IMG/VR virus record: IMGVR_UViG_3300009175_001426
Coordinates: 1-40,019 of that record
Length of the DNA stretch: 40,019 nt
Origin: a virus
Strand: one strand, 5' to 3'
Under the pieces are notes generated by a model that saw only the letters and a program-made list of their open reading frames with translations, was not told the DNA's origin and made no database searches. Positions 1-40,019 of this stretch are shown here, one piece after another (the first letter of the stretch is position 1; the number at the start of each line of letters is the position of its first letter). Position numbers and translations under genes: made by a program.

Positions 1-384
1 TTACTTCTGCTCACCGAGATCCATTTCCTTAATTTCCTTGAACCGGTTCTGTCTGTTTTCATCAGCAGAGTTCAATTCTTTCTTTCCCTCTTCGGTGGCG
101 TAATACTTCTCCAAAACAGCAAAGTAATCTTGTTTTCGAGCCTCCGCACCGTCCTTCTTTCCAATGAGATAATACCCCCTTGATAAAAGCTCTATTGCCG
201 CGTCGGTGAGGGCTTGCACCAGTTTAGGCACATCTGATGGTGTTATGATTATTTCACCATCCATGCCCTTCATTTTGGCGCTATGCTTGATGGAAATATA
301 GCAGCCGCCGATCTTATCAGTTCCTTCGTATAAGAGCAGGTCGATATGCTCGGTTACCTCGATTTTCTTGATGACCTTTTCCAT
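1..384 (-). CDS. Hypothetical protein, possibly the last host gene before the prophage
   Basis: A complete minus-strand frame of 127 residues read from the ATG at 384; a TTG five codons further upstream is possible but has no better ribosome site. I recognise no family. The N-terminal half is mixed alpha/beta in character (a GGCYISIKH stretch, then an IIITPSDVPKLVQAL helix start), and the C-terminal third is charged and helical, rich in K, E and Q. There is no signal peptide or membrane segment. It reads in the same direction as the phage repressor but is separated from it by a 200-bp repeat-rich gap, so it could be host flank or a phage gene outside the repressor. Function unknown. Confidence 0.6.
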   Translation of the reverse strand: MEKVIKKIEVTEHIDLLLYEGTDKIGGCYISIKHSAKMKGMDGEIIITPSDVPKLVQALTDAAIELLSRGYYLIGKKDGAEARKQDYFAVLEKYYATEEGKKELNSADENRQNRFKEIKEMDLGEQK

Positions 385-393
385 TCTATCACC

Positions 394-597
394 GTGCAAG
401 GTTTGGAACCATTTAAGGAAATGATTTTATAAGGTGTGCGTGAAGGTGTGCGCGCCTCATGTTTGGTTTTTAAACACCCATATGTCTGAATTTTCGATTA
501 AAACTTTGCGGAACCTCTTGTCGTGAAAAACAGCTCAAGGTGTGCAAGCTTTTCCTGTGAAAAACACCACAAAGTAGCACCTAGAAGTTTACGTATA
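394..597. repeat. Repeat-rich gap, candidate left end of the prophage with transposase-binding sites
   Basis: No gene fits here. The nonamer AAGGTGTGC occurs three times in direct orientation (431-439, 443-451, 537-545), and GTGAAAAAC occurs twice (523-531 and 557-565), with similar flanks (CAGCTCAAGG and CACCACAAAG). In Mu the left end lies just beyond the repressor gene and carries several repeated transposase sites, so position and repeat structure fit. The exact terminal dinucleotide and any 5-bp target duplication cannot be fixed, because the right end is not visible in the window. Confidence 0.4.
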
Positions 598-1074
598 TTA
601 CGCTGCCTTCTCGTCGGGAAATTGTTCCTCGAGGAGGGCTTTTTCACGCTCCGCTTCCTGCCGTTTCATCTCAGCCATGTAACGTTTCATCTCGGCTAAA
701 TCGTTTTCCATCCCCTGCATCCGTTTTTCAACGTCAATAGCGTGAGAGAAATACCGAATATTTCGCTCAAGAGCATCGAAAGCTATACTGTTTCCGCTAG
801 TTAAGACATTCCTTGCACCTGACAGCAGTTCTGATATTTCGGGATCTGGATCAAGTTCAGTAGATTTATTGTCGGTTATCAGTTCCCCGGTGAGCAACCA
901 ATGGAGATTGACACCAAATTCTCTATTTAACGATATCAAAAAATTGCTTCCTGGCATCGTTTTCCCTTGCTCGATTTCGCTTATATAACCAGATGAAGAA
1001 GCAGTCTTTAACGCAAGCACCTGTTGCGTAAGGCTTTTTGATTTCCTCCATGTTTTTAGCCGCTGACCAATCAT
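598..1074 (-). CDS. XRE-type phage repressor (c-like)
   Basis: A 158-residue DNA-binding protein read from the ATG at 1074; an upstream TTG at 1107 is possible but would run into the operator. Residues about 1-55 form a lambda/XRE helix-turn-helix (GQRLKTWRKSKSLTQQ, then a recognition helix near SSGYISEIEQGK). A linker follows, and then a long heptad-like charged coil (MENDLAEMKRYMAEMKRQ) likely to oligomerise. It is the only clearly regulatory gene reading leftward, divergent from the early operon and next to an inverted repeat, as Mu c is. Role inferred: keeps the lytic genes silent in the lysogen and represses its own promoter. No Clp-type degradation tag could be identified with confidence. 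Confidence 0.85.
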   Translation of the reverse strand: MIGQRLKTWRKSKSLTQQVLALKTASSSGYISEIEQGKTMPGSNFLISLNREFGVNLHWLLTGELITDNKSTELDPDPEISELLSGARNVLTSGNSIAFDALERNIRYFSHAIDVEKRMQGMENDLAEMKRYMAEMKRQEAEREKALLEEQFPDEKAA

Positions 1075-1101
1075 TTTTATCGTAATGTAGATATTTTTAT
1101 T

Positions 1102-1130
1102 GACCAAATCTCGTTAAAACGAGTAAGGTC
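1102..1130. promoter_or_regulatory. Operator dyad in the repressor/early divergent promoter region
   Basis: A perfect inverted repeat CTCGTT-AA-AACGAG (1110-1123) sits inside a looser outer pair GACC (1102-1105) and GGTC (1127-1130). It lies between the leftward repressor start and the rightward early genes, where the repressor or an early HTH protein would bind. I could not assign convincing -35 and -10 boxes; TATTTAT just after it is one -10 candidate for the rightward promoter. Confidence 0.5.
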
Positions 1131-1180
1131 TATTTATCATTAAAAGATAGCCACCAATTACCGCAAAAAAGGAGCAAACC

Positions 1181-1417
1181 GTGAGTCAATCTTGCAAATG
1201 CCCGATTTGTCGCAATCCAGCCCGATCCCCGGAATCAATAGAACGATATCACTCGGCCATTTTGGCTGGGAATATGGCCCTCGCCGATTCTATCTTAAAC
1301 TCGCCCAAGGCGAAGTTCTCACCTGAAGAGATCGAAACCCATCTTTTCAGCGATTTTTCCAAGGAGAGACGAGGTGTTGTAGAAGTCAGTCGTTCCGACG
1401 ACACAGCCGCACGATGA
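1181..1417 (+). CDS. Small early protein with N-terminal cysteine cluster
   Basis: A 78-residue frame starting with GTG, placed by a strong AAGGAG ribosome site seven bases or so upstream. Near the N terminus it has CKCPICRNPARSPESIERYH, a half zinc-ribbon-like C-x-C-x2-C cluster, followed by a helical stretch. It is the first rightward gene after the operator, the position of early regulators in Mu-like phages. Its last 99 bases run opposite the minus-strand zinc-ribbon gene that ends at 1319, so the C-terminal sequence is constrained by both. Function unknown; the ribosome site is the main reason to accept it. Confidence 0.55.
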   Translation: MSQSCKCPICRNPARSPESIERYHSAILAGNMALADSILNSPKAKFSPEEIETHLFSDFSKERRGVVEVSRSDDTAAR

Positions 1418-1516
1418 GCACTGAATAAACATGATCTTGAATTTTGATCCTGCGGGAACCACCTCCTCCAACTCGAAGGAACGTGAACCGCATTTTGAAC
1501 AAGTTGATGTTGCCAT
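1319..1516 (-). CDS. Small zinc-ribbon protein, antisense within the early operon
   Basis: A 65-residue frame; the ATG at 1516 is chosen because AGGAG lies eight bases upstream of it on the minus strand, whereas the longer upstream frame has none. Two CxxC pairs (C6-x2-C9 and C33-x2-C36, with C38 close by) separated by about 24 residues form a classic zinc ribbon. The tail is an amphipathic helix (SSLLGKIAEKMGFDLF). It reads against the early operon and overlaps the end of the preceding plus-strand gene by 99 bases. Possible roles are a nucleic-acid-binding regulator or a lysogeny-expressed protein; neither is shown. Confidence 0.7.
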   Translation of the reverse strand: MATSTCSKCGSRSFELEEVVPAGSKFKIMFIQCSSCGCVVGTTDFYNTSSLLGKIAEKMGFDLFR

Positions 1517-1561
1517 TACGAGGTCTCCTGTAGTGGAAAATTTATCAAAGGATTGCATTAA

Positions 1562-1876
1562 ATGAACGATCTGCAACGCCTCTTCAAACTACGCGGCACC
1601 ACTATGCAGGAGCTTTCCGATCTGATCGGTTTATCCATGCATCCGGTGCAGAAAACCGTGAAGGGCGTGCGTGCAACAGAGCATATACAGCTCAAGATCG
1701 CCGATTTTATAGGTTTGACGGTTGACGAGTGTTTTGGCCCGGCATCCCGCAAACCACTCCGGCTACTGATCAATCAAGAGATCAAGAAGAAGCGCGGAGA
1801 GTTCGAGCAAAAGCTGAAAAGAAAAATTCTTGGTGAAAGTACCCTATCACCCGCACAACGGGCCGTCAATGACTAG
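1562..1876 (+). CDS. Small helix-turn-helix early regulator (Ner-like position)
   Basis: 104 residues. The first 60 residues look like a compact XRE/Ner-type HTH: LFKLRGTTMQELSDLIGLS, then a recognition-helix segment VQKTVKGVRATEHIQLKIADF with the common VDECFG ending. The last 35 residues are basic and helical. It sits where Mu has ner, between the repressor and the transposase, and its stop overlaps the next gene by eight bases. By analogy it would damp early transcription or repressor expression. Assignment to Ner itself is by position and fold impression only. Confidence 0.65.
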   Translation: MNDLQRLFKLRGTTMQELSDLIGLSMHPVQKTVKGVRATEHIQLKIADFIGLTVDECFGPASRKPLRLLINQEIKKKRGEFEQKLKRKILGESTLSPAQRAVND

Positions 1877-2348
1877 CAGGCGGAAAAAAATAGACAACAC
1901 GGACGGGCGGCAGATGAGCTTGCTGGACGTGCTGGCCTGCGCCCAGAACGCTCCGGACCCGGAACACGTTACTGAAGGTGCCGCCAACATTAGAGAGCGA
2001 CTACGCCTAGCAATAGCCAAAGCTATCAAGCAGTGCAGCCTGTCCCGATGGGAGATTGCCGGGAAGATGAGCCACATGCTCGGCATTGAGGTCAGTAAAT
2101 TCCAGATCGATTCCTGGACGGCTGAGAGCAAGGAAGGCCACCGGGTACCGGCAGAATACCTTCCGGCATTCTGCATGGTGACCGGAGATCACGGCCCGCT
2201 ACGAATGATGGCGGAGACGGCAGGGTTGTTTGCCCTGCCAGGTCCAGACGCTTTGCGGGCCGAAATTCAGAAGCTGGATGAAGAGAGCAAGCGGATTGGC
2301 CGCGAGAAGCGTAAACGCGAACTCTTTCTGAAAGAGATGCAGCCATGA
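1869..2348 (+). CDS. Early-operon protein of unknown function
   Basis: 159 residues from the ATG at 1869, which overlaps the end of the previous gene; a GTG 39 bases upstream would extend it by 13 residues. The middle (RLAIAKAIKQCSLSRWEIAG, then KMSHMLGIEVSKFQIDSWTA) looks like a helix-turn-helix-bearing region with a conserved-looking VPAEYLPAFCMVTGD segment. The C terminus is a basic coiled region. Its coupling by short overlaps on both sides places it firmly in the early operon. Probably DNA-binding, but unproven. Confidence 0.7.
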   Translation: MTSRRKKIDNTDGRQMSLLDVLACAQNAPDPEHVTEGAANIRERLRLAIAKAIKQCSLSRWEIAGKMSHMLGIEVSKFQIDSWTAESKEGHRVPAEYLPAFCMVTGDHGPLRMMAETAGLFALPGPDALRAEIQKLDEESKRIGREKRKRELFLKEMQP

Positions 2349-2671
2349 GTGAAGAGCGGATCGCGGATATTGTATGGCGCTTTGGAAATGCCGCAACACA
2401 GGGCAAGAAACCACTAAGAATTGAACTGTTTCGAGCGGAACAGTGGCGACCTGGCTGGCGACCACACAAGAGAAACATGCACCCTCATCCACCACTGAGC
2501 GACCGAGAATACTGGCAGCAGTACTACCGGTTGCGTGTTGATGGCAGATGGTTGCGGATGTCTGGATATAAATACGTTTTTTACACACTGGAACAGGCTG
2601 TTACTCTTGCTGAAAAAAAATACAGGGAGGGCACCAAATGGGAGAGATGGACCGGACTACCTTTGCAATGA
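2345..2671 (+). CDS. Hypothetical early protein
   Basis: 108 residues, with the ATG overlapping the upstream stop (ATGA) and translational coupling likely. It is rich in W, R and Y (EYWQQYYRLRVDGRWLRMSG, then YKYVFYTLEQAV), with a compact basic character. No signal peptide, membrane segment or known motif is seen. The aromatic/basic mix could suit nucleic-acid contact, but I do not recognise the family. Confidence 0.65.
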   Translation: MSEERIADIVWRFGNAATQGKKPLRIELFRAEQWRPGWRPHKRNMHPHPPLSDREYWQQYYRLRVDGRWLRMSGYKYVFYTLEQAVTLAEKKYREGTKWERWTGLPLQ

Positions 2672-2787
2672 AGATGAGGGCTCACCAGGCCCAGATAATG
2701 AGAGAGGGTGTTGAGAAATTGCGACAGGAACTCATAGAAAATCAAACAGAAGGGGAAAAAGACGATGCACCCGCAAGCACTTATTGA
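2638..2787 (+). CDS. Very small early protein (49 residues) nested between two genes
   Basis: Starts at the ATG at 2638, which has a strong AGGGAGGG ribosome site seven bases upstream. It overlaps the end of the previous gene by 34 bases and the start of the next by 23. The product is a single charged amphipathic helix, including MREGVEKLRQELIENQ. The good ribosome site and the fit between neighbours argue that it is translated; the function is unknown. It may serve to couple translation to the next gene. Confidence 0.5.
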   Translation: MGEMDRTTFAMKMRAHQAQIMREGVEKLRQELIENQTEGEKDDAPASTY

Positions 2788-3475
2788 AGAGCCGCCGTTG
2801 TCGCAGCGCGAAGAGAAGCTGCTGGCCGATCTGGAGGGCGTTATTGAAACCAATATGAAGGGGTTTGTGTTGGTGGGGATGGCGCTGGCAACGATCAAAA
2901 ACCAGAAGCTCTACCGAATACAGTATCCGACCTTTGAGGAATACTTACTTCGAGTATGGGATATAGCAGCAAGAACAGCATATCAATTAATTGAAGCTGC
3001 TTACGTTCATGAAAATCTGAAAGATTTCTTGGAACGAGGAAACCTGAACAATTGTTCACAAATTGAAAACGTGAACCATAGTTTGGAAAGTGAAAATGTG
3101 CGCCATGGCGCACAAACAGAAATCATCCTCCCTAAAAACGAGCGGCAAGCCCGTCCCCTCACCCTCTTCTCCCCTGAAGAACAGAAAGAAATCTGGCTCA
3201 GAGTGCTCGATGAGGCCAGCAACCGCAATTGCGTAATCACTGCGAACTTCATCATCCAGGTCATCCTTGAGCGCCAGCGCAAAGAGATCGAGAAGCGTAC
3301 GAAAACCAACAGAGAGCGGGCTGATAAGCAACTCGTACTCCCGCCCATGGTGCAGCAAAGCTATCAAATGCTGCTGCAGGTGGTGCTGGATCAGAACGAC
3401 GCAGGCTGGAAGCAGGTCGGGAAGCAGACGATGGTTGAGTTACTTGAGGATCTACTGGAAACCTTGAAGGGATAA
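2765..3475 (+). CDS. Hypothetical phage protein with helical DNA-binding-like N-terminal half
   Basis: 236 residues. The segment about 25-80 (ALATIKNQKLYRIQYPTFEEY, then a short run to WDIAARTAYQLIEAAYVHENL) matches a pattern common in phage and plasmid proteins in which a core helix follows an F-x-x-Y motif and an AARTAYQLI recognition-like helix. The C-terminal half is helical and basic (IIQVILERQRKEIEKRTKTN). It lies directly before the transposase gene with a 19-base gap. A role in transposition or early regulation is possible but only inferred from place. Confidence 0.65.
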   Translation: MHPQALIEEPPLSQREEKLLADLEGVIETNMKGFVLVGMALATIKNQKLYRIQYPTFEEYLLRVWDIAARTAYQLIEAAYVHENLKDFLERGNLNNCSQIENVNHSLESENVRHGAQTEIILPKNERQARPLTLFSPEEQKEIWLRVLDEASNRNCVITANFIIQVILERQRKEIEKRTKTNRERADKQLVLPPMVQQSYQMLLQVVLDQNDAGWKQVGKQTMVELLEDLLETLKG

Positions 3476-3494
3476 CTGGATAAGGGGCGCAACC

Positions 3495-5753
3495 GTGAAA
3501 AGAACAGTGACAGCGGGTGAGATAGCTGAGGCGACAGGTGATCACCGGACAACTGTTATCCGGACCCTGGATAACGCTAAGGCCGTATTTGTCTGGCGTA
3601 AAGGCGCATCTGGAAACGAAAAGCACTATCCCCTCTCCGTCCTCACAGAAGAATACCGAGTAGCGCTCAAAATCAAGAAAGCAGCGCCGGAATGCGATGA
3701 ACCGGACAGCTTGGCCGGGATAATCGGCGTACAAGCGGCACAGGAGATCCTAGTTGCCCGGGCAGAAGAGAAGGAACGCGAGTTGATCGCCAAAGAGCAG
3801 GGATTGGAAGCGTTCGAGCGACTGCCGGAACAGCGGAAGAAAGAGGCGTTGGCTCGGCATGCCCTGCTGCAACTCTGCGATGGATTCGTGCAGGCAGCGG
3901 GCTTTGACATTCCTCGCCACGCGCAACGCAGCAAAAAAGCGGACCGGGCCTTTATTGAGGCGTACAACGCCGGTCACATCACCCTCCCTGAAGACATTAT
4001 CGCCGTGGTCGGAGAGCAGACTAGCTACTCCACCCTGCGGCGGATCGCTGAGGGATATCACAAGCACGGCCTGCCGGGCCTGGCGCTCGGCTACCATAGC
4101 CCTAAGCGAGGCCAGACCACTCTTTCCGAGGACCAGCAGACCATGGTGATCAGCACCATGTGCATGAATCCAAACACCAGCACTACCAATATCCGTAAAA
4201 TCCTGCAGGGCAAGTTTGGCCGAGAGGTTCCTTCCGCCGACATAATCAGCCGATTCCGCATCAATTGGATCAAAGAGAACGAAGAACTGTGGATGTTCTA
4301 TACCAACCCTGACGAATGGAAGAACAAGTGCCTATTCGCCTTCGGATCGGCCAGTGAGCATGTCGAACGATTGAACCAGTTGTGGGAAGCGGATTCAACG
4401 CCTGCCGACCTGATGCTGGCTGACGGAAGGCATTCAATTATTGGCATGATCGACGTGTATTCACGGCGGCTGCGTTACTTCGTTTCCAAGACATCCAAGG
4501 CGGTGTCAGTGGTGGCGCTGCTCCGGCACTGCATCATCGAATGGGGCGTGCCTGAAGTTCTGAAGATCGACAACGGCAAAGATTACCGATCGGCGCATGT
4601 GACCAGGGTGCTGGATAGCCTTGAAATACAGCGCGAATACTGCACCCCCTTCCAGGGCCAGGAAAAACCCCATATCGAGCGGTCTTTCCATACCTTCCTC
4701 CATGGCCTGGTGGAGCTGATGCCCAAATATATCGGCCATAACGTGACCGAGCGCAAGGCGATCGAGGCCAGGCGCAGTTTTGCCGACCGGGTGATGAAAA
4801 AGGACAGCGATCCGGTTGATGTCAATTTAACGGCTGAAGAACTGCAGAAGTTTTGCAACGAGTGGACCGAGTTTGTGTATCAGCACGACCCGCACAGCGG
4901 CCTGAACGGGAAAAAGCCGATCGACATGGTGCGGAATTGGAAGCAGCCGAGGCGGTGCATCCACGACATGCGCGCCCTGGATATGCTGTTGATGCCTGCG
5001 CCTCGAGACGGAGGCAAGCGGACGATAGAAAAGAAAGGCATTCAAGTGGACAACCGCTTCTTTCAGGCAAAAGAGTTTGCCGGGAACAAAGGGAAAGAGG
5101 TCTTTGTTCTGCTCGATCCAGTCGATATGGGAACGATTTACGTCTACCTGTACGGCGATCGCGGAGAACGGGACTTTCTGTGTGTGGCTATCGATCCGAA
5201 ATGGCATGGCATCGACCGGGCCAAGTTCTCGACCGCATCACGTAATCATCAAACTCGGTTCATGCGGGAAGGCGCAAAACAGCTCAAAGAGATGAGCAAA
5301 AAAGAAGGCCAGCGCGAAGCCTATGCGGACTATGTAAATTTCCGCAAATCCGAAGTGGCGAACATGATCCAGTTCCCTCTACCGAGCGAAGAGCATACCA
5401 CCCCAGCACTTACCGAGGCCGCCAAGGCGGTTACAGCTCTTGACCTGGCCATGGATCGGCAGGACGGCATGGAAAAGACCCTGCGTGAGGTCGAGATCAT
5501 CCTCGCTGAAGAGAAAGCCGCTCCGGTACCGGTAAGGGAACAGAAGGTGCTGCAACTGATCACCTGCAAATCCGACCGTTACCTGGACATCCTCGCTTCG
5601 ACGCGCATGGAGAAGCGAAAGCTCACGCAATGGGAATACGACTTCCTTACCGACTTTTATACCAATTCGGACACTGGAAAAGCGTACTTGCTGCTTGAAG
5701 GGGATTTACGAATGAAGGTTGGCTTGGCTGACGCGAGCCTGGCGAAAGGATAA
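3495..5753 (+). CDS. Mu-type DDE transposase (A protein)
   Basis: 752 residues from a GTG with AAGGGG seven bases upstream. The N terminus is a small HTH (TAGEIAEATGDHRTTVIRTL) like the Mu end/enhancer-binding domains. The RNase H-like catalytic core follows, with D300 (in WEADSTP), D359 (in KIDNGKDY) and E395 (in KPHIERSF). A C-terminal beta-barrel and a helical tail, the region that contacts the B ATPase in Mu, complete it. It would bind and pair both phage ends, nick them and join them to target DNA for integration and replicative transposition. The D359 to E395 spacing is the retroviral/Tn552-like 35, shorter than in MuA. The next gene is its ATPase partner. Confidence 0.93.
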   Translation: MKRTVTAGEIAEATGDHRTTVIRTLDNAKAVFVWRKGASGNEKHYPLSVLTEEYRVALKIKKAAPECDEPDSLAGIIGVQAAQEILVARAEEKERELIAKEQGLEAFERLPEQRKKEALARHALLQLCDGFVQAAGFDIPRHAQRSKKADRAFIEAYNAGHITLPEDIIAVVGEQTSYSTLRRIAEGYHKHGLPGLALGYHSPKRGQTTLSEDQQTMVISTMCMNPNTSTTNIRKILQGKFGREVPSADIISRFRINWIKENEELWMFYTNPDEWKNKCLFAFGSASEHVERLNQLWEADSTPADLMLADGRHSIIGMIDVYSRRLRYFVSKTSKAVSVVALLRHCIIEWGVPEVLKIDNGKDYRSAHVTRVLDSLEIQREYCTPFQGQEKPHIERSFHTFLHGLVELMPKYIGHNVTERKAIEARRSFADRVMKKDSDPVDVNLTAEELQKFCNEWTEFVYQHDPHSGLNGKKPIDMVRNWKQPRRCIHDMRALDMLLMPAPRDGGKRTIEKKGIQVDNRFFQAKEFAGNKGKEVFVLLDPVDMGTIYVYLYGDRGERDFLCVAIDPKWHGIDRAKFSTASRNHQTRFMREGAKQLKEMSKKEGQREAYADYVNFRKSEVANMIQFPLPSEEHTTPALTEAAKAVTALDLAMDRQDGMEKTLREVEIILAEEKAAPVPVREQKVLQLITCKSDRYLDILASTRMEKRKLTQWEYDFLTDFYTNSDTGKAYLLLEGDLRMKVGLADASLAKG

Positions 5754-5762
5754 AAAAGAGGC

Positions 5763-5792
5763 GGCCGGAAGCTGTTAGAGCAGCTTCCGGCC
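5763..5792. other. Perfect 12-bp hairpin between transposase and ATPase genes
   Basis: GGCCGGAAGCTG (5763-5774), a six-base loop, then the exact inverted copy (5781-5792). On the plus strand it is followed by AAAAG, so it is not a standard rightward terminator. On the minus strand a run of six T follows after five bases, so it could stop leftward antisense transcripts. It could also set A:B stoichiometry through mRNA stability. Confidence 0.7.
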
Positions 5793-5829
5793 AAAAGACT
5801 ATCGATAGCAGACAGGAGAAAAATACCCA

Positions 5830-6528
5830 ATGATTGACACTTTTGCAACAACGCAAAATGTGCGCCGGTTCATGGCGGGCATGGAAGTGCTGAAACGTCC
5901 TGTAAAAGGGCGGATCGGCATCATGCTTGCCTATGGACCTTATGGCACCGGAAAGACCGAGATCGGCGGTTGGTATTATACTAACCATGGCGTCCCTTAT
6001 GTTCGGGCAACGGATGGCGGAACCAGGCGGGAGCTGCTGGCCAATATCGTTTCTGCCTTGGAAGAGGCTCCGAAGTATCGCTCAGCGGACATCTTCGAGC
6101 AACTCCTGAACATCCTGGACGAACAATCCATGCCGATCATCATCGACGAAACCGATTACCTGGTCGACAGCGGCATTATCGAGACGGTTCGGGACATCAG
6201 CGATATGACCAACGCTCCTATCATCCTCATGGGCATGGATGGCATTGAGCGCAAACTGAAGCAGTATCCCCATTTGTGCGATCGCATCACGGTGACGACC
6301 AAGTTCGAGCTATTCGACCAGCGTGAAATTGCCAACTATGCGGAGCAGGTTTGCGAGGTGCGGTTGACTTCGGATGCGATCACCTTCATTCACCTGCACG
6401 GCAAAGGCCGGTTGCGGATGACCACGACCTGGTTGGAAAGGGCGGAGCGGATCGCCAGCCATAACAAGCTGGAGGAAGTGACGGCGGCGCACCTGGAAGC
6501 GTACCTGAAAAGGGAGCAACGTCGATGA
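5830..6528 (+). CDS. MuB-like AAA+ ATPase, target-DNA delivery
   Basis: 232 residues. Walker A is GPYGTGKT (36-43) and Walker B is IIIDE (103-107), with a sensor-like IILMGMDG strand near 138-145 and a helical C-terminal domain. The length and fold suit the Mu B / Tn7 TnsC-like transposition ATPases, though it is shorter than MuB (about 312) and lacks the longer N-terminal HTH extension. In Mu, B coats target DNA, activates the transposase and gives target immunity. It directly follows the transposase, and its stop overlaps the next start (ATGA). Confidence 0.9.
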   Translation: MIDTFATTQNVRRFMAGMEVLKRPVKGRIGIMLAYGPYGTGKTEIGGWYYTNHGVPYVRATDGGTRRELLANIVSALEEAPKYRSADIFEQLLNILDEQSMPIIIDETDYLVDSGIIETVRDISDMTNAPIILMGMDGIERKLKQYPHLCDRITVTTKFELFDQREIANYAEQVCEVRLTSDAITFIHLHGKGRLRMTTTWLERAERIASHNKLEEVTAAHLEAYLKREQRR

Positions 6529-7367
6529 CGGTGCTTGATCCGGTCATTCTCTACCTACTCACCAGCGGCCTTAAAACCGTCACCTTGGAGAATGTTTCCA
6601 AGGGTGTAGAACTAGAGAGAGTTCCGGTTTTGCGGGTTTTAGACAAGCTCGCCAGCGAAGGCTATCTGGAAGAGATCTCTGAGGCCAAAACTCAAAAAGG
6701 TTTTGCCGAGCCTGGACCTCCGATGCAGAATCCTACCTGGAAGGTCATCCGAGACCTAACTGACAGGCCTGCAAAAAGACCGAAACGCACCACTGGCCGG
6801 GATAAAATTTGGCGGGCCATCAAGCGGCTGCAGCGCGGTTTTACCCGATCCGACCTGGTGCGGCTTTCAGGGGCGTCCAGGGCGAGTGTCGAAGATTACA
6901 CAAAACTGCTGGAGCGTGATGGTTTTATCAAGATGGTTGGCGTAACCGGGCATCAAAAACGCTTCAATCAGTCAACGGAAGAATTAAAGCGACCCAAGAT
7001 CAGCGAAAAGCAGGAAGAAACCACCTCCGGAGGAACGATGATTGATCAAGGATGGTTGGAGATACTGCAGCAACGGACGGAAGTTGCCGGAAGGCCTGCA
7101 GTGGCAAAAGAAATGGGTGTGTCCGGTGCCACCATATCCTTATTGCTCGCCAAAAAATATCCGGCCAGCACCGAGAGCATGGAACGACGGGTCATGAAAA
7201 TATATGGCAATAACGGAAAGGTATCATGCCCTGTTTTGGGTGAGATGGCCCCAGCCAAGTGCGCCGAGCTGTGGAACCGGGCGCGCAAATTGGGCGTCAA
7301 AGGCGGGAATCCGAAGGTGATCAAGCAGCACAAAGCCTGTTTAAAATGCGATTTAAGGAACGGTTAG
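6525..7367 (+). CDS. Multi-domain winged-helix/HTH early protein
   Basis: 280 residues, start overlapping the ATPase stop. The N-terminal 60 residues look like a winged helix (LENVSKGVELERVPVLRVLD, then KLASEGYLEEI). A second one spans about 90-140 (DKIWRAIKRLQRGFTRSDLV, then SGASRASVEDYTKLLERDGF), and a third HTH with XRE style covers about 180-225 (VAKEMGVSGATISLLLAKKY). A cysteine pattern (C-P-V-L near 235, then CLKCDL at the end) suggests metal binding. Similar proteins occur in Mu-like phages beside A and B. It may assist end binding or early regulation; no catalytic motif is visible. Confidence 0.7.
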   Translation: MTVLDPVILYLLTSGLKTVTLENVSKGVELERVPVLRVLDKLASEGYLEEISEAKTQKGFAEPGPPMQNPTWKVIRDLTDRPAKRPKRTTGRDKIWRAIKRLQRGFTRSDLVRLSGASRASVEDYTKLLERDGFIKMVGVTGHQKRFNQSTEELKRPKISEKQEETTSGGTMIDQGWLEILQQRTEVAGRPAVAKEMGVSGATISLLLAKKYPASTESMERRVMKIYGNNGKVSCPVLGEMAPAKCAELWNRARKLGVKGGNPKVIKQHKACLKCDLRNG

Positions 7368-7379
7368 GAGGAATAGGGA

Positions 7380-7553
7380 ATGGATACATTGTTCTGGGGA
7401 CTTGTGGCACTCCTCGTCGGGATAGTTATCGGATGGCGAGCCGCCCACATTACCCTCGCTGAAGAGTGCACCAGAGTCGGTAAATTCTTTTTAGGAAAAA
7501 CCGTTTACGAGTGCACGGCCATAAAGAATACCGACCCGAAAAAGGTCGATTAA
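7380..7553 (+). CDS. Small single-pass membrane protein
   Basis: 57 residues from the ATG at 7380, with a strong TTAGGAGGAATA ribosome region just upstream. Residues about 3-19 (TLFWGLVALLVGIVIGW) form one membrane helix, followed by a basic-leaning tail with two cysteines (C30 and C45). It sits in the early operon between the HTH protein and the next hypothetical gene. It might be a membrane-acting early protein, for example for superinfection exclusion, but that is speculation. Confidence 0.65.
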   Translation: MDTLFWGLVALLVGIVIGWRAAHITLAEECTRVGKFFLGKTVYECTAIKNTDPKKVD

Positions 7554-7572
7554 CCAACGCAAGGAGATTGTC

Positions 7573-7980
7573 ATGCCAAATACTACACAGCCAGATTTAT
7601 TGACAATGAACAGGGGCGTCGCCGAACTTGTTAAAAAACTCGATGCAATAAATCACGCCAATTGGCGTGATATCCGACAGGTCGATGGACAGGACATTAC
7701 GGAAAAACTGTTCAAAATATGGAACATCGCCATGGAGCTGCAGCGGGATCTAGCCGCACCTGCCATTGTCGAGGGATGCAGGGTCGATGCAGTGTTACAG
7801 ATATTTAGGGTCGGTGAATTAATTGGAGAAATGGGCCCAGATCCTGATCACCGGCAACTCCTGTCAATCGGCATGGCCACCGAGCTGGCCGCCTTAAAGG
7901 TTATGCAATACAAGAGCATGGTAAAATTTTCTGCGATAGCGGAAATGAACCATAAAATTGCCGCAACGGAGGCAGCATGA
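7573..7980 (+). CDS. Hypothetical early protein upstream of Gam
   Basis: 135 residues with a clear AAGGAG ribosome site. Mostly alpha-helical, with an acidic central part (LQIFRVGELIGEMGPDPDHR) and no cysteine motif, signal peptide or membrane segment. The stop overlaps the gam start (ATGA), implying coupled translation with the end-protection protein. Family not recognised. Confidence 0.65.
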   Translation: MPNTTQPDLLTMNRGVAELVKKLDAINHANWRDIRQVDGQDITEKLFKIWNIAMELQRDLAAPAIVEGCRVDAVLQIFRVGELIGEMGPDPDHRQLLSIGMATELAALKVMQYKSMVKFSAIAEMNHKIAATEAA

Positions 7981-8492
7981 GCACCCGCAAAAAACCACAA
8001 AACCTCTATCCCGTCAAAGACCTGACCGAGGCCAACCGAGTCCTGGCTGAAATCGGGGCATTAAAGCGGCAGATTGAGCAGGTCAATGCCAGTTTAAGTG
8101 ACGATATCGACCGACTGAAAGCGGACGCCGAGGCCAAGGCTGCCCCGCTGCAATCCCGGCTAGCTTGCATGGAAAACGGATTGCTCGCCTTTGCCGAGTA
8201 CAACAAGGAAGAGGTCTTTGTTGAGCGGCGCAGCAGGGAATTGACCTTCGGAACCCTTGGATATCGGCGATCAACGGAGATCGCGGCCAAACCGAAGCAT
8301 ACCATGGCCATGGTGCTGGGCAAACTGAAGGAACTATCGTTCGCAGGGGCCATCCGTATCCAGGAGTCGGTCAATAAGGATGAACTCCAGACCTGGCCAG
8401 ATGAGCGGCTCGACCTGGTTGGCGCTCGGAGGGTTAAGAAGGATACCTTCTGGTACGAAGTGAAGGAAGAAGAAGTCAAGCAAGCTGCCTGA
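7977..8492 (+). CDS. gam: Gam-like host-nuclease inhibitor, DNA-end protection
   Basis: 171 residues, the usual size for Mu Gam. A long N-terminal coiled coil (ALKRQIEQVNASLSDDIDRL and onwards) leads into the conserved core with RSRELTFGTLGYRRST and the ending LDLVGARRVKKDTFWYEV, which resembles Gam and the related Ku-like fold. In Mu, Gam binds double-stranded DNA ends as a dimer and shields them from host exonucleases. The position after A/B and small early genes matches Mu. Confidence 0.9.
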   Translation: MSTRKKPQNLYPVKDLTEANRVLAEIGALKRQIEQVNASLSDDIDRLKADAEAKAAPLQSRLACMENGLLAFAEYNKEEVFVERRSRELTFGTLGYRRSTEIAAKPKHTMAMVLGKLKELSFAGAIRIQESVNKDELQTWPDERLDLVGARRVKKDTFWYEVKEEEVKQAA

Positions 8493-8511
8493 GTTGATAA
8501 GGAGAATTGGA

Positions 8512-8691
8512 ATGAAACATAAAGCCACCGCCACCATCATCCTGCAGGTTGAGGCAATCTTTGAGGATGACGGTTTCCATGCCATCCCCGTGCAGGCCGC
8601 TTCTGCCCTGGAGGCTGATGCTGAATGGAAATATTGCATGCGGCCGGGTGAAGTTAAGCTGACCGACATCGAAATTAAACCAATAGCGTAA
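8512..8691 (+). CDS. Small hypothetical early protein
   Basis: 59 residues from the ATG at 8512, which has AAGGAG about eight bases upstream; a longer TTG start at 8494 would lack that. The sequence suggests a small beta-rich domain (TATIILQVEAIFEDDGFHAI, then DIEIKPIA). No known motif. It lies between gam and a pair of palindromes. Function unknown. Confidence 0.6.
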   Translation: MKHKATATIILQVEAIFEDDGFHAIPVQAASALEADAEWKYCMRPGEVKLTDIEIKPIA

Positions 8692-8695
8692 GCGA

Positions 8696-8738
8696 AATCC
8701 CGGCCTGGCCGGGATTATCCGGAGGCGGCGCTCCGGAT
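8696..8738. repeat. Two tandem palindromic hairpins
   Basis: AATCCCGGCC-T-GGCCGGGATT (8696-8716) is a perfect 10-bp arm palindrome. It is followed without a gap by ATCCGGAG, a six-base loop and CTCCGGAT (8717-8738). No U-run follows, so these are not typical intrinsic terminators. They separate gam and its small neighbour from the ASCH gene and may act as an mRNA processing or partial termination point. Confidence 0.7.
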
Positions 8739-8766
8739 CTGATGAGCAGCCTAATAAAAGGAAAAT

Positions 8767-9285
8767 ATGGATAGAGCATTGATCATAGATGAGCCTTGGA
8801 TAAGCAAAATCCTCTCTGGAGAGAAAACTTGGGAGATGAGATCCAGGGCTACAACAGTTCGTGGGCGCATTGGTTTGATTCGTAAAGGTTCTGGTTTAAT
8901 AGTCGGTGAAGTCGATATTGTTGAGGTTCTTGACTTCAATCAAGAACGAGATGTTCTTGAACGATATACAGAAGAGCACTGCATTGACTACTCCGACAAA
9001 GATCGGGAGTTTCTACAAAAATACGATGTTGCCTGGGTGCTTGAGAATGCTAAGAAATATTCAGTACCGATTCCGTACAACCATCCCCAAGGGGCGGTTA
9101 TATGGGTGAGGCTTGAAAAATCTGTAGACTGGCTATGCGTCGATTGCGGTCAACATGGAGCCATCCCATTTGACAATGGTGATGGAAAGGTAAGGTGTGC
9201 AGCGTGCGCAGTAGACAGATACATGAAAATGCCTGGTGCAGAAATCGTATTGACTGAACCAATATTTAGCACTTTCGGTGCATAA
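8767..9285 (+). CDS. ASCH-domain protein with C-terminal zinc ribbon
   Basis: 172 residues. The N-terminal two thirds carry the ASCH/PUA-like pattern: ALIIDEPWISKILSGEKTWE, MRSRATTVRGRIGLIRKG and later WVLENAKKYSVPIPYNHPQG ending in AVIWVRL. ASCH folds bind RNA or modified nucleosides, and one subgroup hydrolyses N4-acetylcytidine. The last 50 residues add a zinc-ribbon-like pair, CVDCGQHG (C124 and C127) and CAAC near 147-150. The fusion is unusual for a transposable phage early region. It may modulate translation or counter an RNA- or nucleotide-based host defence; that is inference. The AT-richer codon use looks like later acquisition. Confidence 0.8.
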   Translation: MDRALIIDEPWISKILSGEKTWEMRSRATTVRGRIGLIRKGSGLIVGEVDIVEVLDFNQERDVLERYTEEHCIDYSDKDREFLQKYDVAWVLENAKKYSVPIPYNHPQGAVIWVRLEKSVDWLCVDCGQHGAIPFDNGDGKVRCAACAVDRYMKMPGAEIVLTEPIFSTFGA

Positions 9286-9297
9286 CGAAGGCCTAAG

Positions 9298-9813
9298 ATG
9301 ATTCTCACCTGTCCATCCTGTGGTGCCACGGCCAGCGCCTGTGCCTGGGAGAACGATATCACGGCCCGCGAGGCCATGCAGGCGATCCTTGCCCTACCGG
9401 CTCCGGTGGGCAAGGTAACGCTGGGCTACCTCTCCCTGTTCCGGCCAACGGAACGGGCGCTGACCTGGAAGAAGGTCAAGAAGGTTGTCGGCGAGCTGTC
9501 CGCCCAGGTGGCTCTTGGTTATGTGCAGGTACAGGGGAAACCGGCCCGATCCTGCCCGCCTCAGATCTGGTCGGTAGGCATGGAACAGATGGTTGAACGA
9601 TCAGCCACTTTGCAGCGCCCCTTGAAGAATCACAACTATCTGCGCCAGGTCGTTTGGCAGCTGGCAGACCAGGCCGACGCCCAGCAGGAGCAGAAGGTAC
9701 GAAACGCTGAAATAACAGGTTCCACCAAGTCCCGAAAACCAACTGACGACGGAATGAGCGAAATCATGCGCAAATACATTGAACAGCACGGAGATCCCAA
9801 TGCCGCCGAGTAA
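9298..9813 (+). CDS. Hypothetical early protein with N-terminal cysteine motif
   Basis: 171 residues starting MILTCPSCGATASAC, a CxxC knuckle like half a zinc ribbon. A helical central domain follows (REAMQAILALPAP, then LGYLSLFRPTERALTWKKVK), with a polar tail. This type of protein is often seen just before gemA in Mu-like prophages. A replication- or DNA-binding role would fit but is not demonstrated. It overlaps gemA by 14 bases. Confidence 0.7.
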   Translation: MILTCPSCGATASACAWENDITAREAMQAILALPAPVGKVTLGYLSLFRPTERALTWKKVKKVVGELSAQVALGYVQVQGKPARSCPPQIWSVGMEQMVERSATLQRPLKNHNYLRQVVWQLADQADAQQEQKVRNAEITGSTKSRKPTDDGMSEIMRKYIEQHGDPNAAE

Positions 9814-10252
9814 AACCGACACCATAATTATCCATGTGGCCATCAACCAGCTTGGCCTGGAGGATGAGGAATATCGAAAGATCCTGTGGGCGTTGTTCCG
9901 ACTGCGGCCATTGCCAGGGGCGGAGAAACCATCGTCGAAACAACTTACACCCGTCCAGGCTAAAAGACTGATCAAGCATTTCGAATCCATGGGATTCGTG
10001 TCGACAATCCGTAAGAAGTCGACACCGGACATACCCGTTCCTACAGACGGAAAGTCTCAAAAAATCCTAGCTCTCTGGATTACTCTGTATAAGGACGGAG
10101 TGGTTCGAAACGGATCAAACCGGTCCATGATGAAATTTGTCAAACGGCAGACCGGAAATGAACACCTCAAATGGTGCGACAGGGCCGACAAAGACAAGGT
10201 GATCGAGGCTCTGAAAGGCATGGCCAACCGGGAGGACGTGAGTCTTGGATGA
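9800..10252 (+). CDS. gemA: GemA-like regulatory protein (DUF1018)
   Basis: 150 residues from the ATG at 9800, with GGAG upstream; an in-frame TTG at 9779 would be seven residues longer. It shows the DUF1018 pattern: HVAINQLGLEDEEYRKIL at the start, LTPVQAKRLIKHFESMGF in the middle and ALWITLYKDGVVRNGSNRSM, followed by a C-terminal half ending in VIEALKGMANR. Mu GemA influences host gene expression and DNA supercoiling. It stands immediately before the Mor-like activator, the same order as in Mu. Confidence 0.9.
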   Translation: MPPSKTDTIIIHVAINQLGLEDEEYRKILWALFRLRPLPGAEKPSSKQLTPVQAKRLIKHFESMGFVSTIRKKSTPDIPVPTDGKSQKILALWITLYKDGVVRNGSNRSMMKFVKRQTGNEHLKWCDRADKDKVIEALKGMANREDVSLG

Positions 10253-10625
10253 GCATGACGACATCCGGCAGCTGCGCAGGCCAATCATCAACCTTCCGGA
10301 ACGGCACCTGCCTGCAATATCGGATTTGCCAGGAAACCTCGCATGGATTGCGGAGGTCATCGAAGCGAACATCCCCGGAATGGGCGTGCGGATTACCTTA
10401 CTGCTTGCCCAATCGTTTCCTGGGCAATACATCCATTTCCGCACGGTCGATAAATTCATCAACCAATGGAGAGACGATACGCTGCGGGAGATATACGACC
10501 AAGGAGGGATCACCGTCAAGGAGCTGGCGGTGATGATAGGTATGAGTACGCGAGAGGTTGAGAAAATACTGGCTCGGCCCTCCAGTCAGGAAGAGTTGGA
10601 GGATCGGCAGTTTCGCTTGTTTTGA
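10245..10625 (+). CDS. mor: Mor/C-family transcription activator, TTG start
   Basis: 126 residues. The only usable start is the TTG at 10245: an in-frame stop lies two codons upstream, the next Met is residue 46, and GGGAGG sits about ten bases before. The C-terminal half holds the Mor-family HTH (REIYDQGGITVKELAVMIGM, then STREVEKIL), and the N-terminal half the dimerisation region. Mor binds a dyad upstream of middle promoters and recruits RNA polymerase where no -35 box exists. Two matching dyad-plus-TATAT sites lie downstream (11346-11390 and 16532-16576) and are its likely targets. No separate C gene is seen. Confidence 0.88.
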   Translation: MDEHDDIRQLRRPIINLPERHLPAISDLPGNLAWIAEVIEANIPGMGVRITLLLAQSFPGQYIHFRTVDKFINQWRDDTLREIYDQGGITVKELAVMIGMSTREVEKILARPSSQEELEDRQFRLF

Positions 10626-10672
10626 GAAGAGAAGTACCTTCGAAAAGTCATTGACATCAACAACGGACCGTG

Positions 10673-10687
10673 TCACCTCTGAGGTGA
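10673..10687. promoter_or_regulatory. 15-bp palindrome upstream of the lipoprotein gene
   Basis: TCACCTC-T-GAGGTGA is a perfect palindrome 21 bases before the lipoprotein start, with a TTGACA hexamer at 10651-10656 just upstream. No good -10 box follows at normal spacing. It could be an operator for a separately controlled gene; this is inference. Confidence 0.4.
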
Positions 10688-10708
10688 AAACTACAGAAGG
10701 GAGGGGGT

Positions 10709-11257
10709 ATGAAGAAAATAGTGGCGATGGCAGTGCTGGCTGTGGGTTTTTTGGTCTCTCTGTCAGGATGCAGTGAGGATGTTCACACAAAGCCCACAGT
10801 CTTCGGCGATAATGCTGAGACAATCAGCTATATCAAAAGCCTGAACAGTAACATCAAAGAGGTTGCGGTTGTTCCTTGCCGAGCCAATAAGAAATGCGAC
10901 GGCACCTTTCTTATTAGTCTCGAAGCAGTACGAGCGAATTTGTATGGAAGTAAAACCGATTGGCTGATGGCAGCAAACTCCAATTATCATATATCGAAGG
11001 ACTTATTCTCTGGCTTCCCAAATAAAATTTACGAATTAAAGACCTCACACATAAGTGCGGCCAAGGATAAATACGGGAAAGATACCAAGGCAACATGGGC
11101 AATTTTTACAGTTAAAGGGGACGAAGCAGCCAAAATAGAATGGAAGGGAATGGACTGGTTGCAATACACCAAAAACTTTGTTGAGTTAGAATCGTACAAT
11201 AGTGATGGCTTGCAATGGCTTCGAGATTTCAGAAATGAGTATGGACTTTTAAAATAA
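10709..11257 (+). CDS. Putative phage-encoded lipoprotein
   Basis: 182 residues behind a very strong GAAGGGAGGGGG ribosome site. Residues 1-20 are a typical signal peptide (KK, then a hydrophobic core) ending in the lipobox LSGC with C21 as the lipidated residue. The mature part is mixed alpha/beta, with a C57/C63-type cysteine pair (VVPCRANKKCDG) and no recognised family. Codon use is more AT-rich than neighbours. It lies between the activator gene and a terminator, so it could be expressed from the prophage. Superinfection exclusion or another host-surface change is a reasonable guess only. Confidence 0.7.
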   Translation: MKKIVAMAVLAVGFLVSLSGCSEDVHTKPTVFGDNAETISYIKSLNSNIKEVAVVPCRANKKCDGTFLISLEAVRANLYGSKTDWLMAANSNYHISKDLFSGFPNKIYELKTSHISAAKDKYGKDTKATWAIFTVKGDEAAKIEWKGMDWLQYTKNFVELESYNSDGLQWLRDFRNEYGLLK

Positions 11258-11312
11258 AAATTGCGGCATTGACCAAGCTGTAACCGCCCCTTAAAAACAA
11301 TCCCCCCGCCCC

Positions 11313-11345
11313 AAAGGAAGGCCACTCGGCCTTCCTTTCCTTTTT
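11313..11345 (+). terminator. Rho-independent terminator A
   Basis: An 11-bp perfect stem AAAGGAAGGCC / GGCCTTCCTTT with a four-base ACTC loop is followed by CC and five T. It ends the early operon and lipoprotein transcript directly before promoter-like block A. A closely similar terminator precedes block B. Confidence 0.85.
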
Positions 11346-11390
11346 CACCGTTTTGCGACGGCTAAAATTATACCGTCATACCTCTTATAT
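11346..11390 (+). promoter_or_regulatory. Activator-dependent promoter A (middle/late)
   Basis: The 45-bp block begins CACCGTTTTGCGACGGCTAA and ends CTCTTATAT. The same first and last parts recur at 16532-16576 with identical length between them. CCGT-TTTGCG-ACGG is a dyad; TATAT is the -10 candidate. There is no -35 box, as expected for Mor/C-dependent promoters. It stands upstream of the accessory block. Confidence 0.7.
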
Positions 11391-11457
11391 GTTGCCATGG
11401 CCGTTTCGTTTGAACAGCGGACGGATAGGGGAAAAACATAAACAAGAGGTACAAATC

Positions 11458-11880
11458 ATGTCAATTACTGCCGCAATTTGCGATAGCTACAAACAGGAAA
11501 TATTGCAGGGAATCCACCTGGCAGCCGACACTTACAAGATGGCTCTTTTTCCTTCCTCGGCAACGCTGAATAAATCCACAACAGCCTATAGCAGCGCTGG
11601 CGAGTGTCCCAACGGAAGTGGTTATGCGACCGGGGGCGTTGCCCTCGTTGGTTATGCCGTAACGATTGACACCGATACCGCGATTCTTGATTTCACGACT
11701 GACCCGACTTGGCCTGCAGCGACCATCACCGCACGGGGCGCACTGATTTACAACAGTTCGAAAGGCAACAAGGCCGTTGCTGTCCTTGATTTCGGAGCTG
11801 ATATAACTTCGACCAACGACACCTTCACCGTCACGTTGCCACTTCCTGCTGCCGCGACAGGGGCGGTTAGGATTGCATAA
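11458..11880 (+). CDS. Probable phage structural protein (accessory block)
   Basis: 140 residues from the ATG at 11458, with AAGAGG upstream; longer starts would run into promoter A. The pattern ITAAICDSYKQEILQGIHLA, then KMALFPSSATL, and later ARGALIYNSSKGNKAVAVLD with DFGADITSTNDTFTV, is of a type seen widely in phage virion and tail-fibre regions. It is likely a beta-rich virion component. It is the first gene after promoter A and overlaps the next start by one base (TAATG). Confidence 0.7.
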   Translation: MSITAAICDSYKQEILQGIHLAADTYKMALFPSSATLNKSTTAYSSAGECPNGSGYATGGVALVGYAVTIDTDTAILDFTTDPTWPAATITARGALIYNSSKGNKAVAVLDFGADITSTNDTFTVTLPLPAAATGAVRIA

Positions 11881-12698
11881 TGACAATCGCGAGCCTAGAT
11901 CAATATATCGCCTCGTTAAAACAGCGGATCGAGTGGGTTAAGACCGCCTCTCGGACCACAGTTGCCGGTATTCCGTTTTCAGTGTTCGACCTTGCTGGCC
12001 AACCGGGTGCTGGCGTACTCGCCGGGACGTCAACCGCCAACGGAGTGGTGCCGACAGCGGCAACTGCAGGATGTCCTATTGTCAACTTCAGCTCAGGAAC
12101 AGGATACCTCTCTAAGGTCGAGTTCAATAACTCAGTGATGGGCCGAATAGCCCTGTTTGACATGCTGTTCAAGGCTGGGGCTTACTCCTATGCTGCTGCT
12201 ACGACACCGCTATCCTCACAGCCCTCCTATCTTGCAAGATGCCCGGATGGGATTGGAGCCGGTGCAGAAATATGGATAGAGGTAACCACAGCATTCGTCA
12301 CCGGTACGGCCTGGCAGGTGCAAGTTACCTATACCAACTCTGCGGGAGTTGCTGGCAGAACATCGATCATCTCAGCGGCACAAGCGGCGGCGGCATTGAC
12401 TCTGGGTAAACTTTTCCAGATGTCTTTGCAGGCTGGAGATACCGGAGTGCAGAAGATCGAGTCTGTTATTGTCACCAACGGTGGCACCGCAATGACTGCG
12501 GGGAACTTCAATGTCCTGGCGCTTCGTCCCCTTTGGACCTCTGGACGGGTACCAATAGCAAACGGTGGGGATATCCACGATATGCTCAAGACCGGCATGC
12601 CAATCGTGTACAACACCTCCGCATTTTATGTCCAAATTTGCGCAGACAGCACCGCCACAGGAACCCCTGAAATTAATTTTGAAATAGCCTCCGCATAA
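11880..12698 (+). CDS. Probable phage structural protein, beta-rich
   Basis: 272 residues, low in charge and rich in G, A, T and S. It starts with a short helix (ASLDQYIASLKQRIEWVKTA), then a long beta-sandwich-like stretch with LSKVEFNNSVMGRIALFDML and a C-terminal strand set (FYVQICADSTATGTPEINFE). The style matches virion surface or fibre-associated proteins. It is translated in tandem with the previous gene. Exact role unknown. Confidence 0.65.
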   Translation: MTIASLDQYIASLKQRIEWVKTASRTTVAGIPFSVFDLAGQPGAGVLAGTSTANGVVPTAATAGCPIVNFSSGTGYLSKVEFNNSVMGRIALFDMLFKAGAYSYAAATTPLSSQPSYLARCPDGIGAGAEIWIEVTTAFVTGTAWQVQVTYTNSAGVAGRTSIISAAQAAAALTLGKLFQMSLQAGDTGVQKIESVIVTNGGTAMTAGNFNVLALRPLWTSGRVPIANGGDIHDMLKTGMPIVYNTSAFYVQICADSTATGTPEINFEIASA

Positions 12699-12703
12699 CA
12701 GAT

Positions 12704-14080
12704 ATGAGCAGCATTTGGCAAAATACAAAGTCTGGACGCATTAGTTCAGCCGGGGCATTTCTGTCAAATTCGTTCGGATCAGCGACCAATGATATTATTA
12801 AAACGGGTTTTTGGGGAGCCGACACAACTAGCGTAACCGTTTTTACCACGGGGGTAACCTCAACGGCTTCTGTGGGATCGGTAACCGCAACCGGGAAAGG
12901 ATCCGTATCTCCTTCAGGTCAGGTCGGGGTTACATCTGTTGGAACAGTTTCTTCTCATGGCAAAGGGGTCATTGCTCCGATCGGAACAATCGCTTCTGCT
13001 TCAATTGGATTCTCTTCCTGCAAAGGAAAAGGGTCCGCCACACCTGTGGGGGTTTCAGCAACAACCGCAGTCGGAACTGCGGTCGCCACCGGATATGCCA
13101 TTGTCGATTCTCCGGGATGGGTAGACGAATCTGGAGACCATTGGGCTGATGAAACCGGCTCCTCGTGGACTGATGGCGTATACCTGGCAACACCTGCGGG
13201 TATTTCAGCAATTGCCTCAGTCGGCACTGCGGTCGCAGGAGGAAAGGCTACAAGCGTTCCTTCTGGATGTGCTGTCTCTTCTTCGGTTGGGCAGGTCGCT
13301 ACTTCCGGAAAAGGGAAAGCCGTCCCTGCAGGGGTATCTGCAACCGCATCTGTTGGCGTTGCCGTTGGCAAAGGTAAAGCAAGCAAGGCATCCATAGGCG
13401 TTGCATCAGCAGCGGCAGTTGGGACACCTGCTGGCAAAGGTAAGGCTAACAAAACCGTCACAGGTGTTTCTGCTTCTGCGATAGTCGGGATAGCCACCAC
13501 AAAGGGAAAAGCAACAGCTTTAGCAACGGGAGCCTCTGCGGTTTCGTCCGTTGGAACTGCCTCTGCTACCCACTCAGGGGGAGGAACAGCTCACCCTGCT
13601 GGACTTAGTGCTTCCGCATCGATCGGTTCTCCGATCGCAAAAGGTAAGTCTACTAAGATCGCTGTGGGTGTGTCCGCCGCATCCTCCGTGGGTGCTCTTG
13701 TAGTTTATGGGAAAGGAAACGCTACGCCCCAGGGAGTCTCTTCAGGCATCTCAGTGGGCACCGTTTCGGTAAAGGGAAGATGTAAAGCCTTACCTGCAGG
13801 GGCAATAGCCACATCCTCCATAGGAACAGTGAGCGCCAAGGGGAAAGCCTCGACTCTACCCCTGGGCGTTTCCACCTCGGTGTTTGTTGGGACAGTAATC
13901 TGCAAGGGTAAATCAAACGCTATAGCTTCCGGGGTGCTGGCGGTTTCGTCCGTAGGCGAAGTATTGGCCACGGGCCGATCGCCCAACTCTCCGAAAGTCG
14001 CTGCAATTTCCATCGGAGCAGTGACCGGTCACATTGCAGTGACCACCCGGTCCGGAAGGATCTCATTTTCTGCGAGGTAA
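12704..14080 (+). CDS. Repeat protein, about sixteen 22-residue units
   Basis: 458 residues. From about residue 45 to the end the chain is a run of roughly sixteen imperfect 22-residue units of the form A-S-A-S-V-G-T-V-x-x-K-G-K-A-x-x-x-P-x-G-V-S; for example ATASVGVAVGKGKASKASIG. One unit near 130-175 holds an extra insertion with three W-x-D motifs (WVDESG, WADETG, WTDG). Such regular beta-strand repeats suit a fibrous virion or adhesion protein. Units have diverged in DNA, so this is not a recent slippage array. No signal peptide is seen. Confidence 0.75.
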   Translation: MSSIWQNTKSGRISSAGAFLSNSFGSATNDIIKTGFWGADTTSVTVFTTGVTSTASVGSVTATGKGSVSPSGQVGVTSVGTVSSHGKGVIAPIGTIASASIGFSSCKGKGSATPVGVSATTAVGTAVATGYAIVDSPGWVDESGDHWADETGSSWTDGVYLATPAGISAIASVGTAVAGGKATSVPSGCAVSSSVGQVATSGKGKAVPAGVSATASVGVAVGKGKASKASIGVASAAAVGTPAGKGKANKTVTGVSASAIVGIATTKGKATALATGASAVSSVGTASATHSGGGTAHPAGLSASASIGSPIAKGKSTKIAVGVSAASSVGALVVYGKGNATPQGVSSGISVGTVSVKGRCKALPAGAIATSSIGTVSAKGKASTLPLGVSTSVFVGTVICKGKSNAIASGVLAVSSVGEVLATGRSPNSPKVAAISIGAVTGHIAVTTRSGRISFSAR

Positions 14081-14082
14081 TT

Positions 14083-14394
14083 ATGTCGGGACAGTTAAAC
14101 GTGCCAGAGGGATCGACCTCATACCATGCAATCAAGATTATCGGCCCCGATGGATTGCCGGCAGTCCCCGAGGCGTTGAGATACCGCCTGATGGCATCGG
14201 AGGCCGCCACTATCAGGGACTGGGTCGTGATCCCAGAGGACTCAACCGTGATAGAGATATCAGCAGCGGACAACACCATCGGCCAAGATGGCGCAGACCG
14301 GTATCTTGCCGTTGAGGCAACGCACAATGGCGGCAAAAAAATAACATCGGAACTCAAATACACTATCATCGATCTGAAGGGGGTTTCCAAATGA
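14083..14394 (+). CDS. Small structural-type protein
   Basis: 103 residues, beginning SGQLNVPEGSTSYHAIKIIG and continuing with alternating beta strands and no cysteine. It resembles small Ig- or fibre-like phage domains. It starts three bases after the repeat protein and overlaps the next gene by four (ATGA). Function is inferred from neighbours only. Confidence 0.6.
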   Translation: MSGQLNVPEGSTSYHAIKIIGPDGLPAVPEALRYRLMASEAATIRDWVVIPEDSTVIEISAADNTIGQDGADRYLAVEATHNGGKKITSELKYTIIDLKGVSK

Positions 14395-14843
14395 GATCTG
14401 TATTATGGGTCTGGATTGCATGTCTGCTCGCCTGCGGAAATGCGCTAGCGGCTGATTTCACGCTGCACAGCAAGCCGCACAAGTCAGCACTGACTGGATC
14501 TGAGGTGATGGGGTTCGAGGATGCCGACGATGGATACAAAGTCAAATACTTCACTCCATTCGACGTCAAGTCCTATGTCGGCTCTGGAGGCGGAACTCCC
14601 TCGTGGCTACCTTCCACCGGACCAACTGCAACAAACCAGATAATCCAGGCGACCGGAGCAGGTGCATCGGCCTGGACCTCGATTATCGCCGGCTTGATCA
14701 ACGATGCCGGGACCGGGACCGATGATCTCTGGAGCGCGGATAAGATCATCAGTACCATATCAGCAGGCAGGCGCATCACCGTATCGACCTCTGATCCATC
14801 TGGAGGGCAAAACGGAGACGTATGGTTCAAGGTGGCCCCATGA
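14391..14843 (+). CDS. Exported protein with tail-fibre-like sequence
   Basis: 150 residues. Residues 1-20 form a clear Sec signal peptide (hydrophobic core, cleavage after NALA). The mature chain holds sections typical of fibre or base proteins (WLPSTGPTATNQIIQATGAG, then IAGLINDAGTGTDDLWSADK and RITVSTSDPSGGQNGDVWFK). A signal peptide on such a phage sequence is unusual, since virion parts normally assemble in the cytoplasm. It is the first of three exported proteins in a row. Confidence 0.65.
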   Translation: MRSVLWVWIACLLACGNALAADFTLHSKPHKSALTGSEVMGFEDADDGYKVKYFTPFDVKSYVGSGGGTPSWLPSTGPTATNQIIQATGAGASAWTSIIAGLINDAGTGTDDLWSADKIISTISAGRRITVSTSDPSGGQNGDVWFKVAP

Positions 14844-15265
14844 TCAAGATTTCATCCGCCATGATCGTTACATGGATCTTATTATGCAGCATCGTCTGCG
14901 CAGAGGTCAAGGTCAACGATAATGGGACGTGGAAAGCACCGTTATCGGTGTTTGTTAATGACAACGGGACATGGAAATCGCCCTCCATCTATGTCAATGA
15001 CACCGGAACCTGGAAACTGGTGGCACTGATTGACGGACAACAATATGGATTCTCGTGGGATATTACTGAAACGGCCAATGTCACCGGATTCAACATCTAT
15101 CTTAACGACACTCTGCTCTGCACATCATCCAATCCAACAGACAGAACCCTTACCTGTAACAGCACGTCTCCTGTACCTTCTCCCGCGTCTTTCTATATCA
15201 CTATGATTAGATCTGATACCGGAGAGAGTTCACCGTCCAACACTTTAACCTACACCGCTAATTGA
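14840..15265 (+). CDS. Exported protein with three NDNGTWK-type repeats and an Fn3-like domain
   Basis: 141 residues from the ATG at 14840 (ATGA overlap with the previous stop). A signal peptide ends near residue 21 (CSIVCA). Three tandem units follow: VNDNGTWKAP, VNDNGTWKSP and VNDTGTWKLV. A fibronectin-III-like domain comes next (FSWDITETANVTGFNIYLND, then ITMIRSDTGESSPSNTLTY). VxDxGTWK units are common in phage fibre proteins. The same Fn3-like pattern recurs in the next gene, so the two look like a duplicated pair. Confidence 0.65.
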   Translation: MIKISSAMIVTWILLCSIVCAEVKVNDNGTWKAPLSVFVNDNGTWKSPSIYVNDTGTWKLVALIDGQQYGFSWDITETANVTGFNIYLNDTLLCTSSNPTDRTLTCNSTSPVPSPASFYITMIRSDTGESSPSNTLTYTAN

Positions 15266-15267
15266 CC

Positions 15268-15645
15268 ATGTATCTGTTGCTACTAAGGCTGTTTTTATCT
15301 GTGCTTATCATGAGTCGCTGCTGCTCATCCTGGGCAGCCTCCTGCACTGTTGAGTGGAGCTATACCCCTCCTTCTTCTCCAGCCGTCACCGGATTCCGCT
15401 TATACAAAAACAACGCGCAACTGATCGATTTCCCCGGTTCGACGATCACCTCAGGGGTATTCACCGACACCTTGGTCGTGAATGATGTTTTCGAGTTAAC
15501 CGCACTGTTTGCAGACTCAACCGAATCTCCTCGCAGTCCTCCATTTACATTCACGGGTGGGGCATCCTTTATCCGGTTTGGCAGCCTCAAATTCGGAAAT
15601 ACCCACGGCAGCGCCGACAAGCCGGGGCAAGTGCGGCTGCGATAA
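15268..15645 (+). CDS. Exported small Fn3-like protein
   Basis: 125 residues from the ATG at 15268; a TTG two codons earlier is possible. A very hydrophobic N terminus (YLLLLRLFLSVLIM) acts as signal peptide, with cleavage likely after SSWA. The mature part (VEWSYTPPSSPAVTGFRLYK, then FELTALFADSTESPRSPPF) parallels the Fn3-like domain in the previous gene. It ends in a basic tail. The stop overlaps the next start (TAATG). Confidence 0.6.
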   Translation: MYLLLLRLFLSVLIMSRCCSSWAASCTVEWSYTPPSSPAVTGFRLYKNNAQLIDFPGSTITSGVFTDTLVVNDVFELTALFADSTESPRSPPFTFTGGASFIRFGSLKFGNTHGSADKPGQVRLR

Positions 15646-16496
15646 TGGCCCCTCGATCACGCAAACAAAAGGCAATATGTACCGAGGATGGATGCGATTT
15701 CCCCTCCTCGAGTCACGGCCTTTGCAAAAAACACGCGGAGCGCAGAAGGCGCGGCACTCTGACTAAGCGCACCCTCCCGGATCTACCGGGTGAGCGATGG
15801 GCAGCAATAGAGGGGCATCCGGAGTGGTACGTGTCGACAGCCGGGCGTCTCAAATCCGCCCGCACCGGCCACGAGAAACTCCTGAAGCCCAGGTGGGTCG
15901 AAGGCCGCATGCTGGTCGGGGATAAACAGTACAGCAACCTGACCGTGCATTTGTCGGTACTGCGGGCCTTCCGCCCTGGGATCACGGGTGACCCGATATT
16001 TATTGATGGCGATCCTCGTAACTGCTGCCTCGACAATCTGCAGTGGCGCACCATTGATGATCGCCGCCAACGCGCCAGCGCCATGGCCGAGCAATCGGAC
16101 AGCCGATGGGGAGCAGCGTTTGCAGCCTACTGGAGAGGAGATAACCACGCCCTCGACACGTTCTATGAGGAGATGCGGCGGCTCCTGATCGTAATGGTCC
16201 CGCGTAAGATCGGCACTTGGAGTATCGGCTACCAATTGGAGGTTGACGATGTCATTTACACGGTGCTCGCGAAAGTGTTTTTCCAGGTCCATGCGGCCAC
16301 GCTCATATCTTTAGACAATATGCCAGCTTATGTGTGCACGGTGGCCGACCGGGTGTTGGCCGCGCAATGGCAGTACGCCAGGCATCTCGATAACGACACG
16401 CGCATCAATCGTGACGGCGAAGAGTACAGCGTTGCCGATGCCATAGGTTTTTTCTACCCCTCTGCGGAGCTGGAGGCGATGCACAGAGAAATTTGA
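15645..16496 (+). CDS. Fusion: zinc knuckle, NUMOD4, HNH-like domain lacking its His, and sigma-region-2-like domain
   Basis: 283 residues. The N terminus has C12, C17, C27 and H30, a small zinc finger. Residues about 51-82 match NUMOD4 (RWAAIEGHPEWYVSTAGRLK). Residues about 100-136 match the HNH pattern found with NUMOD4 (VHLSVLRAF, then GDPIFIDGDPRNCCLDNLQW), but the usual catalytic His before the D-G-D is Phe (F119). Residues about 165-248 resemble sigma-70/ECF region 2 (DTFYEEMRRLLIVMVPRKIG, then LEVDDVIYTVLAKVFF and MPAYVCTVADRVLAAQW). No region 4 follows. This points to a DNA-binding transcription-related protein rather than an active nuclease. It ends the accessory block directly before terminator B. 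Confidence 0.65.
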   Translation: MAPRSRKQKAICTEDGCDFPSSSHGLCKKHAERRRRGTLTKRTLPDLPGERWAAIEGHPEWYVSTAGRLKSARTGHEKLLKPRWVEGRMLVGDKQYSNLTVHLSVLRAFRPGITGDPIFIDGDPRNCCLDNLQWRTIDDRRQRASAMAEQSDSRWGAAFAAYWRGDNHALDTFYEEMRRLLIVMVPRKIGTWSIGYQLEVDDVIYTVLAKVFFQVHAATLISLDNMPAYVCTVADRVLAAQWQYARHLDNDTRINRDGEEYSVADAIGFFYPSAELEAMHREI

Positions 16497-16502
16497 TTCA
16501 AG

Positions 16503-16531
16503 GGGAGGCCGCTCGGCCTCCCTTTCTTTTT
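16503..16531 (+). terminator. Rho-independent terminator B
   Basis: GGGAGGCC (16503-16510), loop GCTC, GGCCTCCC (16515-16522), then a pyrimidine run TTTCTTTTT. Sequence and layout resemble terminator A. It closes the accessory operon just before promoter block B. Confidence 0.85.
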
Positions 16532-16576
16532 CACCGTTTTGCAACGGCTAACAGCTCAACCCCATATCTCTTATAT
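16532..16576 (+). promoter_or_regulatory. Activator-dependent promoter B (lysis/late)
   Basis: The second copy of the 45-bp block: CACCGTTTTGCAACGGCTAA at the start and CTCTTATAT at the end, same spacing as copy A. Here the dyad is perfect over five bases (CCGTT-TTGC-AACGG). It lies about 90 bases before the endolysin gene, equivalent to Mu Plys. It probably drives lysis, head and tail genes. Confidence 0.72.
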
Positions 16577-16663
16577 AACCATAACAGGCACCGAGACTGC
16601 CTTATATCTCCTTTCTGTGGTTGGGGGCAGGTTGCACGGCCTGCCCCCTCTTAGAGGTTAACT

Positions 16664-17179
16664 ATGAAGAACATCATTATCTACGACGAGCAATTCCAGC
16701 GTCAGGCCGTGACCTATTTCGACAACGAGTTGATAGACGGTTGCTCGGTTGACTGGCGCTGGTTCAAGGCTCAGGCCATAGCCGAGAGCGATTTTAATCC
16801 CAAGGCGGTCAGCAGTTGCGGAGCGCAGGGACTGATGCAATTGATGCCCGACACCTTTGCCGAGATCGCCAAGGAACTGCACCTGCCCAACAGTCCTTTT
16901 GACCCGCTTATCAATATCAAAGCTGGCGTCTACTACGACCTGAAGATGTGGCGCGTATGGCGCAAAGAGCAAGGGCTTGAACGTCTGCGCTTCATGTTCG
17001 CGGCCTACAATTCCGGGGTTGACAACATCATAGATGCTCAGAAACTGGCCAGCCCGACTGATAAATGGTGGGCAGTTGCCCAGGTGCTGCCAAAAATAAC
17101 AGGAATCAAGAATGCGAGACAAACAACGGACTACGTCAAAAGAATCGAAGCCGTCTATGGCCAGCTCATCCGGAGTTGA
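16664..17179 (+). CDS. Lytic transglycosylase-type endolysin
   Basis: 171 residues with the SLT fold pattern: catalytic E41 in KAQAIAESDFNPKAVS, the GAQGLMQLMP motif at about 53-62, and FMFAAYNSG later. It would cleave the glycan strands of peptidoglycan between MurNAc and GlcNAc at lysis. No signal peptide is present, so a holin is needed for access. It is first in the operon behind promoter B, like lys in Mu. Confidence 0.92.
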   Translation: MKNIIIYDEQFQRQAVTYFDNELIDGCSVDWRWFKAQAIAESDFNPKAVSSCGAQGLMQLMPDTFAEIAKELHLPNSPFDPLINIKAGVYYDLKMWRVWRKEQGLERLRFMFAAYNSGVDNIIDAQKLASPTDKWWAVAQVLPKITGIKNARQTTDYVKRIEAVYGQLIRS

Positions 17180-17278
17180 TCGAGTGGCCTGGTTGAAAAG
17201 ACTGCATGCAATCTGGCTCTGGAAACAGGGTCAAAAACAAAAATGATCGAAGTTCGATCGAAATCTTGGAGGAAGCAC

Positions 17279-17575
17279 ATGAAAAAATGCAAACCGATGA
17301 AGTCCCTTCTTTTGATAGTCGGCTGTGTCTTGTTGGGAATCGTATCGGCCTTCGCAGCCGTTGATCCTACCCCGGCGGCCAGCTCCTCGACCGGCGGCTC
17401 TTTGCTTAATTTCTTTTTCGCCAACGAGACCACCATTTTGGCGGCACTCTTGGCGATATCTGAAGTGCTGGCGCGGATCCCCGGCATCAAGGCTAACTCA
17501 ATTTTTGAATTGGTGACCAATTTCCTCAAGGTCTTGGCAAGCGGCAAACCGGATACGCCTGCGAAAGTTCAGTAA
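17279..17575 (+). CDS. Small membrane/exported protein, holin candidate
   Basis: 98 residues from the ATG at 17279, which has TTGGAGGA upstream; an earlier in-frame ATG at 17243 has none. Residues 8-27 are a membrane or signal segment (KSLLLIVGCVLLGIVSAFAA). A second hydrophobic stretch lies near 45-65 (NETTILAALLAISEVLARIP). Two such segments and the place right after the endolysin fit a holin, but a secreted protein is also possible. Confidence 0.6.
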   Translation: MKKCKPMKSLLLIVGCVLLGIVSAFAAVDPTPAASSSTGGSLLNFFFANETTILAALLAISEVLARIPGIKANSIFELVTNFLKVLASGKPDTPAKVQ

Positions 17576-17640
17576 TTGTTTATTTGCAGATCAATCACCT
17601 CCGGAGACCCGGAGGTGATGTTGAGGATGAGAGCAACACC

Positions 17641-17898
17641 ATGAGTGAAATCATTGTTTCAGTGATCATCGGGTTCTTGGGCCTGATAGTGAACGCCCTG
17701 CTGGCGGCAAAAAAGGAAAAGGAACAGAGCCATGAACAAAAAAACAACGAGCTACGGCAGGCCCTGGCGGAGGATGACACTGCTGCTGTGCATGGTGCTC
17801 TTGGATCTCAGCATGACCGCGTGCACGAAGCATTATGTGGTGGTGCCGGGGGGGGAGACGGTGACCATCCAGAAACAGGAACTGGACCAGCTTTATAG
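17641..17898 (+). CDS. Small membrane protein, inner-membrane spanin candidate
   Basis: 85 residues from the ATG at 17641. One N-terminal membrane helix (IIVSVIIGFLGLIVNALLAA, about 4-23) is followed by a charged coil (KKEKEQSHEQKNNELRQALA). The last 30 residues are low-complexity, glycine-rich and are the out-of-frame image of the overlapping lipoprotein gene. A type II membrane protein with a coil overlapped by a lipoprotein in another frame is the Rz/Rz1 arrangement, but it is short for an i-spanin. A second holin is the alternative. Confidence 0.55.
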   Translation: MSEIIVSVIIGFLGLIVNALLAAKKEKEQSHEQKNNELRQALAEDDTAAVHGALGSQHDRVHEALCGGAGGGDGDHPETGTGPAL

Positions 17899-17947
17899 CG
17901 ATAACGAAGCGCTGCTGAAGGCGCTGGAGGAGTGCAAGGCTCGGTAA
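17732..17947 (+). CDS. Small lipoprotein, outer-membrane spanin (Rz1-like) candidate
   Basis: 71 residues from the ATG at 17732 with AAAGGAA upstream; it overlaps the previous gene by 167 bases in another frame. A basic n-region (KKTTSYGRPWRR) and a hydrophobic core lead to the lipobox-like MTAC with C31. The mature part is short (YVVVPGGETVTIQKQEL, then a coil LYSDNEALLKALEECKAR). Placement next to the endolysin and nested overlap suggest the outer half of a spanin pair. It lacks the proline-rich stretch common in Rz1. Confidence 0.6.
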   Translation: MNKKTTSYGRPWRRMTLLLCMVLLDLSMTACTKHYVVVPGGETVTIQKQELDQLYSDNEALLKALEECKAR

Positions 17948-18162
17948 TGGAGACGATCGAACACTCCCAACGCGACCAGGAGCAGTTTAATCGGTTGGCC
18001 TTGCAACTGCAGATGGACAGTATGCCCACAGGCGCATCGGCGGCAGAGTGCGAGGATTGCGGTGAAGAAATTCCGAAGGGAAGACAGAAAGCTGCTCCGG
18101 GTTGCACACGATGCATAGGATGCCAGGACAGATACGAGCGCAATCAGCGGAGAGAGCGATGA
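17947..18162 (+). CDS. TraR/DksA-type zinc-finger protein
   Basis: 71 residues from the ATG at 17947 (TAATG with the previous stop). A short helix is followed by the DksA/TraR C4 finger: C-x2-C in AECEDCGEEIP (C35 and C38) and C-x2-C in GCTRCIGCQDRYE. TraR-like proteins bind the RNA polymerase secondary channel and mimic DksA plus ppGpp. Phages of this type often carry one at the lysis-head boundary. It could tune host or late-gene transcription. Confidence 0.85.
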   Translation: METIEHSQRDQEQFNRLALQLQMDSMPTGASAAECEDCGEEIPKGRQKAAPGCTRCIGCQDRYERNQRRER

Positions 18163-18497
18163 ATATTACCATCAACTGGGATGCCGTCGCAGTACTGGCC
18201 ACCCTCGCCCTTGCCTGGAGCGGATTCCTGGTCGCTATCATTCGTTGGCTGGTGGGCCGCGCGATCGCGAATATCGAGGAGCGGCTCTCCGCTGCATCGA
18301 ACGCAGCACAGACTGCCACTAACGGGCTCCAGCAACACCGAGAGGAATATCTCACGTTCCTGGGAAAGTTGCCGATCGACTACTACCGCCGAGAAGACAT
18401 GATCCGTTTTGAGACACTTACCCATGCCAAGTTAGACGCCCTGGCAGGAGACATCAGACAACTGGAGTGCCGAAGATGCCAAACAAAGCCCCTATGA
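18159..18497 (+). CDS. DUF2730-like membrane protein (Mu gp25 position)
   Basis: 112 residues from the ATG at 18159, overlapping the upstream stop (ATGA). One N-terminal membrane segment (VAVLATLALAWSGFLVAIIR) precedes a coiled region with LSAASNAAQTATNGLQQHRE and a C-terminal basic tail. Size, topology and place before the gp26-like gene match Mu gp25. The role of that family is unknown. Confidence 0.65.
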   Translation: MNITINWDAVAVLATLALAWSGFLVAIIRWLVGRAIANIEERLSAASNAAQTATNGLQQHREEYLTFLGKLPIDYYRREDMIRFETLTHAKLDALAGDIRQLECRRCQTKPL

Positions 18498-18799
18498 TCG
18501 ACCCCGAGAAGGCCCGCAGAGAGAACCTACGCTGGTATATCCTGCTTACCCTCAACTCCGCCCGTCCATTGGGGACTTCCGAAGCGGTGATTCTTACCAC
18601 CCTCCAGGGGATCATCCAGGATTGTACTATCCGCGAACTGAGGAACGAGCTGAAATATCTTGAATGTCGGGAGTTACTCATCCTCAAGGGTGTCAACGGC
18701 CCAAGCTGGCATGCCGAACTCACCCGGATCGGTGTGGATGTAGTCGAGTATACCGTGGATTGCGACCCCGGTATCGCCCGGCCCAATAAGTACTGGTAA
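18476..18799 (+). CDS. VpaChn25_0724-type small winged-helix protein (Mu gp26 position)
   Basis: 107 residues from the ATG at 18476, with GGAG eight bases upstream; a GTG at 18467 is less well placed. It has a winged-helix pattern: RRENLRWYILLTLNSARPLG, then IRELRNELKYLECRELLILK and AELTRIGVDVVEYTV, ending in a P-G-x-x-R-P motif typical of this phage family. It lies between gp25-like and small-terminase genes as in Mu. DNA binding is likely; the precise function is unknown. Confidence 0.8.
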   Translation: MPNKAPMIDPEKARRENLRWYILLTLNSARPLGTSEAVILTTLQGIIQDCTIRELRNELKYLECRELLILKGVNGPSWHAELTRIGVDVVEYTVDCDPGIARPNKYW

Positions 18800-18804
18800 C
18801 CGCG

Positions 18805-19311
18805 ATGCCCCCTAAGAACAAGGTCTACACTCTTCCGGAGCCGGTTCGCTCCTGGCTCGACGAAACGCTTGCCGCCAACGGCGGTCAGCAGTTCAAGGCG
18901 CTGGAAGAGAAGCTCGCCGCCAAAGGGTTTCAAATTAGCGACTCAGCCCTGCAGCGCTACCACACTACCGATCTGCAACCACGTCTGCAGGCGCTTAAGC
19001 TGGCTACCGTGACCGCCCGCACCGTGGCGGCCGCCATGGGTGAGAACGACGGCACCATGCTGGAGGCGCTGACCGGGCTCTGCCAAGAGCGGCTCTTCAA
19101 CTTGCTGCTAGAGGTCGACCCCGAAAACATTGATGGCACCATCCTCTCTAAATTGGCCCGCGCCATCAGCAACCTGGCCACTGCCTCGATCAACGTCAAG
19201 AAGCATGTCGCTGACGCCCGGGCTAAAGCGTTTCGGGACGCGGCGGAGATGGCCCGAACCATGACTCCGGAACAACTGCAGGCGGAGATCCGCAAGGTCT
19301 ATGGGATCTGA
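18805..19311 (+). CDS. Small terminase subunit, DUF3486 (Mu gp27-like)
   Basis: 168 residues, with N-terminal HTH region (PEPVRSWLDETLAANGGQQF, then FQISDSALQRYHT) and long helical C-terminal part (TILSKLARAISNLATASINV). This matches the DUF3486 family, whose Mu member gp27 is the small terminase subunit. It would recognise phage DNA and start headful packaging with the large subunit, whose gene overlaps it by 11 bases. Confidence 0.9.
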   Translation: MPPKNKVYTLPEPVRSWLDETLAANGGQQFKALEEKLAAKGFQISDSALQRYHTTDLQPRLQALKLATVTARTVAAAMGENDGTMLEALTGLCQERLFNLLLEVDPENIDGTILSKLARAISNLATASINVKKHVADARAKAFRDAAEMARTMTPEQLQAEIRKVYGI

Positions 19312-20638
19312 ACTCTTTTATCCCTATCAGCAGCGATGGGTGGCGAATGCCAGCCGGTTCAAGATCGGCATGTTCGCCCGTCAGACCGGCAAGACCTTCA
19401 CCACTACCTTTGAGGTGGCCAGCGATTGTCAGCTGGCTGATTTGGTCGGAAAGCGAGAGCGCTGGGTGATCCTCAGCCGGGGAGAGCGCCAGGCCAAAGA
19501 GGCTATAGAAGAGGGCGTCAAGCGGCACTGCCAGGCCTTGGGCTCTCTGGTCCGCAGTTACGAGCAGGACTATAAAACCGATGGTGCTACGTACCGCTCA
19601 CTTGAGGTCGAATTTCCTAATGGCTCAAAGATTACAGCCCTGCCCGCCAACCCGGACACTGCCCGTGGTTTCTCGGCCAACGTCTTTCTCGATGAGTTCG
19701 CCTTCCACCAGGACAGCCGTAAGATATGGACCGCCCTCTTTCCGGTAATTAGTGCAGGACATCGGTTACGGGTTGTTTCGACTCCCAACGGCAAGGGCAA
19801 CAAGTTTTACGACCTAATGACCGGCACAGATGACATCTGGTACCGGCAGACCACCGATATCTATGAGGCGGTGGCTGATGGCCTGCCGCGAGATATCGAG
19901 GAATTGCGCACCGCCCTGGGCGACGAAGATGCATGGGAGCAGGAGTACGAGCTGAAATGGCTGGATGAGGCATCGGCCTGGCTCAGTTTCGAGCAGATCA
20001 GCAGTTGCGAGGATGACTTGGCAGGACGGCCGGAACTCTACAGCGGCGGTCCTTGCTATGTCGGTGTCGATATCAGCGCCCGCAATGATCTCTTTATCAT
20101 CTGGGTGGATGAGATGGTTGGGGATGTGGCGTGGTGCCGAGAAATCATCGCAGAGAAACGCATCAGCTTTGCCGAACAGGACGCCTATCTCGCCTATGTA
20201 TTCGATCGCTATAAAGTGGCGCGCTGCTGCATGGACCAGACTGGTATGGGCGAGAAGCCGGTGCAGGATGCCGAGTTGCTCTACGGTTCCAGGATAGAGG
20301 GAGTGCTCTTTACCGGCCCAAACAAATTAATCATGGCCACGATCGGAAAGGAGCAATTCGAGGATCGCAAGTGCCGCATCGCTATGGGCGACAAGGTATT
20401 GCGGGCCGATTTGCATAAGCTGAAAAAAGTATCCGGTCCTACTGGAGCGCCACGATTTGTGGCGGAGAGAGACGGTGAAGGCCATGCCGACCGAACCTGG
20501 GGCAAGTTCCTGGCCGCCAATGCTGCGGCAACACCCGGCTTCAAGCCTGAAATCCAATCCACCGGGCAGGTTCGACCTTCGGCGGGACACTTAGACTTTA
20601 CCGGCAGTAACAGCCGACGCGACACAGTGGGGTTCTAA
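19301..20638 (+). CDS. Large terminase subunit (Mu gp28-like)
   Basis: 445 residues. ATPase Walker A is ARQTGKT (26-32) and Walker B is VFLDE (128-132). The RNase H-like nuclease domain has D257 in YVGVDISARND and D312 in CCMDQTGMG. It powers DNA translocation into the prohead and makes the headful cut. Length is slightly below Mu gp28 (about 551), and both domains are intact. Confidence 0.95.
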   Translation: MGSELFYPYQQRWVANASRFKIGMFARQTGKTFTTTFEVASDCQLADLVGKRERWVILSRGERQAKEAIEEGVKRHCQALGSLVRSYEQDYKTDGATYRSLEVEFPNGSKITALPANPDTARGFSANVFLDEFAFHQDSRKIWTALFPVISAGHRLRVVSTPNGKGNKFYDLMTGTDDIWYRQTTDIYEAVADGLPRDIEELRTALGDEDAWEQEYELKWLDEASAWLSFEQISSCEDDLAGRPELYSGGPCYVGVDISARNDLFIIWVDEMVGDVAWCREIIAEKRISFAEQDAYLAYVFDRYKVARCCMDQTGMGEKPVQDAELLYGSRIEGVLFTGPNKLIMATIGKEQFEDRKCRIAMGDKVLRADLHKLKKVSGPTGAPRFVAERDGEGHADRTWGKFLAANAAATPGFKPEIQSTGQVRPSAGHLDFTGSNSRRDTVGF

Positions 20639-22099
20639 ATGACACTGCCCAAAGACCTGAAAAAAGAGATCGCCACCATAGGCAATGATCCGACGATCCC
20701 AGCCTATGGCGGCGTCCTGCGCAATCAAGATGACACCCTCATCTCCCGGGGCGGCGGCAAGGGCCTCAAAATCTATGATGAGATCGAGCGCGACTGCCAT
20801 GCCTTTGCCGTGTTGCAGAAGCGTAAGCTGGCCATTATCGCCAGGGAGTGGCAACTGTTGCCCGCCTCATCCAGCGCTCTCGACAAGAAAGCCTGCGACC
20901 TGGTCAAGGAACAACTGCAGAACCTCAAATTCGACCAGGTGTGCCTGAAGATGCTGGACGCGACCCTGAAGGGCTATAGCGTCGGCGAGATCATCTGGAC
21001 AACCGATGGCTCGGAGATCGTGGCGTCAAAGGTCAAGGTCAAACCACAGCGTCGATTCATCTTCGATGAAGATCAGGAGCCGCGCCTGGTTACCCTGACC
21101 AACCTGTGGCCCGGCGAGCCGCTGCCGCTGAGGAAGTTCATCGTCCATCGTTACGGCGAGAAGGATGATGACAACCCCTATGGCCTTGGCCTTGGGTACC
21201 GTCTCTTCTGGCCGGTGTTTTTCAAGCGGCAGGATATCACTTTCTGGCTGACCTTCGTGGATAAGTTCGCCTCGCCGACAGCCATGGGCGAATATCCGAA
21301 CGGCACCAGCGACGCCGATCAAAAGAAGCTGTTGAACTCCTTGTCGGCCATCTCTTCCGAGGCCGGGATCATCGTGCCCCAGGGGATGATGGTCAAGTTT
21401 TTGGAGGCAGCCCGCTCCGGATCCATCGACACCTATGAGCGGCTCGCTCGCTATATGGACGAACAGATCAGCGAGTGCGTGCTGGGCGAAACGCTGTCCA
21501 CCAACATCGGCAACTCCGGCAGCCTGGCTGCGGCCAAAACCCATAATGAGGTTCGGCTAGAGTTGGCCAGGGGCGATTCGGATCTGCTTTCCGACACTAT
21601 CAACGAGACTCTGATCCGCTGGCTTGTGGAACTGAATGTACCCGGTGCCAATCCACCTAAGCTGTGGCGCGATTTTGATGAGGGTGAGGATCTCAAGATC
21701 CGCTCCGACATGGATAAGAATTTGACGGAGATGGGCTTTGAAGCAGCCGAGCAGTACATCAACGAAACCTATGGCGGCAAATGGAAGAAAAATCCGAAGG
21801 CGGTCCCACCGTCGCTGAACTCACCCGACGCTAAGGAACCCGCGCAGTTTGCTGAGACCGCTCCGGATACAGTGGATCTGCTTACAGAGCAGACGCTGGC
21901 CGCTGCCGATGGTGGCGATATTATGGGTGCGGTGTATCTGCTGCTGTCTGATTCCGGCAGTCTAGAGGAAGTGCAGGATAAGCTGATTGATCTCTACGGT
22001 CGCATCTCGGTCGACAAGACTGGCAATGCCCTGGGTAACAGTCTCTTCCAAGCTGACCTGACCGGTCGGGCTCAAGTCCTTGATGAGGTTGGAAAGTGA
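20639..22099 (+). CDS. Portal protein, DUF935 (Mu gp29-like)
   Basis: 486 residues. Recognisable DUF935 pattern: FAVLQKRKLAIIAREWQLLP, DATLKGYSVGEIIW, KFIVHRYGEKDDDNPYGLGL and TAMGEYPNGTSDADQKKLLN, with LGETLSTNIGNSGSLAAAKT later. It forms the dodecameric portal ring at the head vertex for DNA entry and exit. It follows TerL directly and overlaps the MuF start by four bases (GTGA). Confidence 0.95.
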   Translation: MTLPKDLKKEIATIGNDPTIPAYGGVLRNQDDTLISRGGGKGLKIYDEIERDCHAFAVLQKRKLAIIAREWQLLPASSSALDKKACDLVKEQLQNLKFDQVCLKMLDATLKGYSVGEIIWTTDGSEIVASKVKVKPQRRFIFDEDQEPRLVTLTNLWPGEPLPLRKFIVHRYGEKDDDNPYGLGLGYRLFWPVFFKRQDITFWLTFVDKFASPTAMGEYPNGTSDADQKKLLNSLSAISSEAGIIVPQGMMVKFLEAARSGSIDTYERLARYMDEQISECVLGETLSTNIGNSGSLAAAKTHNEVRLELARGDSDLLSDTINETLIRWLVELNVPGANPPKLWRDFDEGEDLKIRSDMDKNLTEMGFEAAEQYINETYGGKWKKNPKAVPPSLNSPDAKEPAQFAETAPDTVDLLTEQTLAAADGGDIMGAVYLLLSDSGSLEEVQDKLIDLYGRISVDKTGNALGNSLFQADLTGRAQVLDEVGK

Positions 22100-23292
22100 C
22101 AGTCGAATACGGCAACCTGCCTTTCAAGGAAGCGGAAAAGTTTTTTCGCGACAAGGTCAACATCCCCACCAAGCGGTGGGATGACCTCAAGGAGGGTATG
22201 CATGCCCGTGGCTTCATGATTGCCGGGGCACAACGTGACGACATGCTTTGCGACTTCCATGGGGCCCTACGCAAGGCGATCGAACAGGGCACCACCCTGG
22301 AGACGTTCCGCCAGGACTTCGACCAGATCGTGAACCGCTACGGCTGGAGTTACAACGGCGGCCAAGGCTGGCGCACCAGGGTGATCTACGACACCAACCT
22401 GCGCACCTCGTATATGGCCGGGCGTTACCAGCAGATGACCGACCCGGACGTACTGGCCTACAACCCGTACTGGCGCTACCGACACAATCATGCCGTCAGG
22501 CCCCGACCGCAACATGTGGCGTGGAACGGACTGACCCTGCGTCATGATGATCCTTTCTGGTCCAGCCACTACCCACCCAACGGCTGGGGCTGACACTGCT
22601 CCGTCGATCCGGTCTCGGATCGAGATATGGAGCGGTTGGGCAAGCGTGGCCCGGATAAGGCCCCGCCCCTGGTCATTGATCCTAAGACCGGTGCGCCGGT
22701 GGGTATTGATAAGGGCTGGGGCTACAACGTTGGCGAGGCGGCCTGGGGCAAGCAGCTGTCAGCAGAGGTGATGAACGATTGGCGGTCCCAGGGTGCGAAG
22801 GCCTGGAACAAATTGACGCCTGGAGATTGGAAGAGCCAGGGTCGCCCGGAACGCATCCCGGGCGATACCACCAAAACGAAGCTCGGCCCTAAACTTATTT
22901 CTACCGAGGAAGCGGCCAAGGCCCTGACCAAGATCATGGGAGATGAGGAGCGGATCTATACGCTGCCCTCCGGTGGTCGGGTGCTGGTGAACGCAGAAAA
23001 CCTGGCAAGCCACATCGATCTGGACCGCACCCCGTTTCTGCCTCTGCTGCCGGAGGTACTGACAGACCCGTATGAGGCGTGGATCTCCTTTGAACAACAC
23101 AAGGGAACCGGCAAGGTAGTACTGCGACAGAGGCTGATCAAGATGCTGCAGCTGGACAAAGAGCGCGGCGTGCTTGTCACGGCGCAGGCGAAGAATGGGG
23201 TGATCGAGGCGTGGACGATGGTTCCGACGTCCGATCGGAAGTATCTGAACAATCAGCGGGCAGGGAAGCTTTTATGGGGAAGGGAAGAATAG
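22096..23292 (+). CDS. MuF head morphogenesis selenoprotein (Sec166) fused to a BECR-type nuclease-like domain
   Basis: Reading through one TGA gives 398 residues. The N-terminal part is a classic Mu F/SPP1 gp7 domain (VIYDTNLRTSYMAGRYQQM, then ALTLRHDDPFW-like WNGLTLRHDDPFW and HYPPNGWG). In the family this is followed by C-x-C; here the codons are TGA-CAC-TGC, so the first Cys becomes Sec (U166), with C168 retained. The frame then runs on with family-like sequence (SVDPVSDRDMERLGKRGPDK) without another stop. Residues about 286-398 resemble the PBECR barnase/EndoU/colicin-like fold (DPYEAWISFEQHKGTGKVVL, then GVIEAWTMVPTSDRKYL). MuF acts in head assembly and as injected cargo. A SECIS-like hairpin follows the TGA. 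Confidence 0.85.
22598..22633 (+). promoter_or_regulatory. Bacterial SECIS-like element directing Sec at TGA 22591-22593
   Basis: Upper stem TCGATCC (22604-22610) and GGATCGA (22617-22623), seven perfect pairs, closes a six-base loop GGUCUC. A lower stem pairs GCTCC (22598-22602) with GGAGC (22629-22633). The loop begins 17 nt after the TGA. E. coli fdhF has the same UGA-CAC start, a GGUCU loop and 18 nt of spacing. A G in the first two loop bases is the known SelB requirement. All pairing is within coding sequence. Confidence 0.85.
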
Positions 23293-23297
23293 ATGGG

Positions 23298-23326
23298 GCC
23301 CTCACTCTCTCCGCAGCAGAGTGGGC
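23298..23326. other. Hairpin after the MuF gene
   Basis: GCCC-t-CACTCT (23298-23308), a nine-base loop, AGAGTG-GGC (23318-23326). No T run follows, so it is probably not a full terminator. It may protect or separate the messages for MuF and gpG. The rest of the 114-base gap shows only the GAGGAG ribosome site for the next gene. Confidence 0.55.
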
Positions 23327-23406
23327 ACCAGGTTCCGGTTATCGGGACTGCGGCCCAACCGTTACCATCGTTCTTTTAAAATAGCGCAGGCAGAGGAGTT
23401 TGTCAA

Positions 23407-23946
23407 ATGGCCGGAGCTTTTACCGTTGTAGCTAAGTTCGATGACCGCGAGATCATGGCAGCCCTTGAACGTATGAGCCGCCAAGCCCGCAGGCTCAGCC
23501 CGGCATGGAAGAACATCGGCGAGGCGCTATTGCGCTCTACTGGGCAGCGCTTTCACCTGCAGCAGGATCCCGAGGGCCAACGCTGGCAGCGGCTCAAGGA
23601 TTCGACCAAGGCCAGCAAGGCAGCACGCGGCTACGACCCGCGCAAGATCCTGACCATGCGCGGTCAGTTGCGCAACTCGATCCGCTACCAGGCGGATGAT
23701 GGCGGGGTTCGAATCGGCACCAATCTGATCTATGCCGCCATCCATCAGTTCGGCGGCAAGACCAGGGCGCATGTGATCAAGCCGAAAAACAAAAAGGCCC
23801 TGGCCTGGCCAGGCGGGCGACACCCGGTGCGCAGTGTCAAACACCCCGGCTCCAATATACCGGCCCGGCCGTTTTTGGGGATCTCGCGGCAGGATCGCGA
23901 CCGGATCTTGGAAGTGGTTTTCGACCATCTCGGGATGAATGGGTAA
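23407..23946 (+). CDS. Phage virion morphogenesis protein (Mu gpG-like)
   Basis: 179 residues from an ATG with GAGGAG upstream. It matches the phage virion morphogenesis/tail-completion family: a basic helix (IMAALERMSRQARRLSPAWK), then WQRLKDSTKASKAARG, MRGQLRNSIRYQ and the conserved YAAIHQFGG, with IPARPFLGIS near the end. In Mu, G lies after F and works in head-tail completion. Here order and length agree. Confidence 0.92.
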   Translation: MAGAFTVVAKFDDREIMAALERMSRQARRLSPAWKNIGEALLRSTGQRFHLQQDPEGQRWQRLKDSTKASKAARGYDPRKILTMRGQLRNSIRYQADDGGVRIGTNLIYAAIHQFGGKTRAHVIKPKNKKALAWPGGRHPVRSVKHPGSNIPARPFLGISRQDRDRILEVVFDHLGMNG

Positions 23947-23967
23947 AAGCGGCCCTGTTTTGCAATA

Positions 23968-24004
23968 CCGGACGGCACGTCCGGAAGGTCGGGCGATACC
24001 GACC
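23968..24004. other. Two tandem hairpins before the protease/scaffold gene
   Basis: CCGGAC-ggcac-GTCCGG (23968-23984) and GGTCGG-gcgata-CCGACC (23987-24004) are both perfect six-base stems. No T run follows. They separate gpG from the capsid assembly genes, which are needed at much higher level, so they may set mRNA ends. Confidence 0.6.
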
Positions 24005-24062
24005 CGATCAAATACAGCGAATTTTAAAGATAGTTTAAACGGCATAACCGATGGAGACGCGC

Positions 24063-25184
24063 ATGAATAAAAAGCTGGAGATATTCAAGGCAGGAAAACA
24101 TACCACCGCTGCCGGCCAAACCCTGGAATTTAGCGAGGCGGATCTGCAAGCCACGGTCGCGGCGTATGACCCGGCGAAGCACGAGGCCCCCCTGGTGGTC
24201 GGACACCCGAGCATTGATGCCCCGGCCTATGGCTGGGTGAAAGGGCTGTCCTTTGCCGAAGGATCCATGACCGCCGAGCCTGACCAGGTCGATCCAGCCT
24301 TTGCCGAGATGGTCAACGCGGGCCGCTACAAGAAGATCAGCGCCAGCTTCTATACTCCGGACGCACCAAACAATCCGGTGCCAGGTGTCTATTCCCTGCG
24401 CCATGTCGGGTTTCTTGGAGCCCAACCCCCAGCGGTAAAGGGACTCAAAAGCGCCAGCTTTGCCGCATCAGAAGAGGGCGTGGTCGAGTTCGGCGACTGG
24501 GCCGATCAAGTCGGGGCCGGTCTCTTCCGCAAACTTCGGGAATGGATCATCGCCAAGTTTGGTCAAGATGAGGCTGATAAGGCGTTGCCTGGGTGGGATG
24601 TGGACATGGTGCAGACCGAGGCCGCCCAGAGAGATACAGGAAATGAGGCCGACTCGCTGTTCGCGGAAGGCTTAAAACAAAAAAAGGAGGGTACCACCTT
24701 GCTGACACCAGAACAAATTGCCGCCAAGGAATTGGAGCTGCAACAGAAAGAAACGGCGTTTACCGAACGCGAGGCGAATTTGCTGAAACAGGAACAAATC
24801 GTCATTCACCAGGCGCACCTGACTTTTGCTGAAGGGTTGGTAAAGGAAGGCAAGCTGCTCCCGGCGCTTAAAGAGCAGGCGGTGGCCATGCTTGATTTTG
24901 CATCCGGGCTCGATGCCGGGCAGGTGGTCGAGTTCGGCGAGGGCGAAGGGAAACAGACACTCGCCCTGGGCGAATCGTTCAAGTCGTTCCTCTCCGGCCA
25001 GCCGAAGTTCATTGTCTTTGGAGAAACCGTTAAGGCGGAAGGGGAAAAAAGCACTGTCGAGTTCGCGGCCGCTCCCGGCTACGCCGTAGATGCTGACTCC
25101 CTGGAGATCCATACCAAGGCTATTGCCTACCAGGGCGCGAACCCTGGTGTCGAGTACATGGCTGCCATCAAAGCCGTGCAATAG
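24063..25184 (+). CDS. Prohead protease/scaffold (Mu gp32 I/Z-like)
   Basis: 373 residues from the ATG at 24063, which has GGAG six bases upstream; the ATG at 24051 would add four residues. The N-terminal half is the Mu I-type peptidase domain (EIFKAGKHTTAAGQTLEFSE, then APLVVGHPSIDAPAYGWVKG and YKKISASFYTPD with SLRHVGFLGAQPPAVKGL). The C-terminal half has a long coiled scaffold (AKELELQQKETAFTEREANL). In Mu the same gene yields protease and, from an internal start, scaffold Z. The ATG-less middle makes an internal start hard to place here. Confidence 0.9.
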   Translation: MNKKLEIFKAGKHTTAAGQTLEFSEADLQATVAAYDPAKHEAPLVVGHPSIDAPAYGWVKGLSFAEGSMTAEPDQVDPAFAEMVNAGRYKKISASFYTPDAPNNPVPGVYSLRHVGFLGAQPPAVKGLKSASFAASEEGVVEFGDWADQVGAGLFRKLREWIIAKFGQDEADKALPGWDVDMVQTEAAQRDTGNEADSLFAEGLKQKKEGTTLLTPEQIAAKELELQQKETAFTEREANLLKQEQIVIHQAHLTFAEGLVKEGKLLPALKEQAVAMLDFASGLDAGQVVEFGEGEGKQTLALGESFKSFLSGQPKFIVFGETVKAEGEKSTVEFAAAPGYAVDADSLEIHTKAIAYQGANPGVEYMAAIKAVQ

Positions 25185-25245
25185 TAAGCCAGCTCAGAGC
25201 AAAACGAATTCTGTCCCGCACATACAAATTTAAGGAGGAACAACA

Positions 25246-25590
25246 ATGTCACGTCAAGCTCAACCTAGCCTTAGCCTGAGCCTTACCACTACCGGCATTA
25301 TCGCCGAGGCTCGTTTCGTCAATACGTCCGTTGCCCAGGCCGGAGCGGCCTCCAACACTTTCGGTGTGGCTCGGATGGCTGCAGCACTCGGTGACGTCAT
25401 TCCGGTCGATGCGGTTGGCACCGCCATCGTTGAGTCTGGAGCCGCCTTTGCTGCGGGTGCACTGCTCGCAACCGACGCCTCCGGTCGGGCGGTGACCTGG
25501 GCAGCCGGAGCTGCAGTCGCCAGAGCCCTTCCCGGTCAAGCAGCTACGGCTGCTGGCCAGTTCGTTGAAGTGCTCCTCATCCCAAATTAA
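25246..25590 (+). CDS. Head decoration/capsid cement protein (DUF2190-like)
   Basis: 114 residues behind a very strong AAGGAGGAA site, as expected for an abundant virion protein. It is low in charge and Ala/Gly-rich, with the beta pattern DVIPVDAVGTAIVESGAAFA and LLATDASGRAVTWAAGAAVA, ending GQFVEVLLIPN. This is the DUF2190/cement type that stabilises capsids. It sits between protease and capsid genes. Confidence 0.85.
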   Translation: MSRQAQPSLSLSLTTTGIIAEARFVNTSVAQAGAASNTFGVARMAAALGDVIPVDAVGTAIVESGAAFAAGALLATDASGRAVTWAAGAAVARALPGQAATAAGQFVEVLLIPN

Positions 25591-25625
25591 TCAGTCATTA
25601 ACCACCTTTTACGGAGGTATTTCAG

Positions 25626-26549
25626 ATGTTGAACGCAGCAGGAATCAGAGTCATCAATCCAATTCTCAGCACGGTCGCCCAAGGCTATCAACAAGCCGAT
25701 CTAATCGGAGCAGCCCTTTTTCCCAGGGTGCCGGTTGAGATCTCCGGTGGGCAGATCCTGGAGTTCGGAAAAGAGTCTTTCAAACTGTACAACTCCCGGC
25801 GTGCCCCTGGCGGAGCGACCAAACGCATCTCGTTCGGCTATCTGGGCAAACCGTTTGCCCTTTTCAATGATGCTCTTGAAGCACCGGTGCCACGTGAGTT
25901 CATGCGGGACGCCAAGGTCATGCCAGGGATAGACCTCGCCACGCGTGCCGTTATGCTAGTCATGCGCAGCCTGATGCTGGGGTTGGAAGTGGCGCAGGCT
26001 ACCCTTGCCACCGATGCCTCGCAATACGACGCCAACCATAAAATAACACTGACCGGAACAGCCAAGTGGAGCGATCCGAACTCCGACCCTATTTCGCAGA
26101 TGGATACCTACAAAGAGGCCATCCGGAGCACAGTCGGTATTCGGCCCAATACTCTGGCCCTTTCCGCCCAGGCGTTTTCGGCGGCAAAGACCAATGCCAA
26201 GATCCGGGCTCAGTTCCAATATACAAATCCGGACAGCGTTACTGCTGAGATGCTTTGTAAAGCATTCGATGTCAAGAAGCTTGTAGTCGGAGAAGCCGTC
26301 ACCTCCGATGACTCCGGCGTGATCTCCGACGTCTGGGGCAACAACGCGATTCTTGCCTATGTTCCGGATGTTCCTACGAGCATGGAGGTGCCCTCCTATG
26401 GATACACCTACACCATGGTCGGGCATCCATTGGTGGAGGAACCATACTATGACAACAACGCCAAGTCATGGGTCTACGGGGTTGGTTTTGAGCGTGTTCC
26501 GGTTCTCTCCGGCATTACCTCGGGCTATCTGATCCAAGGCATTAAGTAG
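25626..26549 (+). CDS. Major capsid protein
   Basis: 307 residues with a strong GGAGG site. The chain fits the major capsid E-like/Mu T family: N-terminal PILSTVAQGYQQADLIGAAL, FPRVPVEISGGQILEFGKES and RRAPGGATKRISFG, central TYKEAIRSTVGIRPNTLALS, and C-terminal SWVYGVGFERVPVLSGITSG. It forms the icosahedral shell on the scaffold. A hairpin follows its stop. Confidence 0.92.
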   Translation: MLNAAGIRVINPILSTVAQGYQQADLIGAALFPRVPVEISGGQILEFGKESFKLYNSRRAPGGATKRISFGYLGKPFALFNDALEAPVPREFMRDAKVMPGIDLATRAVMLVMRSLMLGLEVAQATLATDASQYDANHKITLTGTAKWSDPNSDPISQMDTYKEAIRSTVGIRPNTLALSAQAFSAAKTNAKIRAQFQYTNPDSVTAEMLCKAFDVKKLVVGEAVTSDDSGVISDVWGNNAILAYVPDVPTSMEVPSYGYTYTMVGHPLVEEPYYDNNAKSWVYGVGFERVPVLSGITSGYLIQGIK

Positions 26550-26563
26550 AAATCTGATCAGCT

Positions 26564-26589
26564 GGAGACAGAATTCGATTCTGTCCTCC
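26564..26589. other. Hairpin after the capsid gene
   Basis: GGAG-ACAGAAT (26564-26574), loop TCG, ATTCTGT-c-CTCC (26578-26589), with one bulged C. It is followed by AAAATTAT, not a T run. It may stabilise the capsid mRNA or attenuate downstream tail genes. Confidence 0.55.
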
Positions 26590-26611
26590 AAAATTATAAG
26601 GAGAGTGAACC

Positions 26612-26899
26612 ATGGCAAAATATCCCGTTTATGAACCGTTGCTCGGCGATCGCCCCACCCCGTATATGCCGGGCGATATCGTCGAGATGGATGAAAAAGA
26701 AGCACGCGGCCTGATCAAGGCTGGTGTCCTCGGTGAGTCAGATGAACTTGGAGGTGGACGTGGCCTGAATGCTACCAAAACCATCGAGCTCGCCAAAGCC
26801 GCCACCACAAATGCGGAACTGGACGAACTCGCCCTGGGCGAAACCCGCAAAACCGTATTGATGGCCATCGAAACCAGGCGTTTCGATCTTGAGGAATAA
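26612..26899 (+). CDS. Small head-tail region protein (Mu gp35 position)
   Basis: 95 residues with a strong AAGGAGAG site. Begins with a short beta motif (RPTPYMPGDIVEMDEKEARG, then LIKAGVLGE) like the small proteins that follow the capsid gene in many phages. A helical acidic tail follows (AELDELALGETRKTVLMAIE). It lies three bases before the DUF1320 gene. Function unknown. Confidence 0.7.
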   Translation: MAKYPVYEPLLGDRPTPYMPGDIVEMDEKEARGLIKAGVLGESDELGGGRGLNATKTIELAKAATTNAELDELALGETRKTVLMAIETRRFDLEE

Positions 26900-26902
26900 A
26901 CC

Positions 26903-27337
26903 ATGTACTGCTCCCTGAACGATATCCAAGCGATCGTGCCGGAAGACGATCTGGTCGAACTGACCGATGATGCGACACCTCCCACCTTCATCAATGAAGA
27001 CGTGATCGATCGGGCCATCACCGACGCCGGTGAGCTGATCGACGGATATCTTCGGGGTCGGTATACCCTGCCCCTTTCTCCGGTTCCCGGGCTGATCAAC
27101 ACCCTGGCCGCCGACATCACCATCTACCGGCTCTATGCGCGGCGGATCCGCCTGACTCCGCCGGAAATCGTCACCGAACGCTATAAGGAAGCACAAAAAA
27201 TCCTGGGGAAGATTCAATCCGGCAATGTCTCGCTGGGATCGGAGAATACCGGAGGCGACGTAACGCCGGTAACAGGCGGCCCCCAGTTCAGCGCTCCGGA
27301 TAGGGTGTTCACCCGGGACACCTTGGGTGATTACTGA
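26903..27337 (+). CDS. DUF1320 protein (Mu gp36/J-like)
   Basis: 144 residues: MYCSLNDIQAIVPEDDLVEL at the start and DAGELIDGYLRGRYTLPLSP, then TLAADITIYRLYARR, the signature of DUF1320. These are head-tail connector-type helical proteins of Mu-like phages. The stop overlaps the next start (TGATG). No catalytic residues are expected. Confidence 0.93.
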   Translation: MYCSLNDIQAIVPEDDLVELTDDATPPTFINEDVIDRAITDAGELIDGYLRGRYTLPLSPVPGLINTLAADITIYRLYARRIRLTPPEIVTERYKEAQKILGKIQSGNVSLGSENTGGDVTPVTGGPQFSAPDRVFTRDTLGDY

Positions 27338-27861
27338 TGATCAATCAGATTGAAGACGCGATCGTCACCCGCATCAAAGCGAAACTGGGAGCTACCGCCG
27401 GTAAGGTGGACGTGCAGAAGGGTGTCGAGGGCATACCGCAGCCTGCTGTCTATGTTTCCACCGAGGCGGGCCGGTTTGAGAAGATCACCCAGGTGACGTT
27501 CAAGCAGCATCTGACCCTCTTTGTCGACATCGTCTTCTCGTATCGAGGGGCAAAAGATAGCGAGCGGAGAAAGGGGATGTATCTGATTTTGGAAGGCATC
27601 CTCCAGGCGCTGCTGCTCCAGGATCTCGAACTGAAAATCAAGCCGCTGGAGCCGCAGAGCTGGAGAAATACCACGGTTGAGGAGCTTCGTTCGCAAGGGC
27701 TGCTCTCTTTTTCCCTGGAACTGACCACCTCCTATACCATCAGCAAGATTGACGATGAAGCGCTTACCGATCTGCTGGTGATCGGCCTCAACTATTATCT
27801 GGCACCTGGCGACGATACGGTCGACGCCAGCGACACAGTCACCTTACAGGAGACACTATGA
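27337..27861 (+). CDS. Gp37-family protein (Mu gp37/K-like)
   Basis: 174 residues: INQIEDAIVTRIKAKLGATA, then QPAVYVSTEAGRFEKITQVT and a long amphipathic region RRKGMYLILEGILQALLLQD, with LLSFSLELTTSYTIS before an acidic tail. This is the Gp37/DUF1834 pattern. In Mu the product is a tail-completion or connector component. It overlaps the next gene by four bases. Confidence 0.9.
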   Translation: MINQIEDAIVTRIKAKLGATAGKVDVQKGVEGIPQPAVYVSTEAGRFEKITQVTFKQHLTLFVDIVFSYRGAKDSERRKGMYLILEGILQALLLQDLELKIKPLEPQSWRNTTVEELRSQGLLSFSLELTTSYTISKIDDEALTDLLVIGLNYYLAPGDDTVDASDTVTLQETL

Positions 27862-28070
27862 AAGTCACAGCAGCGCCGGGCCTCTTGTGCCCGATGGAAG
27901 GAAAACCCAGGGAATATATCACCGACGATCCGGAAGGGATAGAGGTAGAGCCCACGGCCTACTACCGCCGCCTGGTCGATGATGGATCCTTGGTGGAAGT
28001 GGTGGCAACATCGCCAAAGCAGCAGAAAACCTCAGCAGCCTCGACAGGGGCCATGGGAGGTGACCAGTAA
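27858..28070 (+). CDS. DUF2635 small protein (Mu gp38-like)
   Basis: 70 residues: MKVTAAPGLLCPMEGKPREY, then VEPTAYYRRLVDDGSLVEV, the compact DUF2635 signature. Its tail is polar and disordered. It always precedes the tail sheath gene in Mu-like operons, as here, with a one-base TAATG overlap. Function unknown. Confidence 0.9.
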   Translation: MKVTAAPGLLCPMEGKPREYITDDPEGIEVEPTAYYRRLVDDGSLVEVVATSPKQQKTSAASTGAMGGDQ

Positions 28071-29494
28071 TGGCATCCAAGAATATTACGTTTGACACCA
28101 TTCCGGCATCGATCCGCAAGCCGGGCAAGTATTTTGAGTTCAACACCCGGCTGGCGGTGCGCACCCTACCCGCCAATGGGCAAAAAATGCTGATTATCGC
28201 CCAGCGGCTGGCAGCCGGTACCGTGGCAGCCCTGGTGCCGACCCAGGTCTTTTCGGATGCTCAGGCCGCTGATTATTTCGGCAACGGCAGCACGGCGCAT
28301 CTCATGTGTCGGGCCGCCATCACAGCCAACCCCTATCTTGATCTGACCGTCTGCGCCCTGGACGATGGCGCAGGGGCAGCGGCAACCGACACGGTGACCA
28401 TTGCCGCTGCCGCTACGGCATCGGGGACGTTGAAGCTCTGGATCGGCAATCAGAGCGTGGAGATCGCTGTAACCTCCGGGGATGCCAATACCCTCGTGGC
28501 CACTGCCCTCGGGGCAGCGATCACCGCCAAAGCCGACCTGCCAGTGACCGCAGGCGTGGCAGCCGGTGTGGTGACGCTGACTGCCAAGAACAAAGGGACC
28601 GTCGGCAACCAGATCGATATCGCCTTTACCCTGACGGCCCTCGGCACCACAGTTGCCCTGGGAACCCCAAACCTGTCCGGCGGCACCATTGATCCGGATC
28701 CGTCGACCGCCCTGGCCAAGGTGTTTGCAGTGCAGTACCACCTCATCACCATTCCCTATAATGACCAAACGAATATAACGATTCTGCGCACGCATCTGGA
28801 CAATGTTTCCGGAGCGCTGGAAAAGCGGGGAGGCGTTGGTGTCTACGGTTTTGACGGTGCTCTGGCCGCTGCCACTACTTTGGCGGGGCTCATCAATGGT
28901 GGCCGCCTCGTCGAGGCATATCTTCGGGGAACAAAATCTCCGGTGTACGAGCTGGGAGCTGCATTTGCTGCGGTTATGGCGGGAGAAGAGGATCCGGCCA
29001 TGCCGCTCAATACTCTAGTCCTGAACGGCATCGCGGTTCCACCCATTGATCAGCGCCTAAGCCGAACCGAACAGGAGAGCTGCCTCAACAACGGCGTGGC
29101 CCCTCTTGAGGTCGGACCTGGAGAGGTTGTCCAGATCGTTAGGGCCGTTACCACATACACCAAAAACGCCGGCGGAATAAGTGATATTGCACTCCTGGAT
29201 GTCACTACCATCCGTTCTCTTGACTATCTGCGCAAGGCCAGTGTGGAGCGAGTCGAACTGCGCTTCCCCAGAGGGAAACTTTCAGATAGGACTCCTGCCA
29301 GGGTTTGGGTTGAGGAGTACGACGTATTACTGAAACTTCAAGAGCTGGAGATCGTCGAGAATGTGGAGGCCAATAAGGACGGCCTGATCATTGAGCGTGA
29401 TCTGCAGGATCCTAACCGTCTGGATATGAAGATTCCGGCGGACGTGGTCAACGGCCTGCATGTGCTGGCCGGGCGTATCGATCTGCTGCTGTAA
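28070..29494 (+). CDS. Contractile tail sheath protein (Mu gpL-like)
   Basis: 474 residues behind GGGAGGTGA. N-terminal PASIRKPGKYFEFNTRLAVR, then GQKMLIIAQRLAAGTVAALV and TQVFSDAQAADYFGNGSTAH; the C-terminal part has PPIDQRLSRTEQESCLNNGV and VQIVRAVTTYTKN. These are the sheath motifs of Mu/P2-type tails. The central Ala/Thr-rich stretch is the variable surface domain. It contracts around the tube at infection. Confidence 0.95.
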   Translation: MASKNITFDTIPASIRKPGKYFEFNTRLAVRTLPANGQKMLIIAQRLAAGTVAALVPTQVFSDAQAADYFGNGSTAHLMCRAAITANPYLDLTVCALDDGAGAAATDTVTIAAAATASGTLKLWIGNQSVEIAVTSGDANTLVATALGAAITAKADLPVTAGVAAGVVTLTAKNKGTVGNQIDIAFTLTALGTTVALGTPNLSGGTIDPDPSTALAKVFAVQYHLITIPYNDQTNITILRTHLDNVSGALEKRGGVGVYGFDGALAAATTLAGLINGGRLVEAYLRGTKSPVYELGAAFAAVMAGEEDPAMPLNTLVLNGIAVPPIDQRLSRTEQESCLNNGVAPLEVGPGEVVQIVRAVTTYTKNAGGISDIALLDVTTIRSLDYLRKASVERVELRFPRGKLSDRTPARVWVEEYDVLLKLQELEIVENVEANKDGLIIERDLQDPNRLDMKIPADVVNGLHVLAGRIDLLL

Positions 29495-29519
29495 TCGAAG
29501 ATTAAAGGAGGATTAAACC

Positions 29520-29873
29520 ATGCCAGAATATGTATCGCGGGTGCTACTGGAGATCAACGGCCAGGATATCACCGATTTCAAGTCCGTCTCGGAAAAAGAG
29601 GTCAAGCTCGCCGAGCAGGTGAAGTTGATGAACAAAACCGGGTTTACCGATGCCACTCCGCGTTATGAGGTCGATGTGGAATATGTGGTTCCGGCAGATG
29701 CGCCGGAGTTCGACTTCGCAAGCGTCAGAAATGGGACGTTGACCATCGACAAAATGAATGGTGTGCGGGAAACCTATACCGGGGTCCGTACGCTTAAAAT
29801 AGGCGCCACCAAGTATGATGGCGACAAAGAAGCGACCAGGACTATTGATCTTGGCGCAGCAAACAAGGTGTGA
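29520..29873 (+). CDS. Tail tube protein (Mu gpM-like)
   Basis: 117 residues with a strong AAAGGAGGA site. Shows the Mu-type tube pattern: VSRVLLEINGQDITDFKSVS, then EVKLAEQVKLMNKTGFTDAT and RYEVDVEYVVP with a C-terminal YTGVRTLKIG. It stacks in hexameric rings inside the sheath. It sits directly after the sheath gene. Confidence 0.92.
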   Translation: MPEYVSRVLLEINGQDITDFKSVSEKEVKLAEQVKLMNKTGFTDATPRYEVDVEYVVPADAPEFDFASVRNGTLTIDKMNGVRETYTGVRTLKIGATKYDGDKEATRTIDLGAANKV

Positions 29874-29876
29874 GCA

Positions 29877-30242
29877 ATGATGACCGAAAAAGGAACGCTA
29901 CCCGTAGGGGTAGAATTTGAGGGGAAGGTGCACCAGGATTTTGAATTGCGATCGCAATTCGTGCGCGACACCGTCGATATCTTTGACGATCCGGTTGCTG
30001 GCGATCGAGCTGAACGGAATAACCAGTTTTTTGCTGCCAGCCTGTTTGCCGGACGACTGGTTAAATTAGGCGAGATCCCGAAAGAGCAGATCACTGTCGA
30101 TATGGTTCTGGACCTGGAGCAAGAAGATTACATGGAGATTGTCCAGGCAGGAAAGAGGTTGGAAGAACGCATGGCCACGTTTCGAGGCAAGACTCCAGCC
30201 GTGGCGCCAGAAGGTACTGGCGATGCTCAAGGTGGGGTTTGA
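29877..30242 (+). CDS. Tail assembly chaperone, upstream frame (Mu gp41-like)
   Basis: 121 residues. LPVGVEFEGKVHQDFELRSQ, then DRAERNNQFFAASLFAGRLV and ITVDMVLDLEQEDYMEIVQA form the conserved core of the chaperones that coat tape measure proteins. The stop lies at the start of an overlap with a second frame (+1/-2 offset). Long-tailed phages commonly join such frames by programmed frameshift; Mu itself uses -2. The sequence before the stop has GGT-GGG-GTT. Confidence 0.85.
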   Translation: MMTEKGTLPVGVEFEGKVHQDFELRSQFVRDTVDIFDDPVAGDRAERNNQFFAASLFAGRLVKLGEIPKEQITVDMVLDLEQEDYMEIVQAGKRLEERMATFRGKTPAVAPEGTGDAQGGV

Positions 30243-30375
30243 GTTGCAGGACATTCTCGCCATGCCGGAGGCGGAAGCCGATGGTTACCTGGAAGCATAT
30301 AGTCAACTTGTGAACCCGCCGAAGGCAAAGACCTACATGGTAAAGCGTCAGAAACAGGACAAGCGTAAGAGGTAA
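30223..30375 (+). CDS. Tail assembly chaperone, downstream frame (frameshift extension or separate small protein)
   Basis: 50 residues from the ATG at 30223, with AGAAGG upstream; the frame is open from 30139. It reads FELQDILAMPEAEADGYLEA, then YSQLVNPPKAK and a very basic end (KRQKQDKRKR). The offset from the previous frame is +1, equal to -2, as in Mu. It may be made mostly as an extension of the upstream protein by ribosome slippage in the overlap, for example a +1 slip on the GGGG at about 30233-30237, but own initiation is also possible. Confidence 0.65.
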   Translation: MLKVGFELQDILAMPEAEADGYLEAYSQLVNPPKAKTYMVKRQKQDKRKR

Positions 30376-30377
30376 AC

Positions 30378-32288
30378 ATGGGATCAGATACCATGAAACT
30401 CGCCCTGCAGTTGACCGGAGTGGACATGCTGTCCGGCCTTCTCGATCGGGTGAAGAAAAATGTCCTGAATCTCGGAGCCGCCGGTGAGCAAGTCTCTCGC
30501 GACTTCGACCGGATGAATGCCCACATCACCAAGGGGCTGCAAGGAGTGGCGGTCGCTGCGTATGGTGTGCACCAGATCGCCAAGGGTATCGTTCCGGCCG
30601 GAAATCTCCAAGAGGAGATGATCAATGTCGAGATGAGCCTGATGAAGTCCGGAAAAGAAGCCTCGATCCTTAACAGGGAACTAGACGAGGTGCGCAAGAC
30701 CGCCATTGAGCTGCAGAAGATCACGCCATTTTCCGCCCAGGAGATGGTGAAGGCTGAGAAGGAGTTTCTCAATTCCGGCGTGGAGTTCTCATCCGTCGTG
30801 GGCAATGGCGCAACCAAGTCCTCAGCCGCATTTGCCACAATTACTGGCGCATCCATAGAGCAGGCGCAGGCTGCCATGCTCAATATCGGCGTGCCGTATC
30901 ATCTCAAGGGCGCTGAATACGTCGAGGTTGCCGATGTCCTGCAGCGGCATGTCATGTCGGGTCGGTTGAAGGTCGGCGGGTTTGAGGAAGCGCTCAAAAA
31001 CTCGGCGGGTGTTACCAAGGGCTTTAAGTTGCCCTGGCATGATCTGGTGACAGGGTTGGCCGTTATCGGCGAGAGCGGTTTCGTCGGCTCCGAGGCGGGA
31101 ACCTATTACAAGGATTTTCTGGAACGTCTCACCGGTAGCTCTCGTATGACCAGGAAAGCCATGGCTGCTGCCAACCACCAGCTTAGAGCTGAAGGAAAAG
31201 GCGAGCTGAAATTTTGGGACAACAAGGGCGAACTCTTGCCCATGCACAACATTATTAAACAGTTGCGCGCCACCTTGGGTAGCATGGATACGCATCACAA
31301 GATGTTTTACCTGGAAAAGATGTTCGGACAACAAGGCGGCCAGGGTGGACTTGCCTTGATGAAAGATGGCCCCGGAAGCTGGGAGGCCGTCTTACAAAGA
31401 GCTGCTGAAGCGGCATCGCTATCAGATAAAATGGCAAAAAGGTTGGAGGGGTTCAATGCGAATTTAACCGCCCTTCAAGGGACCTCAAAAACGACAGCTG
31501 CCGTTGTTTTCGATCCGATGCTGCAACCGCTGACCAAGCTGGTGCAACTGCTCAACGATGCTACTGCAGGATTAGGGACTTTTTCCGAAGAGCATAAAAC
31601 GTTGACCAAGGGCGCCAATTATCTGGCCGGAGGGGCTGTGGCAGGAGCGGGTATCTTCGGTGCCTATCACCTGGTTAGGGGGGCGATCTCCGGCGGCAAG
31701 GTTTTAAAGGGGATTGGTGGTTTCAAGGGTTTGCTTGGGGGAGCTGCCGGAATCGGCTTGGGTGTTGCCGAAGGCAAGGCTTTGCAGGTTGCAGCTGGTG
31801 TCCAGCCGGTTTTTGTCGTCAATATGCCGGGAAATTTGGGTGGCGCATCTTCTATAATTGGCGGGGCCGCTGAAGCTGCGGCCGGTGCTGCCGGTGCGAC
31901 AGCTCTGGTGAAAACCTTTGCATCGACATTCGCGGCGGCGACTCCGTGGCTGGCGACAGCGGTGGTCTCCGCGTTAGGCGGCTATATCATCGGCGGCGGC
32001 ATTAACCGAGGTCTTGCCAAGTTTAGTGGGTGGCTCTCCGATGGTAAGTACGGTGGTGATGGCTGGCTGGGAGAGAGGATCTACGACGAGCAACAGAAAC
32101 CTGAAAATAAAGTTGGTGCCGGTTGGCTGGCAGATATGGGATTTGGCGAGAAACAAAAAAACGAGATCAACATGAACATCTCCGTCGATGCTCAAAATCG
32201 GGTGACGTCGTGGACCGACGATACGAACACGACCACCAACATTACCACGAATCGGGGATCGTTCACCGACCCTGATAGCTATAAATAA
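30378..32288 (+). CDS. Tail tape measure protein (Mu gp42-like)
   Basis: 636 residues from the ATG at 30378. N-terminal coil and helical region (LALQLTGVDMLSGLLDRVKK), a TMP core typical of Mu-like phages (LQKITPFSAQEMVKAEKEFL and IGESGFVGSEAGTYYKDFLE), then hydrophobic Gly/Ala-rich segments (LAGGAVAGAGIFGAYHLVRG and WLATAVVSALGGYIIGGGIN). It sets tail length. It directly follows the chaperone frames. Confidence 0.93.
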   Translation: MGSDTMKLALQLTGVDMLSGLLDRVKKNVLNLGAAGEQVSRDFDRMNAHITKGLQGVAVAAYGVHQIAKGIVPAGNLQEEMINVEMSLMKSGKEASILNRELDEVRKTAIELQKITPFSAQEMVKAEKEFLNSGVEFSSVVGNGATKSSAAFATITGASIEQAQAAMLNIGVPYHLKGAEYVEVADVLQRHVMSGRLKVGGFEEALKNSAGVTKGFKLPWHDLVTGLAVIGESGFVGSEAGTYYKDFLERLTGSSRMTRKAMAAANHQLRAEGKGELKFWDNKGELLPMHNIIKQLRATLGSMDTHHKMFYLEKMFGQQGGQGGLALMKDGPGSWEAVLQRAAEAASLSDKMAKRLEGFNANLTALQGTSKTTAAVVFDPMLQPLTKLVQLLNDATAGLGTFSEEHKTLTKGANYLAGGAVAGAGIFGAYHLVRGAISGGKVLKGIGGFKGLLGGAAGIGLGVAEGKALQVAAGVQPVFVVNMPGNLGGASSIIGGAAEAAAGAAGATALVKTFASTFAAATPWLATAVVSALGGYIIGGGINRGLAKFSGWLSDGKYGGDGWLGERIYDEQQKPENKVGAGWLADMGFGEKQKNEINMNISVDAQNRVTSWTDDTNTTTNITTNRGSFTDPDSYK

Positions 32289-32296
32289 GGTGTCCC

Positions 32297-33589
32297 GTGC
32301 CTGACCTCTACGCTGCAGAAATAAACGGTTTCGCTCTGGAAATTGAAACCACCGATGACACCTGGGAGAAGTCCATTGCCCGCCACGAGTATCCGTATAA
32401 AAACGGCGCGCTCCTGGAGGACATGGGGCAGAAGGCTCGGTGTCTCAAGTTTCGCTGTTATTTTTGGGACGATGGTGCCGATCATGCCACCTACGATGAT
32501 CATCGCGACTTCCTGGACCATCTGGATGACATGGAGATCATTGAGCTGGTCCATCCCAAGTACGGCCCGCTCAGGGGCAGTATCGAATCGGTTGCCATCC
32601 ACCATGATGATCGTGATCGGATGGCGCAGATCGACATCTCCTTTGTCGAGGGACTGATCGAGGATCCCGACGATACCGCCCATGAGGATGTCGAGGCAGG
32701 AGCCGAGGAATCCTACAACGACAGCATCGCCGATCAGCAGCAGGAATTTGCAGACGATGCGAAATCAGCCATGGGTTCTGAATCCTCCGGCATCCTGGGC
32801 AAAGTTCTGGATCCGAATCTCGGTATTGTCGAGCAGTTTACTTCCGTGTCAACGAAGGCTCGAAACTATCTTAAAATGGTGGAGAAGTACGTCGGCATCC
32901 TGGAAGGCACGCTCAATACCATCGCCAACCCGGCAAACTCGCTCACCTCAACCCTCAATTACGGCACCAGCCTGCCCGGGCGAGTGATCGGCAGCATCAC
33001 CCGCTGCATGGAGCGCTATGCCCTGCTCTACCAATCACCGCAAACGGCACCAGCTCGTTTTGTCGACAGCATGTCCCAGGGACATAAAGAGTTGGCAGCG
33101 GCCTCGGGTGCTTTCGCCAAAACTACGACCATAGCGGCGGCCAGCCACACCGCCTTACAGACCGCTTACCTCTATAAACAAGATGAAACGGTGCGGACCC
33201 TGCAGAAACGCAGTGAAGGAAAACCGGCTTTCGACACGCTGGGGAACTACACCCCTCCGGAGCTGTCGGCCACCGACATCCAACCGATGACGGTACGTGA
33301 GTTGGAAAGCAGCCTGGCCACGGTGCGGGGCATGCTTCAGGATGCCATCAACCTGTCGCGGCAATCCACCAGCCTCAAAAAACAGGCGTTGCAGCTGCAG
33401 ACCCATGTCAACACCATTAAGCTGGATAGGGAGAAGATTACCCAGGTGCAGCTTGACAACCCTATGCCGTTGCACCTGGTCTGTTTGAAGTTCGGGTTGC
33501 CCTATGGTGCCGCCGATCGCCTGATGATGATCAACGATATCCGCAACCCCAACGAAGTCGGCGGCGAGGTGAGTGTGTATGTCTCCTGA
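32297..33589 (+). CDS. DNA circularisation protein N (Mu gp43-like)
   Basis: 430 residues from a GTG with ATAAGG upstream. The N-terminal 120 residues match the Mu N domain (EIETTDDTWEKSIARHEYPY, KNGALLEDMGQKARCLKFRC and GPLRGSIESVAIHHDDRD). The middle is helical, and the C terminus ends in an MPLHLVCLKFGLPYGAADRL / INDIRNPNEV LysM-like segment. In Mu-type tails it belongs to the baseplate hub and was linked to circularising injected DNA. Confidence 0.9.
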   Translation: MPDLYAAEINGFALEIETTDDTWEKSIARHEYPYKNGALLEDMGQKARCLKFRCYFWDDGADHATYDDHRDFLDHLDDMEIIELVHPKYGPLRGSIESVAIHHDDRDRMAQIDISFVEGLIEDPDDTAHEDVEAGAEESYNDSIADQQQEFADDAKSAMGSESSGILGKVLDPNLGIVEQFTSVSTKARNYLKMVEKYVGILEGTLNTIANPANSLTSTLNYGTSLPGRVIGSITRCMERYALLYQSPQTAPARFVDSMSQGHKELAAASGAFAKTTTIAAASHTALQTAYLYKQDETVRTLQKRSEGKPAFDTLGNYTPPELSATDIQPMTVRELESSLATVRGMLQDAINLSRQSTSLKKQALQLQTHVNTIKLDREKITQVQLDNPMPLHLVCLKFGLPYGAADRLMMINDIRNPNEVGGEVSVYVS

Positions 33590-34655
33590 TACTATATCCC
33601 TGCAGATTGCTGGACGTCGCATCGAGCGGTTCCTGTCCTATACGATCGCGGTCGATCTCTATACGCCCGCCGATGCCTTCTCTTTGGAGATTGCCAATCC
33701 GGAGACAGAGATCAAGCGGGGCCAGCGCTGCGAGCTGTATGTCAACGGCCAGTTGGAGCTGACTGGCATCATCGACAAAAGTTCCAGGAAATATGGCAAG
33801 GCCGGGTTGACCACGCGGATTGAAGGCCGCGATCTGATGGGCCTGTTGGTAGACTCACACTGTGAACAATTCGTCGATGTCGAGGGCATGAAGCTCTCGG
33901 ATCTGGCCGAGATGCTGCTCAAGACGGTGCCGTTCATCAACCGGAAGCAGATCCAGTATCAGGAGAACATCGTCGGCAAGCTAAGGAGTCATAGGCATCA
34001 TCAAGGATCGGGGCAATCGCTGATGGGATCTATGGATTCACCGCAGAAGGTGTCCAGGATCGAGCCGGGCATGACGGTTTTTGACGCTTTGCGAACCTAT
34101 GCCGCCAGCCGGGGCCTTATGTTTTTCGCCCTTCCGGACGGCACCTTTGTCTTTGGCAGACCAAAGGCCAAGGGAGAGCCGCTCTACTCCCTCACCTGTC
34201 TCGAGACAGGAAAGGGCAACAATGTGCTAGAGGGCGAGGAGATCGACGATATCTCCAAACGGTTCTCTAAAATAACGGTGCTCGGTCAACAGCAGGGGCA
34301 GGATGATTTCATGATGGACGCCACCAAAATTACCACCCATGGGACGGTGACAGATCCGGATTTCCCTTTCTATAAACCCTTTGTCGTCAGGGACAACAAT
34401 GACTCCAAAAGCCCGGAGCTGCATGCCCGGTTCATCCTGGAGCATCAACGGCACCAGGGTTATCAACTCCATTACAAGGTCCAAAGCCACACCCAGAACG
34501 GCAAGAACTGGCAGGTCAATGAATTGTGCCGGGTACGCGATGAAGTTCTTGGGATAGATGGAGTCTATCTCCTCTACGGTCGGGCCATGGAACGCTCCCG
34601 ACAGGAAGGAACTATTACGCGTCTGAAGCTGGGGATGCCGGGGTTAGTACAATGA
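33579..34655 (+). CDS. Baseplate hub protein P (Mu gp44-like)
   Basis: 358 residues from the ATG at 33579, with a GAGGTGA site; a GTG two codons earlier is the alternative. DTISLQIAGRRIERFLSYTI, then FSLEIANPETEIKRGQRCEL, the YVNGQLELTGIIDKSSRKYG motif and RIEGRDLMGLLVDS identify the gpD/gpP hub family. It forms the trimeric hub holding the spike. It overlaps gene N by 11 bases and the spike gene by four. Confidence 0.93.
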   Translation: MSPDTISLQIAGRRIERFLSYTIAVDLYTPADAFSLEIANPETEIKRGQRCELYVNGQLELTGIIDKSSRKYGKAGLTTRIEGRDLMGLLVDSHCEQFVDVEGMKLSDLAEMLLKTVPFINRKQIQYQENIVGKLRSHRHHQGSGQSLMGSMDSPQKVSRIEPGMTVFDALRTYAASRGLMFFALPDGTFVFGRPKAKGEPLYSLTCLETGKGNNVLEGEEIDDISKRFSKITVLGQQQGQDDFMMDATKITTHGTVTDPDFPFYKPFVVRDNNDSKSPELHARFILEHQRHQGYQLHYKVQSHTQNGKNWQVNELCRVRDEVLGIDGVYLLYGRAMERSRQEGTITRLKLGMPGLVQ

Positions 34656-35152
34656 TCAGGGGTATCGTTGGATCCGTGTGGGAAGGTTTTATCAAACGCA
34701 TCAGTGCCAGTGGCCGTACGGGCGAGACCTTTACCAATCGGGAGTATTTCCAGCATTACGGTTTTACCTCGAGGCCTCACCCAGGCGCAGAAACTATCTT
34801 TATCCAAGAGGGCAATCATATTATCGCAGTGGCCTCGGACGATCGCCGCTATCGCCTGGCGATCGAGGAAGGCGAAGCGGCACTCTATAGCGACGAAGGC
34901 GACCATGTGCTTCTTAAGCGCGGTCGGGTGATTGAAATAGAGACCGAGACCCTGATAGTCAAAGCAGGAACCAAGGTCCGGTTTGAAACGCCGTTGATCG
35001 AGACCACCGGTCAGGTTACGGCGGAAGACACGATTACAGACCTCAGCGCCAGTACCGGCAAGAGCATGAGCGCTATGCGCACCATTTATGACGGCCACAT
35101 CCATAACGAGCACGATGGCGGCCAGACCAGTGCGCCGACCCAGGGGATGTAA
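34652..35152 (+). CDS. Baseplate spike/assembly protein V (Mu gp45-like)
   Basis: 166 residues. The N-terminal OB-like region (MIRGIVGSVWEGFIKRISAS, then FTSRPHPGAETIFIQEGNHI) is followed by a beta-helix stretch rich in I, E and T. The C terminus carries GHIHNEHDG, an H-x-H type site like the iron-binding tip of P2/Mu spikes. It pierces the host outer membrane. Start overlaps hub gene stop (ATGA). Confidence 0.93.
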   Translation: MIRGIVGSVWEGFIKRISASGRTGETFTNREYFQHYGFTSRPHPGAETIFIQEGNHIIAVASDDRRYRLAIEEGEAALYSDEGDHVLLKRGRVIEIETETLIVKAGTKVRFETPLIETTGQVTAEDTITDLSASTGKSMSAMRTIYDGHIHNEHDGGQTSAPTQGM

Positions 35153-35514
35153 TGGATTACGCCATCACCATAGGTGACAACCTGGCGGGCGCGATGACCT
35201 TTGATCCGGCCACCGATATCAGCAACAATATCTTTCTCAGCCTGACGGTGAAAAAGGGTTCGTGGTTTCACAACCCACAATTCGGCCTGCGGCAGCGGGG
35301 CAGATTGAAGAATACCGAGACCACGGCTGCTCTGATCCGCCATGATTATAAAGACGCTCTCCAGTGGTTGATCGATACTGGACGGGCCAAGTCGGTTGAG
35401 GTGTGGGCGGAACGCGATCGCACCCAGGATCTCAACCGGTTGAAGCTGCTGGTCGAGGTGGTGCAGGCAGACGGCCACAAGGTGACGTTCGAGATATTTA
35501 GAGAGGTGGTGTGA
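35152..35514 (+). CDS. GP46-family baseplate protein (gpW/gp25-like)
   Basis: 120 residues: ITIGDNLAGAMTFDPATDIS, then NNIFLSLTVKKGSWFHNPQF and GLRQRGRLKNT, the phage GP46 signature. It corresponds to Mu gp46, a wedge component equivalent to T4 gp25 and P2 gpW. TAATG overlap with the spike gene. Confidence 0.92.
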   Translation: MDYAITIGDNLAGAMTFDPATDISNNIFLSLTVKKGSWFHNPQFGLRQRGRLKNTETTAALIRHDYKDALQWLIDTGRAKSVEVWAERDRTQDLNRLKLLVEVVQADGHKVTFEIFREVV

Positions 35515-36284
35515 TGGCCTATGAAAAAGGCTTCGACGAAATACTGAACGACATCCTGATCGATTTCCGTAACATCTTCCCCAGTGTTGATGTCTCCCAA
35601 GGGAGCCTGGCGTACATGAAAGCTGCCGGGTATGCCTCGGCCCTATGGGGACTGTACCGAAATCAGGATTGGATCAGTAAGCAGATTTTTCCAGACACGG
35701 CCGATACCGAGGCTCTTGAACATCATGGCTGGGTACGCGGTGTCACACGCACTGCGGGCGAGAGTGACGCTGTCTACCTGGCCCGTCAGCTCGACTACAT
35801 CCGCAGGCCCCCAGCAGGAGGCAACAAATACGATTACGAAAAATGGGCCGAAGAGGTCGATGGCGTACAGAAGGCCTATGCCTTTCCTCTGGCTCAGGGG
35901 CCGGAGAGTGTGGATGTGGTGATCCGGGCCAATGTCGCCACCACCGGATCCGAAATTCCCGACCAAGACTTGCTCGATGCGGTGTCTGCCCATATTGCTG
36001 ATCAGCGACCGGTAGGGGCTCGGTTTATCCGAGTGCTAGCCCCGACCGTGGTCTATCAGGACGTGACCATGACCGGGGTGGGCAGCATTCTGGCGGCAAC
36101 GGTGCAAGCCGATATTGCCGCCTACTTGACCGTTTTTACACCTGGGCAAGTCTTGTATTTGCCGCAGTTGACCGGCCTTGCCACGGCTAACGGCGTGGCC
36201 AATCCGGACCTCTCGATTCCTGCCGCCATGGTGATACCGGCACCTTATGCCATGCTGCGTCCGGGCGTGATCAATGTCAGCTAA
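35514..36284 (+). CDS. Baseplate wedge protein J (Mu gp47-like)
   Basis: 256 residues from the ATG at 35514, with AGAGAGG upstream. It shows the baseplate J pattern: FRNIFPSVDVSQGSLAYMKA, then ALWGLYRNQDWISKQIFPDT, ALEHHGWVRGVTRTAGESDA and the RRPPAGGNKYDYEKWAEEVD motif with a VRPVGAR-like DQRPVGARFIRVLAP. It links wedges in the baseplate. It overlaps the next gene by 11 bases. Confidence 0.94.
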   Translation: MAYEKGFDEILNDILIDFRNIFPSVDVSQGSLAYMKAAGYASALWGLYRNQDWISKQIFPDTADTEALEHHGWVRGVTRTAGESDAVYLARQLDYIRRPPAGGNKYDYEKWAEEVDGVQKAYAFPLAQGPESVDVVIRANVATTGSEIPDQDLLDAVSAHIADQRPVGARFIRVLAPTVVYQDVTMTGVGSILAATVQADIAAYLTVFTPGQVLYLPQLTGLATANGVANPDLSIPAAMVIPAPYAMLRPGVINVS

Positions 36285-36825
36285 TCGGGACGCCCTCCGT
36301 CTGCTCATGCCCATTGAATTGGGCGGAGATCATGACGCGGATCTGGATCTGGATGCCAAGCATCTCGACATTGCCCAGGCCAGTGCCGAGACCCTGCTCC
36401 GGGAGATATTTCCGGATACGGCGGTTGCGTTGCTGGCGGATTGGGAGCTGGAACTGGGATTGATACCCGGTGCGGACGAACCCTTACAATCCCGACGCGA
36501 TCAGGTGGTTCGCAAGATCCGCGAGCGTGGTGGTTTATCAATCCCATACTTTAAAGGCCTGGCGCGGGCCCTCGGCTACGAAATCGAGATCGTCGAGCCA
36601 GTTCCGTTCATGGCCGGATGGGGACGGGCCGGTGATAAATTATACGGGACGTCTATCTGCTATCAATGGGGAGTGCGGATACTTAATCAGCCCATTTACA
36701 GGTTCAGGGCGGGTGTATCGGTTGCGGGAGAAAGGCTGACCTGGTGGCATCAACAAACCGTACTCGAGGATATCTTTAGGGACTTGAAGCCAGCCCATAC
36801 CTTTGTCTACTTCATTTACGAATAG
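36274..36825 (+). CDS. gp48/YmfQ-family tail protein (DUF2313)
   Basis: 183 residues: ALRLLMPIELGGDHDADLDL, then ASAETLLREIFPDTAVALLA, DWELELGLIPGADEPLQSRR and QVVRKIRERGGLSIPYFKGL, the family's signature. C-terminal RFRAGVSVAGERLTWW and a final aromatic strand follow. It bridges baseplate and fibres in Mu (gp48). Confidence 0.92.
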   Translation: MSANRDALRLLMPIELGGDHDADLDLDAKHLDIAQASAETLLREIFPDTAVALLADWELELGLIPGADEPLQSRRDQVVRKIRERGGLSIPYFKGLARALGYEIEIVEPVPFMAGWGRAGDKLYGTSICYQWGVRILNQPIYRFRAGVSVAGERLTWWHQQTVLEDIFRDLKPAHTFVYFIYE

Positions 36826-36833
36826 GAGCAACA

Positions 36834-38132
36834 ATGCAGAGATTAATAGAAGATGGCGGGGTGGTTATCGAAGGTAACCCGGCGACCAATACTGAAGGAA
36901 CTCCCGTGCGTGGTGCATGGCTACAAGCGATTGACGATGAACTGATAGGGTTGGTGGAAAATACAGGAGAAACCCTCAACCCGGAGGACAACGGCCAAAT
37001 TGCAAAGGGTATCCAGTCTGGCAAACTCATCTCATCAGTCGCCGGGGGTACTGCCGACGCACTGACCGGGACGTTCACCCCTATCATCGAAACGTTGATC
37101 AATAATATGGTGCTGTGCGTCCGGGCAGCCGGCGCCAACACGACCACCGCGGTGACGTTCACCCCAAACCCTGGAGTCATCGCACCAGTGGGTGTGTACA
37201 AGGGAGCAAACGTTGTTCTGGCAATGGGTGACATTGCCGGAGCAGGTCATGGTCTCAAGTTTCGATGGGATGCAACATTGACCAAATGGGAGTTATTGAA
37301 CCCGGCAACAGGGATATCCATAGCTGCGCCAAACTTCAAAAACAAACTTCCTAATGGTGCTTTTCGCATAAACCAGCGCAAGTATATTTCCGGTACGGCA
37401 CTAGCCCCCGGAGTCCCATTAACTGGCGTCGGCTATGGCCACGACGGATGGAGAGCTGGAGCTGGCGGGTGCACATACACATTCGCTCAGTCCATGGGGC
37501 CGACCCAGATAAACATCACTGCAGGTACGCTTATCTCCGTGGCTGAGGATTCCACTGTAGATGGCACGGCGATGGTTCTATCTTGGGGCGGATCGGCACA
37601 GGGCCGTGTTGGCGTCAATGGCGCTGCGCCATCCGGGGCTTATGCGGCTAGCCCGATCACACTGACCGCGACTCCTGGGCAGACAGTTTCTGTTGAATTT
37701 AACACCGGGACGTTGGGTAAGGTCGATCTAAGGAACGGGCTCACGCCATCTGCAGATTACGAGTGGCCACCGTTGTGGATGGTACTGGCCGTGTGCCAAA
37801 GGTACCTACCCGCATTCAATACTCCTTCTGGACAAGTTGGATCAGTAAACTGGGTATCGTCAACGGCTTTTCAAGCCAATTTCAGCTTTCCCGTTACAGC
37901 GAGGGCCGTGCCATCAACGATATCAGTATCATCTATCGGCCATTTCGTCGCTAACACCCCCGGTGGTAGCAACAACGTCTGCACGGGGGTTTTCGCGTAT
38001 TGGATAGCTGGGCTGAACTCCTTTAGCGTCACCGGCACGGTTGCTGGGGGCGGTGGAACATTGGGTACCGGTGGTTTTCTTTATGCCGGTAACGGTTCAG
38101 CACAAATTCTTTTTTTTGGGTGTGAGTTATGA
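36834..38132 (+). CDS. Tail fibre protein
   Basis: 432 residues with GGAGCAAC upstream. The N-terminal helix (MQRLIEDGGVVIEGNPATNT) anchors fibres in Mu-like baseplates. A long Gly/Ala/Thr/Val-rich beta region follows, with the KNKLPNGAFRINQRKYISGT motif of phage adhesins and a carbohydrate-binding-like W-rich section (YGHDGWRAGAGGCTYTFAQS). The C-terminal end is variable-looking. It would set host range. It overlaps the assembly gene by four bases. Confidence 0.88.
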   Translation: MQRLIEDGGVVIEGNPATNTEGTPVRGAWLQAIDDELIGLVENTGETLNPEDNGQIAKGIQSGKLISSVAGGTADALTGTFTPIIETLINNMVLCVRAAGANTTTAVTFTPNPGVIAPVGVYKGANVVLAMGDIAGAGHGLKFRWDATLTKWELLNPATGISIAAPNFKNKLPNGAFRINQRKYISGTALAPGVPLTGVGYGHDGWRAGAGGCTYTFAQSMGPTQINITAGTLISVAEDSTVDGTAMVLSWGGSAQGRVGVNGAAPSGAYAASPITLTATPGQTVSVEFNTGTLGKVDLRNGLTPSADYEWPPLWMVLAVCQRYLPAFNTPSGQVGSVNWVSSTAFQANFSFPVTARAVPSTISVSSIGHFVANTPGGSNNVCTGVFAYWIAGLNSFSVTGTVAGGGGTLGTGGFLYAGNGSAQILFFGCEL

Positions 38133-38638
38133 CAATATGGAAATATACAAATAAAGATAAGACTGCCGTGGCCCGCACTCTGGAAGATGGCCGGTGTGAG
38201 TCGTGTTCGGTGGCGGCGATTGATGATTGGATTGCAGAAGGCAATACTCCTGATCCGTTTACTCCTCCTCCTGAAAATTCTGTTCAGGTTTGGGAACGAA
38301 TAAAGACTGAGCGTGATCGTCTCCGTTTCAACGGCGGCGTCAAAGTCAATGATCACTGGTTTTTATCTACCGCTATTGCCGCAGGAGAATACAACTCCCT
38401 GGCCTTAATTTCTGTTGGACTTCCAGACCAAACCGTTCTCCGCAAAGAATGGAGAACTATGGATGGAACGACGGTCGATATGACGCCCTTGCTTGTCAAA
38501 CAAATCCTTACTGCCGGTTTTGCTCAGATTGCAGCTATTGATGATGCTGCTCAGGTGCACAAGGCTCTCATGGAGGCGAGCGCTAATCCGGAATCCTATG
38601 ATTTTAGCTCCGGTTGGCCCCAGGGATTTGAGGGGTAA
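38129..38638 (+). CDS. Tail fibre assembly-type protein (DUF4376-like)
   Basis: 169 residues. N-terminal short beta motif (IWKYTNKDKTAVARTLEDGR), a Pro-rich linker (DPFTPPPENS), then the DUF4376-like helical domain (WERIKTERDRLRFNGGVKVN, then WFLSTAIAAGEYNSLALI and WRTMDGTTVDMTPLLVKQIL). Such proteins sit just after fibre genes and help fold or attach fibres. Confidence 0.8.
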   Translation: MTIWKYTNKDKTAVARTLEDGRCESCSVAAIDDWIAEGNTPDPFTPPPENSVQVWERIKTERDRLRFNGGVKVNDHWFLSTAIAAGEYNSLALISVGLPDQTVLRKEWRTMDGTTVDMTPLLVKQILTAGFAQIAAIDDAAQVHKALMEASANPESYDFSSGWPQGFEG

Positions 38639-38641
38639 TCT

Positions 38642-39088
38642 ATGACGTCTATCCGCCTGCTTTTCAGCACCACTAGTAACCCATTTTCGGCATTAATCCG
38701 TGCGGCGACTTGGTCACGCTGGTCGCATGTTTCCATGATAGGTGGTGATTTTGTGATTGAGGCCGCTGCCCTCCATGGAGTGCGGCGGGTTTCTCTTATG
38801 GAAGCCTTCAGTCGAGCCGAGGATAGGGAGATAGTCGCATTGCCCTGCGCAGATCCGGCAGCTGTGATCGCTGCTGCCTCTAGCCAGATCGGCAAGCCTT
38901 ACGACTACACCGCCGTTCTTGGCCTTGGCCTGCACCGAGATTGGCAGGAGGATGATTCTTGGTTTTGCTCTGAGCTGGTCGCGTGGGGCTTTAACACTGC
39001 TGGGCAGCCATTGTTTCGGTCGGATTGTATGCGTCGGATCACACCGCAGCATTTGTGGATGTTGGCGCCGATTGTGACCAACATGTAG
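38642..39088 (+). CDS. Permuted papain-like amidase (YiiX/NlpC-type)
   Basis: 148 residues. Permuted order with catalytic His first (H29 in WSRWSHVSMIGGDFVIEA) and Cys later (C109 in DDSWFCSELVAWGFNTAG), typical of YiiX/YebB-like NlpC/P60 relatives. It could cleave peptide or lipid-ester bonds in the cell envelope, perhaps at tail penetration or release. It ends the tail operon. No signal peptide. Confidence 0.78.
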   Translation: MTSIRLLFSTTSNPFSALIRAATWSRWSHVSMIGGDFVIEAAALHGVRRVSLMEAFSRAEDREIVALPCADPAAVIAAASSQIGKPYDYTAVLGLGLHRDWQEDDSWFCSELVAWGFNTAGQPLFRSDCMRRITPQHLWMLAPIVTNM

Positions 39089-39098
39089 AAGTTATCAA

Positions 39099-39214
39099 GG
39101 TCGGGACTGGGAGGAGCGCAAACTCCTCCCGAACTTTCCGACCGTGCTTGAACACGGAAGGAGGCCCGCAGGTTCGACCCGCTATAGTCCCGATGCACGC
39201 TGTGGACAGCGCAT
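39099..39214. other. Highly structured gap: cloverleaf-like set of inverted repeats
   Basis: The 169-base gap holds a closing stem TCGGGAC (39100-39106) / GTCCCGA (39186-39192), extended by one G-T pair. Inside are GGGAGGAG-cgcaaa-CTCCTCCC (39108-39129), CCGTG-cttgaa-CACGG and GCAGG-ttcga-CCCGC. A further hairpin CGCTGT-gg-ACAGCG lies at 39197-39210. The inner layout resembles a tRNA, with GGTTCGA near the 3' side, but D-arm, anticodon loop size and end are wrong. The first hairpin may serve as the late terminator. A promoter for the methylase is expected here but not recognised. Confidence 0.55.
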
Positions 39215-39257
39215 GGGGGTAGTAGCATATCACCTGCATTACCGCAAGGAGCCTTTC

Positions 39258-40019
39258 GTGGCATCACTGATCCCCTATTTTGGCGGCAAGAGCCGCCTGG
39301 CAAAAACCATCCTTTCCAAATTCCCAGAGCACCAATGTTATGTTGAGGTGTTCGCCGGGGCTGCAAACGTTTTCTTTGCTAAAGAACCAAGAGGTTCCGA
39401 GGTCATCAACGATCTTGACCGCGATCTGATCACCTTATATCGCATCGTCAAGCATCATCCCGAAGAACTGCATCGTCAGTTCAAATATGCCCTGGTTGCT
39501 CGTGACGAATTCAACCGGCTCATGCAAGTCAATCCCGATACCTTGACCGATATTCAGCGTGCGGCTCGTTACATCTATCTGCAACGCACTTGCTTTGGTG
39601 GTCGCATCCATGGCCGCACCTTCGGCACTTCTACTACCGGTCTCCCTCGCCTCAATCTGTTCACTCTACAAAAACTTCTGGAAGAGGCATGGATCCGGCT
39701 GGCTCAAGTGATGATAGAGTGCCTCGACTTCAGGGATCTGATTCCCCGATATGATAGGGAGCACACCCTGTTTTTTCTTGATCCGCCGTACTGGAAAATT
39801 GACGGCTATGCGCACAACTTCGTTGAGCAGGATTTTTACGATCTGGCGGAGGTGCTGGCCGGTATCAAAGGAAGGTTTCTAATGACCTTAAATGACACGC
39901 CAGAGGTGAGGGAAATATTCAGTAGATTCTCGATTGAGGAAGTCGAACTGAAGTACTCAATGAGTAAAAAAGTGGGGAGTCGATCGAAGGTGAGAACAGA
40001 GCTTTTAATCAGCAATTAA
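39258..40019 (+). CDS. DNA adenine methylase, D12 class (Dam-like), GTG start
   Basis: 253 residues from the GTG at 39258, chosen for its AAGGAG site and because the protein then begins ASLIPYFGGKSRLAKTIL, the family's AdoMet-binding start. CYVEVFAGAANVFFAKEP follows, then VINDLDRDLITLYRIVKHHP and the catalytic FLDPPYWK. It methylates adenine N6, most likely in GATC or a similar site. It holds the right-end place of Mu mom, so protection of phage DNA against restriction is likely. The upstream frame is open without a good start. Ends at the last base of the window. Confidence 0.92.
   Translation: MASLIPYFGGKSRLAKTILSKFPEHQCYVEVFAGAANVFFAKEPRGSEVINDLDRDLITLYRIVKHHPEELHRQFKYALVARDEFNRLMQVNPDTLTDIQRAARYIYLQRTCFGGRIHGRTFGTSTTGLPRLNLFTLQKLLEEAWIRLAQVMIECLDFRDLIPRYDREHTLFFLDPPYWKIDGYAHNFVEQDFYDLAEVLAGIKGRFLMTLNDTPEVREIFSRFSIEEVELKYSMSKKVGSRSKVRTELLISN

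Follow-up and report, generated by a model that had tools for sequence, protein, structure and literature searches.

The gene that follows the portal gene in a Mu-like phage record is interrupted by an in-frame TGA codon at a position where related minor head (MuF) proteins have a cysteine. This raises the question of whether the codon ends translation, results from error or decay, or is read as an amino acid, and if so, as which one. A first-pass annotation of the same DNA had proposed that the codon is decoded as selenocysteine (Sec166) by the machinery of the host. We examined the gene, its relatives and the genomes of the likely host order, and our analysis makes it very probable that UGA 22591-22593 encodes selenocysteine via host Sec decoding.

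The MuF-PBECR2 gene and its in-frame UGA

The window, i.e. the whole stretch of 40,019 bases that was analyzed, is a Mu-like phage record with transposase- and MuB-like genes, a Mu-type portal and a terminase. The portal gene lies directly upstream of the MuF gene, and its TGA stop overlaps the GTG start of the latter (GTGA). The features of the region are collected in Table 1. The read-through protein scored 60.5 bits against PF04233 (cutoff 29.6), which together with the adjoining portal places it in the MuF (minor head) family, and in PHROGs it was assigned to phrog_220, minor head protein and DNA pilot (E 1.2e-93). An NCBIfam search of the protein gave one minor capsid match, under the cutoff. 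The AlphaFold model (pLDDT 79, pTM 0.56) had no usable match in a fold search of the PDB, and a fold search of a viral library with the same model returned head-morphogenesis proteins. The C-terminal part scored 82.6 bits against PF18810 (PBECR2; cutoff 27.1), and a MuF domain combined with a toxin-like C-terminal domain is the layout of the MuF polymorphic toxins. Nuclease activity of PBECR2 and its delivery into cells are predicted, and, as the gene is laid out, the domain is made only if the UGA is decoded. Neither this predicted nuclease domain behind the UGA nor the wider family of UGA-containing genes described below was part of the first-pass annotation.

Table 1. Features of the portal-MuF region, in window coordinates
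Feature	Position	Strand	Evidence or remark
Mu-type portal gene	20639..22099	+	PF06074, E 1.4e-112 (Pfam); sequence
MuF-PBECR2 gene	22096..23292	+	Single in-frame TGA, frame otherwise open; 398 residues on read-through
Phage_Mu_F domain, residues 55-170, ends at C-x-C motif	22258..22605	+	PF04233, E 3.3e-16
UGA codon, proposed Sec166, first Cys of C-x-C	22591..22593	+	Cys in 127/129 sequences; invariant column
TGC codon, Cys168, second residue of U-H-C	22597..22599	+	Sequence, alignment
SECIS-like hairpin	22598..22633	+	Fold z -3.27; synonymous shuffles; likeness to FdhA elements
Lower stem of hairpin	22598-22603/22628-22633		
Apical stem of hairpin	22604-22610/22617-22623		TCGATCC/GGATCGA
Apical loop of hairpin	22611-22616		GGTCTC, starting 17 nt past the UGA
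PBECR2 predicted RNase-like domain, residues 276-394	22921..23277	+	PF18810, E 3.3e-23

The frame was open apart from this single codon, and the codon stood directly after HYPPNGWG, giving the local motif PPNGWG-U-H-C at the site of the MuF C-x-C, just as the first-pass annotation had described. Alignment with 30 homologues showed that H140, C166 and C168 are invariant and H158 nearly so. The expectation that MuF homologues have Cys at residue 166 was also borne out: in a set of 129 sequences, made up of the window and of relatives retrieved through protein similarity, the codon was TGC in 100, TGT in 27 and TGA in two, namely the window and L002. The latter is an independent record, with 84-91% DNA identity to the window over long aligned blocks and 96% protein identity. 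Another member of the set, L063, had TGA at the second Cys. As is typical of bacterial selenoprotein genes, the UGA thus aligned with a Cys of the homologues, and the frame continued beyond it.

UGA forms among MuF relatives

In total, TGA stood in place of the first Cys, of the second or of both in 35 distinct MuF sequences; UGA-containing homologues in other genomes are likewise expected of a bacterial selenoprotein gene. After removal of duplicates there were 19 U-x-C, 8 C-x-U, 2 U-x-U and 151 C-x-C sequences, and a further 6 TGA forms, with a PPNGF motif, stood beyond these 29. Most TGA forms came from viral contigs scanned by pattern, with a MuF profile as filter. Since such scans select for TGA, the fair sample consisted of loci gathered by protein similarity regardless of stops (166 distinct loci, 48,276 codons). 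All eight in-frame stops in the conserved MuF region of this sample were TGA at C166 or C168, and the other six stops lay outside the region. This position-by-position count replaced a scan for TAA or TAG at the first Cys position, which found no MuF and is a weak control, because a Cys codon must change at two bases to become TAA or TAG.

On the tree of the MuF sequences, U and C must have replaced each other at least 10 times. As read from these genes, the exchange of Cys and Sec has arisen repeatedly, affecting one Cys or the other of C-x-C, or the two together. The MuF genes of three viral contigs (L258, L259 and L260) had UGA at both Cys positions (U-K-U), with one downstream hairpin each. 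Surveys of genomes for TGA-form MuF (49 genomic-contig loci; 28 of 395 phylum genomes with a relative) yielded Cys forms or decayed copies only; L369, a candidate TGA form from the phylum survey, was rejected as a decayed copy.

A SECIS-like hairpin downstream of the UGA

Folding of 22588-22650 (-30.7 kcal/mol; 1 of 200 shuffles as good) reproduced the seven-pair stem, the GGUCUC loop and the lower stem that had been proposed. One more pair extends the apical stem to 8 bp and leaves the loop GTCT. As in bacterial selenoprotein genes, the hairpin lies at SECIS distance and has a G early in its apical loop. Only 0.4% of synonymous-codon shuffles matched the apical stem of the window in stability. 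An Rfam scan of the hairpin region returned matches below the gathering scores only.

To compare the classes, we counted contiguous apical stems that lay 15-30 nt past the UGA and had a G as the first or second loop base. A stem of at least 6 bp was present in 28 of 29 TGA forms versus 16 of 151 Cys forms (Fisher 2e-20), and the mean of the TGA-form set was 11 SD better than that of peptide-preserving synonymous-codon shuffles; the sequences are related, and such p-values therefore overstate independence. TGA forms that keep the stop and lose the hairpin, which would have counted against the selenoprotein proposal, were accordingly rare: of all 35 TGA sequences, L194, L399, L403 and L406 had no 6-bp stem. 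When each locus was compared with its own synonymous shuffles, the advantage of the hairpin was mild apart from a handful of loci, including the window. A looser energy measure, taking the best hairpin of any shape, separated the classes weakly (p 0.013); it was dropped as too permissive in favor of contiguous apical stems in the SECIS range.

The hairpin of L002 has the same stem as that of the window and differs in the loop alone (AGTTTC). Between clades, the sequence and register of the hairpin vary, paired stem replacements of C-G by G-C occur in L192 and L063, and the loop CGUGA recurs in L402, where stem and codon phase are both different. The MuF gene of L267 (3001-4227) has Cys (TGC), yet it retains in full the SECIS-like hairpin seen in its UGA relatives, and it probably represents a recent Sec-to-Cys change. 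In L269, the same peptide with Cys is encoded by other codons, the closing pair is broken, and the loop is changed.

Likely host order and its selenium machinery

L002 is a prophage with bacterial flanks; one flank matched Desulfobulbus-order genomes at 72-74% DNA identity, and the nearest Cys homologues of the MuF protein were in Desulfobulbus and Desulfocapsaceae MAGs. These similarities point to Desulfobulbales as the likely host order, an assignment at the level of the order rather than of the window's own host. Desulfobulbales genomes carry selA, selB, selD and tRNA-Sec, the machinery on which the selenoprotein proposal depends. The window contains no tRNA gene and no selB match, and the phage must therefore use the SelA/B/C/D of its host. 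In the Desulfocapsaceae genome G002, the UGA of the FdhA genes is followed, 18 nt away, by hairpin loops GGTCT, GGGCT or GGTGT. The Desulfobulbia include the largest bacterial selenoproteomes reported in PMC12013277.

In the likely host order, selD itself has a UGA (L412-L415, in G001, G003, G467 and G480), and G002 has two selD copies, one with UGA and one without. To the left of the prophage, the L002 contig contains a second, inverted copy (L343:1759-2427) of a DNA methylase-like gene that the phage carries at its right end (window 39144-40019); the two are approximately 79% identical. The inverted copy adjoins tail-like sequence and is possibly a remnant of another phage.

The frame past the UGA and alternative readings

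One rival reading holds that the TGA arose through a sequencing error, or through a nonsense mutation in the gene of a decaying prophage, and that the hairpin is coincidental. TGA is one base from TGC and TGT, and errors in a Cys codon yield TGA only. However, the independent L002 has the same TGA with synonymous sites differing by 0.3-0.5, and dN/dS between it and the window was 0.016 before the UGA (dS 0.33) and 0.063 after it (dS 0.50); L175-clade pairs gave about 0.10-0.15 after the UGA. By these ratios, purifying selection acts on the codons downstream of the TGA. Stops in the MuF region were confined to C166 and C168, and the hairpins went with the TGA forms, not the Cys forms. The window TGA is not a lone sequencing error, the outcome that would have undone the earlier proposal, because dozens of contigs show TGA followed by a hairpin, and two Cys positions are affected. 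Thus, we give error or decay almost no chance.

A true stop would split the gene into a 165-residue head protein and a C-terminal protein re-initiated at ATG 22627, an in-frame codon 36 nt past the UGA in both the window and L002; PBECR domains also exist as solo proteins (PMC5512222). We consider such a split very unlikely. ATG 22627 lacks a Shine-Dalgarno-like sequence and an in-frame ATG close to the UGA is missing from most other UGA forms, and re-initiation is therefore disfavored. Many UGA forms have 56-107 codons after the motif, short of nuclease length, and a split gene gives no reason for the stop to fall exactly on either motif Cys. It is also conceivable that the UGA is read through in another way, by a suppressor tRNA, by a changed code, or by structure-stimulated insertion of Trp, Cys or another residue. 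Structure-stimulated read-through of stop codons is known in viruses. However, of the 25 other window genes checked, about 10 end normally in TGA, which argues against a changed code, and the homologues have Cys, not Trp, at the site. The loop and its spacing resemble the FdhA elements of the likely host order, in which Sec machinery is present, and read-through of another kind is highly improbable in our judgment. The reading of the UGA as Sec166 is, in contrast, largely supported by the Cys homology, the TGA-specific hairpins and the machinery of the host order.

Proposed mechanism

Selenocysteine decoding would proceed as follows. The mRNA hairpin just 3' of the UGA would recruit host SelB with Sec-tRNA-Sec, and a fraction of the ribosomes would insert Sec166 and complete the MuF-PBECR2 protein, while the remaining ribosomes would release a 165-residue product that ends short of the C-x-C motif and the nuclease-like domain. 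The sequences themselves establish the recoding signature, its recurrence, the selection on the frame downstream and the machinery of the likely host order, whereas we infer that Sec is actually inserted and that the protein is present in virions. The advantage might lie in the higher reactivity of a selenol at a U-x-C redox or metal site, the hosts being anaerobic and rich in selenoproteins; H140, C166 and C168 together with H158 could form a metal site, or U-x-C could act as a redox pair, like that of the UxC thioredoxin-like selenoproteins (PMC9312934). MuF proteins are low-copy (SPP1 gp7, one to two per capsid; PMC5576092), and inefficient Sec decoding may therefore be affordable for the phage. 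The dependence of virions on selenium, which had been suggested earlier, follows only if full-length MuF is needed. A more speculative idea, which we regard as rather unlikely, is that Sec decoding serves as ratio control or as a selenium gate: the virion load of full-length MuF-nuclease would track host selenium and SelB, and phages changing between hosts that use Sec and hosts that do not would shift among U-x-C, C-x-U, U-x-U and C-x-C.

Relation to known systems

The proposed mechanism is standard bacterial Sec decoding in a new, unexpected place. Like bacterial FdhF and FdhA, the phage gene has an in-frame UGA-CAC and a GGUCU-type hairpin loop directly downstream, with a spacing of 17 nt in the phage and 18 nt in Desulfocapsaceae FdhA, but FdhF and FdhA are cellular enzymes with a molybdenum or tungsten site, whereas the phage protein is a minor head protein with a nuclease-like C-terminal domain. 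Sec at either place of an x-spaced Cys pair is also found in the UxC/CxU thioredoxin-like selenoproteins (pfam13192, PMC9312934); these belong to an unrelated family, and the MuF family has both positions, and both at once. With the MuF polymorphic toxins and MuF-PBECR proteins (PMC5576092, PMC5512222), the protein shares a MuF domain, a variable effector-like C-terminal domain and an origin in temperate phages, and phage Mu F itself bears a PBECR domain (same sources). Unlike in the proteins described there, a UGA sits between the head motif and the nuclease-like domain; searches of the text of PMC5576092 and PMC5512222 gave no mention of a recoded stop or of a cysteine motif.

Viruses that use, or may use, selenocysteine have been reported. 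Poxvirus glutathione peroxidases, which are captured host enzymes, use the Sec code (PMC8310308), and for Basilisk-like phages the available portion of PMC6145125 reports a tRNA-Sec gene and names no selenoprotein. As far as these sources go, the present case differs in that the recoded gene is a virion gene and the phage carries no Sec gene of its own. Phage T7 has been adapted under an extended genetic code, according to the available portion of PMC8923235. In the open-licence prokaryotic selenoproteome papers and reviews that were searched, up to May 2026, no phage selenoprotein is described, and text searches gave none either, in agreement with the earlier statement that no phage structural selenoprotein was known. 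If the Sec reading is true, the MuF genes would be, as far as we found, the first family of selenoproteins from phages and the first case of natural Sec in a virion-assembly gene. Virus production would be linked to host selenium metabolism, and host range would be limited to Sec-decoding hosts. The reading would also explain wrongly truncated phage gene calls, and the MuF family would offer a natural experiment on how Sec comes and goes, having several times gained it, lost it or shifted it from one Cys position to the other.

Two further loci, L142 (IMGVR_UViG_2684623112_000002) and L405 (IMGVR_UViG_2523231026_000003), contained UGA-type MuF genes with strong hairpins. Their record names suggest single-genome rather than metagenome sources, which could give culturable hosts.
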